A DNA stretch of 64,000 nt from NCBI GenBank assembly GCA_027488935.1, contig JAIYAP010000040.1, positions 124,001 to 188,000 on the forward strand, read 5' to 3'. A program made the position numbers and the translations under genes. Positions 1-64,000 of this stretch are shown here, one piece after another. Source of the DNA: Saprospiraceae bacterium. GTDB lineage: Bacteria > Bacteroidota > Bacteroidia > Chitinophagales > Saprospiraceae. Within the stretch, counting starts at the first letter, position 1. Each line of letters begins with the position of its first letter. The notes below the pieces were generated by a model. That model was not told where the DNA came from. It searched no databases and saw nothing but the letters and a program-made list of their open reading frames with translations.

Positions 1-50
1 TTGTTGTCCATAACGTTAGGTATTTTCTTCTGTCTGAAAAATGAAAATAA

Positions 51-76
51 AGGCGGGCGGGAGACCCACCTTTTTT
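51..76 (+). terminator. Possible hairpin terminator at window edge
   Basis: A six-base stem GGCGGG/CCCACC with one mismatch and loop AGA is followed on the plus strand by six T. It lies just beyond the stop codon of the minus-strand lipoprotein gene; read in that direction the downstream tract is CGCCTTTATTTTC, a weaker T-run. It may act in both directions. Bases 1-50 show no gene. Confidence 0.4.
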
Positions 77-95
77 AAATCGGCAACAAGTCCAC

Positions 96-563
96 TTACT
101 TTTTATTCTTGATGGTAAAGTCGTTTAAGGATTTTCCGAGTTCGTTCATATCGCGGCTGAATTCTGCTTTGAATACGTCCCAATTACTTTGGTCTTTGTC
201 GTAAGCAATGATGCGGTTATTCAGGTCGATATTTTTTTGCTCCAGCGCCGCGATATCTTTCAAATACATCGCATCCATTGATTTACCTTTTGCTTTCTTT
301 TGGGCTTTCAGCTCGGCAATGCTTTTGTCGTTGGCGGCAATCATCGCATTTTGTTCGTTTTTGAACATTGCCCATGCAGCAGCATTTTCGGCTTTTTGGG
401 CTGCAATGCTAGAGTCTTTTTGCTCTTGCTTGAGTTCTGTTTTAGCGTCTTTTACCTTGTTCTCTGCACTGTCTACTTTTTCAGCGGACGTTTGGCAGCT
501 GGTAAACAGGAAACCGAGTAAAAAAAGCGCAATCGTGGTAATGGTAAAAAGTGACTTATTCAT
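96..563 (-). CDS. Small lipoprotein with alanine/lysine-rich coiled coil
   Basis: 155 residues. The N-terminus (MNKSLF...LLGFLFTSC) is a lipoprotein signal with a TSC lipobox, so the mature protein should be tethered to the envelope through Cys23. The rest is charged and helical, rich in Ala, Lys, Glu and Gln, with heptad-like spacing between about residues 25 and 110, which suggests a coiled coil. No enzymatic motif is visible. It lies downstream of the CsbD-like gene in the stress island, separated by a strong hairpin, so it may be expressed by readthrough or from its own promoter. Function unknown; a structural or stress-related envelope role is inference from context only. Confidence 0.8.
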   Translation of the reverse strand: MNKSLFTITTIALFLLGFLFTSCQTSAEKVDSAENKVKDAKTELKQEQKDSSIAAQKAENAAAWAMFKNEQNAMIAANDKSIAELKAQKKAKGKSMDAMYLKDIAALEQKNIDLNNRIIAYDKDQSNWDVFKAEFSRDMNELGKSLNDFTIKNKK

Positions 564-605
564 TTTATTTTGTTTGATTTTAAAATTGTTTTTTTTGAAA
601 AACTG

Positions 606-655
606 CTGAAAAGGTCCGTTTCACGATTTTTGACCGACAAACGGAACCTTTTCAG
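606..655 (-). terminator. Strong hairpin terminator or attenuator after csbD-like gene
   Basis: Inverted repeat: CTGAAAAGGTCCGTTT at 606-621 pairs with AAACGGAACCTTTTCAG at 639-655, with one bulged base and a 17-nt loop. On the minus strand the stem is followed by GTTTTTCAAAAAAAAC, a T-run. It sits 10 bp past the CsbD stop and 43 bp before the lipoprotein start, so it could end the csbD transcript or attenuate the lipoprotein. Confidence 0.75.
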
Positions 656-664
656 GGCAGGTGA

Positions 665-850
665 TTAAAGCCCAGAGATTATACTGTGCAGTTCTTCTTT
701 GGTTTTACCAAGTTTGATTTGGATCCGTCCAAGCATTTCTTCCTTTTTGCCCTCTTCGAACATGAGGTCATTGTCGGTCAATTGAGCAAATTGTTGTTTG
801 AGTTTTCCTTTTTGCTCGTTCCAGTTGCCTTTTAATTCTGTAGTATTCAT
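665..850 (-). CDS. CsbD-like stress protein
   Basis: 61 residues, the usual size of CsbD family proteins (PF05532), small hydrophilic cytoplasmic proteins induced by general stress, whose biochemical role is unknown. The family pattern is visible at the start (LKGNWNEQKGKLKQQFAQLTDNDL) read as: GNW, KGK, and a helical second half (EEGKKEEMLGRIQIKLGKTKEE). It has its own promoter with two upstream boxes (909-973), the same architecture found before five other genes of the island, so it is predicted to be co-regulated with them. A strong hairpin follows the stop codon. Confidence 0.9.
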   Translation of the reverse strand: MNTTELKGNWNEQKGKLKQQFAQLTDNDLMFEEGKKEEMLGRIQIKLGKTKEELHSIISGL

Positions 851-908
851 GGTGTTTGTTTTTTATTTCCGGCTTTCCCGGGTTACAGGAGGTGTTGTTT
901 GGGTGGTG

Positions 909-973
909 TAAAGGTGGGTGCTTCTACTGCCTATACTGTTACATCTATCCGGGCAGTAGTTACATCTTTCTCA
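909..973 (-). promoter_or_regulatory. Tandem-box stress promoter of the csbD-like gene
   Basis: Minus strand: distal element TGAGAAAGATGTAAC (959-973), proximal ATGTAAC (938-944) 21 bp downstream, then exactly 23 bp, then the -7-like CCTTTA (909-914). Predicted leader about 55 nt. The distal box abuts the USP stop codon at 977. Confidence 0.75.
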
Positions 974-976
974 CAT

Positions 977-1822
977 TTAGGCTAAGTGCATGATGAGAAT
1001 TGGCTTTTCTGTAGAAAGCGAAATATCCTGAATGATGGTTTTATACATCATATTTTGCCAAAAACTATGATGTAGGCTTACAAAAGCCATTAAATCAATT
1101 TGATGTGCTTCGGCATACGTTTGCAATTCATTCAGAATATCATCTCCTTTTACGGTATGCACCTGAAAAGGCGCTTCAGCACCGTCGGTAGATAACACAG
1201 CATCGGTGATGGTTTGAGTCACTTTTTGATCTATTTCGTGCCCATCTGACACATGCACAAAATGCACAGATGCTCTTAAGGCACGTCCAAAATCCGTGAT
1301 TTCTTGTACCAGCGAGGGCGTTACCGTATCGTAATTGCTGGCGTACATAATGCTTCTGATTTGACTCCACCGTACATCCCGGGGTACCAACAATACCGGG
1401 CAATGGGCATCGCGTGCTACCTGCAATGAAATGTTGCCCATGATTTTGGAGATAAAATCTTGCATACCAGTGGCACCCATGACGATCAGGTCGGTTTGCG
1501 GATTGTTCGACAATTCCAGCAAGCTGCCTACCGTATTTCCGCGCAGAATTTTTGTTTTTACCTGGTTTTTTACCATCACCGAATCATCATCGCCTTCTTC
1601 TTCCGAAATAAATGCGTCCATGGCTTCTACCGATACCTGATTGATTTCCAGATCGGCAATGGGCGAAACAGTCAATTCCTGAGTGGGTAAAAAATATTCA
1701 TTTACGTGTACCAACGTGAGGGTAGCATTCAACTTTTCGGCCAAATGGCGGGCATAATGGAAGGCATTGCGCGCAGTGACCGAGAAATCGGTTGGAACGA
1801 TGATGTTTTTAATCGTATTCAT
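977..1822 (-). CDS. Universal stress protein, tandem UspA domains
   Basis: 281 residues with two UspA folds, roughly 1-150 and 155-281. The first has the hallmark IIVPTDFSVTARNAFHYARHLA start and the nucleotide-binding type end DLIVMGATGMQDFISKIMGNISLQV followed by CPVLLVPR. The second is degenerate: it lacks the G-2X-G-9X-G(S/T) loop and ends ISLSTEKPILIMHLA. One ATP-binding and one decayed half is common in tandem Usps of Bacteroidota. It lies 32 bp after the outer-membrane barrel gene and is probably in the same transcript, hence under the tandem-box promoter at 2527-2591. Confidence 0.93.
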   Translation of the reverse strand: MNTIKNIIVPTDFSVTARNAFHYARHLAEKLNATLTLVHVNEYFLPTQELTVSPIADLEINQVSVEAMDAFISEEEGDDDSVMVKNQVKTKILRGNTVGSLLELSNNPQTDLIVMGATGMQDFISKIMGNISLQVARDAHCPVLLVPRDVRWSQIRSIMYASNYDTVTPSLVQEITDFGRALRASVHFVHVSDGHEIDQKVTQTITDAVLSTDGAEAPFQVHTVKGDDILNELQTYAEAHQIDLMAFVSLHHSFWQNMMYKTIIQDISLSTEKPILIMHLA

Positions 1823-1854
1823 GATTGAAAGATTTTGTACTTGAGAGGGGAAGA

Positions 1855-2499
1855 CTAATGCACTGAAACCGATACATACAGGTTAAATACACCATTAACA
1901 GCATCGGGCAAGGTGTATTGGACGCCCAGCACACTGCGTTCTTTGCCTACTTTGGTTAAGCCGTAATTGTAGCGCGCACCGATACTCAATGCGCCCAAAT
2001 CAATGCCCAAACCTGCTGCCACACCGGCATCTAAGCGGTTGTAGTCGTCGACCTGAATGTTCTCTTCAAAATCAAAAAGGGTGACATTCGATTTGTTGGT
2101 TACTTTACCGGACACCAACACGGCCGCGTACGGACCAAGGTGTACATTGAAATTGCGGGTAACGTGGAATACGAACAGCAGCGGAACTTCTACATAATTC
2201 AAATTGAATTTGGCCGTGCCATTTGCAAATACATTGTTGTACGTGACATCCGCGCCCTTGGTGGTGTAGTACACCTCAGGCTGGATAGACACCCAATTCG
2301 TCAAGGGTACTTTGGCAAAAAAGCCCACATTCAGGCCAGCGTGCGTTTTGGAATTGTCGGCATCTTTGGCGTACAGGTTGGAGTAGTTCAGTCCCGCTTT
2401 GAAGCCAAATCGGGGTGTATTGGTCTCCTGCGCCCGCAAGGTGTGCGCCAGGATAAAGGATAAAAGCAATGCGATAAAAATTCGGAATGAATGGTTCAT
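1855..2499 (-). CDS. PorT-like outer-membrane beta-barrel protein
   Basis: 214 residues from the chosen ATG at 2497-2499, which begins a clean signal peptide (MNHSFRIFIALLLSFILAHTLRAQ); an upstream in-frame start would add ten residues and run into the promoter. Mature part shows alternating strands typical of the PorT/OMP_b-brl_2 family: RFGFKAGLNYSNLYAKD, SIQPEVYYTTKGADV, YVEVPLLFVFHV, LGPYAAVLVSGKV, DAGVAAGLGIDLGALSIGARYNYGLTKVG. Predicted small outer-membrane barrel; cargo unknown. First gene of a two-gene unit with the USP, driven by a tandem-box promoter 20-90 bp upstream. Confidence 0.88.
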   Translation of the reverse strand: MNHSFRIFIALLLSFILAHTLRAQETNTPRFGFKAGLNYSNLYAKDADNSKTHAGLNVGFFAKVPLTNWVSIQPEVYYTTKGADVTYNNVFANGTAKFNLNYVEVPLLFVFHVTRNFNVHLGPYAAVLVSGKVTNKSNVTLFDFEENIQVDDYNRLDAGVAAGLGIDLGALSIGARYNYGLTKVGKERSVLGVQYTLPDAVNGVFNLYVSVSVH

Positions 2500-2526
2500 G
2501 TTTTTGTTTTGTGCATTTGAGCCATA

Positions 2527-2591
2527 CAAAGTTCACCGCAAAAGGAACGGGGTGGGTTACATCTTAAAATATGGTTTTTATATAATTCACA
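2527..2591 (-). promoter_or_regulatory. Tandem-box stress promoter of barrel-USP unit
   Basis: Minus strand: distal element TGTGAATTATATAAA (2577-2591; 13 of 15 match the consensus), proximal ATGTAAC (2556-2562), exactly 23 bp, then ACTTTG (2527-2532). Its upstream edge touches the palindromic repeat array. Confidence 0.7.
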
Positions 2592-2751
2592 GGTACGGAC
2601 AGGTCGCGACCTGTCCCTGCCTCGCGACCTGTCCCTGCCTCGCGACCTGTCCCAACACGCGACCTGTCCCAACACGCGACCCGTACGGACAGGTCGCGAC
2701 CTGTCCCAACACGCCGCACACCCGTAGGGACAGGTCGCGACCTGTCCCTAC
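2592..2751. repeat. Array of CGCGACCTGTCC palindromic repeats
   Basis: About seven near-copies of CGCGACCTGTCC in 160 bp, in units of roughly 18 bp with linkers CTGCCT or CAACA. It ends in a perfect 28-bp palindrome (2724-2751; GTAGGGACAGGTCG plus its reverse complement). The array lies between the DUF6600 stop codon and the barrel promoter. The last base of the DUF6600 stop TAG is the first base of the palindrome on that strand, and GTAGGG adds a second stop. The same palindrome family recurs at 22293 and 24021. Confidence 0.9.
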
Positions 2752-3923
2752 TAATCCTTTTTGGGGCCCAGATTACGCTCTTTCCCTTGTGGTGCCTGGG
2801 GTTGCTGTCTCTGCGCCGGCTTATTCATCCGATCCTTGGATGGTCTAACCTGGGGTTGCTGCCGGGGTGCCGGGTTGGTTTTGCTTGTACGATCCGGTTT
2901 GTTGGCAGGCGCTTGTTGTGGTTGGCGCGGCTGAATGGGTTTATAGGCGCGACTCTTGGGTTGATCGACCTGTTCTTGCTCCGCACGTTGTGTCTGGTTG
3001 GGTATATCGGTTTGTTTTTGCCGTGACCCCTTCGTTGGTTTGTCTGTTGGAACCTTGCGCTGAATTGGTTGATTCGCAGGTGCCTGGTTGGTTTTGGCGG
3101 GACGCTTAGGTTGCACTGCGGCCGGGTTTATTTTGCGTTCGTTCAGGCGTTGGTCGCGGGTTTTGGCATCTTGGAGCTTGCCCACTTTTGTGGGGGCAAT
3201 ACCGGCTGTTTTTTCCACTTTGGGGCGGTAAATTTCCAATTGCTTGTTGGTTACCCGCTGGCCTGGCCGATCGTTTTCTTTTATTTGCATGGGCACAATG
3301 GCGCGGCCCTGGCGTTTTTCTACGTCCTGGCGATCAGGGCCTGGATGGTAATTTTTGCGATTATTGCCATCACCATAGTTGTTAATCACGGTTGTATTGT
3401 TGTAAATGGTGGTGTTATTGGAATTATTCATGTAATACCGATGAATATGCCGATCGCCCAAACGACGGCCGCGCACAAAGGTCCAGCGATCCCCGTGATC
3501 GTGATAACCAGCGCCGTAGGTGGGTCCCATAGGCGTCCATCCGTAATAATCGGGCGAGCTCCGCCAATTTACCCAGGCAGGCCCCCATTCATTGTCGGGA
3601 ATCCACATAAACCCATAAATCGCATCGCTGTACCAACGGCCGTAGTGAAAAGGCGCCCATCCCCAACTGTAATCGGACACCCAGGCCCAACCTTCGTCGG
3701 TTAAAATCCAATATCCGTTGCTGGAATAAGGATTAAATCCGGCATCTACATTGGGCAACCAGACATAGCCGTAATCGGGGCTTTCGATCCAGGAACCATA
3801 AGGGCTTAATTCGTCGTAGAAAATTTGAAAATTGACGGTGCGGGGTTGCGCTTGGGTCTGTGGCAGACAAATACCCGAAAAAACGAGCACGGTCAAGGCA
3901 AAAACGATATGTTTAAAGAACAT
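2751..3923 (-). CDS. DUF6600 secreted protein with basic Gln/Pro-rich tail
   Basis: 390 residues. Signal peptide about 1-26 (ends QTQAQ). Residues 27-165 carry the aromatic DUF6600 pattern: FYDELSPYGSWIESPDYGYVWLP, GYWILTDEGWAWVSDYSWGWAPFHYGRW, GFMWIPDNEWGPAWVNWR. An Asn-rich stretch (about 165-190) leads to a 190-residue low-complexity tail rich in Gln, Pro, Lys and Arg with repeated RQQPQ/NKP motifs. Family function is unknown. It follows mlaD by 33 bp, so it is probably the last gene of the mla transcript. The tail may bind polyanions or peptidoglycan, but that is only inference from charge. Confidence 0.85.
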   Translation of the reverse strand: MFFKHIVFALTVLVFSGICLPQTQAQPRTVNFQIFYDELSPYGSWIESPDYGYVWLPNVDAGFNPYSSNGYWILTDEGWAWVSDYSWGWAPFHYGRWYSDAIYGFMWIPDNEWGPAWVNWRSSPDYYGWTPMGPTYGAGYHDHGDRWTFVRGRRLGDRHIHRYYMNNSNNTTIYNNTTVINNYGDGNNRKNYHPGPDRQDVEKRQGRAIVPMQIKENDRPGQRVTNKQLEIYRPKVEKTAGIAPTKVGKLQDAKTRDQRLNERKINPAAVQPKRPAKTNQAPANQPIQRKVPTDKPTKGSRQKQTDIPNQTQRAEQEQVDQPKSRAYKPIQPRQPQQAPANKPDRTSKTNPAPRQQPQVRPSKDRMNKPAQRQQPQAPQGKERNLGPKKD

Positions 3924-3956
3924 GTTTTGGCGTTTTAGAAGGTTTAAATGATGGGA

Positions 3957-4949
3957 CTATTCTTGCGCTTTTGCTTTCTTTTTAAAATACCGCCGCAATA
4001 AGAAATTGTGTTGTACGGCTTCCAGGTCTTCGTCCAATTTGAGCGAGCTACTTTCAAGGTTTTTCAGGGTTGCTTTCATATTGGCACCGGTAGACTCATC
4101 ATACAACAACACGCCCAGGGCAGACTTTGGGTTGCGGCTGGCCGTTTGGAGCGTGGCCACCATCACCCGGGCGGTATCGGCAATTTGCTGCAATTGGCGC
4201 GCGGTCGATTTTACGGAGTTAAAAACAAGGGTATCTGATACTAAATCATGCGCCAGGGTGCCTTTTTTGTTCAAACCTGCGCTAAAGGTGTTGAGCGATG
4301 CGAGCAATTGCTGCGCCTGCGCCGAAGCTTTGTTTAAAGAACTGGCGGTCGCGTCAACGGTTTTGTGCAGTGCATGGGTCGTTGCACTCAAATTGTCATA
4401 TAATTCATTGTCATTCAATAATTTACCAATAGTTCCTTCACCGGCGGCCAGTTTGGTGCTCATCGTTTTGAAATTGGTCGTAATTTCCAACAGGTTTTCG
4501 TTATTGGCTTGCAGCATATTAATCATGTCTTCATTGGTAAAGGTTTTTTCAACCTCCAGGGTATCGCCTGCTACTACTTCCGGGTACGCACCGGTGCCGC
4601 CATAAATAATCAGAATTTTATTGCCAATGAGTCCATCCGTGCTCAGTTTTACTTTAGCGTCTTGCCGAATATATTGTTGCACCTTGTTTTCAATGTTTAA
4701 ATCGACCGCAACTTGAGAACTGCCGTAAAATTTCAAACCCGATACAACCCCCACTTTTACCCCCGAAAACCAAATATTGCTGCCTTTTTTCAGACCGCTT
4801 ACATCGGGAAACAGCGAAACGATTTTAATTTTAGGCTGGAAAGTATCGTGCAAATTTCCCACCATCAGAATACCGGCCACCAGAAAGCTTAAGCCTACCA
4901 GCACAAATAGTCCGACAATAACGGCGCGTTTATTGGATTTTTCAATCAT
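3957..4949 (-). CDS. mlaD: MlaD/MCE-domain lipid-transport protein
   Basis: 330 residues. One N-terminal membrane anchor (about 10-30, VIVGLFVLVGLSFLVAGILMVG) and an MCE domain at about 38-115 (IVSLFPDVSGLKKGSNIWFSGVKVGVVSGL), then a long helical region (about 130-320) as in Bacteroidota MlaD proteins. MCE proteins form rings that pass phospholipids across the periplasm between the MlaFE ABC transporter and the outer membrane. It starts 4 bp after the mlaF stop, so is translationally coupled. No MlaC or MlaA is visible nearby, as is usual in this phylum. Confidence 0.92.
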   Translation of the reverse strand: MIEKSNKRAVIVGLFVLVGLSFLVAGILMVGNLHDTFQPKIKIVSLFPDVSGLKKGSNIWFSGVKVGVVSGLKFYGSSQVAVDLNIENKVQQYIRQDAKVKLSTDGLIGNKILIIYGGTGAYPEVVAGDTLEVEKTFTNEDMINMLQANNENLLEITTNFKTMSTKLAAGEGTIGKLLNDNELYDNLSATTHALHKTVDATASSLNKASAQAQQLLASLNTFSAGLNKKGTLAHDLVSDTLVFNSVKSTARQLQQIADTARVMVATLQTASRNPKSALGVLLYDESTGANMKATLKNLESSSLKLDEDLEAVQHNFLLRRYFKKKAKAQE

Positions 4950-4952
4950 GGT

Positions 4953-5732
4953 TTATTGAATAAAATTGTATTCATAAAAATCGTGTATTTGGGCATCCTC
5001 GGTTTGAAACACGGCATCGAAGGTTCCAATTTTTAAAAAAGTGCCTTCAATTAGCATGGCAACCCGGTTGCAGGTGCTTTTTGCGCAAGTGAGATCGTGG
5101 GTAATGATGACCGAACTGGTTTTGTATTGCTCCTGCACCTGGTTGATGAGTGCATTGATTTCAGCACAGGTCACGGGGTCGAGGCCCGCTGTAGGTTCGT
5201 CATACAACATGATTTCGGGCTTGAGAATGAGGGTGCGCGCAATGCCAATACGTTTTCGCTGGCCACCGGAAAGGTCAGCAGGCATTTGCAGCATTTTACT
5301 TTTAAGTCCTACCGCATCGAGGGTTTCTTCCACGGTAAAATCAACTTCTTTCCTGGTCATCTTGGGCTTGTTGATGCTGAGCGGGAAAGCCAGGTTTTGG
5401 TAAATGCTCATGCTATCATACAAGGCGCTGCTTTGAAACGAAAACCCCACGCGCAGGCGCAAGGCATCGAGGGCTTTCCCGCGCAAGTCATGCACGTTTT
5501 GATCCAAAATAATTACCGTTCCCGCATCGGGCTGCAACAAAGCCACCATGATTTTGATGAGCACCGATTTGCCCGAACCCGATTTGCCGAGTACCGCCAC
5601 GTTTTCGCCTTTCAAAACAGTGAGGTCAACGCCTTTTAATACATCTAAGGTCCCAAAAGACTTTCGCAGCCCTTCAATCCGAATGACGGTTGCTTCGGAG
5701 TCAATGATCGGCGCCTGTTGTGATTTGTTCAT
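4953..5732 (-). CDS. mlaF: MlaF-type ABC transporter ATPase
   Basis: 259 residues with a complete ABC ATPase: Walker A GKSGSGKS (about 50-57), Q-loop FSFQSS, signature LSGGQRKR (about 149), Walker B IMLYDEP with catalytic Glu, D-loop AGLDP and switch His in VIITHD. The order mlaE-mlaF-mlaD with 3-bp gaps identifies it as the ATPase of a lipid-asymmetry transporter rather than another ABC system. Cytoplasmic, paired with the MlaE permease. Confidence 0.95.
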   Translation of the reverse strand: MNKSQQAPIIDSEATVIRIEGLRKSFGTLDVLKGVDLTVLKGENVAVLGKSGSGKSVLIKIMVALLQPDAGTVIILDQNVHDLRGKALDALRLRVGFSFQSSALYDSMSIYQNLAFPLSINKPKMTRKEVDFTVEETLDAVGLKSKMLQMPADLSGGQRKRIGIARTLILKPEIMLYDEPTAGLDPVTCAEINALINQVQEQYKTSSVIITHDLTCAKSTCNRVAMLIEGTFLKIGTFDAVFQTEDAQIHDFYEYNFIQ

Positions 5733-5735
5733 GGT

Positions 5736-6530
5736 TTAAAAATTTCTGAACCAGTTGGACACTTGTACGATCAGGATTTCTTCGAGAAAAATCAGAAACA
5801 TGGCAAGTACCACGGCTTCATTGGCCGCCTTGCCTACCCCGCGAGTGCCCTGGGTAGCGTGGTATCCTTTGAAAGCGCCCACCATGCCAATGGTAAATCC
5901 GTACACCACCGTTTTGGCAATAGACGTATAAATATCGAGAAAGGAAATACCTGAAAATGCGTTTTGAATAAAAACCCGCAAACCCGTGTTTTCGGAAGCA
6001 TGCACATTGAAATAAGCGCCTGTTAAGCCCACAAAACTGCAATACATGGACAAAATGGGCACCGAGAGGGTTGTGGCGATCACCCGGGTAACCACCAAAT
6101 ATTTATACGGATTGACTGCCGAAACTTCCATCGCATCTATTTGCTCGGTCACTTGCATGGAGCCTAATTCGGCACCAATGCTCGATCCTACTTTACCTGC
6201 ACAAATAATCGCCGTCACCAAAGGCCCTAAGGCTTTGATGATGGCGATACCCATCAGCGATGGCAGCCACGAAACAGCGCCAAAATCCTCTAAGGAAGGG
6301 CGCGATTGCTTGGTAAAAACGATCCCGATCACAAATCCGGTCAGCGAAATCAGGGAAAGCGACTTCAAGCCGATTTCATAACCTTGATGTATGATTTCAC
6401 GGGTGTGAAAAGGCCTTGTGAAAACGGATTTAAAAAAGCGTAAAAAGAAGTGAAAACCCCTAAAAACGCCGATAAAATACGCATCCAGACTATTTGAAAA
6501 AACCGCAGACGGCTCCTGGTTGTCCTTCAT
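5736..6530 (-). CDS. mlaE: MlaE-type ABC transporter permease
   Basis: 264 residues with five or so membrane segments. The family-specific core is clear: SLTGFVIGIVFTKQSRPSL, then GPLVTAIICAGKVGSSIGAELGSMQVTEQIDAMEVSAVNPYKYLVVTR, and a C-terminal IVQVSNWF. First gene of the mlaEFD-DUF6600 unit. The 160 bp upstream contain the terminator of the BON gene (6645-6682) and no clear TAnnTTTG promoter. Confidence 0.95.
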   Translation of the reverse strand: MKDNQEPSAVFSNSLDAYFIGVFRGFHFFLRFFKSVFTRPFHTREIIHQGYEIGLKSLSLISLTGFVIGIVFTKQSRPSLEDFGAVSWLPSLMGIAIIKALGPLVTAIICAGKVGSSIGAELGSMQVTEQIDAMEVSAVNPYKYLVVTRVIATTLSVPILSMYCSFVGLTGAYFNVHASENTGLRVFIQNAFSGISFLDIYTSIAKTVVYGFTIGMVGAFKGYHATQGTRGVGKAANEAVVLAMFLIFLEEILIVQVSNWFRNF

Positions 6531-6644
6531 GTTGTACGAAGCGCCGCCTGAAAGGCTGCATTCTTTGTCATGCTGAAGCGCTGATGGTCATGTTTTTAGG
6601 TCAAAATCTATCCACAAAACAATACAGTGCGAAGTATAAAAAGT

Positions 6645-6682
6645 GTTGTTGCAGCAAGAACAAGCGCCCTTCCTGCAACAAC
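6645..6682 (-). terminator. Terminator after the triple-BON gene
   Basis: Perfect 10-bp inverted repeat GTTGTTGCAG (6645-6654) / CTGCAACAAC (6673-6682) with an 18-nt loop; on the minus strand the stem is followed by ACTTTTTATAC. It ends 12 bp past the BON stop codon. Confidence 0.75.
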
Positions 6683-6693
6683 ATCCATTGATT

Positions 6694-7368
6694 TTAGTCT
6701 ACCAGCGCATAATCGTATTCAACAATGATTTCGTTGTCTACCATCCATACACCTGGTGCATTCCAGGCAATACGGCCTGCTTCTTCTTTTTGGTAAAATG
6801 AACTTACCGTGCCGCCCAAGCGCACTTTGTTTTCATTTACCACCACGGTGATATCGCTGTCATTGATCGACCAATTCCGGCGCAGTGCGTTTTCGATATC
6901 GGCTTGTTCAATTTTGTCGAGCGATTTTGATTTAATCTTGATGTTGTTGGTCACACCCAATACGCCCATCAAATTTTTAATGGCATTGCGTGCCGCTTCT
7001 TTTTGGTAGTTCCACTGCAATTCGCCTTCCAGCGTAACCCAGCCGTCTTCTACTTTTACCTTTACACCGTCATTGGGAACTTCCCAATTCCAGCGAAAAG
7101 CGTTCAGAATTTCTTTCGCGATTTCGTTGTCGTCTTTTTTAGCAGCGAGGCTGGTAAATTTGACTTCAATTTTTTCAACGATCGCCTTCACGCCCATTAC
7201 ATTTTTGGTAGCGCGTTCGGCTTCCGTTTTTTTCGCGTAACTGTCTACAACACCCGTCAACGTAACAATGCCATCCTTCACCGTAACACCAATTTCAGCG
7301 GCATTCAGCAGGGGTTCCCATTTGATGGCGTCTTGCACCATTTTCTGTAATTCTGCGTTATTTTTCAT
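6694..7368 (-). CDS. Triple BON-domain protein
   Basis: 224 residues with three consecutive BON domains, about 3-70, 77-145 and 150-220. Each has the pattern V-V-DGxVTLxGxVxxxxxKxxAxxAxxxVxGVxxVxNxI (for example VTVKDGIVTLTGVVDSYAKKTEAERATKNVMGVKAIV). BON domains bind phospholipid or cell-envelope surfaces; OsmY is the best known. No signal peptide is evident, so this one may be cytoplasmic, unlike OsmY. It has its own tandem-box promoter (7411-7475) and a terminator, so it forms a single-gene unit of the stress island. Confidence 0.92.
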   Translation of the reverse strand: MKNNAELQKMVQDAIKWEPLLNAAEIGVTVKDGIVTLTGVVDSYAKKTEAERATKNVMGVKAIVEKIEVKFTSLAAKKDDNEIAKEILNAFRWNWEVPNDGVKVKVEDGWVTLEGELQWNYQKEAARNAIKNLMGVLGVTNNIKIKSKSLDKIEQADIENALRRNWSINDSDITVVVNENKVRLGGTVSSFYQKEEAGRIAWNAPGVWMVDNEIIVEYDYALVD

Positions 7369-7410
7369 GGTTGTTTATGTTTAATTGTAAAGTTTTTCTT
7401 TACGATGCTG

Positions 7411-7475
7411 CAAAGTTGCAGGAGTATAAAGTGGCACTTGTTGTATAACTTTTGTTAAAAGTTACATACTTCACA
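7411..7475 (-). promoter_or_regulatory. Tandem-box stress promoter of the BON gene
   Basis: Minus strand: distal element TGTGAAGTATGTAAC (7461-7475), a degenerate proximal box TATACAAC (7440-7447), exactly 23 bp, then ACTTTG (7411-7416). The distal element starts 6 bp from the dehydrogenase stop codon. Confidence 0.7.
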
Positions 7476-7480
7476 GGCAC

Positions 7481-8863
7481 CTAAAACGGGTCACTCAAGG
7501 CACTGGTGCGGATCAGTTTTTTGTTGACAAACTCCTCCACCCCAAGTTCCGACAATTCCCGGCCGTAGCCCGATTGTTTGGTTCCGCCAAAAGGCAGATC
7601 AGCGGCGGTCCAGGTAGGATGATTGATAAAAACCATACCCGTATCGATCTGATCCGCCACCCGCTTTCCCCGCTCAATGTCTTGGGTAAATACCGAACCT
7701 CCCAGCCCATACGGCGAATCATTGGCCAGATCAATAGCCGCTTGTTCGTCTTTTACCCGGTAAAAAGAAGCCACCGGACCAAATAACTCTTCGTAATAAG
7801 CGGCCATTTCAGGCTTTAAATCGGTCAAAATGGTAGGTTCCATAAAGGCCCCCGGCCGATCAATGCGTTTACCACCCAATAAAACAGTTGCACCTGCCTC
7901 GACGGAGCGTTTTACCTGATCGGCTATTTGCACAGCCGCGGCTTCACTGCTCATCGGGCCAAGTTCAGTCTTGGGATCCATCGGGTCGCCAATGATGAGT
8001 TTGGACAATTTATCCTTGAATTTTTGGAGAAATTCATCGGCAATGGCTTCTACGGCGATAAAGCGCTTGGCAGCCACACAGCATTCACCGTTGTTGTTGA
8101 TGCGCCCTACTACCGCCCATTCAACCGTTTTGTCTATGTCAGCATCCTCCAAAATGATAAAAGCATCGCTTCCGCCCAATTCGAGTACCGATTTTTTCAA
8201 ATGTTTGCCCGCTTCGGTGGCCAAACTTGCGCCCGCCGCCTCGCTGCCGGTGAGCGATACACCTTTAATAAGCGTATTGCCTACCAATTCGGAAGCGTGG
8301 CTGCCCGAAATCAACAGATTGGTGTACACCCCTTTAGGCGCTCCGGCATCATCGAATAAATCCTGGATGGCCAACGCGCACTGGGGTACCATGGAGGCAT
8401 GTTTGAGCAAAATGGTATTGCCCACCATCAAATTAGGAGCGGCAAAACGCGCCACCTGATAAAATGGGAAGTTCCAGGGCTCTACCCCAAACAGCACACC
8501 TATAGAACTATACCGAATAAATGCCTGTCCAAACTGTGGAAACAAAGGCTTATCCGCCAAAAATTTGGCACCATGGGTAGCATAGTATTCAAAAATATCG
8601 GCACTCAAATCAATTTCGCCTTCTGCCTGCCCAATGAGTTTGCCCATTTCAAGGGTAATTAATTGAGCTAGATAGGTTTTGCGCGCACGCATGAGATGGG
8701 TAACTTCCATCAACAAATTGGAACGATCCTGATAGCTGGTTTTGCGCCAGTCGGTATAGGCACGTGCCGCTTGTTCAACCGCCGCATCTACCGCCTTGGG
8801 GCTCATTGCTTCAAAAGATTTGACCACCTGATTGGTCGTGGGATTGATGGTTTGAATGGCCAT
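7481..8863 (-). CDS. NAD(P)-dependent succinate-semialdehyde dehydrogenase family enzyme
   Basis: 460 residues, aldehyde dehydrogenase superfamily, short SSADH type that starts directly with MAIQTINPTTNQVV. Visible motifs: GVEPWNFPFYQ (cofactor site), the catalytic Glu in LELGGSDAFIILEDADID (about 230-248), catalytic Cys in NNGECCVAAKR (about 262), and EELFGPVASFYRV plus LPFGGTKQSGYGRE near the end. It oxidises an aldehyde to an acid; succinate semialdehyde is the family default, but the true substrate is not shown. Last gene of the 13311-7481 operon, 20 bp after the YflT-like gene, which suggests a role in carbonyl or stress detoxification. Confidence 0.92.
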   Translation of the reverse strand: MAIQTINPTTNQVVKSFEAMSPKAVDAAVEQAARAYTDWRKTSYQDRSNLLMEVTHLMRARKTYLAQLITLEMGKLIGQAEGEIDLSADIFEYYATHGAKFLADKPLFPQFGQAFIRYSSIGVLFGVEPWNFPFYQVARFAAPNLMVGNTILLKHASMVPQCALAIQDLFDDAGAPKGVYTNLLISGSHASELVGNTLIKGVSLTGSEAAGASLATEAGKHLKKSVLELGGSDAFIILEDADIDKTVEWAVVGRINNNGECCVAAKRFIAVEAIADEFLQKFKDKLSKLIIGDPMDPKTELGPMSSEAAAVQIADQVKRSVEAGATVLLGGKRIDRPGAFMEPTILTDLKPEMAAYYEELFGPVASFYRVKDEQAAIDLANDSPYGLGGSVFTQDIERGKRVADQIDTGMVFINHPTWTAADLPFGGTKQSGYGRELSELGVEEFVNKKLIRTSALSDPF

Positions 8864-8883
8864 GGTTTATTTTTTAAAATGTA

Positions 8884-9381
8884 TTAAAGGCTATGTTCTA
8901 AAATACCCAGTGTCTCTTTCGCTTTTTCTACATCGGCTACCGTACCGTGGGCCAGCAACATGAATTTTCCGGCTTTTACTTCGGTTTCGTATTCAACGAT
9001 GCTGTCTTTTGGGATACCAATACTCACCAAAGCGGCACCAATGGCACTCAATCCGCCAAAGCCAACAGCGCCTTCCAATGCGCCTACTAAAGCGGATACA
9101 AACGGTCCCGCAATCATGATCGGACCTACACCCGGAATGATAAAAAAGGCTGATCCGAGTAACAAGCCCCATAACCCGCCCCAAAAAGCACCAATGCCAC
9201 CCCATTGCTTCATGCGATCGCCGATGTTGTAATAACCCACTACGTTTTCGTCGGAGTGATAGTCCTTGCCGACAATCGACAGTTTGGTCATATCAAAACC
9301 GCTTTTTTCCATTTTTTTTACCGCATCTTCGGCTTTTTCGTGGTTGTCGTAAATGGCAACCATTGCTTTATCGTTGTTCAT
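8884..9381 (-). CDS. YflT-like general stress protein with glycine-rich membrane segment
   Basis: 165 residues. The N-terminus (MVAIYDNHEKAEDAVKKMEKSGFDMTKLSIVGKDY) matches the YflT/17M general-stress fold, a small ferredoxin-like domain. A hydrophobic Gly/Ala-rich stretch follows (about 60-120: GGIGAFWGGLWGLLLGSAFFIIPGVGP and similar), probably two membrane-inserting hairpins. The C-terminus returns to the soluble fold (YETEVKAGKFMLLAHGTVADVEKAKETL). Function unknown; related proteins are stress induced. It lies between the GH100-like and dehydrogenase genes in one operon. Confidence 0.85.
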   Translation of the reverse strand: MNNDKAMVAIYDNHEKAEDAVKKMEKSGFDMTKLSIVGKDYHSDENVVGYYNIGDRMKQWGGIGAFWGGLWGLLLGSAFFIIPGVGPIMIAGPFVSALVGALEGAVGFGGLSAIGAALVSIGIPKDSIVEYETEVKAGKFMLLAHGTVADVEKAKETLGILEHSL

Positions 9382-9444
9382 GGTGTTGGAATTTGAAAAG
9401 GTGAATGGTATGAATCTGAACAGTTTAAAATGCGAAAAAACAGG

Positions 9445-10638
9445 TCACAGGGTACTGGCTTTCAAAGTGTTACTCCGCATTTCATCAAAAAACGGAGTCG
9501 ATTTCGTTTCTACACACTTCGCCGCATACAAATACATCGACGCGCTCCAGGTTTGCCAGTCTTGCCCGCGGGGCTTGCCATCCTGCGCTTTGATCCATTC
9601 ATTAAATCCGAATTCCAGGCTGGAAGTATTCGATAATTTTACACATTGGGTAAGCACCAGCAACTTTTCTTCAGCGAGCGCAAAGCGTTTTGCCGCGACC
9701 AAAGCCGCTACATAAAACCCGCAGATAAATGGCCAAATTCCGCCATTGTGATACTCTCCGGGCATATTATATTCGGTGTACCGTACATGCCAATCGTGGT
9801 CTTCGGGATGGATATACGGGAAAAAGTTTGGGGGTAACTCAAGCACCAATTCGCCGGATGCCTGCATTTGGGCGCACTCTGCTTCGATCCAGCTTACCAT
9901 TTCATCGGCGCGGGTTGGGGAGGCGATCCCGGAAAGCATGGCCAAGCTATTGCCCAATAAATCGAAGCGCTCACTGCTGAATATTTTATACGACCAAAAC
10001 GCGAAATAAGGCTTGTGTTTTACCACCAGCCCTTCATGCGCATGGTGGTGAATTACGCCGCTGGTTATGGTAAATCGACTCATGTTTTGCCGCACCTGAT
10101 CGGCACGGGCGTGCTGATGCAACAAACGCAGGTAGGAATACACAACGGTGTTTACAAAAAGCCCATATCCAAGCACCCATTGTTCGTCGCGCCAGTCGCT
10201 CGTAGGTTGTTGGGCGACCAGGTATCGGTCGGATGGACTTTGGTATTCCATCCAGGTGAGTGCTTTCTGTACGGCTTCCTGTAAAAAGTCCGCTTCGTTG
10301 TTCATTTTTCGGTAAACACCCACCGCAAACAAAAACAGTGGCGTCGTATCGCTCGATCCCCGATCTTCCGTGTCATGCACCAAAGACGGAATATGTCCAC
10401 GCTCTGTTTGATTTGAAGCCAGGGTTTCCAGCACTTTTCGCATGCTGGCCATTAGTTCCGGGTTATCACTAACCGCGATGCCTAAAATAGAAATCATCAA
10501 ATCGCGGGTGTAGGGCTCTGGATATCCCCAACCTGCCGTGCGGGGCAACCCATGGTAAGGCCCGTGTGCATTGTGCAACAATACTTCGAGGGCTGCTTTT
10601 TTGGCTGCTTCAACGGTCGCCTTGTTTTCGGTGGTCAT
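9445..10638 (-). CDS. GH100-like six-hairpin glycosidase (neutral invertase-like)
   Basis: 397 residues, an (alpha/alpha)6 glycosidase. Several blocks resemble GH100 alkaline/neutral invertases: YTRDLMISILGIAVSDNPELM near residue 45, SDTTPLFLFAVGVY near 96, SDWRDEQWVLGYGLFVN near 147, and YHNGGIWPFICGFYVAAL near 305. Acidic residues in RD and SDWRDE are candidates for catalysis. GH100 enzymes hydrolyse sucrose; amylo-1,6-glucosidase-type folds look similar, so substrate is uncertain. No signal peptide, so it acts in the cytoplasm. It lies 10 bp from the GT4 gene, which suggests that both act on one intracellular glycoside. Confidence 0.78.
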   Translation of the reverse strand: MTTENKATVEAAKKAALEVLLHNAHGPYHGLPRTAGWGYPEPYTRDLMISILGIAVSDNPELMASMRKVLETLASNQTERGHIPSLVHDTEDRGSSDTTPLFLFAVGVYRKMNNEADFLQEAVQKALTWMEYQSPSDRYLVAQQPTSDWRDEQWVLGYGLFVNTVVYSYLRLLHQHARADQVRQNMSRFTITSGVIHHHAHEGLVVKHKPYFAFWSYKIFSSERFDLLGNSLAMLSGIASPTRADEMVSWIEAECAQMQASGELVLELPPNFFPYIHPEDHDWHVRYTEYNMPGEYHNGGIWPFICGFYVAALVAAKRFALAEEKLLVLTQCVKLSNTSSLEFGFNEWIKAQDGKPRGQDWQTWSASMYLYAAKCVETKSTPFFDEMRSNTLKASTL

Positions 10639-10647
10639 GGTTAGGAT

Positions 10648-11790
10648 TTAATATATACCCAAATGATCGTTAATTATTTGTACAAATTTTTTGGCCACCA
10701 CCCGGTAGTCAAAATTTTGCACCACGCGTATGCGGCCAGCTTTGCCCAATTTTTCGCGCAAAGGCGCATCTTCCATGAGTTGAAGCAGGTATTTGGCAAT
10801 GTCTTGTACGTTGGCGCGATAATCGACCGTACGGGGCTCGCTAAACTGAATATTCTGGTTTTCGGCATAACCCGATTCCTGGCCGAGGGTTACTTCATTC
10901 ACCACAATCCGTTGGGCTACATCGGCCAATAAAGCGGTTTCGCCTTGTACCAGGGTATCGAGCATGCCCATCGCATTAATTCCGATCACTGGTTTCTCGC
11001 AAGCGCCTGCTTCCACTTGAGGCATCCCGAAACCTTCCAAACGCGAAGGCGCTGCATAAATATCGCAGGCGCCAATAAGGTAGGGCATGAAATTGCGGGA
11101 AATGGTGTTGGTGGCGTAGGTGACGTTTTTTTCAATCCCTAACTGCTCGGCCATTTCCAAATCGGCCAGATTTTGCAGTTTGGTGCGGGGCTGTGGCCAT
11201 ACTTTGCACACATATTTCCAATCGGGTGCTTTGGCATCAATGATGGCAAGTGCCTGCATCACTTCTTGCGCGCCTTTCGAAGCGGCATCGCCCCCCACGG
11301 TAAGGATCATGAGCTGATCGGCGGATATACCCAGCGATGCACGCACCGCCATGATTTTAGGATCGTCTTTTTTAAACGGAATAAACCGATCGGTATCAAC
11401 ACCCACCGGCAAAACGACAATTTTATCGCCATTAATGCCATCGCGGACATACATTTCTTTCACCCAATTGGAGGTAACCAAAATGAGCGGGAGCGCATTG
11501 AGCACTTCCTGGTAATTGGCAATGTAACCATCGGCCACCAGCCAGGGAACGGGTTGTACCCCATAGCGTTGTGGGTGCAACACCAATTGCGGGGTGTGGC
11601 CCCAATAGCCGATACCCACCACTACATCGGGCTCAAACCACCGATAATACCACTCTTTCTCTTGCGCAGACTCAAAGTGTACGGCGTGGGCATCTACGCC
11701 CATTTCAAGTAATCCTTTGTATAACAGGTCGCCTTGTGTCGCAAGACCGCCTGGCGAAGGCGGATAATCATAGAGTACCAATACTTTCAT
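10648..11790 (-). CDS. Family 4 glycosyltransferase
   Basis: 380 residues, GT-B fold. N-terminal half begins VLVLYDYPPSPGGLATQGDLLYKGLLEMG; the C-terminal donor site shows LTVGGDAASKGAQEVMQAL, then CDIYAAPSRLEGFGMPQVEAGACEKPVIG, which holds the E-x7-E motif of GT4 enzymes. It probably moves a nucleotide-activated sugar to a soluble or lipid acceptor; donor and acceptor cannot be told. It is not close to BshA of bacillithiol synthesis, whose N-terminal pattern is different. In operon with PIG-L upstream and the GH100-like enzyme downstream. Confidence 0.9.
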   Translation of the reverse strand: MKVLVLYDYPPSPGGLATQGDLLYKGLLEMGVDAHAVHFESAQEKEWYYRWFEPDVVVGIGYWGHTPQLVLHPQRYGVQPVPWLVADGYIANYQEVLNALPLILVTSNWVKEMYVRDGINGDKIVVLPVGVDTDRFIPFKKDDPKIMAVRASLGISADQLMILTVGGDAASKGAQEVMQALAIIDAKAPDWKYVCKVWPQPRTKLQNLADLEMAEQLGIEKNVTYATNTISRNFMPYLIGACDIYAAPSRLEGFGMPQVEAGACEKPVIGINAMGMLDTLVQGETALLADVAQRIVVNEVTLGQESGYAENQNIQFSEPRTVDYRANVQDIAKYLLQLMEDAPLREKLGKAGRIRVVQNFDYRVVAKKFVQIINDHLGIY

Positions 11791-11844
11791 GAATCAATGA
11801 AAATTGAAGATCAAAAACAATAAAATATATTGAAAAAAAAATTA

Positions 11845-12495
11845 TTACGCATTAATAATTCCACCTTGGTCCAGCCATTTTTTGGCTTTATCGGGGTGAT
11901 CGAATTGCCAGAAAGCCTCTTCCAGCGGGGTTGTTTGTGCTTCCCAGCTTTCTGTTTCAAATCCGTATACCTGGGTAATCAGGTGGTATTTTTGACGCCA
12001 TATCGCTTCTGGCAGGGTTGAAATAAAATCCGCCTGGGGTACTGCGATCGGGAAATAGGCCTTATTTCCATCTTCGTAAGCAAACGTCCAGAGGGCATCC
12101 GTTTTTAATTTTTGCGCGCACCAAAGTTCAATAACCGCCTTGCTCACTTCTTCATGGCGCCGATGTTTGGTGTATTCGCCGCTTGGGTTGTGGGTAATGA
12201 TCAAATCAAAATGTGTACGCGGCAGCAATTCCAGGATGGTTATTTGTACCAGTTGATTATCTAAGGGAATTTGTTCCGGGCCGTCATCCAGGTCGCGCAT
12301 GTTTCCATTTGCATTTAAAACCTTCAGGGCATTTCTGAAACGACTTGCACGATCCAAATCCGTGGCGCGGCAAAGGCTAATGATAAAACAGTGCCATTCC
12401 GGGTGTTGGAGTAGCATCCCGCCCGCCCATAAAGTTTCATCGTCAGGATGAGCGACAATTAGGGCTACTTTTTTATGGAGCGGGCTGGATAGCAT
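11845..12495 (-). CDS. PIG-L family deacetylase
   Basis: 216 residues from the ATG at 12493-12495; a TTG at 12544-12546 would extend it by 17 residues that look unstructured. The zinc-binding motif AHPDDE (about residues 15-20) and a second metal/His region THNPSGEYTKHRRHEEV (about 115-131) are typical of the LmbE/PIG-L family, which removes acetyl groups from GlcNAc-type substrates. With GT4 and a GH100-like enzyme this hints at making or trimming an amino-sugar glycoside, but the substrate is inference. Confidence 0.88.
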   Translation of the reverse strand: MLSSPLHKKVALIVAHPDDETLWAGGMLLQHPEWHCFIISLCRATDLDRASRFRNALKVLNANGNMRDLDDGPEQIPLDNQLVQITILELLPRTHFDLIITHNPSGEYTKHRRHEEVSKAVIELWCAQKLKTDALWTFAYEDGNKAYFPIAVPQADFISTLPEAIWRQKYHLITQVYGFETESWEAQTTPLEEAFWQFDHPDKAKKWLDQGGIINA

Positions 12496-12553
12496 AATCG
12501 GTTGGATGGGTTTTATGGTTTTTGGAAAGTTTATTGAATTAGGCAAGGATTAC

Positions 12554-12832
12554 CTATTGTTTTCCATCGAGCATTTCGTGTTCTGCTTTTTCCACTTTGT
12601 GTTTCCACTGGTCTGCCATTTTCATAGCATTTGCCCTGGTTCTATTGAACTGTTCGGTGACGCCTTCCATGTAATCATTGAATTTGTCTTCCAATTCCTC
12701 CACATAATCGTTTCCTTTATTGATCATGCGACGGCGGGTGGTTTTGCCTTTTTCTGGAGCGAACAAGATGCCTAAAGTGGCGCCGGTGGCTAAACCGGCC
12801 AACAAGCCTAGTAATACTTTACCTGAATCCAT
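12554..12832 (-). CDS. YtxH-domain protein
   Basis: 92 residues. The N-terminus MDSGKVLLGLLAGLATGATLGILFAPEKGKTTRR is the YtxH signature: one glycine-rich membrane segment followed by FAPxxGxxTRR. The rest is an amphipathic, charged helix. Membrane anchored with a cytoplasmic tail; many relatives belong to general-stress regulons. It starts 33 bp after the sigma-like gene and ends about 60 bp before the PIG-L ATG. Confidence 0.9.
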   Translation of the reverse strand: MDSGKVLLGLLAGLATGATLGILFAPEKGKTTRRRMINKGNDYVEELEDKFNDYMEGVTEQFNRTRANAMKMADQWKHKVEKAEHEMLDGKQ

Positions 12833-12864
12833 GATTTATTTGTTTATTTGAATTTGCTTGATTG

Positions 12865-13311
12865 TTATGATTTCCTGAGTTCATTCATTTCTGAATGCAA
12901 TTTAATTTGAATTTCATCCTTTGAAATTTCCAGTATCTCTGAAACCTCCTGGATCGAATTGGGCTTAAATGCCAGCAGATGCATCATAGGAATTATTTTT
13001 TTAGACGGCACCTTTGCTTCTATTCCTTTTTTATTGACATAAATGATCTTCATAGCAGTCGTGTAGGTGTGGAATAGCAGACTTAAGGGCAGGCTGGATT
13101 TAACGCGCAGTAAATCCGGATTTAATTTCAGTTGCCCAAAAAGTGAAATGAGCAGTTCTTCGGCCATTTTTTCATCGTCTGTAGCCCAAAACATTGCTAC
13201 GAACATGATTAAGCCGTATTTGTCATACAGATCAGCCCAACCTTGAAGGTTATTTTCTTCAATTTTGTACATTATTTCTGCATCAGAGGTTGTTGTCTGA
13301 AGCATTACCAT
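12865..13311 (-). CDS. Degenerate ECF-like sigma-70 family protein
   Basis: 148 residues. Residues about 15-60 (GWADLYDKYGLIMFVAMFWATDDEKMAEELLISLFGQL) follow the pattern of sigma region 2 (LYDKYG, then a helix with D-EKMAEELL in place of DAEDLLQETF). Residues about 105-147 (MMHLLAFKPNSIQEVSEILEISKDEIQIKLHSEMNELRKS) follow region 4, including the helix-turn-helix and the R-LH-x-x-LR-type recognition helix, here KLHSEMNELRK. Region 2 lacks several usual DNA-contact residues and the two parts are closely spaced, so it may be an active divergent sigma factor or a regulator derived from one. First gene of the long operon down to 7481. No promoter of the tandem-box type precedes it. Confidence 0.65.
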   Translation of the reverse strand: MVMLQTTTSDAEIMYKIEENNLQGWADLYDKYGLIMFVAMFWATDDEKMAEELLISLFGQLKLNPDLLRVKSSLPLSLLFHTYTTAMKIIYVNKKGIEAKVPSKKIIPMMHLLAFKPNSIQEVSEILEISKDEIQIKLHSEMNELRKS

Positions 13312-13395
13312 AAATTCGGTTTAGTTTAAAATGACGGGTTTTCTAATCGACTGCAAAAAACGAGCGCCCGTTGCCGCCCGCTTTTTAACAGCCGT

Positions 13396-13830
13396 TTAAA
13401 GTGCATATTCAATCGCTAATTCATTCTCTACATTCCAGATACCCAGTGCAGCCCAAGCAATTCGTTCGGCTTCATATTTTTGAAACCAGGAGCTAACGGT
13501 CCCATGTAAGGTTACCTGATTGTTGGCCACCCCTACCTTGATTGCTTTGTCATTAACCGACCAAGTTTCTACCAAGGCGCGCTCGATATCCTCTTTTTCA
13601 ATATGATCCAACTCGGTCGATTTGATGGTGATCAGGTTATGAATACCTATTACCCCGGCCACTTTGCTTACCGCGTTTTTGACGGCATCTTTTTGAAAAT
13701 TCAATTTTATTTCTCCTTCCAAATTTACCTTACGCTCCCCCACGTTTACCGAAGTTAATGTGTCGGGGATTTCCCAATTCCATTCAATGGCATCCTGAAC
13801 GGCGCTGCGCAAATCTTCATTCGTTTTCAT
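13396..13830 (-). CDS. Double BON-domain protein
   Basis: 144 residues from the ATG at 13828-13830 (MKTNEDLRSAVQDAIEWNWEIPD). Two BON domains, about 5-70 and 75-143, closely similar to domains two and three of the protein at 6694 (shared WNWE, VKVxLEGE, GTVSSxxQKxEAxRIAWxAxGxWxVxNE), so the two genes are paralogues. No signal peptide. It follows the YXWGXW lipoprotein by 95 bp; a GTTACGA at 13904 is a poor match to the island's regulatory box. Confidence 0.9.
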   Translation of the reverse strand: MKTNEDLRSAVQDAIEWNWEIPDTLTSVNVGERKVNLEGEIKLNFQKDAVKNAVSKVAGVIGIHNLITIKSTELDHIEKEDIERALVETWSVNDKAIKVGVANNQVTLHGTVSSWFQKYEAERIAWAALGIWNVENELAIEYAL

Positions 13831-13925
13831 GGCAATGTGTTTTAAATGGTGCGTCAAGCGTTTGTTTGAATGTCGTGGGGGATCGAATTTGGAAGTTTTT
13901 CTGGTTACGATTGGCAGAATTTAAA

Positions 13926-14216
13926 CTACCTCCAACCGCCTTTTTTCCAGGAATGCCCCCTTGGTGAAGCGTTCCAATGCCCGGCATGGTAACTGCGGTT
14001 GCGGCGAGGTGCCGTCCAATAACCATTTTTTTGCACATATACGCGCTGTCGACGATTGTACGACCAATCTCCATCGCGCCAAATATAGCCGGCCCTTGGA
14101 TTTGCGGGCCTTACCACCACTAAGGCGGTAGGTTCGGAGGCTACATATCCTGGTGAACAAGCATTAAAAAACAACATACTCATTACCAGCAGTGTGAATA
14201 ACAGAACATTTTTCAT
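13926..14216 (-). CDS. Small YXWGXW-type lipoprotein
   Basis: 96 residues. Lipoprotein signal MKNVLLFTLLVMSMLFFNAC with Cys20. The mature part has repeated aromatic/basic motifs GYIWRDGDWSYNRRQRVYVQKNGYW and YHAGHWNASPRGHSWKKGGW, resembling YXWGXW repeat proteins of the envelope. Very basic. Function unknown. It starts 20 bp after the small membrane-protein gene and is probably in the same transcript, under the tandem-box promoter at 14586-14650. Confidence 0.82.
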   Translation of the reverse strand: MKNVLLFTLLVMSMLFFNACSPGYVASEPTALVVVRPANPRAGYIWRDGDWSYNRRQRVYVQKNGYWTAPRRNRSYHAGHWNASPRGHSWKKGGWR

Positions 14217-14236
14217 GGATTTGATTTAAGCGTGGT

Positions 14237-14548
14237 TTACAGCAGGATGATAATCAGCAATACGATCAGCAATACAGCACCAGCCGACAAGTACACGCCG
14301 CCAGAGAGTTCCTTGTGGTTTTTGATCGTGCGCAATTCGGTGCGCAAGGCTTTCTTTTCGGTGCTGGAAAGGGCTTTTTTATCCAAATGCATAATTTGTG
14401 TCAGGCGCGCCATCACGATGGTGGCTGCGGTAGAATCGGCTGGTGCTGTTGGAAGATTTACCACCGCTACCGTGTTGGCTTTTACAGCAGTAGGAATAAA
14501 ATTCAGCAACATGAAAGCGGCAAGCAGGAATGCGGTTAAATGTTTCAA
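14237..14548 (-). CDS. Small secreted/membrane protein with C-terminal anchor
   Basis: 103 residues from a TTG at 14546-14548. This start is preferred over an in-frame ATG at 14621-14623 because the latter lies upstream of the predicted -7 element (14586-14591), while the TTG opens directly on a signal peptide (KHLTAFLLAAFMLLNFIPTAVKA). A helical linker (MARLTQIMHLDKKALSSTEKKALRTELRTIKNH) ends in a strong transmembrane segment GVYLSAGAVLLIVLLIIILL. Similar short proteins are frequent but uncharacterised in Bacteroidota. First gene of a unit with the YXWGXW lipoprotein. Confidence 0.75.
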   Translation of the reverse strand: MKHLTAFLLAAFMLLNFIPTAVKANTVAVVNLPTAPADSTAATIVMARLTQIMHLDKKALSSTEKKALRTELRTIKNHKELSGGVYLSAGAVLLIVLLIIILL

Positions 14549-14585
14549 TGGTATTGATTTTAAGTGTGAATCAAATTTTGTTGAA

Positions 14586-14650
14586 CAAAGGTGGGGGGCC
14601 GTCCGCTTCAAAGTATTACACATGAAATAGGATAAGTTACATCATTCACA
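14586..14650 (-). promoter_or_regulatory. Tandem-box stress promoter of small membrane protein
   Basis: Minus strand: distal element TGTGAATGATGTAAC (14636-14650), proximal GTGTAAT (14615-14621) 21 bp downstream, exactly 23 bp, then CCTTTG (14586-14591). Predicted leader about 35 nt to the TTG start. Confidence 0.75.
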
Positions 14651-14751
14651 CATGTAAAACAGGTACAGCGGAAAGGAGAAAAAAGCCCGTTTCAAGTTTG
14701 AAATGAAACGGGCTGCAGTTTGCTCAAAGATGGTTTCTCAGGGCATTTATA

Positions 14752-15432
14752 TTAAAACAGAATGGATAATCCGGCATATACTGCGTTGGTACGGAGGTGG
14801 GTCCGGTCTACCAAATAATACTGATCGGTAGAAAGGGTATTGCCGCGGTCGCTGATGTCAATAAGTCCAGATACCCCGCGATAGCCTATGCCTAAACGTA
14901 CGGTACGGGTTGGATTCAAGCCAAAATCAAGTCCTGCACCATACGCAAAGCCCAAATCGCCTTTTTTAATAGAAAGCACCCCGTTTTGACTGGCAGAAAT
15001 TTCGCCTCCCGATACTTCTAAATCAGTTCCGGCGCTGATGCCAATTTGTGGGCCAGCAACAATGTTCAGGTTCACTTTACGCGTTTTTCCGGTGTTCAAT
15101 GAAAGCAATAGGGGAATATTCACGTATTTCAATTTAATGTTCCGCTCTACATCTACTTCCGTGTATTTTTGGGACGCTGAACTATAAATCACCTCCCCTT
15201 GAATGCCAATATAATCGGTCAAATTGATGCCCAAAAATGCACTTGCACCATATCCTACTGTTGTTTGGCCATTAATAGTAGTGCCGGTATTGGATTTCAA
15301 GTTAAACTTCGAAAACGTAGGCATAAATCGAATGCCAAATTCGACATTTTGTGCGCTTGCATACTGGATGCTGCCCAAAAACAAGGCGATCGTGGCAAGT
15401 AGCACGATGGTATGATTGATTGTGTGTTTCAT
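14752..15432 (-). CDS. PorT-like outer-membrane beta-barrel protein
   Basis: 226 residues. Signal peptide about 1-27 (ends YASAQ). Strand pattern as in OMP_b-brl_2/PorT proteins: VEFGIRFMPTFSKFNLKS, GYGASAFLGINLTDYIGIQGEVIYSSASQ, LKYVNIPLLLSLNTG, LNIVAGPQIGISAGT, GDLGFAYGAGLDFGL, VRLGIGYRGVSGLID, ending TNAVYAGLSILF. Paralogous in type to the barrel at 1855. Controlled by one half of a back-to-back pair of tandem-box promoters; the other half drives the lmo0937-type peptide. Confidence 0.88.
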   Translation of the reverse strand: MKHTINHTIVLLATIALFLGSIQYASAQNVEFGIRFMPTFSKFNLKSNTGTTINGQTTVGYGASAFLGINLTDYIGIQGEVIYSSASQKYTEVDVERNIKLKYVNIPLLLSLNTGKTRKVNLNIVAGPQIGISAGTDLEVSGGEISASQNGVLSIKKGDLGFAYGAGLDFGLNPTRTVRLGIGYRGVSGLIDISDRGNTLSTDQYYLVDRTHLRTNAVYAGLSILF

Positions 15433-15459
15433 GTTTGATATTTAGTGTGAATTAAGATA

Positions 15460-15524
15460 CAAAGGTCAGGGCCTTTTAAAATGAATCTGTTACATAATTA
15501 AATTAAATAATTACATTATTCACA
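15460..15524 (-). promoter_or_regulatory. Tandem-box stress promoter of the barrel gene
   Basis: Minus strand: distal element TGTGAATAATGTAAT (15510-15524), proximal ATGTAAC (15489-15495), exactly 23 bp, then CCTTTG (15460-15465). It is divergent from the promoter at 15538-15602 with 13 bp between the distal elements. Confidence 0.8.
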
Positions 15525-15537
15525 TGTCGGCAACACC

Positions 15538-15602
15538 TGTGAATCATGTAACATATTTCGTGCATAATGTAACAGACTGCGCCCTACCATCCAGCACCTT
15601 TG
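15538..15602 (+). promoter_or_regulatory. Tandem-box stress promoter of lmo0937-type gene
   Basis: Plus strand: distal element TGTGAATCATGTAAC (15538-15552), proximal ATGTAAC (15567-15573), exactly 23 bp, then CCTTTG (15597-15602). Best match to the consensus of the six sites. Confidence 0.8.
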
Positions 15603-15635
15603 TTACTCAAACAAACATTATAACAAACAACAATC

Positions 15636-15788
15636 ATGGGCAATTTACTTTACATCATTGCGGTCATCCTCATCATCGGATGGGCCATCGGATTCATCGG
15701 TTTTCACGCTGGAGGCCTTATACATATCCTATTGGTCATTGCCATCATCGCCGTGATTCTTCGGGTAATACGGGGCGGAAACGTTTAA
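15636..15788 (+). CDS. lmo0937-family small membrane protein
   Basis: 50 residues, starting MGNLLYIIAVILIIGWAIGF. Two membrane segments flank a GFHAGGLIHILLVIAII core; the GLIHILLVIA block is the signature of the lmo0937/DUF5670 family of stress-associated membrane peptides, normally about 50 residues. It starts about 30 bp after the -7 element of a tandem-box promoter. A terminator lies 120 bp downstream. Function unknown. It is easily missed because of its size, but length, family motif and promoter agree. Confidence 0.85.
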   Translation: MGNLLYIIAVILIIGWAIGFIGFHAGGLIHILLVIAIIAVILRVIRGGNV

Positions 15789-15906
15789 TTTTCTGTAAAT
15801 TAAAGTGACTTTCTTTCTCTGGCGAAGGTAATCCTCCACCATCATTTGCATTTTCTGTTCATTGCCTAAGTGGCACTTTATACGCTTTGTTAAAGGCAAT
15901 AATATA

Positions 15907-15938
15907 CCGTGTTGACGACTGTTAACACGGTTTTTTTT
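15907..15938 (+). terminator. Rho-independent terminator
   Basis: CCGTGTTGAC (15907-15916) pairs with GTTAACACGG (15921-15930) with one G-T pair and a 4-nt loop, followed by eight T (15931-15938). It ends the lmo0937-type transcript; only 29 bp separate it from the next start codon, so it could also attenuate that gene. Confidence 0.9.
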
Positions 15939-15967
15939 ACCTCTTTTTACAGTTTAACCCACAAACC

Positions 15968-16582
15968 ATGCAAAACAAATGGATGTTTATCGTTTTAGTT
16001 CTGGCTAATTTATTGTGTTCTTCTTCCTTTAATGCCTTTAGCCAGGAGGCCCGCCTAGTTAATCAAATAAATAATATCAAAACTCCAACCGAAGAAACCA
16101 TGCTGCTGGTGGCCGCGCGCATTACGGAAATTTACCATGCTGATGCCGGTACTGTCGAATCATTTGTACGCGCCGCAGTTCAATTGGAAAGTCGCACAGG
16201 CGTCGCAGCACCCGTAGTGATTGCCATTGCAATCAACGAATCCGGGTTTAGTAGCGAACTGTTTATAAATGCAGGCAATCCGTTTGGCATTAAAGCCAGC
16301 AGCCCCTGGACAGGCAAGACGTATTCAAAATGGCACGACGATGCCGCAACCAAGTTTCGCGTGTATTACTCGGCAGAAGAAGCCATTATTGATTTTGGCG
16401 AATTTGTAAACAGTCGAACCTGGTATGCCGATGCACTCGCTTGTCCCTCAACAGATTATGCATGTATTGTAGATGGCCTGAAAAAAACCGATAATGAACT
16501 GGGTTACAGCCTGAACATGCAATGGGACGAAGTAGTACTCGGGATTATTGAAAAAATGGGACTGGAGGTACTGTCGAAATAA
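15968..16582 (+). CDS. Secreted glucosaminidase-domain (GH73-like) protein
   Basis: 204 residues. Signal peptide about 1-25 (ends NAFSQ). The catalytic domain (about 60-200) matches the FlgJ/GH73 N-acetylglucosaminidase fold: VRAAVQLESRTGVAAPVVIAIAINESGF with a candidate catalytic Glu, then NPFGIKASSPWTGKTYSKWHDD and FRVYYSAEEAIIDFGEFVNSRTWY. It should cleave peptidoglycan glycan strands in the periplasm. Single gene between two terminators. No clear canonical promoter; a CTTTATACGCTTTG sequence at about 15874-15889 is one candidate, which would place the 15907 hairpin in the leader. Confidence 0.85.
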   Translation: MQNKWMFIVLVLANLLCSSSFNAFSQEARLVNQINNIKTPTEETMLLVAARITEIYHADAGTVESFVRAAVQLESRTGVAAPVVIAIAINESGFSSELFINAGNPFGIKASSPWTGKTYSKWHDDAATKFRVYYSAEEAIIDFGEFVNSRTWYADALACPSTDYACIVDGLKKTDNELGYSLNMQWDEVVLGIIEKMGLEVLSK

Positions 16583-16628
16583 AATATGGAGTAAGTCCTG
16601 GGATCAGGGCTTACTCCATATTTTATTT
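16581..16628. terminator. Bidirectional terminator
   Basis: A 20-bp inverted repeat with one mismatch: AAAATATGGAGTAAGTCCTG (16581-16600) and CAGGGCTTACTCCATATTTT (16605-16624), 4-nt loop. It overlaps the end of the glucosaminidase stop codon and serves the convergent gene as well. Confidence 0.9.
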
Positions 16629-16651
16629 TAAAATTACAAAACACCAAGGGT

Positions 16652-17362
16652 TTAACGCCGGTATCCTTCCGAAACAAACGGCGGCAATTGTCCACCTGCC
16701 AGCAATTGGGTTTCTAAGGTATTCCGATCCAGCGCTATTTGTCCTTTTATATCGGTCATCGCCATTTGAAGGGCCGAAATGCACGCTTTCCGAACGGCAT
16801 CGGGCCACCAATAGCCCCAATAAGGCGCCGACCAGACCAGCGCCGATTGCGCGCTGCGATACGTGGAAAGTATATTGCCCTGTGCATCCACAATTTCTAA
16901 TTGCAATTCCAGGTCGGTGCGCAGCCTGTTAAACGGCATCCCAAAAAAATTGGGGATAAAACAGGTGAGGGAGGATAAAATTTCCCAGCCAAACCCGGGC
17001 TGCCGCACTTCATAATACAGCAATTTGTACCGCGCATAACCGTGCGCATTGCCCGTGCGCCGACTGATGGCCGCTGTTTCACGCTCCAGATATCCCATGG
17101 CATCCAGGATTTTGCGCGGTGCGATGCTGCGCTGATACCCCAACGGCATGAAGGTCGACCAACTGTTGTCGTACATCAAAAACTGATTGCCCCAAAGCGT
17201 GTTGCCAAACATGGCCCCAAAACTTTGCTGGTGGGTCAGTATTTCCAGACGCGGTAAATCAATTTTAGTGGTTATGGGGGTGGTAGCAAAGTCTGCTGGG
17301 CCCAGCATGCGGCATTGAAGGCACAATGAAATCAGGCTAAGTAGCAATATCGTTTTTTTCAT
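16652..17362 (-). CDS. Unknown envelope protein, possible lipoprotein
   Basis: 236 residues from the ATG at 17360-17362, chosen because a signal sequence starts there (MKKTILLLSLISLCLQC) and a canonical promoter lies just upstream; the longer reading frame would start inside that promoter. Cys17 could be a relaxed lipobox. The mature region has LEILTHQQSFGAMFGNTLWGNQFLMYDNSW and a C-terminal WSAPYWGYWWPDAVRKACISALQMAMTDIKG. The last part, with repeated short helices before the end, recalls outer-membrane lipoproteins that assist surface assembly, but I do not recognise a family. Convergent with the glucosaminidase gene. Confidence 0.75.
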   Translation of the reverse strand: MKKTILLLSLISLCLQCRMLGPADFATTPITTKIDLPRLEILTHQQSFGAMFGNTLWGNQFLMYDNSWSTFMPLGYQRSIAPRKILDAMGYLERETAAISRRTGNAHGYARYKLLYYEVRQPGFGWEILSSLTCFIPNFFGMPFNRLRTDLELQLEIVDAQGNILSTYRSAQSALVWSAPYWGYWWPDAVRKACISALQMAMTDIKGQIALDRNTLETQLLAGGQLPPFVSEGYRR

Positions 17363-17379
17363 ATGGCGGATTTTAAAAG

Positions 17380-17410
17380 CAAAAATAGTATTACTATCAA
17401 TAAAAAGCAA
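17380..17410 (-). promoter_or_regulatory. Canonical Bacteroidota promoter
   Basis: Minus strand: TTG (17408-17410), 20 bp, TATTTTTG (17380-17387), matching TTG-N19-22-TAnnTTTG. Leader about 10 nt before the ATG at 17362. Confidence 0.6.
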
Positions 17411-17546
17411 TAGACATGTTTGTCAAAATTTTGCATTTACTTCATATTTAAGGTAGCAGATAAACCTACCAATCATTCCGGCGACTTTGTGATTCCACAG
17501 TTATCCGGTACAAGGTTAATAACTGTATTCGTCGCTGATAAGGGTA

Positions 17547-17622
17547 TTATGCGATTGTTTTGGAGTGGAAGTAATCGCATTTATGCGATTATATGGGAGT
17601 GAACGTAATCGCATTTATGCGA
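17547..17622. repeat. 34-bp tandem repeat with palindromic ends
   Basis: Two full units (17547-17580 and 17581-17614) and a partial third. Each begins TTATGCGATT and ends GTAATCGCAT, so unit ends are inverted repeats of each other and the junction AATCGCATTTATGCGATT is itself a palindrome. The middle 14 bases differ at several positions between units. Confidence 0.85.
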
Positions 17623-17672
17623 AATTTCGAATCACATCTATCATCTTGTAACCCTCGAATTTTATTCGGGGG

Positions 17673-17704
17673 AAAAAAAAGCCGCCCAAGTTTCCTCGTG
17701 CGGC
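17673..17704 (-). terminator. Rho-independent terminator
   Basis: Minus strand: GCCGC ... GCGGC (17700-17704 and 17681-17685) with a 14-nt loop, followed by eight T (17673-17680). It lies 90 bp past the stop codon of the gene at 17795-18331. Confidence 0.75.
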
Positions 17705-17794
17705 AGATAAAATTACCAATCTGAAATAAAAGTCGGTGTTGGTCTTCCTAATCCAAGCGCCCGACTGCTTGTGTTTGCAATTCGTTCAATCCCC

Positions 17795-18331
17795 TTATCT
17801 TTTGAAAACCTGGCTGAAAGTACCTTCAAAACCAGTGAAGTAACCCAGGCTAATGGCAAGGCTTTGCAAGCCAATATCCATCAACTTGTGTCCGATTTTT
17901 TCTTTTTTACCGTGTTTTACCAACGGAATGGTAGCGCTTACGACCGCAGTCGCCAAGAAAATGTTGTGGCTGTTGGTGAGCACTTTGTGTGCTTTTGAGT
18001 AAGGCTGCGCGTTGGCAGGCGCGTCTTTCAGGGTATTTGGAGCCGTCCAGAAGTTGCGGTTGGCATTTGGGAAGCGCTTGAAGAACACGTCTTTTCTCCA
18101 AAGGATGGATTCGCGCAAGCCGCCGGAAACACCAGAAGCGAAAGCCAAAGTACCAGGCAGGATCGCCTGGCGAATGCCGCGTTTCCAGTTGTATTTTACG
18201 GTGTTGTTGGTAGAGGTATTGTTGAGGTGCAGTTCAGCAGCAACTGGGCTGGATGCGTTTTGCAATTTTGCAGCGAACTGCGCAGTGAGCAACATTGGGA
18301 AGAAAACGAGGACGATTGCGAAGAATTTCAT
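17795..18331 (-). CDS. Unknown secreted/membrane protein
   Basis: 178 residues. Signal peptide MKFFAIVLVFFPMLLTAQF. The mature protein has a block GIRQAILPGTLAFASGVSGGLRESILWRKDVFFKRFPNANRNFW (about 52-95) and a hydrophobic stretch NIFLATAVVSATIPL (about 124-139), ending KLMDIGLQSLAISLGYFTGFEGTFSQVFKR. The SGGLRES...FKRFPNANRNFW core looks conserved in type, suggesting a real domain, but I cannot name it. The upstream CAAAGATG at 18381 could be a CATCTTTG -7 element without a matching -33. Isolated gene. Confidence 0.7.
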   Translation of the reverse strand: MKFFAIVLVFFPMLLTAQFAAKLQNASSPVAAELHLNNTSTNNTVKYNWKRGIRQAILPGTLAFASGVSGGLRESILWRKDVFFKRFPNANRNFWTAPNTLKDAPANAQPYSKAHKVLTNSHNIFLATAVVSATIPLVKHGKKEKIGHKLMDIGLQSLAISLGYFTGFEGTFSQVFKR

Positions 18332-18502
18332 GGTAACCTTTTTTGTATCTTGTTGTAGCGTTGTGCGCTGTTTGATGATACAAAGATGGGGTGCCGAGTA
18401 GCCCTAGCCGGGAGGCTTTCGTTTTTTGGTGGGGATTGGGCTGTGTTTGGTAGGAAAAAGAGGGGGAGGGAATATTGAACACTCTCCGTGTATTGAAAGT
18501 AG

Positions 18503-19824
18503 CTATTCTATTACTTTCCAATATCCACCTTTAAATGAACCAACTCTACTTATTATATTTTCCTTCTTTAGTTTCGCTAATTGTTTTTCAACCGCCCGAG
18601 TAGAGATTCCAATATGATCTGCCAGGTCAGCAATTGTAAGAGAACCGTTTGTTCTGAGCATTTCAACGATCTTTTCCGAACTTTTCTCCGAACTTTTCTC
18701 CGAACTTTTCTCCGAACTTTTTCCGGCTTCTTTTTTAAATTCAATCCTAAACCCGGAAAGGTCATAGGTAAAAATGGGTGCAGGAAGTCGAGCTTCCTTG
18801 CATTCCCGGACGATTTTCAGGGTGCCCCGTCCCCAGGCCTCTATCAGACCGGCTCTGAAAAATGCAGTCGCAATATCCGGGTTAAAAGGGATGGAAGGAT
18901 GCTCTTTTAAGAGATTGGCCACCGTCCAGGTTTCCGGTAATTGACCAGCATTCCAAAAGATAATCCGATCGTCGTAAACCCTAATCTGAATAGGGTTGCC
19001 GCTGCCATAATCCTTATGCGCGATGGCGTTGAGCAGCGCTTCCCGGATGGCAAGCTCGGGATAAGGGTATTCTTCTATCCTGTTGATGCCTGCATAACGG
19101 ATAGCAGCTTCAAAGTATTTGGATAGCAGCAAATCCATCGTCTTTTCGACCTGCTCGAACAGATTACCGTGAATTTCATCCTGAAAACGCAAATCGTCTT
19201 CGGTTCGGAAATAGCCTATTTTGACATAGGCTCCGGTAAAAATTGTTCAGGATCAGGATGGAAAAGCAGGATAGCAGCCCGTTTCAGGTATTCTTTTTCT
19301 TTCAGGTGGAGTTTCTGGATCAAACTATTATCCTCTTCCTGCAACACCGAATCATCCAAACGTTTGGTTTGCATAGATTTTTTTCGGAAATATCGAAAGG
19401 CATCAGCACTCAAATCTGCTACGGCAACATGCGGAACAGGAACGCTATCCCATCGCTTTCCCTGTTTTTGCAGGAGAAATTTGTCCAAGGCCGCCCCGAT
19501 AAGTTCCTGTTTGGTACTACCGCTGCGGTAATGGTATTGGCCTTTGTAACTGACTGGGTAAGGATACGGTGCAACTTCGACGGAAATCCAGTCTTTCCCG
19601 TTTTCTGAATGAAGGTTTACATCAACGATAATTCCCAGGATATTCCTGATTTTGTTGGGCAAGTCTTCCATGAGCATTTTGGCATCGGCAACGCCAATAA
19701 CAACCCCAGTATCGTCCTTGCCAATTTCAAGCTTTCCTCCGGTGGCATTGGCAAAGCCGCATATCCATTTGATATACTCGTCTCGCCAGATGCTCTTCCA
19801 TTCTATGTTTTGATTTTCACGCAT
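18503..19824 (-). pseudogene. AlbA_2 / ATP-binding (RecG-like, Schlafen-type) protein, frameshifted
   Basis: Read as one gene from ATG 19822-19824. The N-terminal AlbA_2 domain starts RENQNIEWKSIWRDEYIKWI and includes FANATGGKLEIGKDDTGVVIGV and YHYRSGSTKQEL; the C-terminal part has the HATPase-like ELAIREALLNAIAHKDY, GRGTLKIVRECKE and a winged helix (TIADLADHIGISTRAVEKQLAKL). The frame is broken at a run of five A on the plus strand (19238-19242): one more T in the sense strand restores EQFFTGAYVKIGYFRTEDDL, exactly the family sequence linking both halves. It is either a recent single-base deletion, slippage-expressed, or a homopolymer sequencing error. Such proteins are poorly understood; roles in regulation or phage defence are proposed for relatives. 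Confidence 0.85.
18675..18722 (-). repeat. 12-bp tandem repeat encoding (SSEK)4
   Basis: Four copies of TCCGAACTTTTC (last unit with one change), in frame in the AlbA_2/ATPase gene, encoding SSEK four times between the ATPase-like domain and the winged helix. Copy changes keep the frame and would vary linker length. Confidence 0.95.
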
Positions 19825-19943
19825 GTGTGATGGATCGAATGCTGGTAACTTCCGGTAAGTGCATTGCGTTCTTAATATGGCCGAATGCTTCCAAAAATAC
19901 CAATTAAGGGGGCAAGATACCGCTAAAATGGCTGGTATTGTTG

Positions 19944-20018
19944 TGATCTCGATGGGATTGGAACCTATGACCCTCCCGATTAAAAATCGGGATGCTCTAC
20001 CGGCCGAGCCAAAATGGG
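19944..20018 (-). pseudogene. Decayed tRNA-Lys(TTT) copy
   Basis: Minus strand: D arm GCTCGGCCGGTAGAGC, anticodon arm with stem CCCGA/TCGGG around TTTTTAA (anticodon TTT) and the 3' acceptor strand CGAGATCA are retained, but the 5' acceptor strand is CCCATTT and cannot pair. The T arm has TTCCAAT for TTCGAAT and a stem mismatch. It is a degenerate duplicate of the intact gene at 20057 and lies past that gene's terminator. Confidence 0.8.
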
Positions 20019-20024
20019 TAAAAC

Positions 20025-20051
20025 AAAAAAGCCCGGACAATTGTCCAGGCT
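20025..20051 (-). terminator. Terminator of the tRNA-Lys transcript
   Basis: AGCCCGGACAA (20030-20040) and TTGTCCAGGCT (20041-20051) form an 11-bp stem with one mismatch; six T follow on the minus strand. It starts 6 bp after the tRNA 3' end. Confidence 0.85.
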
Positions 20052-20056
20052 TTCAG

Positions 20057-20129
20057 TGATCTCGATGGGATTCGAACCCATGACCCCTTGATTAAAAGTC
20101 AAGTGCTCTACCGGCTGAGCTACGAGATC
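20057..20129 (-). tRNA. tRNA-Lys (anticodon TTT)
   Basis: 73 nt with full cloverleaf: acceptor GATCTCG/CGAGATC with discriminator A, D arm GCTCAGCCGGTAGAGC, anticodon stem TTGA region around loop CTTTTAA, T arm with GGTTCGAATCC. CCA is not encoded. It has its own promoter (20198-20229) and terminator. Confidence 0.97.
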
Positions 20130-20197
20130 GAACCGGATTTTTCAATCCTGCAAATTCAAAAATACTAATTTAACAATAGCATTCCTGAAAAGCGGGG

Positions 20198-20229
20198 CAA
20201 AGATACATCTATTCAGCATAACTTTGCAA
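20198..20229 (-). promoter_or_regulatory. Canonical promoter of tRNA-Lys
   Basis: Minus strand: TTG (20227-20229), 21 bp, TATCTTTG (20198-20205). A perfect match to the Bacteroidota consensus. Confidence 0.75.
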
Positions 20230-20339
20230 GCGCTACAACAAAAATTTGCAATAATATTTCTGCGAAGCCCGTTTCAAACACCTTTAACACCAAATTTGTT
20301 TCGGAAAGTGGCCTACTTTTTTGCCGCAAACGAAACTTT

Positions 20340-20371
20340 TTGTGGTTGGCGCCTGTTTTAAACTACCTTTG
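20340..20371 (+). promoter_or_regulatory. Canonical promoter of rbfA-nadD
   Basis: Plus strand: TTG (20340-20342), 21 bp, TACCTTTG (20364-20371). It lies 46 bp before the rbfA ATG and rules out longer upstream starts. Confidence 0.7.
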
Positions 20372-20417
20372 CGTTACTTTTATAGCAGCGCCTACCTCAC
20401 CATTTAAGCATTTTATT

Positions 20418-20792
20418 ATGGAAACGATCCGCCAGCAACAAGTAGGCGAACTTATACGACGCTACTTCGGAATGATCCTCACCGAAGAAGGCAGCATCAT
20501 TTATGGCCGCGATAAATTGGTCACCGTAACTTATGTGAAAATGACGCCCGACCTCCTGGTGGCCAAAATCTACATCAGCGTGTACGGCACCGAGCACAAA
20601 CAGGAAGTGATCCTGCAATTGGAAAACGAACACCACCACCTGCGCCAGGCCCTGGCCTCTAAAATTGGCCGCCAAATGCGCCGATTGCCAGATATCGAAT
20701 TCTTCCTCGACGACACCGTCGATGAAATGTACCGCGTGCAACACTTGCTCGACCGCGTACAAGACAATGATATTGATATTCAGCCGAAATAA
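20418..20792 (+). CDS. rbfA: Ribosome-binding factor A
   Basis: 124 residues from ATG 20418 (METIRQQQVGELIRRYFGMIL), the usual size of RbfA. KH-like fold with the family marks VTVTYVKMTPDLLVAKIYISVYG, LRQALASKIGRQMRRLPDIEFFLDDTVDEMYRVQHLLDRV. It binds free 30S subunits and supports late 16S maturation, especially in the cold. It is 12 bp ahead of nadD, under a canonical promoter. The strongest identification is the RR-LP-I-F-DDT-E block at the C-terminus. Confidence 0.95.
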   Translation: METIRQQQVGELIRRYFGMILTEEGSIIYGRDKLVTVTYVKMTPDLLVAKIYISVYGTEHKQEVILQLENEHHHLRQALASKIGRQMRRLPDIEFFLDDTVDEMYRVQHLLDRVQDNDIDIQPK

Positions 20793-20804
20793 TACCATCG
20801 GCAC

Positions 20805-21380
20805 ATGAAAGTGGGTCTTTTCTTCGGTTCTTTCAATCCGATCCATGTGGGGCATCTCATCATCGCCAACCACCTGGCAACGCATACCGATTTGGATAAA
20901 GTGTGGATGGTGGTCAGTCCGCAAAACCCCCTAAAACCCAAAAAAACGCTGGCCCGCGACTTCGACCGCCTGCACCTGGTACGCCTCGGCATCGGCGACA
21001 ACCCACGCATCGAAGCTTCCAATGTGGAATTTAATCTCCCCAAGCCCTCGTACACGGTTGATACACTGGCTTTTTTGACCGAAAAACACCCCGACAAAAC
21101 GTTTGCCTTGATTATGGGGGGCGATAATATTGCCTCACTGCACCTCTGGAAGAACTACGAACAACTCCTGGCCAACTTTGATATATACGTGTACCAGCGC
21201 CCAGGCACGGAATTGGGCCCGCTCGAAACGCACCCGCGCGTAAAAGTGTTGGAAGCGCCCTTGCTCGATATTTCAGCGACCTACATCCGGGATTGCATCC
21301 GAAAAGGCCAATCAGTGCGATATCTGGTTCCAGAACCGGTTTTTGAATACCTGAAAGACAACACGCTTTATAAAGTTTGA
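20805..21380 (+). CDS. nadD: Nicotinate-nucleotide adenylyltransferase
   Basis: 191 residues. The nucleotidyltransferase motif GSFNPIHVGH (about 8-17) and the second motif ISATYIRDCIRKGQSVRYLVP (about 157-177) are complete. NadD joins nicotinate mononucleotide and ATP to deamido-NAD in NAD synthesis, in the cytoplasm. Second gene of the rbfA transcript; 12-bp gap. Confidence 0.96.
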   Translation: MKVGLFFGSFNPIHVGHLIIANHLATHTDLDKVWMVVSPQNPLKPKKTLARDFDRLHLVRLGIGDNPRIEASNVEFNLPKPSYTVDTLAFLTEKHPDKTFALIMGGDNIASLHLWKNYEQLLANFDIYVYQRPGTELGPLETHPRVKVLEAPLLDISATYIRDCIRKGQSVRYLVPEPVFEYLKDNTLYKV

Positions 21381-21420
21381 CGCCTTTTTTACCTGCATTT
21401 GTCCTAAAAATACGCTTCTT

Positions 21421-22296
21421 TTGAATAACCGTCCTCCTGTTCTGCTCGATTGGCTTTTGATGTTTGCCCTGGCCATGATGTGGGGTGCCTCGTTTTTTTT
21501 CATCAAACACGCGGTGCAAATTTTTACCCCGATTCAAATGGCGATTTGGCGGATGGTTATTGCGACCCTCGTTTACATCCCCTTTGCGATCATGTTCTGG
21601 AGTAAAATCGACTGGTCTAAATGGAAACCGTTGGTGGTGGTAGCGCTTTGCGGCTCTGCGATCCCCAATTTGTTCTTTGCCTTCGCCCAACAGCACGTCA
21701 ACAGCAGCCTGGCGGGCATCTTAAATTCTTTGACGCCGCTGTTTACCCTCATTTTAGGCGTTTTATTTTTCAACGCGCATTTCAACCGCAATAAAATTTT
21801 GGGCGTTGCGCTGGGCCTCCTCGGCGCGGCGATCCTGGTGCTTTGGAACGGACAATCCGCCAACGCCGGCAATGCTTGGTATGCGGGTTTGTGTGCCCTG
21901 GCGACCGTTTGTTACGCGATCAATGCCAACAGCGTGGGCTTCAACCTGCAAGGCATGCACCCGGCAGCCATTGGTTCGGCTTCTTTTTTGCTCACGGGAC
22001 CATTTTTTATCGTTGCCTTGTTTGGCACGGATGCCTGGTCGGCCGCTTTTCAAAACCCCGACGGTTGGAAAGCAGTGGGCTATATCTCTTATTTAGGCGC
22101 GGTAGGCACGGTGGTCGGGTCTATCCTGTATTTCCATTTATTACAGCGCACCAGCACGGTTTTTGCCACGTATGTGACCTATTTATTGCCGGTGATGGCC
22201 ATTCTGGTGGGCGCATTTGATGGCGAGGTAATTGGGTTGATGGATGTGGTAGGGACTTTGGTGATTTTGGTTGGGTTGTATTTGGCGCGGCGGTAG
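21421..22296 (+). CDS. EamA/DMT-family transporter
   Basis: 291 residues, begins with TTG at 21421; no better ATG exists before the first membrane segment. Ten membrane segments in two EamA halves: LLMFALAMMWGASFFFIKHAV ... and AATVCYAINANSVGF ... to TVFATYVTYLLPVMAILVGAFDGEVIGLMDVVGTLVILVGLYLARR. Drug/metabolite-type exporter, substrate unknown. It follows nadD by 40 bp. The TAG stop lies inside the palindrome at 22293-22320. Confidence 0.9.
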   Translation: MNNRPPVLLDWLLMFALAMMWGASFFFIKHAVQIFTPIQMAIWRMVIATLVYIPFAIMFWSKIDWSKWKPLVVVALCGSAIPNLFFAFAQQHVNSSLAGILNSLTPLFTLILGVLFFNAHFNRNKILGVALGLLGAAILVLWNGQSANAGNAWYAGLCALATVCYAINANSVGFNLQGMHPAAIGSASFLLTGPFFIVALFGTDAWSAAFQNPDGWKAVGYISYLGAVGTVVGSILYFHLLQRTSTVFATYVTYLLPVMAILVGAFDGEVIGLMDVVGTLVILVGLYLARR

Positions 22297-22340
22297 GGAC
22301 AAGTCGCGACTTGTCCCTACGTGTCGCGAATTGTCCCTAC
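22293..22340. repeat. Stop-codon palindrome GTAGGGACAAGTCG family, plus half copy
   Basis: A perfect 28-bp palindrome (22293-22320: GTAGGGACAAGTCG and its reverse complement) followed by a degraded half (GTGTCGCGAATTGTCCCTAC, 22321-22340). Bases 22294-22296 are the TAG stop of the transporter. It lies between convergent genes and may also end transcription. Confidence 0.92.
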
Positions 22341-22415
22341 GTGATGCGATTTGGCAATAACGGTAGGCACATTAAAATTCAAACAATATAAAACAGGATC
22401 TCTAAACCCCGAAAC

Positions 22416-23963
22416 CTATTGTTTTACCAATCTCCCATTCCCAACGATCGAATTTTGATCCATTACCTGCCAAATATAAATACCCGAAGGAAGTTGGTTT
22501 GTAATAATGGGGTTTGTGCCTGATAATACGGTTTGTCTTAATACCATTCGGCCCGTCAAATCAAAGCACCGAAGTGTAGCCTCCTGTTTTGTTAAATCCT
22601 TGATTTCCAGATTAAACTGCGTTGTGCAGGGATTTGGATAAATAGCAATTTGTGTAGCAGTATCCGATTGTTCCAAAGTGCTCACAATCGTTGCGGTGAC
22701 GTTCACCGTATCCCCACAATCGCCATTGAAACAGCCATTTTCATCCAAGGTTAACAACCAATCATATCCTTTTCCTGCCGCAGGCGGGGCAGTTTCACGT
22801 GCTGTCCCACCAAGAACCAAACCTTTTTTATTGGGTAAAAAATCCAGTCCTTTAAAACTTGTATTGCCATCCGGGAATACCGTACTGAAACGATAAAATT
22901 TTTGCCCTAATAAATCCCCCTGTGCCGACCATTTAGAAAGCCAGCCAAGTAGATGATTAGAGGGAAAATTATATTCTCCCACAACATATACATTGCCAGC
23001 CTGGTCTGTTTTAGTATCAGAAATATATAATAAGTCTTGCAAAGGATAACTTCCTGCACAAAATGGCTGTGCAGTACTGTCAATGGATTCGTTAAACCCA
23101 TTTAAGCAAATGGATTGTGTGCTGCCAGTATCATCTACATCAATTAAAAAAAAGGAATCCGCTGAAAGCTGACGCGTTAAAAAGGGCAGTATGGCAGGTT
23201 GGGAGGACAAATCGGTGAAGCCAATTAAAGTCCCATCCAAGTTGACACTTATTGCCATATATTTAGAGGAAGGAGCCACGACCGGTGTATAATCACTGAT
23301 CAATACAATTTTATCACTCAACTTTACGGCAGTGTATGCATAATTATAATCTAAATTTTCCCAATCTGGCAAAAGGTGACTTAGGGACCACAATATGGTT
23401 CCATCAACCTTAAGGTAATTTACATCTAAATACTCTTTACCATTGGTATTATCGACCCTTGTGCTAAAATGGTAAACCTCATCGGCTGTTACACCTTTCA
23501 GGATCGATCCAGCAAGCGAAACCCCGTCGGCTGAATTAAATTCTCGACTCCATAATTTCTTGCCGTTTTTATCCAAACCCCATAAAATAGAACTTTGCGG
23601 GTCATTGCCAAAATCATAAGTCTGGTCAGAAGCAACAAGGAGTCCGGAAGTATGTGCATAGGCGGATAGCGGTGATATGATTTGGTTGTGTTGAATTAGC
23701 GTTGGATCAATTTTATGTCGAAATAAATGCGCCCCCTGGATTGAAAAGCCATCCACAACGCCATATCTGTTATTAAAAGTAAAGAAGCCTGCATAATAAG
23801 CGTCACTGATTAAGTATATTCGATCATCCTGGCATCGCGGGATGATATTAAAAGTAGCGATGGTATCTTCTCTTGGAATTAGGATTGATAACTGGTCTTG
23901 AGCGAGAAGCAGGTACGGGCTTAAATAGAGCAGGATGGGAAGGAAAATTGTTTTGTTTTTCAT
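22416..23963 (-). CDS. Secreted protein with T9SS type A sorting domain
   Basis: 515 residues. Signal peptide about 1-21 (ends LLLAQ). The body (about 30-430) looks like a repeated beta-structure of reporter-like sequences (GLLVASDQTYDFGNDPQSSILWGLDKNGKKLW, DQAGNVYVVGEYNF), consistent with a propeller. The C-terminal 80 residues form a type A sorting domain: IAIYPNPCTTQFNLEI, LRCFDLTGRMVLRQTV, LPSGIYIWQVMDQNS, GNGRLVKQ. It should be exported by the type IX system and attached to or released from the surface. Ligand or enzyme role unknown. Confidence 0.88.
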   Translation of the reverse strand: MKNKTIFLPILLYLSPYLLLAQDQLSILIPREDTIATFNIIPRCQDDRIYLISDAYYAGFFTFNNRYGVVDGFSIQGAHLFRHKIDPTLIQHNQIISPLSAYAHTSGLLVASDQTYDFGNDPQSSILWGLDKNGKKLWSREFNSADGVSLAGSILKGVTADEVYHFSTRVDNTNGKEYLDVNYLKVDGTILWSLSHLLPDWENLDYNYAYTAVKLSDKIVLISDYTPVVAPSSKYMAISVNLDGTLIGFTDLSSQPAILPFLTRQLSADSFFLIDVDDTGSTQSICLNGFNESIDSTAQPFCAGSYPLQDLLYISDTKTDQAGNVYVVGEYNFPSNHLLGWLSKWSAQGDLLGQKFYRFSTVFPDGNTSFKGLDFLPNKKGLVLGGTARETAPPAAGKGYDWLLTLDENGCFNGDCGDTVNVTATIVSTLEQSDTATQIAIYPNPCTTQFNLEIKDLTKQEATLRCFDLTGRMVLRQTVLSGTNPIITNQLPSGIYIWQVMDQNSIVGNGRLVKQ

Positions 23964-24020
23964 TGCTTGGTGGCATTTAATCCATAATTAAGATGTTTGT
24001 TTTGTGTTAATGGTTGCTTT

Positions 24021-24055
24021 GGGACAAGTCGCGACTTGTCCCTACTTGTCCCTAC
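24021..24055. repeat. Stop-codon palindrome, third locus
   Basis: GGGACAAGTCG and its reverse complement form a perfect 22-bp palindrome (24021-24042); on the minus strand it is preceded by a duplicated GTAGGGACAA. The outer GTAGGG (24050-24055) provides the TAG stop of the DUF1801 gene at 24052-24054. Confidence 0.9.
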
Positions 24056-24417
24056 CGCCGCCGCGCATTCCCCCAATCCGCATCCACCAACAACGCCTCT
24101 ATCACCAATTCCGTAACCAATTCCATCTGAATATCCCTGACCGTTTCAAAAAACACCCCGGCCACCGCACTGCGGTCTTTAAAATCAAGCAAACCCTGTG
24201 CATTGGAAAGCGCGCGCGCACGCACGAAGCACATTTCTACCCCACCCTTTTTTTGAGGATTCAAATAACAAATCCAGGTATGTTGGCCGTAAAAAGGCAC
24301 AGCGTATCTTATTTTACTATTTACCGCTGGAAAACTGAGCATTAATTCGTGTAAAACGCGCATGATACGGGCTTCTTCGCCGCCCCGCCGTTCTATATAA
24401 TCCAAACAGGCATCCAT
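24052..24417 (-). CDS. DUF1801 (YdhG-like) protein
   Basis: 121 residues. The family block is visible: LSFPAVNSKIRYAVPFYGQHTWICYLNPQKKGGVEMCFVRARAL. This fold resembles frataxin/YdhG; function unknown. The start overlaps the carbonic anhydrase stop by one base (TAATG), so it is translationally coupled. The last codons are repeated CGG/CGC arginines (NARRR) running straight into the palindromic repeat, whose TAG ends the frame; the C-terminus may therefore have been set by the repeat. Confidence 0.85.
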   Translation of the reverse strand: MDACLDYIERRGGEEARIMRVLHELMLSFPAVNSKIRYAVPFYGQHTWICYLNPQKKGGVEMCFVRARALSNAQGLLDFKDRSAVAGVFFETVRDIQMELVTELVIEALLVDADWGNARRR

Positions 24418-24929
24418 TATTTAAACCACCCCGAATACATAATATAGTTATTGGCGATCCGCTCAATCTGGCCCTGAAACAACTCGGGCGTAAGTTCTTT
24501 TACCCGTTTCGCAGGCACGCCCGCGTACACGCCGCCCGCGTGACAAACCATTTTTTCTAAAATAACCGCTCCGGCTGCAATCAGGCAGTTTTCTTCCACC
24601 ACCGCTTCATCCATCACAATCGCGCCCATGCCGATGAGCACATTGTCGTGCAGCGTACAGCCGTGTACCAACGCGCGATGCCCAATGCTCACGTTGTTGC
24701 CAATGGTGGTGCCGCATTTCTGGTACGTCGCGTGCAAAATTGCGCCATCCTGAATATTCACTTTATTGCCAATGCGGATAAAATTCACATCGCCGCGCAC
24801 CACTGCCTGAAACCAAACAGAACATTGGTCGCCCATCACCACATCGCCGATAATGGTGGCATTTTCGGCCAAAAAACAATCCGCACCAAATTGTGGGGTA
24901 AAATCGCGACAATCGATTATTAATGCCAT
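24417..24929 (-). CDS. Gamma-class carbonic anhydrase family protein
   Basis: 170 residues, left-handed beta helix of hexapeptide repeats (TIIGDVVMGDQCSVWFQAVVRGDVNFIRIGNKVNIQDGAILHA). Zinc ligands expected for the family are present: His in ILHA, and the pair in SIGHRALVHGCTL. The YrdA/PaaY subtype; relatives have weak or no carbonic anhydrase activity, so hydration of CO2 is likely but not certain. Third gene of ddl-vanZ-gca-DUF1801. Confidence 0.92.
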   Translation of the reverse strand: MALIIDCRDFTPQFGADCFLAENATIIGDVVMGDQCSVWFQAVVRGDVNFIRIGNKVNIQDGAILHATYQKCGTTIGNNVSIGHRALVHGCTLHDNVLIGMGAIVMDEAVVEENCLIAAGAVILEKMVCHAGGVYAGVPAKRVKELTPELFQGQIERIANNYIMYSGWFK

Positions 24930-24947
24930 TTTAAAACGGTTAAATCT

Positions 24948-25355
24948 TTAAAATTTTGGTTCCAAGCGCCCTTTTCGGCGCAAAAGCGGGATAAACAGCG
25001 ATAAACCCAGCAAAGCACCCAAGGTATTGGCCAACATATCGCCGTATTCATAATAACGGCCGGGTACAAAAGCAAACTGCACAAACTCCATCAAAATACC
25101 ATAAAATGCCGCAAAAACGACAGAAATAATGATTTGTCGGCGCGATAACTTCGCCCTTTTGCGGCGCTGCAACCCAAATAAAATCAGCCAGGTAAACACC
25201 GCGTAAATCGTAGCATGCGCGAGTTTGTCCGGGGCAAAAAAGGGCGTTTTGGGCAATGCAGGGGCCGGCATCACCGATAATCCGGTAATAAGGGTCATCC
25301 AAAGGATTGCTGGTAACAGGTATTTTATCATTGGGTATGGCTTATTTTGTACCAT
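24948..25355 (-). CDS. VanZ-family membrane protein
   Basis: 135 residues from the ATG at 25353-25355, which overlaps the ddl frame end only slightly; a start at 25370 or at 25331 is also possible. Four membrane segments: YLLPAILWMTLITGLSVMP, KLAHATIYAVFTWLILFGL, IIISVVFAAFYGILMEFVQ and GDMLANTLGALLGLSLFIPLL. The DKLAHATIY and YEYGDMLANTLGA patterns are VanZ hallmarks. VanZ gives low-level teicoplanin resistance in Enterococcus; most relatives have unknown roles. The link to ddl is suggestive of cell-wall work. Confidence 0.88.
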   Translation of the reverse strand: MVQNKPYPMIKYLLPAILWMTLITGLSVMPAPALPKTPFFAPDKLAHATIYAVFTWLILFGLQRRKRAKLSRRQIIISVVFAAFYGILMEFVQFAFVPGRYYEYGDMLANTLGALLGLSLFIPLLRRKGRLEPKF

Positions 25356-25359
25356 GGCT

Positions 25360-26322
25360 TTATGCCGCACAGGCTTCTTCTACCAAGGCTGCAAAAAACG
25401 CTCCCAATTCCCAACCTGCCGATTTGGCTTGCTGCGGAACTAGGCTGGCCGGGGAAATACCAGGGATGGTATTGGCCTCCAGGATGTGAAACACGCCATT
25501 CGACAAAATATAATCGAACCGTACCACGCCGCGACATTGCAACAAGGCATATAACGCCCGGGTGCGCTCCTGACATTGCTGCGTTTCGGCCTCCGTGAGG
25601 GCGGCGGGTGTTACTTCCTGTGATTTGCCTTCATATTTGGCCGCATAATCGAAAAATTCGGTTTCCGGAATGATCTCAGTAACCGGCAACACCACGATTT
25701 CACCTTTATGCCGAAAAGCGCCGTTGGCAAATTCGCGGCCCGGCAAGAAACTTTCCACCACCGTTTCATCACCAAAACGAAAGGCTTCTTCAATGGCCGG
25801 CAACAATTCCTCGGCTGTTTTTACCTTGCTTACCCCGAAACTGGAACCATGTGTATTGGGTTTTACAAAAAGCGGCAAGCCCAGGCTCAACAATGAAGCC
25901 GTATCAATCGCCTGGCCCTGATGCAACAACACCGATTTGGCCATCGGAATGCCATACGGCGCGAGTTGGGTTTTCGTGTTGTGCTTGTTCATCGTGAGCG
26001 CGCTCACATACCCGTCACAACAGGTGTACGGAATGCCCAACAATTCGAAATATCCCTGCAACTTGCCATCTTCGAGCGGCGAACCATGCAAAGCGGCAAA
26101 CGCACAGTCGAAATGGATCTTTTCGCCCGCAATCGTCAAACTAAAATCGTTTTTATCCACTTGGGTGCCGGTCACCACCTCCCGCCAATCGGCTTTTTGA
26201 AAATCGATCATAAAACACCGATATTGGTCGGTCGGCAGGTGATCAAACACCACCTGCGCACTTTTCAAAGAAATTACCCGCTCTTCAGAATCGCCGCCGG
26301 TAAGAATGGCAATGTTTTTCAT
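25360..26322 (-). CDS. ddl: D-alanine--D-alanine ligase
   Basis: 320 residues, ATP-grasp fold. N-terminus IAILTGGDSEERVISLKSAQVV; HGSPLEDGKLQGYFELLGIPYTCC; KPNTHGSSFGVSKVK; and C-terminal RFDYILSNGVFHILEANTIPGISPASLVPQQ, where the metal-binding Glu/Asn of LEANTIPG is present. It makes the D-Ala-D-Ala dipeptide for peptidoglycan. First gene of a four-gene operon. A TAACTTTG -7 element lies at 26352-26359 without a good -33. Confidence 0.95.
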   Translation of the reverse strand: MKNIAILTGGDSEERVISLKSAQVVFDHLPTDQYRCFMIDFQKADWREVVTGTQVDKNDFSLTIAGEKIHFDCAFAALHGSPLEDGKLQGYFELLGIPYTCCDGYVSALTMNKHNTKTQLAPYGIPMAKSVLLHQGQAIDTASLLSLGLPLFVKPNTHGSSFGVSKVKTAEELLPAIEEAFRFGDETVVESFLPGREFANGAFRHKGEIVVLPVTEIIPETEFFDYAAKYEGKSQEVTPAALTEAETQQCQERTRALYALLQCRGVVRFDYILSNGVFHILEANTIPGISPASLVPQQAKSAGWELGAFFAALVEEACAA

Positions 26323-26445
26323 GCAAATGTTGTCATTAGGTTAAATCTGCCCAAAGTTACATCATGCATTAAACGTATCGTCTGAATATTCGTCTTAGTA
26401 GCGTTATTTTTTAACAAGTACCCATTTTCAATCCACCCAAATATA

Positions 26446-26540
26446 GCCAACACGAAGTGGTTACAAATCCCGGTAGCGTCTAATCCATTGAAAACCAATC
26501 TTTATCCATCCATCCTTCAAATCCCCCTAAATCCTGGTCT
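26446..26540 (+). repeat. Dispersed 95-bp repeat, copy 1
   Basis: Shares TCTAATCCATTGAAAA, a TTTATCCATCCATCCTTCAA block and AATCCTGGTCTATG with copies at 27995 and 39830. Most diverged of the three copies. Its end provides the region immediately around the DUF1800 start codon at 26541. Confidence 0.85.
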
Positions 26541-27974
26541 ATGAGTCAACTACGCATTCAACACCTGCTTTGGCGTACCGGCTTTGGTCCGGCCACCGCC
26601 GATTGGAGCCAATGGGCCAATTTGTCGGAAAAAGCGTGCTGGCAAAAAATAAAATCCGATGCAAGCGCTGCACCTGAATATTTTGATGTGGCCGACAATG
26701 CCATCAAGGGTTTGCTCATGGGGGCTGGCCAAGCGGGCCAAATGCAACGCGAAAGTTTGGACAACGAAGAAAAAAAGCGGGTCCGCAAACAAAGCCGCGA
26801 TGATTTGCAAACCCTCAACCTCCGCTGGCTGGATGCCATGACCCATTCCAAGGCGCAATTGCGCGAAAAAATGGCACTTTTCTGGCATGGTCACTTCGCC
26901 AGCCGCAACATCAACATCCTGTACCAGCAGCAATTGCTCGATATTACCCGGCAACAAGCCTTGGGTAATTTTGGTGAATTGTTGCGCGCTGTATCCAAAA
27001 GTGCCGCCATGTTGGCGTTTCTCAACAACCAGCAAAATAAAAAAGAGCATCCCAACGAGAATTTTGCCCGCGAGGTCATGGAGCTATTCACCCTCGGCCG
27101 CGGCAATTACAGCGAGCAGGACGTCAAAGAAGCCGCACGCGCATTTACCGGCTGGTCTTTTCGCCTCAACGGGGAGTTTTTCTTCCGCCGCCGCGAACAC
27201 GATTACGGTTCCAAAACCATTTTGGGCAAAACCGGCAATTTCGAAGGCGAGGACGTGCTCGATCTTTTGCTGGCACAGCCCCAAACAGCGCGCTTTATCA
27301 CGCGCAAACTGTACAAATTTCTCGTAAACGAAGAAAAAATCCCGGAAGCCCGTATCACTGAATTGGCCAACGGATTTTTCAAAAGCGGTTACGATATCAC
27401 CCAATTGCTGGATGCCATCGTGGGCAGCAGCTGGTTTCATGACGCCGAAAATACCGGTGCAAAAATCAAATCGCCCATCGAACTATGGGTAGGGATGCGC
27501 CGGGCCATGCCTTTTGAAATGGAAAATCCTGAAAATCAGGTGCTTTTGCAAAAGGCGCTCGGACAAGTGCTGCTGTTTCCGCCCAATGTAGCAGGCTGGC
27601 CAGGCGGAAAAACCTGGATTGACAGTTCTTCGCTGATGTTGCGCCTGCGTTTGCCCCAAATGATCGCATTTCAGGGCGATTTGGATTTGCACACCAAAAC
27701 CGACGACGACCAGCAAATGGGTGAAATGGAAGGCATGCGCAACCGTCAAAAGCGGTTTGCGGCAAAAACAGACTGGCAACCGGTGCTCAAGCGTTTTAAA
27801 GGCATCCCGGACAAAGAATTGATCCCGCAAATTGCCCGTGCTTTATGGCAAACGCCTGTAGCCACACCGCCTTTAGCCGTACTTGAACGCCACACGGACC
27901 AAAGTAGCCGTGAAAAACAGATTGAAACCGCTTTTGTGCAATTAATGGCCACCCCGGAATATCAATTGTGCTAA
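26541..27974 (+). CDS. DUF1800 family protein
   Basis: 477 residues. The family pattern is clear: QHLLWRTGFGPA near the start, REKMALFWHGHFASR (about 112), HPNENFAREVMELFTLGRGNYSEQDVKEAARAFTGWSF (about 173), and LGQVLLFPPNVAGWPGGKTWIDSSSL (about 345). DUF1800 proteins nearly always sit beside DUF1501 proteins, as here; the function is unknown and may concern the cell surface. No signal peptide. The repeat copy just upstream spans the leader. Confidence 0.93.
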   Translation: MSQLRIQHLLWRTGFGPATADWSQWANLSEKACWQKIKSDASAAPEYFDVADNAIKGLLMGAGQAGQMQRESLDNEEKKRVRKQSRDDLQTLNLRWLDAMTHSKAQLREKMALFWHGHFASRNINILYQQQLLDITRQQALGNFGELLRAVSKSAAMLAFLNNQQNKKEHPNENFAREVMELFTLGRGNYSEQDVKEAARAFTGWSFRLNGEFFFRRREHDYGSKTILGKTGNFEGEDVLDLLLAQPQTARFITRKLYKFLVNEEKIPEARITELANGFFKSGYDITQLLDAIVGSSWFHDAENTGAKIKSPIELWVGMRRAMPFEMENPENQVLLQKALGQVLLFPPNVAGWPGGKTWIDSSSLMLRLRLPQMIAFQGDLDLHTKTDDDQQMGEMEGMRNRQKRFAAKTDWQPVLKRFKGIPDKELIPQIARALWQTPVATPPLAVLERHTDQSSREKQIETAFVQLMATPEYQLC

Positions 27975-27994
27975 CCACCCCTAAATCAGTTTAT

Positions 27995-28093
27995 CGTCAA
28001 CGCAAGGTGGTTATGAAAACAGCTGGCTTCTAATCCATTGAAAATCAAGTTTTTTATTCATCCATCTTTCAAATCCATTTAAATCTGGGTCTA
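27995..28093 (+). repeat. Dispersed 95-bp repeat, copy 2
   Basis: GTCAACGCAAGGTGGTTATG, then AAAACAGCTGGCTTCTAATC, then ATTGAAAATCAAGTTTTTTA, then a CATCCATCTTTCAAATCCAT block and AAATCTGGGTCTA. About nine tenths identical by eye to copy 3. It ends 2 bp before the DUF1501 ATG. Confidence 0.9.
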
Positions 28094-28095
28094 TT

Positions 28096-29295
28096 ATGCT
28101 CATAAAACGGCGCGATTTTCTTCAAAATACTTCCCTCGCAACGGCGGCGTTGTGGATGCCCCGGTTTTTAAAAGGCCTGGAAACGCCCGGTTCAATCGCC
28201 AACAACGGCCGCATTTTGATTGTCCTGCAACTCAGCGGTGGCAACGATGGGCTCAATACAGTCATCCCGACCCGCAACGATATTTATTACCGCGAACGGC
28301 CTAAATTGGCCATTGCCCGCGAAACAGCCCTGCAACTGACCGATGAAACGGGCCTGCATCCGGCTTTGAGCGGACTGAAGAACCTGTTTGACCAAGGACA
28401 AATGGCCATTTTGAACAGTGTTGGCTACCCCAATCCCGATCGTTCGCATTTTAGAAGCATGGATATTTGGCAAACGGCCAGTCCGGCGCAGGATTATTGG
28501 ACCACCGGCTGGCTCGGGCGTTACCTCGATGCCCAATGCCAAGGTCGTAGCCGCCCAACGGCCGCGCTCGAAATAGACGATACGCTGGGCCTGGCGCTGA
28601 AGGGCAAAGACATCAAGGGTTTGGCGCTGCAGGATGTAAAACGCCTGTACGAATCGGCCAAAAGCCCCTATTTCGAGGCCTATATTAAGGCAAAACAGGT
28701 CCAACAGGAGGCTGCTCCCGTTGATTATTTGTACAAAACGATGTCAGAAACGCTTTCCTCTGCCGATTATTTGTTTGAAAAAAGCAAGGCAAAAAGCAGC
28801 ACGGGTACCTACCCTGGCACGGGTTTGGGCAAAGATTTTAAAACCATCGCGTCCCTGATTTTGTCGGATGTAGATACTTCGGTGTATTATTTATCGCATG
28901 GCAGTTTTGATACACATGTGAACCAACAGAACCAGCAGCAGCGCCTGTTTCAGGAAATGAACGATGCTTTGGCGGCTTTTGCAGCAGATATGACCAACAA
29001 CAACCGCTGGAAAGACGTGCTGGTGGTCACTTTTTCTGAATTCGGGCGCCGGGTTGCCCAAAATGCCAGCGGTGGCACCGACCATGGCACGGCCAACCAC
29101 ATGATGATGATGGGCGGGGCACTCAAAGAAAAAGGCATGCTCAATGCCATGCCCGACCTGAGCAATCTTTCGGAGGGTGACCTGCAATATCAGGTAGATT
29201 TCAGGCAAGTGTATGCCACCTTGCTACAAAACTGGCTTAAAGCGGACGCTACACAAGTACTCGGAGCCCGTTTTGCACCCTTACAGTTTGTGTAG
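28096..29295 (+). CDS. DUF1501 family protein with Tat signal
   Basis: 399 residues. N-terminus MLIKRRDFLQNTSLATAALW is a twin-arginine export signal. The alkaline-phosphatase-like DUF1501 core shows RILIVLQLSGGNDGLNTVIP, HPALSGLKNLFDQGQMAILNSVGYPNPDRSHFRSMDIW, and VLVVTFSEFGRRVAQNASGGTDHGTANHMMMMGG. Metal ligands (Asp in GGND, Asp/His in TDHG, SHF) are kept, so a phosphatase or sulfatase-like hydrolase is possible; no substrate is known. Partner of DUF1800 at 26541, with a separate leader. Confidence 0.93.
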   Translation: MLIKRRDFLQNTSLATAALWMPRFLKGLETPGSIANNGRILIVLQLSGGNDGLNTVIPTRNDIYYRERPKLAIARETALQLTDETGLHPALSGLKNLFDQGQMAILNSVGYPNPDRSHFRSMDIWQTASPAQDYWTTGWLGRYLDAQCQGRSRPTAALEIDDTLGLALKGKDIKGLALQDVKRLYESAKSPYFEAYIKAKQVQQEAAPVDYLYKTMSETLSSADYLFEKSKAKSSTGTYPGTGLGKDFKTIASLILSDVDTSVYYLSHGSFDTHVNQQNQQQRLFQEMNDALAAFAADMTNNNRWKDVLVVTFSEFGRRVAQNASGGTDHGTANHMMMMGGALKEKGMLNAMPDLSNLSEGDLQYQVDFRQVYATLLQNWLKADATQVLGARFAPLQFV

Positions 29296-29384
29296 CAGTG
29301 CAGTTACGGCAATTTTCAGGATGCTATGTTTTCGCAAAAAATATAGATATTGAGCCGAATATTCGGTTGCCTAAAAATTTGCTT

Positions 29385-31388
29385 ATGAAATACCATAAAA
29401 TCCTGTTTTTCAGTTTTTTATCCTTGTTTTTTGCCTGTAAAATGCCAAAGGCCGTTCAAAACACCGAACTCGGAAGCTACCCATTGTACCAGCAGGGTGA
29501 TTTGGGCATGGCATACGGGCCAGATCGCAGCGTATTCAAACTTTGGGCCCCTACCGCGACGGCGGTGCGGTTGTTGTTGTATCCGACCGGCATCGAGGGC
29601 AAACCCACCCAAACCATTGCCCTGCGTCGGGGCGACAAAGGCGTTTGGTCTGCTACCCTGCCCGGCAATCAATTGGGCAAATACTATACCGTGCAGGTAA
29701 AAAACAAAGACAAATGGTTGGATGAAACGCCCGACCCTTGGGCAAAAGCAGTTGGGGTAAACGGCCTGCGCGGACAGATTGTTGACCTTCAGGCCACCAA
29801 TCCAGTTGGTTGGGAACAAGATAAACGTCCTGCCCCAAAAAGCCCTACCGACATCATAATCTATGAATTACACATCCGCGATCTCTCTATACATGCGAGC
29901 GCGGGCATTCAACATAAAGGCCAATTCCTGGGTTTGGCAGAAGCGGGCACCAAAAGCCCCGAAGGATTATCTACCGGACTCGACCATTTGAAAGCATTGG
30001 GCATTACGCACGTGCATTTGTTGCCAGCATTTGATTTTCGGTCGATTGATGAACGCTTACCCGCCGATAAACGGCCCTTCAATTGGGGCTATGATCCCGA
30101 ACACTACAATGTACCCGAGGGCAGTTATGCCAGTGACCCTTACGATGGCGCCGTGCGCATCCGCGAATTCAAACAAATGGTCCAGGCCTTGCATCAGGCG
30201 GGCATTGGGGTCATCCTGGATGTCGTGTACAACCATACAGGCACTACGGATGCATCGGTATTCAACCGCATCGAACCGGGCTATTTTTACCGCAAAAACG
30301 CCGATGGTACCTATTCCAATGCGTCTGGCTGTGGCAACGAAACGGCCTCCGAAAAACCCATGATGCGGCAATTTATGCTCGAATCGGTATTATATTGGGC
30401 AAAAACATACCATATTGACGGATTTCGTTTCGATTTGATGGGCATTCATGACCAGGAAACCATGAATCAAATGAGCAAGGCCCTGCATCAACAAAACCCC
30501 AATGTGTTCATTTATGGGGAAGGCTGGACCTCCGGCGGATCACCCCTGCCGGATTCCTTGCGCGCGCTAAAAGCCCATACCTGGAAACTGGATCAGGTAG
30601 CCGCGTTTAGCGATGACATGCGCGATGGCTTGAAAGGCAGTGTATTTGAACACAGCGACCGCGGATTTGTAAGCGGCAAAACAGGATTGGAAGAAACGAT
30701 CAAATTTGGCATCGTGGCAGCCACCCAACATCCGGAAGTGGATTACAGCAAAGTAAATTATTCCAAAGCGCCTTGGGCGGGCCAGCCTGGACAGTGTATC
30801 AATTATGCCAGCTGCCATGACAACCATAGTTTATGGGATAAACTGGACATTGCTTGTCCAACTGCCGCCGAAACCGACCGAATACGCATGCAAAAACTGG
30901 CCCTGGGCATTGTTTTGAGTGCGCAAGGTGTCCCTTTTTTGGATGCAGGGGTAGAAATGTGCCGCAGCAAACAAGGCGTAGAAAACTCCTTTAATGCGCC
31001 CGACAGCATCAATCAGATTGATTGGCGCAGAAAAAGTCAGTACCGGGACGTGTATGAATATGTGAAGTCGTTGATTCAGTTGCGTAAAAACCACCCGGCC
31101 TTTCGGATGCCCACGGCCGAAATGATCCGCCGCAACCTGCAATTTTTACCGGTAAGCAACTCAGAATGGGTGGCTTACCGCATCAACAACGGCGCCAATG
31201 GGGATCGCTGGCAGAACATCCTCGTATTGCTCAATGGAAACGCCAAAGCCGGTAATTATGTGCTGCCAGCAGGCACCTGGACCGTAGTGGCCGATGAAAA
31301 CAGCGTGGATGAGCAAGGTTTGCGGGTACTGCGGGGAAGCAAAGTGACGGTTCCAGGCACCAGTTTAATGATCCTGGTGGCCGAATAA
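29385..31388 (+). CDS. pulA: Lipoprotein type I pullulanase
   Basis: 667 residues from ATG 29385, where a lipoprotein signal begins (MKYHKILFFSFLSLFFAC, Cys18). CBM48-like domain (about 35-130), then a GH13 barrel with FNWGYDPEHYNVPEGSYASDP (the YNWGYDP pullulanase mark), DVVYNHT, GFRFDLMG with the nucleophile Asp, YGEGW with the acid/base Glu, and ASCHDNHSLWDK. It cleaves alpha-1,6 links in pullulan or glycogen-type glucans, probably at the cell envelope. It starts 90 bp after DUF1501 but looks functionally separate. Confidence 0.94.
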   Translation: MKYHKILFFSFLSLFFACKMPKAVQNTELGSYPLYQQGDLGMAYGPDRSVFKLWAPTATAVRLLLYPTGIEGKPTQTIALRRGDKGVWSATLPGNQLGKYYTVQVKNKDKWLDETPDPWAKAVGVNGLRGQIVDLQATNPVGWEQDKRPAPKSPTDIIIYELHIRDLSIHASAGIQHKGQFLGLAEAGTKSPEGLSTGLDHLKALGITHVHLLPAFDFRSIDERLPADKRPFNWGYDPEHYNVPEGSYASDPYDGAVRIREFKQMVQALHQAGIGVILDVVYNHTGTTDASVFNRIEPGYFYRKNADGTYSNASGCGNETASEKPMMRQFMLESVLYWAKTYHIDGFRFDLMGIHDQETMNQMSKALHQQNPNVFIYGEGWTSGGSPLPDSLRALKAHTWKLDQVAAFSDDMRDGLKGSVFEHSDRGFVSGKTGLEETIKFGIVAATQHPEVDYSKVNYSKAPWAGQPGQCINYASCHDNHSLWDKLDIACPTAAETDRIRMQKLALGIVLSAQGVPFLDAGVEMCRSKQGVENSFNAPDSINQIDWRRKSQYRDVYEYVKSLIQLRKNHPAFRMPTAEMIRRNLQFLPVSNSEWVAYRINNGANGDRWQNILVLLNGNAKAGNYVLPAGTWTVVADENSVDEQGLRVLRGSKVTVPGTSLMILVAE

Positions 31389-31460
31389 AAAGAAATATTG
31401 CGCTTTAAAACGAAATTTATGCAGGTTTGAAGCGCAAAAGCACGACTTTTCAGAACAATC

Positions 31461-32189
31461 TTACGGAATAGCCAAGGATGCTTCCTGCGCACCTACGGCG
31501 GGCGGATACCAGCACAAGCGCTCCAACATACTGGGGGTGCCGGGAAAGATATTCAAATCCACCTTTTGAGAAATTCCATCCACGCAACCGGCGTTGGAGT
31601 ATTGCCAAAAATCCCAGCGCTTGCCTGTACTCAGCAAGGGGCGTTCATTGGAGTAACGCGCAATCCACAACGGATTTTGGTCGAATGCGCCGGAAAGGTA
31701 TTTTTCGTAAAAATTTTGATTGGTATAAAGAATTGGCTTGATGCCCAAACTTTGCTCCACCGTGCGCAACCAAATGCCTACTTCCTCCTGAATTACCGCC
31801 TTGGACATTCCTTCGGCTGTTTCAACATCTAGTACTGGTGCCAAATCACCCGGCCGCATGTCGACCGTTTGCAAAAAATGCAGCGCCTGATCGTAGCCGC
31901 AGCCATAAGCACGAAAAAAATGATATGCCCCACGCCGAATACCCAGGCGCTCCAGCGACTCCCAGTTTCGGCAAAAAAGGGTATCAATAAAATCGCCACC
32001 CTCGGTTGCTTTTACAAAAGCGAACTCCACAGATTGACGGGCCACTACCGTATCCCAAGCAATAACATGCTGATAATGCGATACATCGACGCCCTGCAAC
32101 TCGCCTATCGCCACCTGTAAACCGCCCGACTGCCACCCACTCCGAATGGGCAACACCAGTAGACACAGCAGGGAAATTAATCGCATCAT
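31461..32189 (-). CDS. GH25 lysozyme-like hydrolase
   Basis: 242 residues. Signal peptide about 1-20. GH25 signature: GVDVSHYQHVIAWDTV, FAFVKATEGGDFIDTLF, RRGAYHFFRAYGCGYDQALHFL, DLAPVLDVETAEG with the catalytic acid pair DVE, ILYTNQNFYEKYLSG, DFWQYSNAGCVDGISQKVDLNIFPG. It should cleave peptidoglycan between MurNAc and GlcNAc. Single gene with a canonical promoter; convergent with pulA. Confidence 0.93.
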   Translation of the reverse strand: MMRLISLLCLLVLPIRSGWQSGGLQVAIGELQGVDVSHYQHVIAWDTVVARQSVEFAFVKATEGGDFIDTLFCRNWESLERLGIRRGAYHFFRAYGCGYDQALHFLQTVDMRPGDLAPVLDVETAEGMSKAVIQEEVGIWLRTVEQSLGIKPILYTNQNFYEKYLSGAFDQNPLWIARYSNERPLLSTGKRWDFWQYSNAGCVDGISQKVDLNIFPGTPSMLERLCWYPPAVGAQEASLAIP

Positions 32190-32227
32190 GTTGTAGTTTT
32201 CTTGTTTATGCTCGGATTACCGGGCTG

Positions 32228-32259
32228 CAAACCTAAGATAAAAATATTGCCTTCTACAA
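32228..32259 (-). promoter_or_regulatory. Canonical promoter of the GH25 gene
   Basis: Minus strand: TTG (32257-32259), 21 bp, TAGGTTTG (32228-32235). Confidence 0.65.
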
Positions 32260-32473
32260 AGAACGCAAAATTTTACGGTATAAAACAAAAGTATTGAAGG
32301 GAAGCGTGTGCGAATATAGTGCCATTGACAAAACATTTGCACTTAGGAATTAGGTGTTTTGTCGTGGGCAGACATAATGATGGTGTCACAATTCATGCCA
32401 AACTAAGCGGTCAAAAGTTAAATGTCCTCAAAATTGAGCAACTTTGCCCAATCAATACCAAACTCATTTCATC

Positions 32474-32908
32474 ATGTCTGTTTCAGAAAAACTAAAAGCG
32501 ATGCGCGACGCAAAATCTGCCGAAAACTTGGCCACCGGCCTGGCATTCCTTACCGAAAACGGAGCACGCCCTGAAGTGGTGTCGCTCGAAAGCGGATTAC
32601 AATACGAAATTTTAGTGGAAGGCAATGGCGCAAAACCAGGCCCTAAAAGCAGTGTAACCTGCCATTACCATGGCACCTTGATTGATGGCCGTGTATTTGA
32701 CAGCTCCGTAAAACGCGGAAAACCGGCTACATTTCCACTAAATCGGGTAATTTCGGGCTGGACAGAAGCCTTACAATTGATGCCCATTGGCAGTAAATGG
32801 CGCTTGTACCTGCCGCCGCACCTGGCGTATGGCGACCAGCACGTAAGCGCTGAGATTGGGCCAAACAGCACCCTTATTTTTGAAGTAGAACTCCTGGGCA
32901 TCGATTAA
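32474..32908 (+). CDS. FKBP-type peptidyl-prolyl isomerase
   Basis: 144 residues from ATG 32474. A short helical N-terminus (MSVSEKLKAMRDAKSAENLATGLAFLTENG) leads to an FKBP domain: GLQYEILVEGNGAKPGPKSSVTCHYHGTLIDGRVFDSSVKRGKPATFPLNRVISGWTEALQLMPIGSKWRLYLPPHLAYG. No signal peptide, so it is probably cytoplasmic. It catalyses proline isomerisation during folding. The DUF5686 gene follows by 19 bp, likely the same transcript; a CAACTTTG at 32439 is a possible -7. Confidence 0.93.
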   Translation: MSVSEKLKAMRDAKSAENLATGLAFLTENGARPEVVSLESGLQYEILVEGNGAKPGPKSSVTCHYHGTLIDGRVFDSSVKRGKPATFPLNRVISGWTEALQLMPIGSKWRLYLPPHLAYGDQHVSAEIGPNSTLIFEVELLGID

Positions 32909-32927
32909 TTCCGTCGAAACGATCCGA

Positions 32928-35465
32928 ATGTTACGACCTTTGCACCTGTTTGCGCTCCTGTTTTGTCTGCTTCCGATGCTGGCAACGGCTCAATGGAACG
33001 GCCGTATCACCGATCCGGAAGGCAATCCATTGGCATTTGTGTCTGTTTTTCAGGACAATTTGCCCTATCAGGTATTGGCCAGCGATATTGAAGGCAAATT
33101 TCAACTGTTTTCGCTGGAAGGGACCCGGCAATTGCGTTTTCGATATGTTGGCTTCACGCCCCTGGTCCTGGACAGCGCTCAAATACAACAGATTCAAACA
33201 CCTGATTTTCGAATCGTTTTACACCCCGCTGAAAATGCGCTGCCCGAAGCCGTGATTCGGGCGGGCGAAAATCCGGCCAATGTGCTGATACGCCGCGCCA
33301 TTGCCAACCGTGAACAAAACAACCCAGAGCGCTACCGATCCTTTATTTGCAATACCTATAACAAGATTACCTTCGATTTGACGCCGAATCGAACGGAGTT
33401 TGACAAGGCTTTTTCGCACGCCGACACGGTTGATGTAAAAAAGAAACGCGCACACCAAAATTTTGACCTGCTGGCGCAAAACATGGAAGAACACCATGCT
33501 TTGTTTATGGAAACGGTCACGGAACGCAGTTTTCGAGCACCCAACCGCAACCAGGAACGGGTATTGCTCAATAAAGTGAGCGGTTTTAAAGACATGGGCC
33601 TGGTGGCCCTCGCCGGTGCTGTGCAGCCATTTTCGTTTTATGGCGACTATTTGCATATCCTGGACAAAGATTATGTCAACCCAATCAGTCCAGGGAGTAC
33701 CGATTTGTATGCATTTACCCTTGAAGACAGCATCTCTGATGGTCCGGATACCATTTGGGTGATTGCTTTCAAACCGCGCAAAGGCAAGTTGTTTGAAGGC
33801 CTGGAAGGTGTACTCTGCCTGCACTCTTATGGTTGGGCGGTGCAAAATGTGCGTGCCAAACCAGCCAATCCGAGCGGAAACATGCAGGTAAAAATTGAAC
33901 AGGCATACCAACTGGTACCAATTTCGGCCCCTGAACCAGAAAAAAAACGACTTTGGGACCGGGCAGAACCTTTCCGCGACTTAAAATGGTTTCCCGAACA
34001 ACTCAATTTTGAAATTGATGTGCCCAAATATCCGGCCCCGTACGCGGGTATGCGCGTGTCGGGAAAAAGTTTTATTTCGGGGATAAAAATTGAGGTAAAG
34101 GTGCCCGAACGGACTTTTATTTCGCAGATGCCCGTGTACATCGACCCCACTGCCGATCGGAACCGAGATCGGGTGGGCGTATGGCAAATATGGCGCGCAC
34201 CGGCCCCGCTGAGCGCCAAAGAAAGCCGCACCTACACTTGGTTGGATAGTTTGAGCAAACAAAAACGACTTACCTGGGTCAATTTTTTGTTCGATTACGG
34301 GGCGACGGGCAAGGCAGAACTCTACAAGGGTATTAATCTCGATTTGCAGAAAATCTTTCGGTTCAATCATTTCGAAGGCCCCCGCTTAGGCATGACCCTA
34401 ACCAATGCACAATCGCAGCCCTTGCGGCTACCCCGACGCATCGAAGTGGGGGCGTATGGTGCCTTTGGGTTTCGCGATGATGCCTGGAAATATGGCAGTT
34501 ATGCTCTGTGGCGTATTACCCGCTTTTCGGAAACCCATTTGCGGCTTGACTGGAACCGCGATGTGCTGGAACCCGGTGCTCTGCATGAATTGCCCAAGGC
34601 CGATTATGTGAATCGCACCTTTTACGCCCGCCGCATGGATTATGTACAGACGCTGGGCGCCAGCTTGCGCAGCAACCTATGGAAAGGCGCGACGATTAAA
34701 GCGACAGTACAAGAACAAGACCTGAAGCCTGCTTATGCCTATCGCTACAGCATGGAGGATGGGTCTTTAATCAATCGATTCCATTTCAGGGAAGTAACGC
34801 TGGCATTTCGCTACTCCTTTGATGCCAAAACCCGCAGTTTTCTGGGGGACGCCGTGGATGTGACCAATAATATTCCGATCCTGGAAATTGCCTACACGCG
34901 GGGCCAATTAGACCGGGAAAAGCCTTATGATCGCTGGGCGATGGCATTGCATCAGTCGTTTTTTATTCCCAAACTAGGCCGGATGCGCTGGCGGTTGGAA
35001 GCAGGTTGGGTAAGTCCAGAGGTCCCGCTGGCCAAATTATTTACCCTCAATCAGAGCAGCACGGTCAACCGCAACCTGGCCCTTTTTGTGGTACACAATA
35101 CCTTTCAGTCCTTTCCTAATACCTTTTTCGTATCCAATCGGTTTGTCAACCTGTATTGGTCGCAGGAGTTTGGCCCTTTTTTGTATGTGCGCAAGTATTC
35201 GGCACCGGAGTTGGCTTTATTGCAAAATTTTGCCTGGGGCAGCTTGGATCGCCCGGAACTACATTACCATTTAGACTTTCGTACACCTTCCCGATCCCTG
35301 TTGGAATCGGGCATTCAGTTTGACAACCTGATCCGCATTAACTACCTCAATTTTGCACATTTAGGGGCCGGCGCAGCGATTTTTTACCGCTGGGGCGGGC
35401 TAAACGAGGGCAAATGGACGAAAAACTTGATCCCGCGTTTTGCAGTTAAATTCTTATTCGGTTAA
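32928..35465 (+). CDS. DUF5686 outer-membrane protein with carboxypeptidase-like domain
   Basis: 845 residues. Signal peptide about 1-21 (ends ATAQ). CarboxypepD_reg-like domain at about 24-100 (GRITDPEGNPLAFVSVFQDNLPYQVLASDIEGKFQLF), then DUF5686 from about 110 to the end: NPERYRSFICNTYNKITFDL, FEGLEGVLCLHSYGWAVQNVRA and a long barrel-like C-terminal half ending RWGGLNEGKWTKNLIPRFAVKFLFG. Probably an outer-membrane barrel with a periplasmic plug-like domain, as in SusC-like proteins. Role unknown. Its stop overlaps the convergent topoisomerase gene by 4 bp. Confidence 0.9.
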   Translation: MLRPLHLFALLFCLLPMLATAQWNGRITDPEGNPLAFVSVFQDNLPYQVLASDIEGKFQLFSLEGTRQLRFRYVGFTPLVLDSAQIQQIQTPDFRIVLHPAENALPEAVIRAGENPANVLIRRAIANREQNNPERYRSFICNTYNKITFDLTPNRTEFDKAFSHADTVDVKKKRAHQNFDLLAQNMEEHHALFMETVTERSFRAPNRNQERVLLNKVSGFKDMGLVALAGAVQPFSFYGDYLHILDKDYVNPISPGSTDLYAFTLEDSISDGPDTIWVIAFKPRKGKLFEGLEGVLCLHSYGWAVQNVRAKPANPSGNMQVKIEQAYQLVPISAPEPEKKRLWDRAEPFRDLKWFPEQLNFEIDVPKYPAPYAGMRVSGKSFISGIKIEVKVPERTFISQMPVYIDPTADRNRDRVGVWQIWRAPAPLSAKESRTYTWLDSLSKQKRLTWVNFLFDYGATGKAELYKGINLDLQKIFRFNHFEGPRLGMTLTNAQSQPLRLPRRIEVGAYGAFGFRDDAWKYGSYALWRITRFSETHLRLDWNRDVLEPGALHELPKADYVNRTFYARRMDYVQTLGASLRSNLWKGATIKATVQEQDLKPAYAYRYSMEDGSLINRFHFREVTLAFRYSFDAKTRSFLGDAVDVTNNIPILEIAYTRGQLDREKPYDRWAMALHQSFFIPKLGRMRWRLEAGWVSPEVPLAKLFTLNQSSTVNRNLALFVVHNTFQSFPNTFFVSNRFVNLYWSQEFGPFLYVRKYSAPELALLQNFAWGSLDRPELHYHLDFRTPSRSLLESGIQFDNLIRINYLNFAHLGAGAAIFYRWGGLNEGKWTKNLIPRFAVKFLFG

Positions 35466-38188
35466 GCGTCAAAATCAAGGGTATCGCCTGGCTTGAACGT
35501 TTGCTTTGGCGTTGGTTTGGTTTTATCGCTGCCGGGCTCAATGGTATCCTGTGTATCTTCGGGTTCCACATCGGGCGCGCCAAACAAATCGACTTGTATG
35601 GCAGCACTGGTCGGGTCTGTTTTAGGTAATAACCGCGATTCCGAGGCATCAATTTCTTTTACACCCGATAAAATTTGATCACTCAGGCGGTTGCCCAAGG
35701 CCTTCCAGCCTTTTATATCCATGAAATCGCCCAGGCTAATTTCGCCGGTCATGGGTTTGCCTTTTACCTTAATGGTATATTTGATGCGCGGATTTTCTTT
35801 TACCGACACAAACAGCATTTTCGATTTGGAGTGGTCGGTCAGGTAACTGTATTTCTCGCGCAATTTATTGGTTTCGATGCGGAAACGTTTGACCATCGTC
35901 CAGCCTTTGATGCCGTCAAAATGCACGGCATTTATGACCAAATCAGCCTGGAATTTGCCCACATGCACGATGTCTTTCATTTCAAAACGCTGCTGCACAT
36001 CCATGTCGGTTACTTCATAGGTACCATCGTTGTATAGGATCAGGATATTATCCCCCGTATCAAATTCGCCGAGTAGTCGACCGCGCTCCTGGGTATTCAA
36101 GCGGCCGGTAATATCATCAAACCAGAGTTTTTGGGCACCGATGGTCGATTTACCCACCTCTTTTTGCTTGATTTGTTTGACCGGGTATTTCGTCAGCACA
36201 TTGCCCTGCGAATCGCGGCCTTTGATGGCCAATTCGCCAAAATCATAATCAAACACCTTGATTTTAGCGGTACTGGCAGCCGTCAGCATTACCGACACCA
36301 CCTCACTTTCGCCATTTGGATTGGCTGTGAAATACAGCACTTTAGAGCCTTTTGTTTCGGAACCCAGTTGGTATTCCTTATCGCGGGTGATTGCCGTTAC
36401 ATTGAAACGTTTGACAAAACTCCGTCCGGTTTTGGCATCCAGGTAGGCCATATTATAGGTAGTGCGCTCGTCGTTCTTTTTCCAGACGGCCACATGCACA
36501 ATATCTTTTCCGATAAATACCTTATCGTCCACTTTCACCACTTTCATCACCCCATCGCGGCGGAACGTGATGATGTCGTCAATATCGGAGCAATCCTGTA
36601 AAAATTCGTCTTTTTTGAGGCCGGTTCCGATAAATCCGTCGGCATAGTTGACATACAGTTTGGCGTTGTTGGCCACCACTTCGGTGGCGCGAATTTCGTC
36701 GAACTTGATGATTTCCGTTTTGCGTTCGCGGCCTTTGCCGTATTTGCTGAGCAGGGTTTCGAAGTAGGCGATGGTATATTCCACCAGGTGTTCGAGGTGG
36801 TTCAGCGTTACGAGCAGTTCGGCGTTCAGTTTCGCAATATCCTCATCAGCTTTAAACGAATTAAATTTGGAAATACGCTTAATTCGGATCTCCGTAAGGC
36901 GCAAAATATCTTCTTCAATGACCTCGCGCAGTAGTTTAATGCGTTTAGCTTCTTTAGCATAGGCAGGATCGCTGGGCGTAACCACATATTTTTTCAGGCC
37001 GACATCGATCGTATCAATCACCGCTTCCCAGGTTTCACACTCTTCAATGTCGCGGTAAATACGGTTTTGGATAAAAATCTTTTCGAGGGAGGCAAAATGC
37101 AGTTTCTCTTGCAGTTCATCGCGCAAGATTTCCAGTTCCATTTTGAGCAAATCGCGGGTATTTTCAGTCGAAATACGCAGCAATTCATTCACTTCGGTGA
37201 ACACCGGTTTGTCTTCTACAATAATACAGCAATTGGGCGAAATACTCACTTCGCACAACGTAAATGCATACAGCGCGTCGATGCTCACATCAGGCGAAAC
37301 ACCCGGTTGCAATTCGATCTCGATATCCACATTTGCCGCTACCTTATCAATTACCTTTTTGATCTTGATTTGGCCTTTATCGTTGGCTTTCAGAATGCTT
37401 TCAATCAGATCGCCCGTAGTTACACTAAAGGGAATTTCGGTAATTTGCAGCGTTTTTTTGTCTAATTCCTTGATCTTTGCACGCACTCGCACTTTGCCCC
37501 CGCGCGCGCCGGCGTTGTAATTGGCCACATCAATAGAGCCGCCCGTTGGAAAATCCGGGTAAAGATCCGAGCGCTTGCCTTTGAGCACGGCAATGCTTGC
37601 CTTAATCAGTTCGATAAAATTGTGGGGTAAAATTTTGGTACTCAAACCTACTGCAATACCCTCCACGCCCATGGCCAGCACCATCGGGAATTTCATGGGC
37701 AGGGTAACGGGCTCGCGTTTGCGGCCGTCGTACGATAGTTGCCAAACGGTGGTATCGTGGTTAAAGGCTACATCGAGGGCAAATTTGGTAAGACGCGCCT
37801 CAATATAACGCGGTGCAGCGGCAGGGTCGCCGGTGCGGTAATCACCCCAGTTGCCCTGGCAATCGATCATCAACTCCTTTTGCCCCATATTTACCAGCGC
37901 CTCCCCGATGGCTGCGTCGCCGTGGGGGTGGTATTGCATGGTTTGACCGATCAGGTTGGCCACTTTATGGTAACGGCCATCGTGCTGCTCAAACATGGCA
38001 TGCAGGATACGGCGTTGTACGGGTTTAAGCCCATCCTCCACGGCCGGTACGGCGCGCTCGAGGATTACATAACTGGCGTAATCGAGGAAGTAATTTTGGT
38101 ACATCCCCGACAGGGTAATAATGGTGTCCTCCCCGCTTTGCTGGGAGTTCATGTCGGGGACGGAAGTATCTTTTCGCTGTTTGGCCAT
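35462..38188 (-). CDS. parC: DNA topoisomerase IV subunit A
   Basis: 908 residues. Type IIA breakage-reunion domain: AVPAVEDGLKPVQRRILHAM, HGDAAIGEALVNM, and the catalytic Tyr128 in AAAPRYIEARL. The C-terminal half has degenerate beta-pinwheel repeats and a Pro/Thr-rich acidic tail. A/B subunit partners (parE) are not in the window, and the topoisomerase IV rather than gyrase assignment rests on the RYIEA-type active site context and the long divergent tail usual for Bacteroidota. It decatenates daughter chromosomes. Canonical promoter at 38265. Confidence 0.92.
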   Translation of the reverse strand: MAKQRKDTSVPDMNSQQSGEDTIITLSGMYQNYFLDYASYVILERAVPAVEDGLKPVQRRILHAMFEQHDGRYHKVANLIGQTMQYHPHGDAAIGEALVNMGQKELMIDCQGNWGDYRTGDPAAAPRYIEARLTKFALDVAFNHDTTVWQLSYDGRKREPVTLPMKFPMVLAMGVEGIAVGLSTKILPHNFIELIKASIAVLKGKRSDLYPDFPTGGSIDVANYNAGARGGKVRVRAKIKELDKKTLQITEIPFSVTTGDLIESILKANDKGQIKIKKVIDKVAANVDIEIELQPGVSPDVSIDALYAFTLCEVSISPNCCIIVEDKPVFTEVNELLRISTENTRDLLKMELEILRDELQEKLHFASLEKIFIQNRIYRDIEECETWEAVIDTIDVGLKKYVVTPSDPAYAKEAKRIKLLREVIEEDILRLTEIRIKRISKFNSFKADEDIAKLNAELLVTLNHLEHLVEYTIAYFETLLSKYGKGRERKTEIIKFDEIRATEVVANNAKLYVNYADGFIGTGLKKDEFLQDCSDIDDIITFRRDGVMKVVKVDDKVFIGKDIVHVAVWKKNDERTTYNMAYLDAKTGRSFVKRFNVTAITRDKEYQLGSETKGSKVLYFTANPNGESEVVSVMLTAASTAKIKVFDYDFGELAIKGRDSQGNVLTKYPVKQIKQKEVGKSTIGAQKLWFDDITGRLNTQERGRLLGEFDTGDNILILYNDGTYEVTDMDVQQRFEMKDIVHVGKFQADLVINAVHFDGIKGWTMVKRFRIETNKLREKYSYLTDHSKSKMLFVSVKENPRIKYTIKVKGKPMTGEISLGDFMDIKGWKALGNRLSDQILSGVKEIDASESRLLPKTDPTSAAIQVDLFGAPDVEPEDTQDTIEPGSDKTKPTPKQTFKPGDTLDFDA

Positions 38189-38264
38189 AATGTGTTACTG
38201 GATTCAAATGGATTCACGGGCCGCAAATGTGCAACTTTTCACGGGAAAATCCTCAATCTTGCGG

Positions 38265-38297
38265 CAAAGATAACAAATTGTTTTTAACTTAAAACAA
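38265..38297 (-). promoter_or_regulatory. Canonical promoter of parC
   Basis: Minus strand: TTG (38295-38297), 22 bp, TATCTTTG (38265-38272). Leader about 70 nt. Confidence 0.7.
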
Positions 38298-38315
38298 AAA
38301 GTGTTTATTTTTACA

Positions 38316-39677
38316 CTATCGTCCAAATAAATGCGTGATCTCCTTGCTGTAACTAATCAAAGCATTGGTGCTGATGACGCCCAGCCGATCGCGCAGGTTG
38401 CGCAAATGCGTATCGACGGTATGGACACTTAAGTTAATGGCCTGGGCAATTTCTTTTGACAGGAGGTTTTTATCCGAATATTCCAGGATTTCCTGTTCGC
38501 GCTGCCCAAAAAAGATCTCATCCATGCGGTAGTCGGAAATACTGAAATAGTGGTTTTGTTTTGTGATATGTACTGCTAAAATACTGTTGGCATCGGCCTT
38601 TTTTAAGTGGTTGATGTTGGAATAAACATGTAGAGACAACAACAAACGGCCATTTTCATCAAATAATAAAGGCGAAATATATTCAAGGATGCGGACGTTA
38701 TGCGGCGGAACCAGCGTCAGGCGGTAATCAAAAATAGCGGTAAACTGTGCTTTTTCGGGACTGCTTGCTTCTGTATATAATTTGGTGAGTTGTTTATTTA
38801 CCCGGTCTATTTTGTGCGTATCGGGCGAATAATGGCCACCTGTTTGTAGTTTTTGGATCATTTCGTTCCAGCTAAACCCAGTCACTTCTTTAATATTATC
38901 ACTCACATACCGGAAGTCATGGATGCTATAATCAAAAATAGCAATGGCTTTACGGGTGGTGGAGGCAATTTTTTCCTGCATAAACTGCAAACTCATGCCA
39001 ATATCCAAGGTCTGAACGGAGGGAGTATCTACTACGGCTGGTTGCTTGAAATGGGGAGATGGATTGCGCAAAAAAACAGGTAAAGAAATGGGGGCGGCCC
39101 ACCCGGCACTGGACGGCGCTACGTGGTTGGTTGCAAAGGTGACTTGACGCAGCGTTTGGCGGAGACCCTGCAATTCCGCTATTTTGTTTGCGACAATGTG
39201 CTGAATGGTTTCAATATTTCGATAAGCCCGCAATGCTGCCGTCAGCGATGTCTTGAGGCGTTGCACCGTAAGCCCGTTTTTCTCCTCGTAATCATTGATT
39301 TCATAGTGATGCACCAGATAATCTTCCGGGGCCAAGCCAGGATTCCCGGTGCGTACTACAATTTGCAAAGTATTGTTTTTCAATTCATTGCGCAGGAAAT
39401 TGATCACCTCAATGCCTGCACTGCGGTGTTCCATGACAATATCCAACAACAATACCTGGAAAAAATCGGCTTGTGTTTTTAATAGTTCGATGGCTTCGCG
39501 CGCAGAAAAAGCCGAATGAAATTGCAAGGCTTTGTCCTCAAAAACAAAACCTTTGAGGGCAAAAAGCGTAACATCATGTACACTTTGCTCATCGTCAACG
39601 ATCAAGATATTCCAAAACTCAGTTGGTTTGCCGGGCGTTCGCACCAACTCTGGAATAAAAGACAACAAATCGTCCAT
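38316..39677 (-). CDS. Response regulator with PAS-like and LuxR HTH domains
   Basis: 453 residues. Receiver at about 22-150 of the DUF3369-associated kind: ILIVDDEQSVHDVTLFALKGFVFEDKALQFHSAFSAREAIELL, LLLDIVMEHRSAGIEVI, VVRTGNPGLAPEDYLVHHYEINDY. A PAS-like domain (about 235-380) starts IAIFDYSIHDFRYVSDNIKEVTGFSWNEM. The C-terminus is a LuxR HTH: QREQEILEYSDKNLLSKEIAQAINLSVHTVDTHLRNLRDRLG. It likely responds to phosphorylation by the kinase gene directly upstream (39962-41446), from which the dispersed repeat copy 3 separates it. Confidence 0.88.
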   Translation of the reverse strand: MDDLLSFIPELVRTPGKPTEFWNILIVDDEQSVHDVTLFALKGFVFEDKALQFHSAFSAREAIELLKTQADFFQVLLLDIVMEHRSAGIEVINFLRNELKNNTLQIVVRTGNPGLAPEDYLVHHYEINDYEEKNGLTVQRLKTSLTAALRAYRNIETIQHIVANKIAELQGLRQTLRQVTFATNHVAPSSAGWAAPISLPVFLRNPSPHFKQPAVVDTPSVQTLDIGMSLQFMQEKIASTTRKAIAIFDYSIHDFRYVSDNIKEVTGFSWNEMIQKLQTGGHYSPDTHKIDRVNKQLTKLYTEASSPEKAQFTAIFDYRLTLVPPHNVRILEYISPLLFDENGRLLLSLHVYSNINHLKKADANSILAVHITKQNHYFSISDYRMDEIFFGQREQEILEYSDKNLLSKEIAQAINLSVHTVDTHLRNLRDRLGVISTNALISYSKEITHLFGR

Positions 39678-39829
39678 TTGGCTATGTTCATTTACCTAAA
39701 CCTTAAAACGACTGCGTACACTGGAAAATACCAATAATATTACTTTTAAGGCTAGCAAATGAATTGACAAATATAGAAACTTCCATTTGTCCCCAAAAAC
39801 AGTAGGATATAAATTTAAGGTTATTTTAT

Positions 39830-39925
39830 ACCAAGATTTAAATGGATTTGAAGGATAGATGGATAAAAAAATTGATTTTCAATGGATTAGAAGCCTGCTG
39901 TTTTCATAATCACTTTGCGTTGACT
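39830..39925 (-). repeat. Dispersed 95-bp repeat, copy 3
   Basis: Reverse-strand copy, reading GTCAACGCAAAGTGATTATG then AAAACAGCAGGCTTCTAATC and so on, close to copy 2. It lies between the kinase stop (39962) and the regulator start (39677), in the same direction as those genes. Confidence 0.9.
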
Positions 39926-39961
39926 ATACGTAAGCATACTTACTACAACAATTTTTATTCA

Positions 39962-41446
39962 TCAAAGGCTTTCTATTTCTTTTTGATGTTTCGGGATTTG
40001 AATATCGAACAATACCCCCGCGTTGGTATCGCTCTTGCAATGAATGATTCCACCCAACTGTTTTACCACCAAATGTTGCACAATACTCAGGCCTAGTCCG
40101 CTGCCCCCTTTTTGCTTGGCGGTAGAAAAAAAAGGCTCAAATATTTGGGGCAGCAAGGCAGGGGAAATCCCTACCCCATCGTCTTGATAACTCAGATGCA
40201 GGTGGTGGGTATGCTCGGTTAATTGGATGGTGATTGTTCCGGATTGCGGTACATTTGGAAATCCATGTTTTAAAGAATTGGTAACCAAATTCATGATAAT
40301 TTGGGCAAAAACCCCAGGATGGCTGTTTATTTCGAGTTTTGGAGGCAGGTTTAATTGCAATTGAATGTCCGTGTTTTTAAAAAACGGGCTGAGCGTATTG
40401 GCAACTTGTACGATCAATTGACTTAAATCGAAATGTTCTTTGTGTCCGCTCAACTGCGGGATGGCCACATTTTTAAAATCTTGCAGCAGTTGTGCGGCTT
40501 TTCCCAGGTTATTTAAAACCAGTGCACTTCCCTCTTCGGCATGCGCTACGTAATCGTCCAGGTTGGATTTACGTAATTGGTCCTGCTTGTACGCTGCAAC
40601 AAGTTGTTGGGTGTACTCTTGCAAAGAAGAAGCAGCCGTAACTGCGATACCGATGGGGGTATTAATTTCGTGGGTAATGACGCCCACGGTTTCGCCCAGC
40701 ATGGCTAATTTTTCGGCTTCCAATAAGTTTTGCTGCATGCGTTGCATCAGACTTAGGGAGTTTTCAAGGGCGTTTTGCTTTTCAATTAACAATTGATTCC
40801 GCGCATTTTTTTCGGATAATTCGCGGATGATCCTGCGGTTCAGTGGGATAAAAATAAAGAACAACTCCAGCAACAAAAGCACCAGGGTGAAAACCCAGAT
40901 ATAGGTTTCCAACTGGCCCAATTGCTGAATATTTACGGTCGATTCTTTTTGGTATTGCAGTACAATTTCATCCATACCATTCAAAAAAGCCGGTTCATAC
41001 TGCAAAATCACCTCGGTCGCTGGATGTACATTCCGATTAGAAGCAAGTAAAATGTTCAGGGCGGCGTTTTTAATCATCTGAAACGGCTGTTCAATACTAT
41101 CAAAACGCAGCCGCACGGCTTCCGAATTTTTAACGATAAAATTGTCAATGGGCAATGCGCCATGTAATTGGTGGTAAGCGAGTTGCCAATCATTGAGCGC
41201 ATGGTGGAGTTCTTCGAGCAGGGCTTGCTTGTCTGAATCGTTAATGCCAATGTGTTGCAGTTCCAGACAATCTTTGGTGATGCGTTGGCTCAACATCCGC
41301 TGTCGACCTGCCAGGTTTACCACCTTCGCATCGTTCTCACGATCTTCCAACCCTTTTCGTGCAAAGAAATAGGCAAGCGTGCTCGACAGCGCGAGTAATG
41401 AAATGGCCAGGATGTAAAAAGTAAGCGGGGCGCGTTCTTTAAACAT
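39962..41446 (-). CDS. Membrane sensor histidine kinase, PilJ-type sensor
   Basis: 494 residues. TM1 about 10-28, a periplasmic region with the PilJ/nitrate-sensor-like LAGRQRMLSQRITKDCLELQ motif (about 45-64) that repeats in part further on, TM2 about 185-207, coiled coil, and a kinase core: H-box MLGETVGVITHEINTPIGIAV, N-box IIMNLVTNSLKHGF, G-boxes DDGVGISPALLPQIFEPFF and GGSGLGLSIVQHLV. A complete kinase without a fused receiver; its likely partner is the LuxR-type regulator at 38316. The signal is unknown. Confidence 0.9.
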   Translation of the reverse strand: MFKERAPLTFYILAISLLALSSTLAYFFARKGLEDRENDAKVVNLAGRQRMLSQRITKDCLELQHIGINDSDKQALLEELHHALNDWQLAYHQLHGALPIDNFIVKNSEAVRLRFDSIEQPFQMIKNAALNILLASNRNVHPATEVILQYEPAFLNGMDEIVLQYQKESTVNIQQLGQLETYIWVFTLVLLLLELFFIFIPLNRRIIRELSEKNARNQLLIEKQNALENSLSLMQRMQQNLLEAEKLAMLGETVGVITHEINTPIGIAVTAASSLQEYTQQLVAAYKQDQLRKSNLDDYVAHAEEGSALVLNNLGKAAQLLQDFKNVAIPQLSGHKEHFDLSQLIVQVANTLSPFFKNTDIQLQLNLPPKLEINSHPGVFAQIIMNLVTNSLKHGFPNVPQSGTITIQLTEHTHHLHLSYQDDGVGISPALLPQIFEPFFSTAKQKGGSGLGLSIVQHLVVKQLGGIIHCKSDTNAGVLFDIQIPKHQKEIESL

Positions 41447-41577
41447 GACAAGAGTTTGATTGGGACGAATATCGAATTATTTGGCAGCGCTAAAAACTAA
41501 AATGGAAAATTATTGCTTAAAAAATCTACGCGCCAGGACTTTACATTTTCTTAAAATTAGAATACTAAAATTGAGTA

Positions 41578-41608
41578 TTGGCCAGCGTTTGTGAGCAAGA
41601 TAGTTTTG
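41578..41608 (+). promoter_or_regulatory. Canonical promoter of amt
   Basis: Plus strand: TTG (41578-41580), 20 bp, TAGTTTTG (41601-41608). Leader about 80 nt. Confidence 0.65.
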
Positions 41609-41692
41609 CCGCTCAAAAATTTTGCCCATTTGATTCATTTTCCTGTTGCGCTAAGACCCACGTTCAGCCCAGTTTAACTGTCCAACCCACTT

Positions 41693-43036
41693 ATGCTCCG
41701 TTCCGAAAATCGCTATTTAATCCCCTTTATTTTACTCGCGATCATTTCTATTATTGGTGTTTTTACTTCAAATAGCCCTACTGTCAACGAACCCAACCCG
41801 GCCTATCCGGTAGAGGCGGGCGATGTAGCCTGGCTGTTGTCGGCTTCCGGGCTGGTATTGCTGATGACCCCTGGTTTGGCCTTTTTTTACGGCGGCATGG
41901 TTCGGTATAAAAACCTGATTTCTACCCTCATTCAGAATTTTATTTCCCTGGGCATTGTCAGCCTGGTTTGGTTATTGGTAGGCTTCAGCCTGGCTTTTGG
42001 GCGCGATTGGGGCGGTTTAATTGGCAATCCGGGCGATTTTTTCATGTTTAAAGAAGTAGGGTTGGCCGTTCGGCCCGAATTTGCGAGCAAAGTGCCTTTT
42101 GCTTTATTTGCTATGTTTCAGCTCAAATTTGCCATCATCACACCTGCCTTGATTACAGGCGGGGTGGCCGAGCGGGTGCGTTTTTCGTCGCTGATGTTGT
42201 TTATCGTGTTGTTTTCCATTTGCATTTATGCGCCATTGGCACACTGGACCTGGCATCCATCCGGTTTTTTGCGGCAATGGGGCGTGCTTGATTTTGCGGG
42301 CGGTACGGTGGTGCATATTTCGGCGGGTTTTGCGGCTTTGGCGGGTGCTATGTTTTTGGGCCAGCGCAGAACGGTGAGCAACGTACATACGCCTACCAAC
42401 ATCCCTTTTGTGGTAATTGGTACAGGTTTGTTGTGGTTTGGCTGGTTTGGATTCAATGCCGGTTCTTCGCTGGCAGCCGACGGATTGGCGATTACCGCTT
42501 TTGTGAATACCAATTTTGCTTCGGCAACCGCCATGCTTACCTGGGTCATGCTGGATGGCGTAACGGGCAGGAAACGTTCTGTCGTGGGTGCTTGTGTGGG
42601 TGCAGTGGTTGGTTTGGTGGCCATTACGCCTGCTGCGGGCTTTGTCAATGTGGGCCAAAGTGTGTTTATTGGCTTTGTAGCGCCCATTATCAGCTATTTT
42701 GCGGTGCAATACAAAACCAAAACCGGCATTGATGACACCTTGGATGTGTTTCCTTGTCATGGTGTAGGCGGTATCGTGGGCATGATCCTTACTGCTGTAT
42801 TTGCCAAAGATGTCGGCTTGGTGTACGGCCACACCAACACCTTTTACTTCCATTTGCTGGCTTTATTTATCGTGAGCATGTTCACCTTTGGTGGCTCCTA
42901 TTTGCTGTTCATGCTCACCGATTATATTTTGCCCATGCGTGTCTCGCCTACCCAGGAATCGGAAGGGTTGGATTTGACCCAACATGGAGAAACGGCGACC
43001 GATTGGAAGGAGCGGATCAATGGCGAACATGCCTGA
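41693..43036 (+). CDS. amt: Ammonium transporter
   Basis: 447 residues, eleven membrane segments. Visible marks: GDVAWLLSASGLVLLMTPGLAFFYGGMVRYKN; LKFAIITPALITGGVAERVRFSSLMLF; the two pore histidines in DFAGGTVVHISAG and DVFPCHGVGGIVGMILTA; and a short charged C-terminal tail. It brings ammonium (as NH3/NH4+) into the cell. No P-II (glnK) gene adjoins it, which is unusual among Amt genes. It stands upstream of GSIII and glutaminase, forming a nitrogen block. Confidence 0.95.
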   Translation: MLRSENRYLIPFILLAIISIIGVFTSNSPTVNEPNPAYPVEAGDVAWLLSASGLVLLMTPGLAFFYGGMVRYKNLISTLIQNFISLGIVSLVWLLVGFSLAFGRDWGGLIGNPGDFFMFKEVGLAVRPEFASKVPFALFAMFQLKFAIITPALITGGVAERVRFSSLMLFIVLFSICIYAPLAHWTWHPSGFLRQWGVLDFAGGTVVHISAGFAALAGAMFLGQRRTVSNVHTPTNIPFVVIGTGLLWFGWFGFNAGSSLAADGLAITAFVNTNFASATAMLTWVMLDGVTGRKRSVVGACVGAVVGLVAITPAAGFVNVGQSVFIGFVAPIISYFAVQYKTKTGIDDTLDVFPCHGVGGIVGMILTAVFAKDVGLVYGHTNTFYFHLLALFIVSMFTFGGSYLLFMLTDYILPMRVSPTQESEGLDLTQHGETATDWKERINGEHA

Positions 43037-43234
43037 GTTTTTACTAAATCTTGGTATGGGACAGGGTTCATCAGCGTTCTAATTTTGTGGTATAAATACG
43101 CTCACCTTACAGTTTATTCCCTGGTTATCAAATACTTGCATGAAAAGGTATTCACCCGAAATACCCTTTCACTCTATTTCGTCAAATTCACCCAAGGGGC
43201 ATTGCCCTGTCATTGTTAATAAAACCAATACCAC

Positions 43235-45424
43235 ATGTCAATTCGTTTACAAGCCCTGGAAAAAGTACAGGGCAACGGCAAAGGCGCTTACACCAAAGAG
43301 CAGAAAAAAATCTCTGAAATTTTTGGTAAAAACGTGTTTAACCTTGCTAAAATGCAAGAATACCTGCCAACTTCCGCGTTTGAAGCCATCCAACGGGCGT
43401 ACAAAACAGGTGAAGTGATCAACCTCGAAGTAGCAGAAACCGTTGCTAAAGGCATGAAAAAGTGGGCCATGGATTTTGGTGCTACCCACTACACGCACTG
43501 GTTTCAGCCGCTCACCAACATCACGGCTGAAAAACACGACGCCTTTTACAAACCCGCTTACACCGCTGAAGCACAAGGCATTGAGTCGCTGAGCGCGCGC
43601 GACCTCGTACAACGCGAACCCGATGCATCGAGCTTTCCAAGCGGCGGCCTGCGCAACACTGCCGAAGCACGTGGTTACACCATTTGGGACCCAACCTCGC
43701 CAGCATTTGTGGTAGAATTAGAATCGGGCAAAACCCTGTACGTTCCTGCTATTTTTATTTCCTATACCGGCGAATCGCTCGATTACAAAGCGCCCTTGCT
43801 CAAATCCATTGAAGCTGTAAACCGCGCTGTAACCCCTGTGGCACAATACTTTAACGCCGATGTGGAAAGCGTTTTTGCTACCCTTGGCTGGGAACAGGAG
43901 TATTTCGTGGTAGATGAACACCTGTATGAAGCGCGCCCGGATTTGGCGATGGTGAACCGCACCTTGTTTGGCATTTTGCCTTCAAAAGGACAGGAAAAAG
44001 CCGACCACTATTTCGGTACCATTCCAGAGCGCGTGCAGCGTTATATGCACGATTTTGAAGAAGAAGCCCTGCGTTTGGGCATTCCGGTGCTGACCCGCCA
44101 CAACGAGGTAGCGCCTGCACAGTACGAGTGCGCCCCGATGTTTGAGGAACTGAATACGGCGGTAGACCATAACCTGCTGTTGATGGATTTGATGCACCGC
44201 ATTGCCAAACGCCACCATTTGAAGGCTTTGTTGCACGAAAAACCGTTTGCAGGCCTCAACGGTAGCGGCAAACACAACAACTGGTCGCTGGCAACCGATA
44301 CCGGCATCAACTTGTTGTCGCCTGGTAAAGAACCGGCCAAAAACCTGCGTTTCCTTACGTTTTTTGTCAATATCATACGCGCCGTGGATCGTTACAGCGA
44401 TTTGATGCGTGCCAGTGTGGCATCTTCCGGCAACGACCACCGCATGGGCGCCAACGAAGCACCACCTGCCATCATTTCGGTGTTTACCGGCAGTTTGATG
44501 GAACAAATTTTGATGGATTTGAAAGACAATGGTTTCAACAATGGCAAAGACTTCACCGCGCCAACGCTGGAACTCAATGTGCCTAAAATTCCAGAGGTAC
44601 TGTTGGACAATACCGACCGCAACCGTACTTCACCGTTCCCATTTACCGGCAATAAATTTGAATACCGCGCAGTAGGTGCCAGCCACAACTGCTCTTTTGC
44701 CATGACCGTGTTGAATACCGCCGTTGCCGATCAGTTTGGTGAATTCCACCACGACGTTCAAACCTTGGTACAACAGGGCCACAGCCAGGAAAAAGCGATC
44801 GAAACAACCTTGCAATCCTATTTGAAAGCATCTGAGCACATCATTTTCAACGGCGATGGTTATGCGGCAGAATGGGAAGAAGAGGCAGCGCGTCGTGGTT
44901 TGCCGAACGTCAAATCAACGCCGTATGCGCTGGATGCATTTTTGAGCGATAAGGCGAAACACCTGTTTGCCAAGCAATTGGTTTTGAACGAACGTGAATT
45001 GGAAGCACGGGTAAATGCGTTTCTCGACTATTTTGTGAAAGACGTTGAAATGGAAGTAGTGAGCTACCAGGAAATTATTGCGACCCATATTTTGCCCTCA
45101 GCGATCAACTATTTGAATAAATTGATCAACGCGGCGAAAGGTTTGAAAGAATTAGATTTGGAGGCAAGTGCCGCTGGTATTCGTACCCTGGCGCAGGAAG
45201 TAGCCGCTGCGATTGAAAAAGCAAGCGCAGGTTTGCATGCCATGCACCACGCCAAAGAAGCCGCCGAGCACGAAGCCGATTTGGTGGTAAAAGCCAAGCG
45301 TTTCCACGATGAAGTGCGTCCTACGTTTGTGCCACTCCGGGAAGCAGCCGACACCCTCGAGGCCTTGATCGACGATGCCGAATGGCGTTTGCCACACTTC
45401 CGCGAGTTGTTGTTTATGCGTTAA
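43235..45424 (+). CDS. glnN: Type III glutamine synthetase
   Basis: 729 residues, the size of GSIII (GlnN), far longer than GSI. N-terminal GSIII domain, then MKKWAMDFGATHYTHWFQPLT, QEYFVVDEHLYEARPDL, VLTRHNEVAPAQYECAPMFEE, NGSGKHNNWSL (ATP/metal region), RASVASSGNDHRMGANEAPPAIISVFTG, and a C-terminal helical region. Makes glutamine from glutamate, ammonium and ATP. Followed by a strong terminator (45447) before glsA. GSIII is typical of Bacteroidota and cyanobacteria. Confidence 0.96.
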   Translation: MSIRLQALEKVQGNGKGAYTKEQKKISEIFGKNVFNLAKMQEYLPTSAFEAIQRAYKTGEVINLEVAETVAKGMKKWAMDFGATHYTHWFQPLTNITAEKHDAFYKPAYTAEAQGIESLSARDLVQREPDASSFPSGGLRNTAEARGYTIWDPTSPAFVVELESGKTLYVPAIFISYTGESLDYKAPLLKSIEAVNRAVTPVAQYFNADVESVFATLGWEQEYFVVDEHLYEARPDLAMVNRTLFGILPSKGQEKADHYFGTIPERVQRYMHDFEEEALRLGIPVLTRHNEVAPAQYECAPMFEELNTAVDHNLLLMDLMHRIAKRHHLKALLHEKPFAGLNGSGKHNNWSLATDTGINLLSPGKEPAKNLRFLTFFVNIIRAVDRYSDLMRASVASSGNDHRMGANEAPPAIISVFTGSLMEQILMDLKDNGFNNGKDFTAPTLELNVPKIPEVLLDNTDRNRTSPFPFTGNKFEYRAVGASHNCSFAMTVLNTAVADQFGEFHHDVQTLVQQGHSQEKAIETTLQSYLKASEHIIFNGDGYAAEWEEEAARRGLPNVKSTPYALDAFLSDKAKHLFAKQLVLNERELEARVNAFLDYFVKDVEMEVVSYQEIIATHILPSAINYLNKLINAAKGLKELDLEASAAGIRTLAQEVAAAIEKASAGLHAMHHAKEAAEHEADLVVKAKRFHDEVRPTFVPLREAADTLEALIDDAEWRLPHFRELLFMR

Positions 45425-45446
45425 ATTCGTTATTGATAAAGCAATT

Positions 45447-45479
45447 ACCCCCAGACCATTCATTTGGTCTGGGGGTTTC
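45447..45479 (+). terminator. Strong terminator between glnN and glsA
   Basis: Perfect 12-bp stem ACCCCCAGACCA (45447-45458) / TGGTCTGGGGGT (45465-45476), 6-nt loop, then a short TTT. Lies 25 bp before the glsA start codon, so glsA expression would depend on readthrough or an internal promoter. Confidence 0.85.
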
Positions 45480-45503
45480 ATTCATTTACCCATTCACGCA
45501 ACC

Positions 45504-47246
45504 ATGAAAAAGAACCAGGAATTAACCATAAAAGAAGGGGAGCCTAAAACAAAAGCCGCCGGAGAAGCCCAAACCGATGGATTTAACCTTCAACATGAAA
45601 AAGATGAACTTTTAGCCATCTACAATTCATTTAATGTAACCAGCGCCGAAGGCCTGGCCGAAAAACAGTTTCTGCAAAGGCTCAACAAGGTGGGTATTTT
45701 GGAAAATGACATCCGCCTGAAGCCGGTTTTGCAGTTGTTGCAGCAAATTCCGACCCAAAGTAACGGGCAGCGGTACATTCCTTACCACGATTTCCGCCGT
45801 ATTGTGGGCAGTGCCAATATTGTACGCCAGGCCTTGGTGGGCGATTTGGCCATCCCGGAATTTGAAGATTTTTGCAAAGATATTACCGAATTATACCAGG
45901 AAGTAAGTAAAAATAAAAGCGGAAAAGTAGCCTCTTATATTCCGCAACTGGCGGAAGTAGATCCCGATTTATTCGCCATTTCCATTTGTACAACCAGCGG
46001 CCAGCGTTTTTCGATTGGCGATTTTGGGCTGGATTTTAGCCTGCAATCGACCTCCAAGCCGCTTACTTATTGCATGGTGTTGGAAGAATTGGGCGAAGAA
46101 GTGGTACATCAGCACGTGGATAAAGAACCGAGTGGCCTGGCATTCAATGAGTTGAAGTTAAAATTGCGCGGCAATGGGGATACCGATGCCCACGGTGGCA
46201 GCAATATTTCCAACAATCCGGTAGCAGTGCCCCACAATCCGCTCATCAATGCGGGTGCCATCATGTGCGCGTCCTTGGTGCAGCGCCACAAAACCATGGA
46301 CAAACGCCTGGAATTTGTGATCGATAACTGGCGCGCACTCACGCATGGAATCGTAAAAAACCAGGAAGACGCTACCGAAGCAGAGCGCGAATTTGGCCGC
46401 AAGCCCCGGTTCAATGCCGAAATTTTCCTCGGGGAACGCCGCACGGCCGACCGCAACAACGCCTTAGCTTATTTCATGCGCGAAAACAAGGCGTTTATGG
46501 ACAATGACACGGTGGATGTACAGGACGTTTTGGAGTTGTATTTTCAGTGTTGCTCCATCGAAATCAATGCCGAGCAAATGGCTTTGGCGGCCTCCACTTT
46601 ATCGAACGCAGGCATCAATCCACTTACGGGCAAGCGCATTTACGAAACACAAACCGTGCGTAACTGCTTGTCGGTCATGTACTCTTGTGGTATGTACGAT
46701 TATTCCGGCGAGTTTGCTTTTCAAATTGGTTTGCCCGCCAAAAGTGGCGTTTCCGGTGCCTTGATGGTGGTGGTTCCCAACCTGATGGGTATTTGTATTT
46801 ATTCGCCGCGTTTGGATGAATATGGCAATACCAACCGCGGGGTAGCATTTTGTAAAAAATTGGTGGAGCGTTTCAAACTGCACATTTACGACGGTTTGGT
46901 GCAAAATTCGACCAAAAAAGACCCGCGCAAACGCCGTACCGAGGTGCAGGCCGATTATATGATGGAACTCATTTTTGCGGCGAGTTACGGCGATTTGGAC
47001 AATATCATGAAGTTGTATGCCCGCGGAGTTGACCTCAGTGTGGCCGATTACGACAACCGTACCGCCCTGCATTTGGCAGCAGCGGAAGGCAAAATGGAAG
47101 TTGTGCAGTATTTGGTAGATTATTATAAACAAGGAGCATTAAATATTAGCCCCCTCGATCGCTGGGGTGGCACGCCTTTGCAGGACGCATTGCGGGGCGG
47201 ACATCAGGAAATTGCGGCTTTCCTGCAAGGGGAAGGCGCGGTTTAA
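45504..47246 (+). CDS. glsA: Kidney-type glutaminase A with ankyrin repeats
   Basis: 580 residues from ATG 45504; longer in-frame starts lie inside the terminator. N-terminal about 25-140 resembles the EF-hand-like regulatory domain of animal kidney-type glutaminase; the catalytic domain (about 150-460) has the Ser182-x-x-Lys185 dyad in QSTSKPLTY and NPLINAGAIM, CGMYDYSGEFAFQIGLPAKSGVSG. Two ankyrin repeats follow at about 510-575 (DYDNRTALHLAAAEGKMEVVQYLVDYY, DRWGGTPLQDALRGGHQEI). It hydrolyses glutamine to glutamate and ammonia. The full three-part architecture is typical of animal GLS and rarer in bacteria. Confidence 0.93.
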   Translation: MKKNQELTIKEGEPKTKAAGEAQTDGFNLQHEKDELLAIYNSFNVTSAEGLAEKQFLQRLNKVGILENDIRLKPVLQLLQQIPTQSNGQRYIPYHDFRRIVGSANIVRQALVGDLAIPEFEDFCKDITELYQEVSKNKSGKVASYIPQLAEVDPDLFAISICTTSGQRFSIGDFGLDFSLQSTSKPLTYCMVLEELGEEVVHQHVDKEPSGLAFNELKLKLRGNGDTDAHGGSNISNNPVAVPHNPLINAGAIMCASLVQRHKTMDKRLEFVIDNWRALTHGIVKNQEDATEAEREFGRKPRFNAEIFLGERRTADRNNALAYFMRENKAFMDNDTVDVQDVLELYFQCCSIEINAEQMALAASTLSNAGINPLTGKRIYETQTVRNCLSVMYSCGMYDYSGEFAFQIGLPAKSGVSGALMVVVPNLMGICIYSPRLDEYGNTNRGVAFCKKLVERFKLHIYDGLVQNSTKKDPRKRRTEVQADYMMELIFAASYGDLDNIMKLYARGVDLSVADYDNRTALHLAAAEGKMEVVQYLVDYYKQGALNISPLDRWGGTPLQDALRGGHQEIAAFLQGEGAV

Positions 47247-47273
47247 AGATGGAGAAGTTTTCTAACAGCAAGT

Positions 47274-47315
47274 GCGCGTTTGGTACAAGATGTTGTACCG
47301 AACGCGCCTTTTTTT
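47274..47315 (+). terminator. Terminator of glsA
   Basis: GCGCGTTTGGTACAA (47274-47288) / TTGTACCGAACGCGC (47293-47307), 15-bp stem with one mismatch, 4-nt loop, followed by CTTTTTTT. Confidence 0.92.
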
Positions 47316-47344
47316 ATGTAAAAAAATACTTGTTGCGCTGAAAT

Positions 47345-47854
47345 TTAGGAGCGATGCCAGCCCATAAAGATATCGGTTTCCACGCCGCCGGTTACACTTT
47401 CAATACGCCCTTCCAAACGCCCTTCTTGCCGGAAACCGAGGGATGTGTACAGGCCGATCGCGCGAGTATTACTTTCGCGGCAAATTAATTCCACCCGCTT
47501 TATTTCCGGCCGGTTTACGGTCACTTCTTCCAGCAACGCTTTAAAAATACGCTTACCAAGCCCTTGCCCTTGAAAATCGGGATGTACGGCGATGGTAAGC
47601 TCGCCCAAAACATGCTTAAACGCAGCAGGTGCCAGCTTATAACTGTGTATTTCGGCCACCATTTGGGAATCGGGCGTTTCTGCTACCAAACAAATTCCGG
47701 TAGACAAAGCATTGTTTAGGTTGTTTCCAATGTATGCGGGTGTAATTTCTTCGCTGGTACGCGCTAATCCACCGGGCACTGCGGCCGTAGTTTTGTACAG
47801 GGCTAAAATGCCTTCGGCATCGGATGGGGTTGCATTTCGGATGATTATTTCCAT
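47345..47854 (-). CDS. GNAT family N-acetyltransferase
   Basis: 169 residues, GNAT fold. The acetyl-CoA loop is LTIAVHPDFQGQGLGKRIFKALLEEV (Q-x-x-G-x-G/A at about 94-101); a second mark is ELICRESNTRAIGLYTSLGFRQEGRLEG. Acceptor unknown; N-terminus IIIRNATPSDAEGILALYKTTAAVPGGLART. Convergent with glsA. A TACCTTTG -7 element at 47917-47924 lies about 65 bp upstream without a good -33. Confidence 0.9.
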   Translation of the reverse strand: MEIIIRNATPSDAEGILALYKTTAAVPGGLARTSEEITPAYIGNNLNNALSTGICLVAETPDSQMVAEIHSYKLAPAAFKHVLGELTIAVHPDFQGQGLGKRIFKALLEEVTVNRPEIKRVELICRESNTRAIGLYTSLGFRQEGRLEGRIESVTGGVETDIFMGWHRS

Positions 47855-48154
47855 GGAGGAGTAGGCTTAGGTTCCATTTAACTGTATTTCGCTCAGACAG
47901 GCTGTTCGGAACGGATCAAAGGTATGCCAACAAACAATTTTGAACCGTTTAATTGGAATGCCATTTTGGCGATTGTTATAAGGACTTAAACGATTTGGAG
48001 CATTTACCAATTCCATAGAACCGTTTGGACGGGTTATAATCCCCTTTTCAGTACACTATCATGGCTTTGCACAGAGCTAAAACATCATTTTTGTCATTTT
48101 AAAAATCATTTTATTCAATAATTTGCATTATTTTTGTGCAAATTATTGAATAAA
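47855..48154. other. Intergenic stretch before the DUF4143 ATPase
   Basis: 300 bp without a gene. It holds the -7-like element of the GNAT gene and, at its right end, a perfect 24-bp inverted repeat that reaches into the ATPase gene. Nothing else stands out. Confidence 0.7.
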
Positions 48155-48160
48155 ATGATT
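48104..48160 (+). promoter_or_regulatory. Perfect 24-bp inverted repeat over the ATPase start codon
   Basis: The left arm (48104-48127) begins AATCATTTTATTCAATAATT and the right arm (48137-48160) is its exact complement. The 9-base loop is TTATTTTTG and, with the last bases of the left arm, contains TATTTTTG (48129-48136), a match to the TAnnTTTG -7 element. The ATG of the ATPase (48155-48157) lies in the right arm. Confidence 0.8.
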
Positions 48161-49339
48161 CAAAGACGTATTTTTAAGGAGCTTTTAGCACATCTTGAGC
48201 AACCACAAGTAACGGTAATAACCGGAATGCGCAGGGTAGGAAAGTCTACTGCTGTAAAGTATTTGTTGCAAAATGTACCACATACAAACAAAGTGTACCT
48301 GGATCTTGAACGGGCCGAGTACCGATTTATCCTGAACCTGACAAATTATAAGGATATTGAAATCAACCTGTCCATTGAAGGCATTGATTTTAGCCAACCC
48401 GCAGTAATTGCCATCGATGAGATACAACTTACGCCACAAGCACCCAGTGTGATAAAATACTTGTACGACACCTATCAGGTCAAATTCATCGTGAGTGGTT
48501 CCAGTTCCTATTATTTAAAAAATCGCTTTTCAGAGAGCCTGGCAGGAAGGAAACGTATTTTTGAAATGTACCCTTTAGACTTTTATGAATTTGTAAAATT
48601 TAAAAATCTGGATGCGGACATTTTATTAAAATTTGGAAATCAACCATTTAATCTGAGTTTCTATTTAAAATGGAAAGCACTGTATGAAGATTTTTTGCGC
48701 TTTGGCGGATTCCCGGAAGTCGTAACGGCCACCAGTGAAGCAGATAAACGTTATTTTATTAAAGACTTGGTAAATGCCTATATCGAATTAGACATTCGAC
48801 TGCTTTCTGACTTTTCGGCCTCGGATGATCTCTTAAAGTTGATCCGATTATTAGCAGTTCGTTCTGGCCATCGTGTAGACTATTCTAAACTTGGGGTTAT
48901 CCTTGGGATTAATCGAAACAAGTTAAAAGATTATTTACACTTGCTTCAATACACCTATTTTATTATTCCAGTTACCGCATTTAGCAAAAGTCCTGATCGA
49001 GAATTGAGCAAACAGCAAAAAATTTACCTTTCTGACACTGGAATCCTTCAATATTTAGGTCAAATGAGCAGTGGCCAGATTTTCGAAAATGCGGTAGCCA
49101 TTCAATTGATGCAGCGTGGAAAATTGCAATACTTTCAAAAGTTATCCGGACAAGAAATTGATTTTATCTTGGATGAAACGATTGCATTTGAAGTAAAAGA
49201 AACGCCGGTAGAAGCAGATTTGCATAAATTGAACCAACGCGCAGCACAAATTGGCATTACAGATTGCCGCTTGATCGGAAGGCATCAGCCCACAAATAAT
49301 TTTGAACAGTTTTATTGGGGTGGGAGTTTAGTTGGGTAA
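48155..49339 (+). CDS. AAA ATPase with DUF4143 domain
   Basis: 394 residues from ATG 48155 (TTG at 48134 would add seven residues). Walker A GMRRVGKST (about 25-33), Walker B VIAIDEIQ (about 90-97), sensor FIVSGSSS, then the C-terminal DUF4143 region (about 190-330) with VDYSKLGVILGINRNKLKDYLHLLQYTYFIIPV and a nuclease-like end EIDFILDETIAFEVKET. The family is widespread, mobile and of unknown function. The gene is visibly more AT-rich than its neighbours, which suggests recent transfer. Confidence 0.9.
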   Translation: MIQRRIFKELLAHLEQPQVTVITGMRRVGKSTAVKYLLQNVPHTNKVYLDLERAEYRFILNLTNYKDIEINLSIEGIDFSQPAVIAIDEIQLTPQAPSVIKYLYDTYQVKFIVSGSSSYYLKNRFSESLAGRKRIFEMYPLDFYEFVKFKNLDADILLKFGNQPFNLSFYLKWKALYEDFLRFGGFPEVVTATSEADKRYFIKDLVNAYIELDIRLLSDFSASDDLLKLIRLLAVRSGHRVDYSKLGVILGINRNKLKDYLHLLQYTYFIIPVTAFSKSPDRELSKQQKIYLSDTGILQYLGQMSSGQIFENAVAIQLMQRGKLQYFQKLSGQEIDFILDETIAFEVKETPVEADLHKLNQRAAQIGITDCRLIGRHQPTNNFEQFYWGGSLVG

Positions 49340-49341
49340 GC

Positions 49342-49947
49342 CTAATACAACATCTGCCGCAAATCCACCTCTTTCTGTGGCTGAAAATGAAAATCCTCCG
49401 CCAGGTTTTCTACCAACTCGGCCTGTTCAAATTGGCCCAAATGCTCCAAATACAAGTAGTTTTCCACATAATGCGTATCGGTGCCAAAACCCGCCATCGT
49501 GTGCCAATGGCGGGCATTGATGTGGATGGCCGCGTTTTTGCCCGGTAGCAAGGGCAAAATATCGAAAGCATCGCGTTTTTTGGACCCAAAATGTGGGTAA
49601 TAATCATCTTTACAGGCGACCCAAATGGCATCTTCCAACTTTTTCAATTGGAGAAAAAAGGGCAAATCGTGTGCGCGATGAAACAGTTCAATCCAGGCAG
49701 CACTGCGCGTACCTTGCAACAACAGCGTATCCGTTGGCAATTGCTCCACGGTGGAAAGTAGATCCTGGCGCAACAACAAGCGACCGTCCCGCACGCAGCC
49801 ATTCTGCAGGGTGGCGGATTTATCCCATTCCGGCAAGTGTGTGGCCAAAGCGCGGTATTCGGCTTTATGCCACACTATCTCTTGCGGAACGTAACGAAGT
49901 ACGGTAATCGGGCGTTTAAAAGGATGTATTAAAGGTACTTTAGGCAT
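49342..49947 (-). CDS. Unknown protein, end of envelope operon
   Basis: 201 residues from ATG 49945-49947, overlapping the upstream stop by 8 bp. I do not recognise the family. Visible features: RPITVLRYVPQEIVWHKAEYRALATHLPEWDKSATLQNGC near the start; WIELFHRAHDLPFFLQLKKLEDAIWVACKDDYYPHFGSKK in the middle; and HWHTMAGFGTDTHYVENYLYLEHLGQFEQAELVENLAEDF near the end. Cytoplasmic by composition. Last gene of the 56188-49342 operon. Confidence 0.75.
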   Translation of the reverse strand: MPKVPLIHPFKRPITVLRYVPQEIVWHKAEYRALATHLPEWDKSATLQNGCVRDGRLLLRQDLLSTVEQLPTDTLLLQGTRSAAWIELFHRAHDLPFFLQLKKLEDAIWVACKDDYYPHFGSKKRDAFDILPLLPGKNAAIHINARHWHTMAGFGTDTHYVENYLYLEHLGQFEQAELVENLAEDFHFQPQKEVDLRQMLY

Positions 49948-50146
49948 TTTCTGATAATTTTTCCCAGATAGCACGCGCCGCTTTTTCAGTATCAGCCAGG
50001 GTTTCCAGCAAGAATAACCAACCGCGTTCACTTGCCTCGGCAGCAATAAAACGCCCAATATTACGGTATAAAACTTGCTTTGTGGCCGAATCCAGGTTTG
50101 AACTGCGGATCAGTTCATCGTTGAGTCGGAGGATAGAAGTGTTCAT
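49940..50146 (-). CDS. Unknown small protein
   Basis: 68 residues, all-helical in appearance (MNTSILRLNDELIRSSNLDS start). No family recognised. It overlaps the next gene by 8 bp and follows the SH3-like protein by 23 bp, so it is part of the same operon. A toxin-antitoxin reading with the next gene was considered and not supported. Confidence 0.65.
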   Translation of the reverse strand: MNTSILRLNDELIRSSNLDSATKQVLYRNIGRFIAAEASERGWLFLLETLADTEKAARAIWEKLSENA

Positions 50147-50169
50147 ATTGTTTGGTTTTGACGGGTAGT

Positions 50170-51243
50170 TTAATCGGCTGAATTAAATTCTATTACCAAA
50201 CGCCCGTCTTTATTTTGCAGTGTAAATTGCTCATAACCATCGGTGTTTTGGATGGTGAGTATTTGCTTGGCCGCTTCGTAACTGCCTTTTGTGTTGCGAA
50301 GGGTTACATTGCCATTTTTGTCGTAGGTGCTGAAAAACAAATTGCGTCCCAGCACCAAGGCCTGTTGCATGGTAAACTTTTCGGCTGGCAAAAATAGCAA
50401 CTGCGTGATGCCACCTTCATATCCCTGCTGCTCAAATACGGCTCCGTCCTGATATTGTCTTTTAAAATGCTCCACCAAACCCGGCATGTCTGTAAGGAGC
50501 AATGGAATCCGTTGGCCGTCAAATTTGGATGGATAAAACCATTCTGCATCGTAAATACCTTCCTCCGAAGATTCCATATGGGGCGGATAGGACATCAAAT
50601 ACCCCTCAAACAAATAACCAACTTTCCCTTCCGCCGTTTTTACTTTTACCCATCCACCACTTAGGGTAAAACTGCCTATTTGTTCTGCAACATATTGATT
50701 GTCAGACTTCGGCAAGGCTAAGACAACCACGGGACTGCCAAATTGCACGGAGGTAATTTTTGTTCCGGTTTTCGCAGGTTTGTCCCGCAATACCAGGTTG
50801 CCAGACGCATAAACGTACAAAGTATCGCCTACTTTCAACTCGCGCGCAGCTTGTTGTTCCTGTAAAGCGATGGTTCGCGCCGTTTCGTACGAAAAGCTGA
50901 ATAAGTAGAAACCCATGGCGGCAATCACTGCGGCCAAACAAGTCATCCCAGCGGCAATTAAAATACCCCAGCCAAGCGCCACCATCGGCCAAATCCAAAC
51001 GGTCAGCCAGGCCAATCCGCCGATAACAAGTGCTGTTAGCCCCAACACCATCCAACCCCAGGCGGAAAAATGTCCTTTTCGTTTGCGTTTTTGTTTGGAA
51101 GCTTCATTGGGTGCTGATTTTTGAACGCCGGGTGTATCCATGGCAGTGTAGTTGGATGGGTGCTGTGCAGTCGAAGGGGGAATGACCATAGCCGTAGTGC
51201 CCAGCATAAGAAATGCCATGCAGCAAAAAAGTAGTGTTTTCAT
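50170..51243 (-). CDS. Membrane protein with SH3-like domain
   Basis: 357 residues from ATG 51241-51243. Signal or first membrane segment about 1-20, a charged linker (KQKRKRKGH), two more membrane segments at about 63-80 and 88-120, then an SH3_3-like region at about 140-215 (VGDTLYVYASGNLVLRDKPAKTGTKITSVQFGSPVVVL ... WVKVKTAEGKVGYLFEGYL). The C-terminal third has no recognised motif. SH3 domains of this type often bind peptidoglycan or peptides. Part of the envelope operon. Confidence 0.78.
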   Translation of the reverse strand: MKTLLFCCMAFLMLGTTAMVIPPSTAQHPSNYTAMDTPGVQKSAPNEASKQKRKRKGHFSAWGWMVLGLTALVIGGLAWLTVWIWPMVALGWGILIAAGMTCLAAVIAAMGFYLFSFSYETARTIALQEQQAARELKVGDTLYVYASGNLVLRDKPAKTGTKITSVQFGSPVVVLALPKSDNQYVAEQIGSFTLSGGWVKVKTAEGKVGYLFEGYLMSYPPHMESSEEGIYDAEWFYPSKFDGQRIPLLLTDMPGLVEHFKRQYQDGAVFEQQGYEGGITQLLFLPAEKFTMQQALVLGRNLFFSTYDKNGNVTLRNTKGSYEAAKQILTIQNTDGYEQFTLQNKDGRLVIEFNSAD

Positions 51244-51260
51244 TGTTGAGGAGGATTGGT

Positions 51261-51719
51261 TTATTCTGAACTGCAATTTTCAGCTGCTTCGGTGTAAGTA
51301 AAAATTGCCTTGGGCGCTTTAAATTCTTTCCACCAGCAGCCATAGGGCAGGTCGGTAGCGCCGAGTATCGATTGTCGCACCGACCAGTTTCCCTGTTGAT
51401 CCTGTTGCCAAAGCACACAAATCCAGTCGTCAAATGCGTCCAACTGATCCGGGTCGATGCGGGTTTTGGTATAATCGATGGGCTGCCCGTCTTTTTGGCG
51501 GGGCGTTAAATCCCCGAAAGCAAACCCGCCTTGCATTTTAAGGGTTTTTACTTCAAAGATAACCTCAATTCCAAGTGTTTTTTCTACCTGGACCCGGATC
51601 AAATCGAGTAAAATTTTGCGTTCGGGACTTCCTTTTGCGGGCGTGACAACGGTCTTTTGCGCAGGGGCATTTATTTGCAGCAACAACAACATTGCGCTAA
51701 AAACAAGGATTTTTTTCAT
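51261..51719 (-). CDS. Unknown secreted protein
   Basis: 152 residues from ATG 51717-51719, which begins a signal peptide (KKILVFSAMLLLLQINAPAQ). The mature part has RKILLDLIRVQVEKTLGIEVIFEVKTLKMQGGFAFGDLTPR and a Cys-containing end (LPYGCWWKEFKAPKAIFTYTEAAENCSSE). The repeated fold hints at a small alpha/beta domain. No function known. 17 bp gaps on both sides tie it to its operon. Confidence 0.78.
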   Translation of the reverse strand: MKKILVFSAMLLLLQINAPAQKTVVTPAKGSPERKILLDLIRVQVEKTLGIEVIFEVKTLKMQGGFAFGDLTPRQKDGQPIDYTKTRIDPDQLDAFDDWICVLWQQDQQGNWSVRQSILGATDLPYGCWWKEFKAPKAIFTYTEAAENCSSE

Positions 51720-51736
51720 AAAAACAGGCATTTTAG

Positions 51737-53113
51737 CTACTTCAGTGGAATGGTTTGAACTATCTTTTGACCGCGCAGGCTGTTTTGATCAATTGAAAGC
51801 AGCTCGCTAAAAGTCCGGACGGTCGTTTTTTCGGGCTTGGGCTGGTCCATCCAGTTCACGGTACTTTGCAGGCTGCCGGTAATTTTCACTTTTGCAAAAT
51901 TAGGGGTCGCCTCGATCAATTCCCAGTGGCCAGCGGCGATTTGGATGGTTTCGGATTCATCAATGGTGGTGGCAATAATTTGAAAATCAAAAGTGCCATC
52001 CCCCCGCAGGGTAAATATTTGGTTAAAATCCTGTTTTAAACTGCCACTTGACGCACGACAGCCCCGGTTCAGGATGGTTTTTAAGGGAGTTTTTGCCGCG
52101 CGTGTTTCCAGATCTTTGGTTTTGCTGGAAGCAGCTCGGAGGAAAAACGGACGATCACCATCATAAAATACCAGTTCGCTCAGGGCCAAATCCGTATATT
52201 TTTTGCCGGGATAAACCTGCTTTATACTTAGTTGGAAATGGGTTCCACTAAGCGGGGCTGCCAGGGCAATGTGTTGTGCATTCCGTTCATCCTTAAGCAA
52301 ATACGTTTTTGCTACTGCGCCTTCCAGACCAAATTCAAATGCTTTTAACCGCGCATTATCCTCAAAACTTTCAGGCGTGCGTTGATAGCCATTCCAGCAT
52401 TGTAGGGCGCTTATGCGTACAGGCTGATCGAAGGTGATATCCAATGTTTCGGCTACTCCGGCATTTTTAGGATTGCCTTCCACCCATGCCAGGCCCAAAT
52501 TCGCATCAAACAAACGCTCCGCACCATACGCATACGCAGGGGTAAGGCTGCTGGAAACTTTAACCGTGCCGTTTTGCGCTTTAGGGGCTACCAGCTGCAG
52601 TTCCTGTCCTTTATCGCCAAAAAGTCGAAGCGATTTGAATCCGATGGGGGGCAAATTGGCGGGCTGAAACCAGGGACCTACTTCGGGTTTCAAGGGTTTT
52701 TCCAGGTTCGTATGGGTGATGCGGATGTAAAGTTCATGCACAGGCCCATCGGTTGCGCCCGTGAGGTCCAGTTTTTGGCCAATGACGTTTTGATAAATCG
52801 TTTTGCCATCAAAGGATAAATCCATGAGCCCGCCTTCCGGATCGAACGCGCCATCCGTGCCAATTGCTTCGAGGCCGGTCAAGGTAGTGGGCACTGCAAA
52901 ACGAATTAAAATGCCTTCCCCCGGGCCAGCGCTAGGGTGTGCCTGCCATATCGTGCGCGGATTTTGGTCAAATAAATTCAATACATCCGAACCGTTCGCG
53001 GTTGATGTGGCGTACACCGTTGTCAGCACCACGCTGCCTGGCGGCAAGGATTGTGCGCCAAGGCCGTTCAGCGCAAAAGGCAGCAGCAAGTAAATCCAGT
53101 TCAAGATTTTCAT
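51737..53113 (-). CDS. Secreted protein with discoidin-like carbohydrate-binding domains
   Basis: 458 residues. Signal peptide about 1-20. Two galactose-binding-like (F5/8, NADase-type glycan-binding) domains: about 30-165 (YATSTANGSDVLNLFDQNPRTIWQAHPSAGPGEGILIRF) and about 178-325 (AYGAERLFDANLGLAWVEGNPKNAGVAETLDITFDQPVRISALQCWNGYQ). A C-terminal domain (about 335-458) has TLRGDGTFDFQIIATTIDESETIQIAAGHWEL. Likely binds glycan in the periplasm or at the surface. Follows the CsgG-like gene by 8 bp. Confidence 0.82.
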   Translation of the reverse strand: MKILNWIYLLLPFALNGLGAQSLPPGSVVLTTVYATSTANGSDVLNLFDQNPRTIWQAHPSAGPGEGILIRFAVPTTLTGLEAIGTDGAFDPEGGLMDLSFDGKTIYQNVIGQKLDLTGATDGPVHELYIRITHTNLEKPLKPEVGPWFQPANLPPIGFKSLRLFGDKGQELQLVAPKAQNGTVKVSSSLTPAYAYGAERLFDANLGLAWVEGNPKNAGVAETLDITFDQPVRISALQCWNGYQRTPESFEDNARLKAFEFGLEGAVAKTYLLKDERNAQHIALAAPLSGTHFQLSIKQVYPGKKYTDLALSELVFYDGDRPFFLRAASSKTKDLETRAAKTPLKTILNRGCRASSGSLKQDFNQIFTLRGDGTFDFQIIATTIDESETIQIAAGHWELIEATPNFAKVKITGSLQSTVNWMDQPKPEKTTVRTFSELLSIDQNSLRGQKIVQTIPLK

Positions 53114-53121
53114 GGGGAATA

Positions 53122-54057
53122 TTATTTGGGTTTGAGCACGATTTGACCTTTTTCAACGGTAACAATTTTGAATTCCGGCTTCTTTTCCAAAAGATAATCG
53201 GCTAATTCTTCCAACGTTCCAGTGTGGGATACCTTGATGGTGCCGGTTGTTTCATTCAGTTCTTTGAGTGCATCTTTGACTTTCGGGTTTTCCTTCAGGG
53301 TTTTGGTAATGCTGCCCAGCATCGCGTAATCCACTTTTTCGATTTTAACCGTAGCTGTTTTTGTATCGTTTGCATCGCTGGCGGGTAAAGCAGGGATTGC
53401 ATCCTTTTGTACCACAATCAATTCTACCGATTTGATGATGGCCTTTTCAACAGCATCTGCCATGGCTTTGGTTTTGAAACTGCCAATGGCGGGTAATCCA
53501 AAAAAGCGAAGCCCATTGAAGCCGCCCAGCGAAATGGCGTCAGCATTGATGGATTCGGAAAACAGGATTTGGCGTGTTTGCGGGCTGACGATTTGAAGAA
53601 TGAACCCCACTTTTGCCGTGTTTTTGGTAACGCCAATCCCCACCGCGGTAAAACCTTCTTTGCCTTCCTTGAATTCGGTGATTTCACCCGTAATCAGCAA
53701 TTGCGCACCCAACATTTTGCCCGAAGCCACGGTCGCATCCGGGTCGGCATCTGCCGATTGTTGGAAGGCTTTTTCTTCCTTGATATCCGCCATCACGTTG
53801 CTTTTCGTGCTGGCCAGAACCTGGAAACATTCCGTCATGACCAAGGCATTGCTCAGCATGGTGGAGAGTTCGCCCGCAAATTTTCCGTATGCGCTGTTGG
53901 TCGTGGCTTTAAAACTGCCTACTGCGATGCGGATACGTTTATCATATTCCAGTCCTTTGCACTTTTTTTCGATTTTCTCCACCGATTGCGCGCAAACGCA
54001 CAGGGAAAAGGTTAGAAACAGGCTGAGGAGACTGATTTTTTGCTTGATATTTTTCAT
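53122..54057 (-). CDS. CsgG-like outer-membrane/periplasmic protein
   Basis: 311 residues from ATG 54055-54057, signal peptide about 1-24 (ends CVCAQ). The body matches the CsgG/HfaB family: RIRIAVGSFKATTNSAYGKFAGELSTMLSNALVMTECFQVL, then GAQLLITGEITEFKEG, VGFILQIVSPQTRQILFSESINA. The C-terminal 70 residues (EELADYLLEKKPEFKIVTVEKGQIVLKPK) are extra. CsgG forms a secretion pore for curli; no curli genes are here, so the role differs, perhaps as a stress-sensing lipoprotein-like relative. Confidence 0.85.
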   Translation of the reverse strand: MKNIKQKISLLSLFLTFSLCVCAQSVEKIEKKCKGLEYDKRIRIAVGSFKATTNSAYGKFAGELSTMLSNALVMTECFQVLASTKSNVMADIKEEKAFQQSADADPDATVASGKMLGAQLLITGEITEFKEGKEGFTAVGIGVTKNTAKVGFILQIVSPQTRQILFSESINADAISLGGFNGLRFFGLPAIGSFKTKAMADAVEKAIIKSVELIVVQKDAIPALPASDANDTKTATVKIEKVDYAMLGSITKTLKENPKVKDALKELNETTGTIKVSHTGTLEELADYLLEKKPEFKIVTVEKGQIVLKPK

Positions 54058-54118
54058 TGTTTTTGGAAATTTTAAAGGTGATAATCTATGCGGTACCAAG
54101 GGCATTTTTTCGCATAAA

Positions 54119-54928
54119 CTATTGATTTTGAATCACTCTGTAGTAACTGGCAAAGGACAGTCCTTCGACATCCCTGAATTCCGATAATTCAGCAGGCGGG
54201 AAAAAGAGATCGCTGGTATTCCAATGTTCAAGCAGGGTGAGGGTATCGCCGGTGGCATTTAACTGACCCATGGAAGCCCCAAAAAGACTGTACTGATCAG
54301 TACGTTTCAAAATGGATACTTCGCCGCCTACCCCAACTGTGATGGTTTCTTTGATCTTTCCTTTTTCCCGTAAAAACTCCCGCGGCTTCAATTTTGCATA
54401 ATTGAAGTACACCATGCGCCAAATTTTTAAGGGCCTGCCCACGTGCTGATAAAAGAAGGAATCTGCGGGTGCGGTCGTTTTGGGTACTTGATAATTTTGC
54501 TGTTGTTCAAGCAGGCTTTCCTGACTTTTCAGCAACAATTCCTTCAATCGTTCGTATCTATCCGCCGAAAAATCTTTCGGATTTACCCAAATCGTCCAAG
54601 GAATCGCGCTGGAATCCGGCACACTCAATACGTCCACTTTTAATTTAGCAATATCCGCCGCATGTACCGGAAACTGTTTGTTGCCTTCATGTTCTCGGCC
54701 CATCACTAAGCCTTGAAAATCAACCAGTTTGTTGTTCCAGATTAATTGTCGGGAAATAAGCGAATTGCCCCAGTTGGTGGTGTAAGCATACCGCAATACC
54801 AGTTGGTCATTGCCCTCCTTGTATTCTGCAAGGGTGGCTTCGAATGTATTGACACCAATCCGAAAAAGCAGGACGAGCCCGATCAGGCCAAGTGCGGCAA
54901 GTGCAACAATTAGAATGGCTATTTTCAT
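54119..54928 (-). CDS. Unknown membrane-anchored protein
   Basis: 269 residues from ATG 54926-54928, with a single N-terminal membrane segment (IAILIVALAALGLIGLVLLFRIG) and a soluble domain outside, YKEGNDQLVLRYAYTTNWGNSLISRQLIWNNKLVDFQG at about 35-70. A second block begins EFLREKGKIKETITVGVGG. No family recognised. 61 bp separate it from the CsgG-like gene, the widest gap in the operon. Confidence 0.75.
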   Translation of the reverse strand: MKIAILIVALAALGLIGLVLLFRIGVNTFEATLAEYKEGNDQLVLRYAYTTNWGNSLISRQLIWNNKLVDFQGLVMGREHEGNKQFPVHAADIAKLKVDVLSVPDSSAIPWTIWVNPKDFSADRYERLKELLLKSQESLLEQQQNYQVPKTTAPADSFFYQHVGRPLKIWRMVYFNYAKLKPREFLREKGKIKETITVGVGGEVSILKRTDQYSLFGASMGQLNATGDTLTLLEHWNTSDLFFPPAELSEFRDVEGLSFASYYRVIQNQ

Positions 54929-54942
54929 GGTATCGAAGTTGA

Positions 54943-55767
54943 TTATTCGTTCCAAACAAATACAGCATCCAGGCGGCGACCTTGTGCATCGGTGAATGCG
55001 CGCAGGTAGGTTTCGCGGTCTACGGCATCGGGGCGAATGCTGCCCGGCATTTCATGCCATTGCTCATCCGGCGGAGGCGTTATATGCAGCCGACCGTTTT
55101 GCAGTTTTAGGTTACCCCTAACATGATCGCCACCTTGCGAAAGACTGCCATCGGTTTGGGTGATTTGAAGCGCCCAGGCGCCGTCTGGATTTACCACAAT
55201 TTGTTCCTGGGTGATGGTCGTTTTGTCGCTATATCCAAAACCCGTGAATGCCTGGTACCGTAAAACCGTGGGCTTAAAAATCAGTGGTTCTGGCTTATTC
55301 CCGTACACAAAGCGACCCAAAACCTGGAAACGCTCGGTATCGTACAAGGTAAATTGGGCTTTCAAATCCGCATCCACCTGGTCTTTATGGGCTTGGTAAC
55401 AGGCCACCAACTGATCAAAATCGCTGCGACTACAAGCGGAAGGTGCGATATAAACAATCCACGCATCCGGCGCTTCGGAAAAAGTATGCACCACCCAATC
55501 CGGGTAAAGTTCGGGTTGAATAGGCCAGGTAGGATCCCAGGCACTGCGTTCTTTTCCGTCGAAAAACAAATGCGCGCTGTGTGCATAAGCCCCCAATCCA
55601 ACCGTCGTGGTGAATTCATAAATCTCCAACTTGTGTCCCGCATGTGCAGCGGTGGTGATGCGTTTTTTCTCAACCCGGCCAATGCAACTTTGGGTAAAGA
55701 GGGCCGTCACTGCAGCCAGGGCAATGCCAATGAGGTAAGCCATTTTTCGAAATTTTAAAATGCGCAT
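54943..55767 (-). CDS. Unknown lipoprotein
   Basis: 274 residues from ATG 55765-55767; a start at 55743 is also possible, but either leads to the lipobox TQSC (Cys about 28). Motifs: HKLEIYEFTTTVGLGAYAHSAHLFFDGKERSAWDPTWP, then DAWIVYIAPSACSRSDFDQLVACYQAH. No known family. The start lies 26 bp from the upstream stop codon. Confidence 0.75.
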   Translation of the reverse strand: MRILKFRKMAYLIGIALAAVTALFTQSCIGRVEKKRITTAAHAGHKLEIYEFTTTVGLGAYAHSAHLFFDGKERSAWDPTWPIQPELYPDWVVHTFSEAPDAWIVYIAPSACSRSDFDQLVACYQAHKDQVDADLKAQFTLYDTERFQVLGRFVYGNKPEPLIFKPTVLRYQAFTGFGYSDKTTITQEQIVVNPDGAWALQITQTDGSLSQGGDHVRGNLKLQNGRLHITPPPDEQWHEMPGSIRPDAVDRETYLRAFTDAQGRRLDAVFVWNE

Positions 55768-55792
55768 AAAAAAGATGGGTTGGGCGCTGCGA

Positions 55793-56188
55793 TTAAAGGT
55801 TTTTTTCAAGCCAAGTGCGAAATTGAGCCGGGGTGGGCGACTTCAAAGTGGAGCCCGCCAGTTGTACTTTCAGGTAAAGTTCTTTGTCGGTCAGGCTGTA
55901 CTGGGTTGCGTCGCTGTCCGTGGTATTTTCAATTTTGATGCGGGTGATGGCAGCCTGGAGCGCTTCCTTGCCCAATTGATCTTTGGCAACTTCTTTCAGA
56001 CCAAGGTTCAGGTCGCGGAACAAAACGCCTGTCAAACGTGAAAAAGGGTATTCATCCGTTCCGGCAAAAGTTTCCCAGAGAATTTCGAGGTCGGGTTCAA
56101 AACCGAGGGTTTCTTTGAGTTGGGTTTTGAATTTTGGAAGTTCTTGTGCTTCGATGTTGGCGATCAAACGTTTTTCTTGCAGTGTCAT
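55793..56188 (-). CDS. Unknown soluble protein heading the envelope operon
   Basis: 131 residues from ATG 56186-56188 (MTLQEKRLIANIEAQELPKF). Hydrophilic, no signal peptide, no known family. EALQAAITRIKIENTTDSDATQYSLTDKELYLKVQLAGST in the second half gives a beta-hairpin-like character. First gene of the 56188-49342 unit by spacing; no canonical promoter found in the short gap to 56356. Confidence 0.7.
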   Translation of the reverse strand: MTLQEKRLIANIEAQELPKFKTQLKETLGFEPDLEILWETFAGTDEYPFSRLTGVLFRDLNLGLKEVAKDQLGKEALQAAITRIKIENTTDSDATQYSLTDKELYLKVQLAGSTLKSPTPAQFRTWLEKNL

Positions 56189-56355
56189 TTTTTGAAATGT
56201 TAGTAGGTGAATGATCGTGGCGTGTTGCCACATTTGATGCTGCAAATAGAAGGGTTGAGCGCCCTTTGCACCAAAAAACGACCTACGTCATTACCACTAC
56301 AAATGAAAAAATGAATTTTTGGACCCAAAATGGCCAGGACCAATCGATTGTTTTC

Positions 56356-58017
56356 TTAAACCCGCATCGCCCAGGCGGTTAAATCTGTTTCGGCCGTTAC
56401 CCCCAGTTTTTTCCGCAAGCGGTGTCGATGGGTTTCTACGCCCCGCAGCGATACATTGAGCAAGGCGGCAATTTCTTTGGAGGAAAGATTGAGGCGCAGG
56501 TAGGCGCAATAGCGCAAATCATGTGCAGTCAATTGGGCATTTTGCGAAAGCAACCGTTGAAAGAAATCCGGATGCACCGCTTCAAAGTGCCGTTTAAAAT
56601 CTTCCCATTGTTCCGCGTCGTTGAGGTTGGTTTCCACCAAGCGTTGCAGGCTGCGCAATTGTTGGGTTTGGGACGGACTGTCTTTCCCGGTTTCCTGCAA
56701 GCGTTCGGCCACGGCCTGGAGGAGTTCGTTTTTTTGCACTAAATGCAGTGTTTGAGAAGTCAATTCGCGGCTTCGGAAGGCAAGTTCTTCGCTGAGTTTT
56801 TCTTCTCGGAGTCGGCGGGTTTCCTCTTCTGCGCGCAGTCGGGCAATTTCTTGTTGTTGCAACACACTTTCCATGCGGCGGCGGCGGCGAGTTTGTCGCA
56901 AAGCAAATGCCGAAGCCCCCAGCAACAGCAGCAATCCGACCGCCGAGGCCGTCCAAAGCAGGCGTTGGGAGCGTTCGAGGGCCACATTTTTTTCCAGCAG
57001 CACTACTTTTTTATCACTTTCAAACCGCGCCCGAATAGCCTCTAATTCATCTCTTTTTTGAATAATTTGTAGACTGTCGCTGAATAATTTATGGGTTTTC
57101 GCCCATTGATAGGCCAAATCGAAACGGCCTTGTTGCGCAAATATTTGGTGCATATAATGGGCAATGTCGCCCTGCGCGACCAACAAATGCTGGGTTTGCG
57201 CCAAGGAAAATGCCCGTTTCAAGGTATCTAATGCTGCTTCGTTACGACCGAGGTGGCTAAGTACATCACCCATGCTGCCCAACACCACGGCAATAGATTC
57301 CTGGTCATTTAATTTGCGGTATAACCGCAGCGCTTGTTCAAATTGGGTAAGGGCCGCTCCATATGCTCCACGATCCCGCAGCACAATACCGATATTATTA
57401 TAGGCCGGTGCAATACCCGCATCGTCGTTTCCTGCGATGTGGATTTTTAAGGCGGCGTTGTAATAAAACAGTGCAGAATCGGGCTGTCCGGTATTTTTAT
57501 AAACAATTCCGACATTGTTCAACATACCGGCGCGTTCAAACGGGCGGTTTTCGACCTCCAGGGCGCGTTTGAAATGCCCCAATGCTTTCGGATAATCGGC
57601 CGTTAATTGGTACAAAATACCCACATTGACATGTGTCTTAGCGATATGTCGATGATTTTGCGATTTTTCAGCCAATTCAATCGCGGGCAGGTAGTATTCC
57701 AGCGCTTCGGAGTAATATCCTTGTCGCTGCCGACTCAAGGCCAGTCCGTTCAAGGCATTGATTTCGCCGCGCACCCACTTGATTTTTCGAGAGGCCTCCA
57801 GTGCTTTTTGGGCGCTTTCGATGGCTGCTTCCGGGTTCGATTTACCCTCGGCGATCCATAAATAAAGTAAGTTGAGGGCATACAATGTATCATTCGGCGA
57901 AATGGAAGTCAAACCGCGTCGAAGGCTATCAGCGGTATTATTCGCTTGTGCGATGGCCCAAAACGGCATGCAAAAAAGCCCGCATAAAATTCCTGCTTTG
58001 AAAACAAGGTGGCGCAT
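56356..58017 (-). CDS. Membrane TPR protein with C-terminal LuxR-type HTH
   Basis: 553 residues. Signal peptide about 1-24. At least six TPRs at about 60-310 (HVNVGILYQLTADYPKALGHFKRALEV, YNNIGIVLRDRGAYGAALTQFEQALRLYRK), one membrane segment at about 353-375 (LLWTASAVGLLLLLGASAFAL), a coiled coil (about 380-450), and an HTH end: LRLNLSSKEIAALLNVSLRGVETHRHRLRKKLG. A membrane-tethered transcription regulator with periplasmic TPR sensor, a Bacteroidota design. It may read envelope states; targets unknown. The divergent T9SS gene at 58248 is a candidate. Confidence 0.87.
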   Translation of the reverse strand: MRHLVFKAGILCGLFCMPFWAIAQANNTADSLRRGLTSISPNDTLYALNLLYLWIAEGKSNPEAAIESAQKALEASRKIKWVRGEINALNGLALSRQRQGYYSEALEYYLPAIELAEKSQNHRHIAKTHVNVGILYQLTADYPKALGHFKRALEVENRPFERAGMLNNVGIVYKNTGQPDSALFYYNAALKIHIAGNDDAGIAPAYNNIGIVLRDRGAYGAALTQFEQALRLYRKLNDQESIAVVLGSMGDVLSHLGRNEAALDTLKRAFSLAQTQHLLVAQGDIAHYMHQIFAQQGRFDLAYQWAKTHKLFSDSLQIIQKRDELEAIRARFESDKKVVLLEKNVALERSQRLLWTASAVGLLLLLGASAFALRQTRRRRRMESVLQQQEIARLRAEEETRRLREEKLSEELAFRSRELTSQTLHLVQKNELLQAVAERLQETGKDSPSQTQQLRSLQRLVETNLNDAEQWEDFKRHFEAVHPDFFQRLLSQNAQLTAHDLRYCAYLRLNLSSKEIAALLNVSLRGVETHRHRLRKKLGVTAETDLTAWAMRV

Positions 58018-58198
58018 GATTCAGGTTTTCTTGAAACCAAATGTCCAGCTTTTTGGTAGATTAATTTATTGTTTCTTATTGCTTTATGTGGCAAATCAAT
58101 TCAAAGTTCTGGGCGACTAAACCTGTTGATAAACCAAGCATCTGTTGAACACCATTTCCCATCCAAAAACCCAAACCCGCCAAACAAAAACCCACACT

Positions 58199-58228
58199 TT
58201 GCCTGCTCCTTTACAAGATCCATCTTTG
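58199..58228 (+). promoter_or_regulatory. Promoter of the beta-helix gene
   Basis: Plus strand: TTG (58199-58201), 19 bp, CATCTTTG (58221-58228; first base differs from TAnnTTTG). Leader about 13 nt. Confidence 0.55.
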
Positions 58229-58247
58229 AGGAAAATTTAAAACATCC

Positions 58248-59924
58248 ATGAAATTTCCCTTGCTTTTTCTTGCTGCCCTGCTGTGTTTAGGCCAACTAAA
58301 CGCCGCCAACTGGTACGTTGCGCCTACTGGCAACGACAACAACCCCGGTACCTTATCGCAACCTTTCAAAACCATACCGGCCGCCATTTTAGCTGCCGAA
58401 CCAGGTGATGTGATCGAATTGCGCAACGGCACCTACCCTTCCAATGAAATTCGCATTACCAAAAGCAACCTCACCATCCGTTCCTACCCAGGCGAATGGG
58501 CCGTGCTCGTTGCGCCCCTGGATGTGGAAGACATCGCCTCCTGCATTTGGTACAACGAGCCGGATGTGTCGGGCGGCAAACTCGAACGCCTCGAAATTAT
58601 TGGCGGCTACTATTATGGGGTGAGTTTTGAAACCAACTGGGAATGGGGCGGCCCGCCTGCCGATCGCCACGGCGCACGCAACATTATCCTGCTCAATTGC
58701 CGCGTACATGACACCGGACGAGACTGCATCAAAATAAAACCAGGCTGTAGTAATATACAAATTATTGGTTGTGAATTGTATAACTCTGGAAAAGGCCCTT
58801 CTAATTTACCCGTCAACGGCGGCCCCAACGCCGAAGGCATCGATAATGTAAACGGCGACGGAATGGTGGTGCGCCAATGCTACATCCACCACACTTCTAC
58901 CACGGGCGTGTATGCAAAAGGGGGCGTAAAAGACTGCATTATTGAACAAAACCTGGTTATGAACACCGGGGAGGCCGGTATTTTGCTCGGTTTTTACACC
59001 GATGCGGAGTTTTTTGACAATGATGGCACCAATCCAGCCTACTACGAATGCCAATACAGCCTGGCCCGCAACAACATTGTGGTCAACACCGGTGCTTCGG
59101 GCATTGGCTTTTTTGCAGCCCGCAATTGCAGCGCTTACAACAATACCGTTGTGACGGCTTCACCCGATTACCATGCGCCACTATTTATCTCCCGGGGCGA
59201 TATTTATGTTGACGAAAACACCACGGCGAATCCTGCCAACTTCAATATTCAGGTGTTTAACAACATTTTTGTAGACCAAAGCGGCACGGGCGAGGAAGAT
59301 TACACGGTACAAGTGCGGGAAGCGGCCCTGACCGGCACGAACCTATTTGACCACAATATTTATTATAAAACAACGGGTGCGGCCAGTTTTGATGATGGCG
59401 TGAGTTATCCGGCGCTCACCTTGGCGCAATGGAAAACGCAGTTGGGCCTGGATGCACAAAGCAGCGAAATCAATCCAGGGCTGAATGCACAATTTCACCT
59501 CAATGCGGGCAGTCCTGCGATCAATGCGGGTCAAAATGCCCCCGCTGCACAGGATTATGATGCGCAAACCCGCACGGGCGTACTGGATATCGGGGCCGAT
59601 GAATACGGAAACGGTCCGGCTTTGGTGGTGCCGCCCCCTGCCAATGTGATTGGAACCGGTGCCGATGGTGCTGTAACGGCCGTGTATGATTTGAATACCG
59701 GCTTTCAAATTACCGTATCTCCCAACCCTTCCAGTGATTTTTTCACCGTAACCATGCCGGAAACCACCGTGGAAAAACTGCAACTGCTGGGAACCGATGG
59801 ACAATTGCTGCGCAGTGCAAACGGCAATAAAATCAGTGTTGCGCAGCTGACGCCCGGCCTGTATATCCTCTTGGTAAGGGCAAATCAAAAAGAACAGGCC
59901 ATCCCTGTTGTTGTAAACCGATAA
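58248..59924 (+). CDS. Right-handed beta-helix T9SS protein
   Basis: 558 residues. Signal peptide about 1-20 (ends LNA). NWYVAPTGNDNNPGTLSQPFKTIPAAILAAEPGDVIELRNGTYPSNEIRI is the start typical of DUF1565/parallel beta-helix lyases; repeated helix turns to about 440 (NIILLNCRVHDTGRDCIKIKPGCSNIQIIGCELYNSGKG). A type A sorting domain closes the protein: QITVSPNPSSDFFTVTMP, LLGTDGQLLRS, LTPGLYILLVRANQKEQAIPVVVNR. Exported by T9SS, likely a surface polysaccharide lyase or binding protein; catalytic residues cannot be assigned. Confidence 0.9.
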   Translation: MKFPLLFLAALLCLGQLNAANWYVAPTGNDNNPGTLSQPFKTIPAAILAAEPGDVIELRNGTYPSNEIRITKSNLTIRSYPGEWAVLVAPLDVEDIASCIWYNEPDVSGGKLERLEIIGGYYYGVSFETNWEWGGPPADRHGARNIILLNCRVHDTGRDCIKIKPGCSNIQIIGCELYNSGKGPSNLPVNGGPNAEGIDNVNGDGMVVRQCYIHHTSTTGVYAKGGVKDCIIEQNLVMNTGEAGILLGFYTDAEFFDNDGTNPAYYECQYSLARNNIVVNTGASGIGFFAARNCSAYNNTVVTASPDYHAPLFISRGDIYVDENTTANPANFNIQVFNNIFVDQSGTGEEDYTVQVREAALTGTNLFDHNIYYKTTGAASFDDGVSYPALTLAQWKTQLGLDAQSSEINPGLNAQFHLNAGSPAINAGQNAPAAQDYDAQTRTGVLDIGADEYGNGPALVVPPPANVIGTGADGAVTAVYDLNTGFQITVSPNPSSDFFTVTMPETTVEKLQLLGTDGQLLRSANGNKISVAQLTPGLYILLVRANQKEQAIPVVVNR

Positions 59925-59935
59925 TCAACGAAAAT

Positions 59936-60520
59936 ATGCCATTTTTAAATAGAACAACCCTCGTGGTGGTCGTAGTGATTGCGGCAGTCGTGTTGGGTCG
60001 GTACGGTTGTTATTACCTCGACCAACAATATGACACGTATCGGCGTCCCTGGGCGTACAGCAACGACCCGAATAAACCCCTGTTGGTAGGCAAATGGAAA
60101 GGCGCCTTCCGCGATCCCGACCAGATTGACCACAACATCCAATTGGAAATTTTCGAGCCGTTATCGGATGCGAAACGCAAAAAACGTTTTTTTGAAAAAC
60201 GCATCAAACGCGACCGTTCCAGCAAAACCTTTTTTGAAGGCATGGCTTTGATTGAATCGCAAGGGCGGCGCGACAGTTTTGAAGTGTGGGGCGGGATGGA
60301 AAAATGGAATAGCAATGACCTGCATTTTCAAATGCGTCCGGTGCATGAGCCACATCCGCCCGGTTTCAACCTGAACGAATGCAAAGGCACCTGGACGGGC
60401 AATACGATCCAGCTGCACATGGTGTATTCCTGGTTTCGGCTCGATGGCAGCAGTTTTTACAGCAGTGAAGATCCGCGGCTCAATACGGATGGGAATATGG
60501 TGTTGGAACGGGTTCGGTAG
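59936..60520 (+). CDS. Unknown single-span membrane protein
   Basis: 194 residues. One N-terminal membrane segment (about 8-22, LVVVVVIAAVVLGRYG). The soluble part reads as a lipocalin-like small beta-barrel: PLLVGKWKGAFRDPDQIDHNIQLEIFEPL, then GTWTGNTIQLHMVYSWFRLDGSSFYSSEDPRL. The K/R-rich segment KRKKRFFEKRIKRDRSSK lies between. Function unknown. Follows the beta-helix gene by 11 bp, thus its operon mate. Confidence 0.78.
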   Translation: MPFLNRTTLVVVVVIAAVVLGRYGCYYLDQQYDTYRRPWAYSNDPNKPLLVGKWKGAFRDPDQIDHNIQLEIFEPLSDAKRKKRFFEKRIKRDRSSKTFFEGMALIESQGRRDSFEVWGGMEKWNSNDLHFQMRPVHEPHPPGFNLNECKGTWTGNTIQLHMVYSWFRLDGSSFYSSEDPRLNTDGNMVLERVR

Positions 60521-60581
60521 GGTAACTTTGGGTCTGTTTATATGAACACCTATTTATACTTTGCGAGGTTAATTGATCAAA

Positions 60582-63536
60582 ATGGCTATCAGAGCGTGTA
60601 TGTTGTTGTTGCTATGTTGTCTGCAAATACAGGCGCAACCCATTCGCTATTTTACCCATTTTACCGAAAATGAAGGCCTGAGCGACAACCATGTGCAGTG
60701 TGTCCTGCGCGACCGCATGGGATACCTGTGGGTGGGCACCGCCAATGGCCTGAACCGATATGATGGTTATACTTTCCGACACTATTTTCCCGATACTCGG
60801 CAACCGCAATACACCATTAGCAATGAATGTATTACCGATTTGAAGGAAGATAGTGCCGGATTTATTTGGATCGCTACCCACAATGGCTTGAACCGATACG
60901 ATCCGCGCACCGAAACATTTAAAGTTTGGAAAAATACGGGTCGCTCAGATGGTTCCTTGCCCAATGCATTGGTACAAGGGCTATTACCGGATCAGGATGG
61001 CGTTTGGCTGGCTTGCGACAACCGGGATCTGACCGTTTTTAATCCGGTAAATGGCCAGTTTAAAACCTATCCCTGGAAGGCATTTTTGGTCCAAACACTG
61101 CCTAATACGGCCCATATAAGCTACCAAACCATTTTTACCATCCACTCCAAAGGCGATACGGCGTTGTGGCTGGAAACCAAATTTGGTTTGTTCAGTTTTG
61201 ATAAAAAAACGGCTTTGTTCGCCTTTCATCCGCGTTCAGGAACACCCGCTCCGTTTGACAGCCATGTTTTCAATTTTGGTGCCTTGCGCTGGTTGCTTGG
61301 GTCGGCGGGATTATCGGTCCAGGATATCTTCGACAAGCAACCCATTCCGGTTCTACCCGTAGCATCCAACCAGTTTTCAGCGCCCACGGGTGCTTTGGAG
61401 CGGTATTTTATTGAAAAAAACGGCAATATCTGGCTGGGTGGCGAAAATGGCTTATGGTTGTATGATCCCCAGGCTCAACACTTTGCGTTTACGCAAATCC
61501 CGACCACTAAACAGATATCCACCCAAAACACTTACCACCATTTATTGGATTCGAGGATCGACGGACGGCGCTATCTCCTGGATTTAAACGGGCATCAGTT
61601 GCTGGTCTTTGAAAAAGATAAAATTTTGAAAACCATTGCATTGCCTGGTCCAGCGATGTTTTTAAAAGAAGACAATACGGGTAAACTTTGGGTCGGCAGT
61701 AGTGCACAAATTTTTCAGGTAAACCGAAAAAACCTAAGCCTTCAAGCATTTCCTATCCCATCCTATTTGCTTGATCCGGCCGAAAAATCGGTTTTTGTAG
61801 ATATAGAACAGGATGCAGCAGGGAACTACTGGTTTGCCAACAATACGCAAGGTTTGTTGGTGTGGCATCCGCAAAACCACCGTTGGTGGAGGCCAGGGCC
61901 CGACCAGGAATTCATTGGCCAGGCAGTAATCGATCTGTTGTTCGATCCGAGCCGAAGCAGGATGTGGATTGCCACCGAAGATCATGGGTTGTTTCAATAT
62001 GATGCCGCATCGGGCAAATTTACCCTGTATCGGTATGAGGAAGACAATCCCACACACAGTTTGGGGGCATATATTGTACATGCGCTTTGTCAGGACCGGC
62101 AAGGGTATATCTGGGCAGCCACCGACCCGGGTGGATTATCCCGTTTCGATGATGCGGCACCTGTTGGACAGGAATTTCGTACCCTGAACACCGAAAATGG
62201 ATTGCCTTCCAACCAGGTTTTAAGCCTGATTTGTGACGATGCAGGGCGTATTTGGGCCGGAACCAACAAAGGACTCGCCTGCGTGGATGCACAAGCGTGG
62301 CGCGCAAGGGCTTTTGGTAAAAAAGAAGGCATGCTGACGGAATTGATCGACTTGCCCCTAAGTTTGGATGCCCGGGGCGCTGTGATCATGAGTGCTCCAC
62401 AAGGTTTTCAGACCTTTTACCCCGACGAATTGTTAGCGCCCGAAGATCCTCCTGAAATTCTGTTTACCGCGTTCCGAATTTTTGACAAACCTTATGCGGA
62501 CAGTCTGAATATCAATTTTTTACAAAAAATAAAACTCAGTTGGCAGGAGGATTTTTTTTCATTCGATCTGGCTTCTACACGTTTTGCGCGTTCGGAGAAA
62601 AACGAATTTGCTTACCGGTTGCTGGCGTATGATGCCGATTGGGTGGTGCTCAAAAACGGACACAGCGCCAGTTATACCCAGGTTCCGCCCGGCGATTATG
62701 TTTTAGAAATAAAAACCGGCCATGCAGGACATTGGTACAACAGCACCAAGCGATTACTGATTTATATTGCCCCGCCTTTTTGGGAAACCTGGTGGTTTCG
62801 GGTGCTCGGAATACTCTTGTTAACTGGGTTGGCAGCGCTGCTATACCGCGCACGGGTACGGCAAATACGCCGGGAAGAACGCCTAAAGTCGGAATTTAAC
62901 CAGCGCATTGCCCGGACGGAAATGGCGGCGCTGCGGGCCCAAATGAACCCGCATTTTGTATTCAATTGCCTGAGTTCGATCAATCGGTTTATTTTGGTAA
63001 ACCAACCGGATGAAGCATCGGTGTACCTCACCAAGTTCAGTCGCTTGATTCGGCTTATTTTAGACAATAGTCGTACCGAAACCGTGCCGCTCAACAAAGA
63101 ATTGGAAGCGCTCAAATTGTACATTGAAATGGAGCAAATGCGCTTTTTTGATCGGTTTGAATACGAAATCAGTGTACATTCCGCGTTGCAAACCGAACAT
63201 TTGGAAGTACCGCCCTTGCTTATTCAGCCTTTTGTGGAAAACGCGATCTGGCACGGACTCATGCACCAAAAAACGGCAGGAAAACTGCAAATAAAGGTGT
63301 ACCCGGATGGAAATCGGCTGTGTATTGAGGTGGAAGACAATGGGGTAGGCAGGCAAAAAGCGATGGAACTGAAAACCCGTTCGGCCACGGTGCATAAATC
63401 GCTGGGCATGAAAGTGACCGCCGAACGCCTAGAAGTTATCAACCAGTTATACGGCACTTCGGCGGCTGTCGAAACGATTGATTTGGTGGATGCCGCAGGC
63501 CAGGCGCTCGGAACTCGGGTGCTTATTCGACTTTAA
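60582..63536 (+). CDS. Two-propeller sensor histidine kinase (LytS-like)
   Basis: 984 residues from ATG 60582; TTG at 60573 also possible. Signal peptide about 1-20, then a beta-propeller sensor of Reg_prop repeats (GLSDNHVQCVLRDRMGYLWVGTANGLNRYDG; GFIWIATHNGLNRYDP) to about 610, a Y_Y_Y domain (about 640-725), a membrane segment (about 735-755) and a His_kinase core: LRAQMNPHFVFNCLSSINRFI with its phospho-His near 789, IQPFVENAIWHGL and VEDNGVGRQKA. In this family a separate LytTR regulator is the partner, and one begins 108 bp downstream. Confidence 0.93.
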   Translation: MAIRACMLLLLCCLQIQAQPIRYFTHFTENEGLSDNHVQCVLRDRMGYLWVGTANGLNRYDGYTFRHYFPDTRQPQYTISNECITDLKEDSAGFIWIATHNGLNRYDPRTETFKVWKNTGRSDGSLPNALVQGLLPDQDGVWLACDNRDLTVFNPVNGQFKTYPWKAFLVQTLPNTAHISYQTIFTIHSKGDTALWLETKFGLFSFDKKTALFAFHPRSGTPAPFDSHVFNFGALRWLLGSAGLSVQDIFDKQPIPVLPVASNQFSAPTGALERYFIEKNGNIWLGGENGLWLYDPQAQHFAFTQIPTTKQISTQNTYHHLLDSRIDGRRYLLDLNGHQLLVFEKDKILKTIALPGPAMFLKEDNTGKLWVGSSAQIFQVNRKNLSLQAFPIPSYLLDPAEKSVFVDIEQDAAGNYWFANNTQGLLVWHPQNHRWWRPGPDQEFIGQAVIDLLFDPSRSRMWIATEDHGLFQYDAASGKFTLYRYEEDNPTHSLGAYIVHALCQDRQGYIWAATDPGGLSRFDDAAPVGQEFRTLNTENGLPSNQVLSLICDDAGRIWAGTNKGLACVDAQAWRARAFGKKEGMLTELIDLPLSLDARGAVIMSAPQGFQTFYPDELLAPEDPPEILFTAFRIFDKPYADSLNINFLQKIKLSWQEDFFSFDLASTRFARSEKNEFAYRLLAYDADWVVLKNGHSASYTQVPPGDYVLEIKTGHAGHWYNSTKRLLIYIAPPFWETWWFRVLGILLLTGLAALLYRARVRQIRREERLKSEFNQRIARTEMAALRAQMNPHFVFNCLSSINRFILVNQPDEASVYLTKFSRLIRLILDNSRTETVPLNKELEALKLYIEMEQMRFFDRFEYEISVHSALQTEHLEVPPLLIQPFVENAIWHGLMHQKTAGKLQIKVYPDGNRLCIEVEDNGVGRQKAMELKTRSATVHKSLGMKVTAERLEVINQLYGTSAAVETIDLVDAAGQALGTRVLIRL

Positions 63537-63644
63537 ACGCAATAGCAATCCGTTTTGTGCAATAATGCTTGAACTGTTAAGACAATTTGCCCAAAAACGG
63601 TTGCGGTGGCGTGTAATTTAAAGCATACATTATCCAAAAATGAC

Positions 63645-64000
63645 ATGACCACTTACCTGATTGACGATGAACCGTATTGCACAGACGTACTGCGTGTATT
63701 GCTGGAAAAATACTGCCCAATCATAACGATTTCCGGCATTTTTAATGATGCTGAACGCGCCTTGGAGGCCATACAGCAACAGCCGCCGCAACTGATTTTT
63801 TTGGATATTGAAATGCCGATGCTCAACGGATTTGAACTGTTGCGCCGTTGCGAAGGTCTTCCTATTAAGGTAATATTTACCACCGCCTACGATCAATATG
63901 CCGTAAAAGCCTTCAAATTTAATGCTTTAGACTATTTATTAAAACCGATCGATAAAGACGAATTGTCGATTGCCGTTCAAAAAGCGGAGCAAAGTGCAAC
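63645..64000 (+). CDS. LytTR-type response regulator (partial, cut by window end)
   Basis: First 118 residues of a response regulator, from ATG 63645. Receiver domain: TTYLIDDEPYCTDVLRVLLEK (acidic pair DDE), phospho-acceptor Asp in LIFLDIEMPMLNGFELL, VIFTTAYDQYAVKAFKFNALDYLLKPIDKDEL with the conserved Lys. FTTAYDQYAVKAFKFNALDYLLKP is characteristic of LytR/AlgR-type regulators, whose LytTR DNA-binding domain would lie past the window. Partner of the kinase at 60582. Confidence 0.92.
   Translation, partial: MTTYLIDDEPYCTDVLRVLLEKYCPIITISGIFNDAERALEAIQQQPPQLIFLDIEMPMLNGFELLRRCEGLPIKVIFTTAYDQYAVKAFKFNALDYLLKPIDKDELSIAVQKAEQSA

What the first reader, a model, noticed from the sequence alone, without database searches (positions are those of the whole stretch)
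48104..48160. Perfect 24-bp inverted repeat enclosing promoter and start codon of a DUF4143 ATPase
The arms match without error and the loop overlaps a TATTTTTG -7 element, while the ATG lies in the right arm. A transcript starting near 48142 would lack the left arm, so the symmetry most likely acts in DNA, as an operator for autorepression or as a mobile-element end. The gene is AT-rich and looks acquired.
Basis: partly seen in the sequence, partly recalled or inferred. Interest (0 to 1): 0.57.

Follow-up and report, generated by a model that had tools for sequence, protein, structure and literature searches.

The report
Self-operator palindrome of a DUF4143 ATPase
A perfect DNA palindrome wraps the promoter of an apparently acquired bacterial ATPase gene, and many related genes in several phyla carry differently spelled versions that change together with the protein, so these common but unexplained ATPases most likely control their own genes through private DNA addresses.

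Summary
The 24/24-bp inverted repeat (48104-48127 / 48137-48160, spacer 9) is real and the best in the 64-kb window. It surrounds a TATTTTTG -7 box and overlaps the ATG (48155) of an AAA_14-DUF4143 gene matching the phage-defence candidate PDC-S01. Eleven of 14 DUF4143 paralogues here have an inverted repeat scoring 12 or more at their start, mostly with unlike letters. Palindrome or direct repeat is enriched over other genes: 32/68 vs 20/388, replicate 21/47 vs 7/117. Direct repeats favour a 31-33 bp period (23/115 vs 3/507). Among 37 genes with at least 50% protein identity (window included), 16 have a strong dyad at one fixed place before the ATG, at most 2 at any other place tested; the arms covary (0 of 2000 row permutations). 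Upstream similarity rises with protein identity. In Patescibacteria the -35 box lies inside a half-site in 8 of 14. Best reading: a private DNA operator bound by the encoded protein, probably for autorepression. Many family members show no clear repeat; binding is untested. Mobile-element end and RNA hairpin are disfavoured.

The parts
48104..48127 (+). left arm of the inverted repeat (inner 18 nt, 48110-48127, is the half-site whose place is conserved)
48128..48136 (+). 9-nt spacer; holds the -7 box TATTTTTG at 48129-48136
   Evidence: TAnnTTTG ends at this same place (-19 from the ATG) in 14 of 37 clade genes, next commonest place 4
48137..48160 (+). right arm (inner 18 nt 48137-48154 abut the ATG; the outer 6 nt are the first two codons)
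48141..48141 (+). inferred transcription start (TAnnTTTG at -12 to -5); not measured
   Evidence: spacing from PMC9723704 (passages) applied
48155..49339 (+). AAA_14-DUF4143 ATPase gene, 394 aa
   Evidence: Pfam AAA_14 1.8e-29, DUF4143 1.8e-23; PADLOC PDC-S01 1.3e-61; homologues align from this ATG
48224..48250 (+). Walker A region (G24...K30 T32)
   Evidence: G24, G29, K30 in 90 of 90, T or S at 32 in 90 of 90 subfamily proteins
48860..48994 (+). winged-helix part of DUF4143, residues about 236-280; predicted DNA-binding element
   Evidence: AlphaFold2 models; most listed structural neighbours of the C-terminal half are winged-helix regulators
48995..49336 (+). C-terminal PD-(D/E)xK nuclease-like domain; E334, D336, E346, K348
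   Evidence: residues kept in 88, 89, 89 and 88 of 90 proteins; Can2 nuclease among structural neighbours, Z 5.9, 113 aligned, rmsd 3.0

Best explanation
The inverted repeat is a DNA operator private to this gene. A dimer (or higher assembly) of the encoded AAA_14-DUF4143 protein binds the two half-sites through its winged helix, covers the -7 box in the spacer and the transcription start in the right half-site, and so represses its own transcription; the nucleotide state of the ATPase, or a signal it senses, would release it. Supported by computation: symmetry, preferred place, promoter overlap, covariation of the two arms, co-variation with the protein, lack of a common neighbour gene. Inferred: that the encoded protein is the binder, that the winged helix reads the DNA, that the effect is repression, that ATP or a ligand gates it.
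For: (1) 11 of 14 own-genome paralogues have an inverted repeat of score >=12 in -150..+30, mostly with unlike letters (best shared stretch between paralogue starts mean 8.5, max 12; random gene pairs 7.6, max 12), so one common factor could hardly read them all. (2) Enrichment in two sets: inverted repeat >=14 in 21/68 vs 7/388 and 14/47 vs 5/117; direct repeat >=14 in 14/68 vs 16/388 and 9/47 vs 2/117 (Fisher tests). (3) Direct repeats with period 31-33 bp, about three helical turns: 23/115 vs 3/507. (4) In 37 genes with >=50% protein identity, window included, the dyad centre at 23 nt before the ATG has >=11/18 pairs in 16, at most 2 at any other centre from -40 to -15; paired cells 368/666 vs 266 +- 13, 0 of 2000 row permutations. 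Without the window gene and collapsed at 70% identity (n=20): 6 of 20 against at most 2 at any other centre from -60 to -15; 185/360 cells vs 145 +- 10, 0 of 5000. (5) Upstream similarity rises with protein identity while DNA at -350..-250 stays at 6.9-7.3 up to 70% identity. (6) Promoter overlap in two promoter types: TAnnTTTG at the spacer in 14/37; in Patescibacteria -35/-10-like boxes in 13 of 14 vs 4 of 35 control genes, the -35 inside an ACAAATAGT-type half-site in 8 of 14 vs 0 of 35. (7) Largest recurring neighbour family in 8 of 90 loci, within the stored flanks. (8) Winged helix in the protein model.
Against: No binding or expression data. Not universal: 36 of 68 and 26 of 47 genes pass neither repeat threshold; three of the 14 own paralogues score below 12 (L024 9, L028 7, L029 7), one of them (L029 = L002) 56% identical to this protein. 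In 21 of 37 close homologues the dyad is not strong at the fixed place, though some have one elsewhere. Over all 3905 gene pairs below 80% identity the rank correlation of upstream similarity with protein identity is only 0.23, and by domain it does not single out the winged helix (partial r: C-terminal domain 0.17, winged helix 0.11, AAA 0.09, helical part -0.05). Mutual information gave no clean specificity residues. Activation instead of repression is possible.
Confidence: 0.73

Rival explanations
1. The repeat is a binding site of the encoded protein but serves mainly as a target or loading site for its ATPase/nuclease activity (a cutting, replication or self-recognition address); effects on transcription are secondary.
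For: Walker motifs and PD-(D/E)xK residues are kept in 88-90 of 90 proteins; fold neighbours include origin-bound Cdc6/Orc1 (rank 1; Z 12.3) and the nuclease Can2; long perfect dyads and 32-bp-period arrays resemble initiator or nuclease sites.
Against: Sites sit on promoter elements in lineages with different promoters and, in the window's clade, at a preferred distance to the ATG; that is expected of transcription control, not of a target site as such.
Confidence: 0.14
2. End of a mobile element that carries the ATPase gene.
For: Accessory gene in the genus, low GC, homologues on 347 of 72,556 plasmid records and 20 of 50,697 phage records.
Against: No arm copy around the other end (best 16/24); the core is unique in the genome; the preferred distance to the ATG and the promoter box in the spacer are not needed for a transposon end.
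Confidence: 0.04
3. RNA hairpin in the leader, acting on translation or termination.
For: Arms are complementary, and in some paralogues (L019, L021) the repeat lies close before the ATG.
Against: In this gene the -7 box lies between the arms, so the left arm should be outside the transcript. Mismatches in 16 symmetric sites show no wobble preference: G-T 11, A-C 11 of 59. Direct-repeat arrays at 32 bp are not hairpins as such.
Confidence: 0.03
4. Operator for an unlinked regulator shared by these genes.
For: Cannot be excluded by sequence; the binder was not tested.
Against: Paralogues in one genome have mostly unlike palindromes, while homologues in Bacteroidota, Ignavibacteria and Patescibacteria share half-sites such as ACAAATAGT (20/90 vs 1/248); no other gene family is common to the loci.
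Confidence: 0.06

Closest known systems
PDC-S01 (PADLOC phage-defence candidate; AAA_14-DUF4143 ATPases)
   Same: The protein matches PDC-S01 profiles, the best over residues 1-348. [quoted passage not shown]
   Different: The passages seen do not mention cis sites; the private operators are what this report adds.
SSO1545 / PABY2304 archaeal ATPases
   Same: Best structural matches: 2fna Z 16.6 (264 aligned, rmsd 4.1, 21% identity), 2qen Z 16.5 (265 aligned, rmsd 4.5); tied within 1 Z with a plant NLR, 9qlv Z 16.0.
   Different: The match covers residues 1-303; the C-terminal nuclease-like domain lies outside it.
IniR of mycobacteria (signal-transduction ATPase regulator; PMC5760070, passages seen)
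   Same: An ATPase with an SSO1545-like domain that, by the paper's headings and passages, binds a promoter and induces transcription.
   Different: IniR has a separate C-terminal SdiA-like DNA-binding domain and a MalT-like domain and acts on iniBAC; here a winged helix follows the ATPase and the site is at its own promoter.
Classical autorepressors with dyad operators over the promoter (winged-helix repressors; recalled as a kind)
   Same: Dyad over -7 or -35/-10 boxes; the winged helix resembles ArsR/MarR/CRP types (best E 8.1e-3; Z about 5-6, modest).
   Different: The regulator is itself an ATPase with an apparently intact nuclease motif, and paralogues have mostly their own operator letters.

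Membership tests
AAA_14-DUF4143 ATPase family (Pfam) | AAA_14 and DUF4143 profiles above curated cut-off | tested here: met
   102.8 bits (cut-off 27) and 83.5 bits (cut-off 28.1)
PDC-S01 phage-defence candidate | match to PADLOC PDC-S01 profiles | tested here: met
   E 1.3e-61, residues 1-348
PDC-S01 phage-defence candidate | anti-phage activity | not testable with these tools
   needs plaque assays; PMC12988326 says validation is pending for most such candidates
SSO1545-type / STAND-like ATPase | AAA+ core followed by winged helix with the SSO1545 fold | tested here: met
   2fna Z 16.6, 264 residues aligned, rmsd 4.1; plant NLR and CED-4 rows lie close behind
PD-(D/E)xK nuclease superfamily | D...ExK catalytic residues | tested here: met
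   D336, E346, K348 in 89, 89, 88 of 90 proteins
PD-(D/E)xK nuclease superfamily | fold | tested here: inconclusive
   Can2 8bao Z 5.9, 113 aligned; most listed rows match the winged helix instead
Autoregulatory dyad operator | symmetric site over own promoter, at a preferred place in homologues, with covarying arms | tested here: met
   strong at the fixed place in 16 of 37
Autoregulatory dyad operator | binding by the encoded protein and effect on own transcription | not testable with these tools
   needs gel shift, footprint, reporter
Mobile-element terminal inverted repeat | matching inverted copy at the other end of the element | tested here: not met
   best other match of the arm in 46.5-51.5 kb is 16/24; core unique in genome at up to 3 mismatches
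Mobile-element terminal inverted repeat | empty site or target duplication | tested here: inconclusive
   no ATPase match beside the right-flank gene in 4 same-genus genomes, but their loci share no other window gene
Leader RNA hairpin | both arms in the transcript | tested here: inconclusive
   promoter box lies between the arms, which argues against; the start site is inferred, not mapped

The most novel reading that the evidence does not exclude
PDC-S01/DUF4143 ATPase-nucleases are self-addressed modules: lineages co-evolve a private DNA address (a dyad, or an iteron-like array at about 32 bp) with the protein, and occupancy of that address by an ATP-gated, nuclease-bearing assembly is the sensing event itself. 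Loss of occupancy (by phage takeover, DNA damage or competition) both derepresses the gene and frees the nuclease, so operator and effector form a one-gene guard system; paralogues in one cell coexist because their addresses are mutually unreadable.
Probability: 0.17. Interest if true: 0.9.

Novelty: new variant of a known kind. Interest (0 to 1): 0.72.

Why it matters
PDC-S01/DUF4143 genes are among the commonest unvalidated candidate defence genes in prokaryotes (PMC12988326, passages seen). The finding gives many of them a cis-acting partner visible in sequence: a private operator that covaries with the protein. It makes DNA binding directly testable with a 45-57 bp oligonucleotide, suggests how many paralogues can coexist in one genome without cross-talk, and offers a natural set of protein-operator pairs for working out a recognition code.

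Tried and rejected
Empty-site test: GNAT and the right-flank protein were searched in 31 same-genus genomes each, own included. Only G347 is syntenic, and it has the gene. In the fetched loci of G336, G338, G339 and G341 the right-flank gene is there without a match to the ATPase or any other of the eight window proteins tested, so no border could be drawn.

Other genomic copies of the site: none at up to 3 mismatches over 24 specified bases.

Specificity residues: mutual information on 22 symmetric sites put position 255, in the predicted recognition helix, among the top pairs, but the top columns are scattered over the whole protein; not used as evidence. Domain-wise partial correlation was weak and did not favour the winged helix.

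Conserved partner gene: none in more than 8 of 90 loci, ORFs of 80 aa or more within the stored flanks, BLASTP E 1e-4. PDB sequence search: no match at E 0.01. NCBIfam: none at E 0.1. C-terminal half by Foldseek: no match at E 0.001.

Literature: 'DUF4143' in 1 paper (passage), 'AAA_14' listing not usable, COG1373 in 7 papers whose titles and abstract starts are on other topics, PF13635/PF13173 in 1 (listing), PDC-S01 in 3 (passages of two seen), guilt-by-embedding in 4 (listing), PABY2304/SSO1545/2FNA/2QEN in 135 with 10 listed (passages of one seen), STAND NTPase terms none, TAnnTTTG in 12 with 8 listed (passages of one seen). What I saw describes no repeats before these genes; the library lacks most subscription papers and holds no bioRxiv preprints.

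Limits of the counts: gene starts were the first ATG or the ATG nearest the match; gene calling in scripts was longest-ORF picking; controls are other genes in the same loci and include terminator hairpins of upstream genes. The control for periods (507) was not de-duplicated. The best inverted repeat of own paralogue L022 is a GC-rich one about 100-150 bp upstream; a second one (score 13) lies just before its ATG. From the 80 loci, L167 (gene truncated) was dropped; of the 94 genes then pooled, L164 (too little upstream DNA) and three duplicates were dropped. In one search at most 150 pairs per identity bin were sampled. In one search, 49 DUF4143 ORFs were found in 46 of 49 loci and 47 had enough upstream DNA. 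The 16 genes of the sigma70 count were picked by me and include one Chloroflexi (L185) and one unnamed bacterium (L145); one search gives the 14 Patescibacteria alone.

Full report
Observation. The inverted repeat is as described: arms 48104-48127 and 48137-48160, 24 of 24 paired, 9 nt between. It is the strongest inverted repeat in the 64-kb window at loop <=60. The spacer holds TATTTTTG, and the right arm runs into the ATG at 48155 of a 394-aa AAA_14-DUF4143 gene. Using the spacing of the -7 box reported in PMC9723704 (TAnnTTTG at -12 to -5; passages seen), transcription would start near 48141 and the left arm would lie outside the RNA. In G347, a genome of the same genus, the flanks are 93-96% identical and the 57 nt are letter-identical; the protein there is 99% identical.

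Other DUF4143 genes of the same genome. The genome holds 14 DUF4143 genes. Scored from -150 to +30 around the start, 11 of 14 have an inverted repeat of score 12 or more, for example 24/24, 23/23 and 26 with one mismatch. The letters mostly differ from gene to gene: the best shared stretch between two paralogue start regions averages 8.5 (maximum 12) against 7.6 (maximum 12) for random gene pairs. L028 and L029 score 7 and L024 scores 9.

Controls and replication. In 68 DUF4143 genes of the own genome and its family, an inverted repeat of score 14 or more occurs in 21, against 7 of 388 other genes from the same loci and the window, and in 1 of 1360 dinucleotide shuffles. Direct repeats of score 14 or more occur in 14 of 68 against 16 of 388; either kind in 32 of 68 against 20 of 388. 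A second set drawn from the class gives 14/47 vs 5/117, 9/47 vs 2/117 and 21/47 vs 7/117 (Fisher tests). The direct repeats are not random in spacing: 23 of 115 DUF4143 genes have one of score 10 or more with a period of 31-33 bp, against 3 of 507 controls. This is about three turns of DNA.

The window's own clade. A scan of named genomes with an alignment of 15 close homologues (A1) kept the best 80 of 552 relatives, from Bacteroidota, Ignavibacteria, Chloroflexi, Patescibacteria and a few others, one of them an Asgard archaeon. In the 90 usable genes the best inverted repeat in -120..+30 scores 11 or more in 36, against 14 of 248 neighbouring genes and 0 of 89 stretches at -420..-270 of the same loci; the word ACAAATAGT, a half-site of many of these dyads, occurs in 20 starts against 1 of 248. 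Restricting by protein alone (50% identity or more to the window protein: 37 genes, window included), the preferred dyad centre lies 23 nt before the ATG: an 18-nt half, a 9-nt spacer, an 18-nt half, then ATG. At this centre 16 of 37 genes have 11 or more of 18 pairs; at any other centre from -40 to -15 at most 2 do. The two halves covary: 368 of 666 cells are paired against 266 +- 13 when whole right halves are exchanged between genes (0 of 2000), and positions 6, 13, 15, 16 and 17 from the centre show all four Watson-Crick pairs. Leaving out the window gene and collapsing at 70% identity leaves 20 genes: 6 with 11 or more pairs at this centre against at most 2 elsewhere, 185 of 360 paired cells against 145 +- 10 (0 of 5000), and 385 doubly changed yet paired cells against 186 +- 41 (maximum 299 of 300 permutations). 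The closest geometric twin, L087/L129 (51% identity), has an 18/18 dyad with the spacer TATATTTTG and other arm letters. TAnnTTTG ends at the same place (-19) in 14 of 37, next commonest place 4.

Tracking the protein. The best shared stretch between two upstream regions rises from a mean of 9.3 at 40-45% protein identity to 14.4 at 60-70% and 18.0 at 70-85%, while DNA 250-350 bp upstream stays at 6.9-7.3 up to 70% and 8.4 at 70-85%; in the 5 pairs above 85% both are similar DNA (40.2 and 22.4). Over all 3905 pairs below 80% the rank correlation is modest, 0.23. No neighbouring gene family recurs in more than 8 of 90 loci. The only common partner of the site seen is the gene behind it.

Promoter logic. 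In 13 of 14 Patescibacteria genes there is a TTGACA-like -35 and a TAnnnT-like -10 at 15-19 bp, against 4 of 35 other genes in those loci. In 8 of 14 the -35 box lies inside an ACAAATAGT-type half-site (0 of 35 controls), and in 5 of these the -10 box lies in the inverted half-site. The same type of site is thus laid over two different kinds of promoter, which is what one expects of transcription control.

The protein. AlphaFold2 gives a confident model (mean pLDDT 90). By VIA-align its best matches are the archaeal ATPases SSO1545 (2fna, Z 16.6) and PABY2304 (2qen, Z 16.5), tied with plant NLRs, then CED-4, with origin-bound Cdc6/Orc1 at Z 12.3; Foldseek ranks origin-bound Cdc6/Orc1 first. 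The C-terminal half folded alone resembles winged-helix regulators (Z about 5-6) and, for residues about 276-394, the nuclease Can2 (Z 5.9); these are modest scores, and Foldseek finds nothing below E 0.001. Walker and PD-(D/E)xK residues are kept in 88-90 of 90 proteins. PADLOC files the protein as PDC-S01, a single-gene candidate called the fourth most common defence across prokaryotes (PMC12988326, passages). IniR of mycobacteria is a precedent for a protein with an SSO1545-like ATPase domain that acts on transcription (PMC5760070, passages).

Reading. The simplest account is a self-operator: the protein's winged helix binds the dyad, covers the -7 box and the start site, and represses its own gene. 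Binding, the sign of regulation and the signal are inferred. The same site could instead, or also, be the target of the ATPase-nuclease; the promoter overlap makes that less likely as the main role. RNA hairpin: disfavoured because one arm should be untranscribed and mismatches show no wobble preference (G-T 11, A-C 11 of 59). Transposon end: disfavoured because there is no partner copy.

Results against. Many DUF4143 genes pass neither threshold (36 of 68; 26 of 47). In 21 of 37 close homologues the dyad is not strong at the fixed place. A 56%-identical paralogue in the same genome (L002/L029) has no clear dyad. Correlation by protein domain does not single out the winged helix, and mutual information found no clean contact residues.

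Noticed in passing
window 47977-48018: Just upstream of the palindrome lies the end of a nucleotidyltransferase gene (DUF6036, E 1e-5 for the longer copy) of which G347 (L097:2318-2767) keeps more, preceded by a small ORF; the window genome lacks the rest.
   Followed up: partly
window 2597-2747, 22293-22340 and 24022-24041: A GC-rich palindromic repeat around GGACARGTCGCGACYTGTCC recurs, resembling a REP-like repeat.
   Followed up: no
window 16577-16628: An inverted repeat (24-nt arms, one mismatch, 4-nt loop) at the convergent ends of two ORFs; probably a bidirectional terminator.
   Followed up: partly
L198, L201, L207, L209, L210, L213, L214, L222: A second group of DUF4143 genes has dyads with a GGAAT(T)/(A)ATTCC core and 1-3 nt loop whose outer letters change on both arms.
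   Followed up: partly
L244, L047, L063, L080 upstream of their DUF4143 genes: Iteron-like arrays with a period near 32 bp, the units partly palindromic.
   Followed up: partly
L005/L022 upstream of the DUF4143 gene: An additional GC-rich 19/19 inverted repeat about 150-100 bp before the ATG, probably the terminator of the preceding gene.
   Followed up: no
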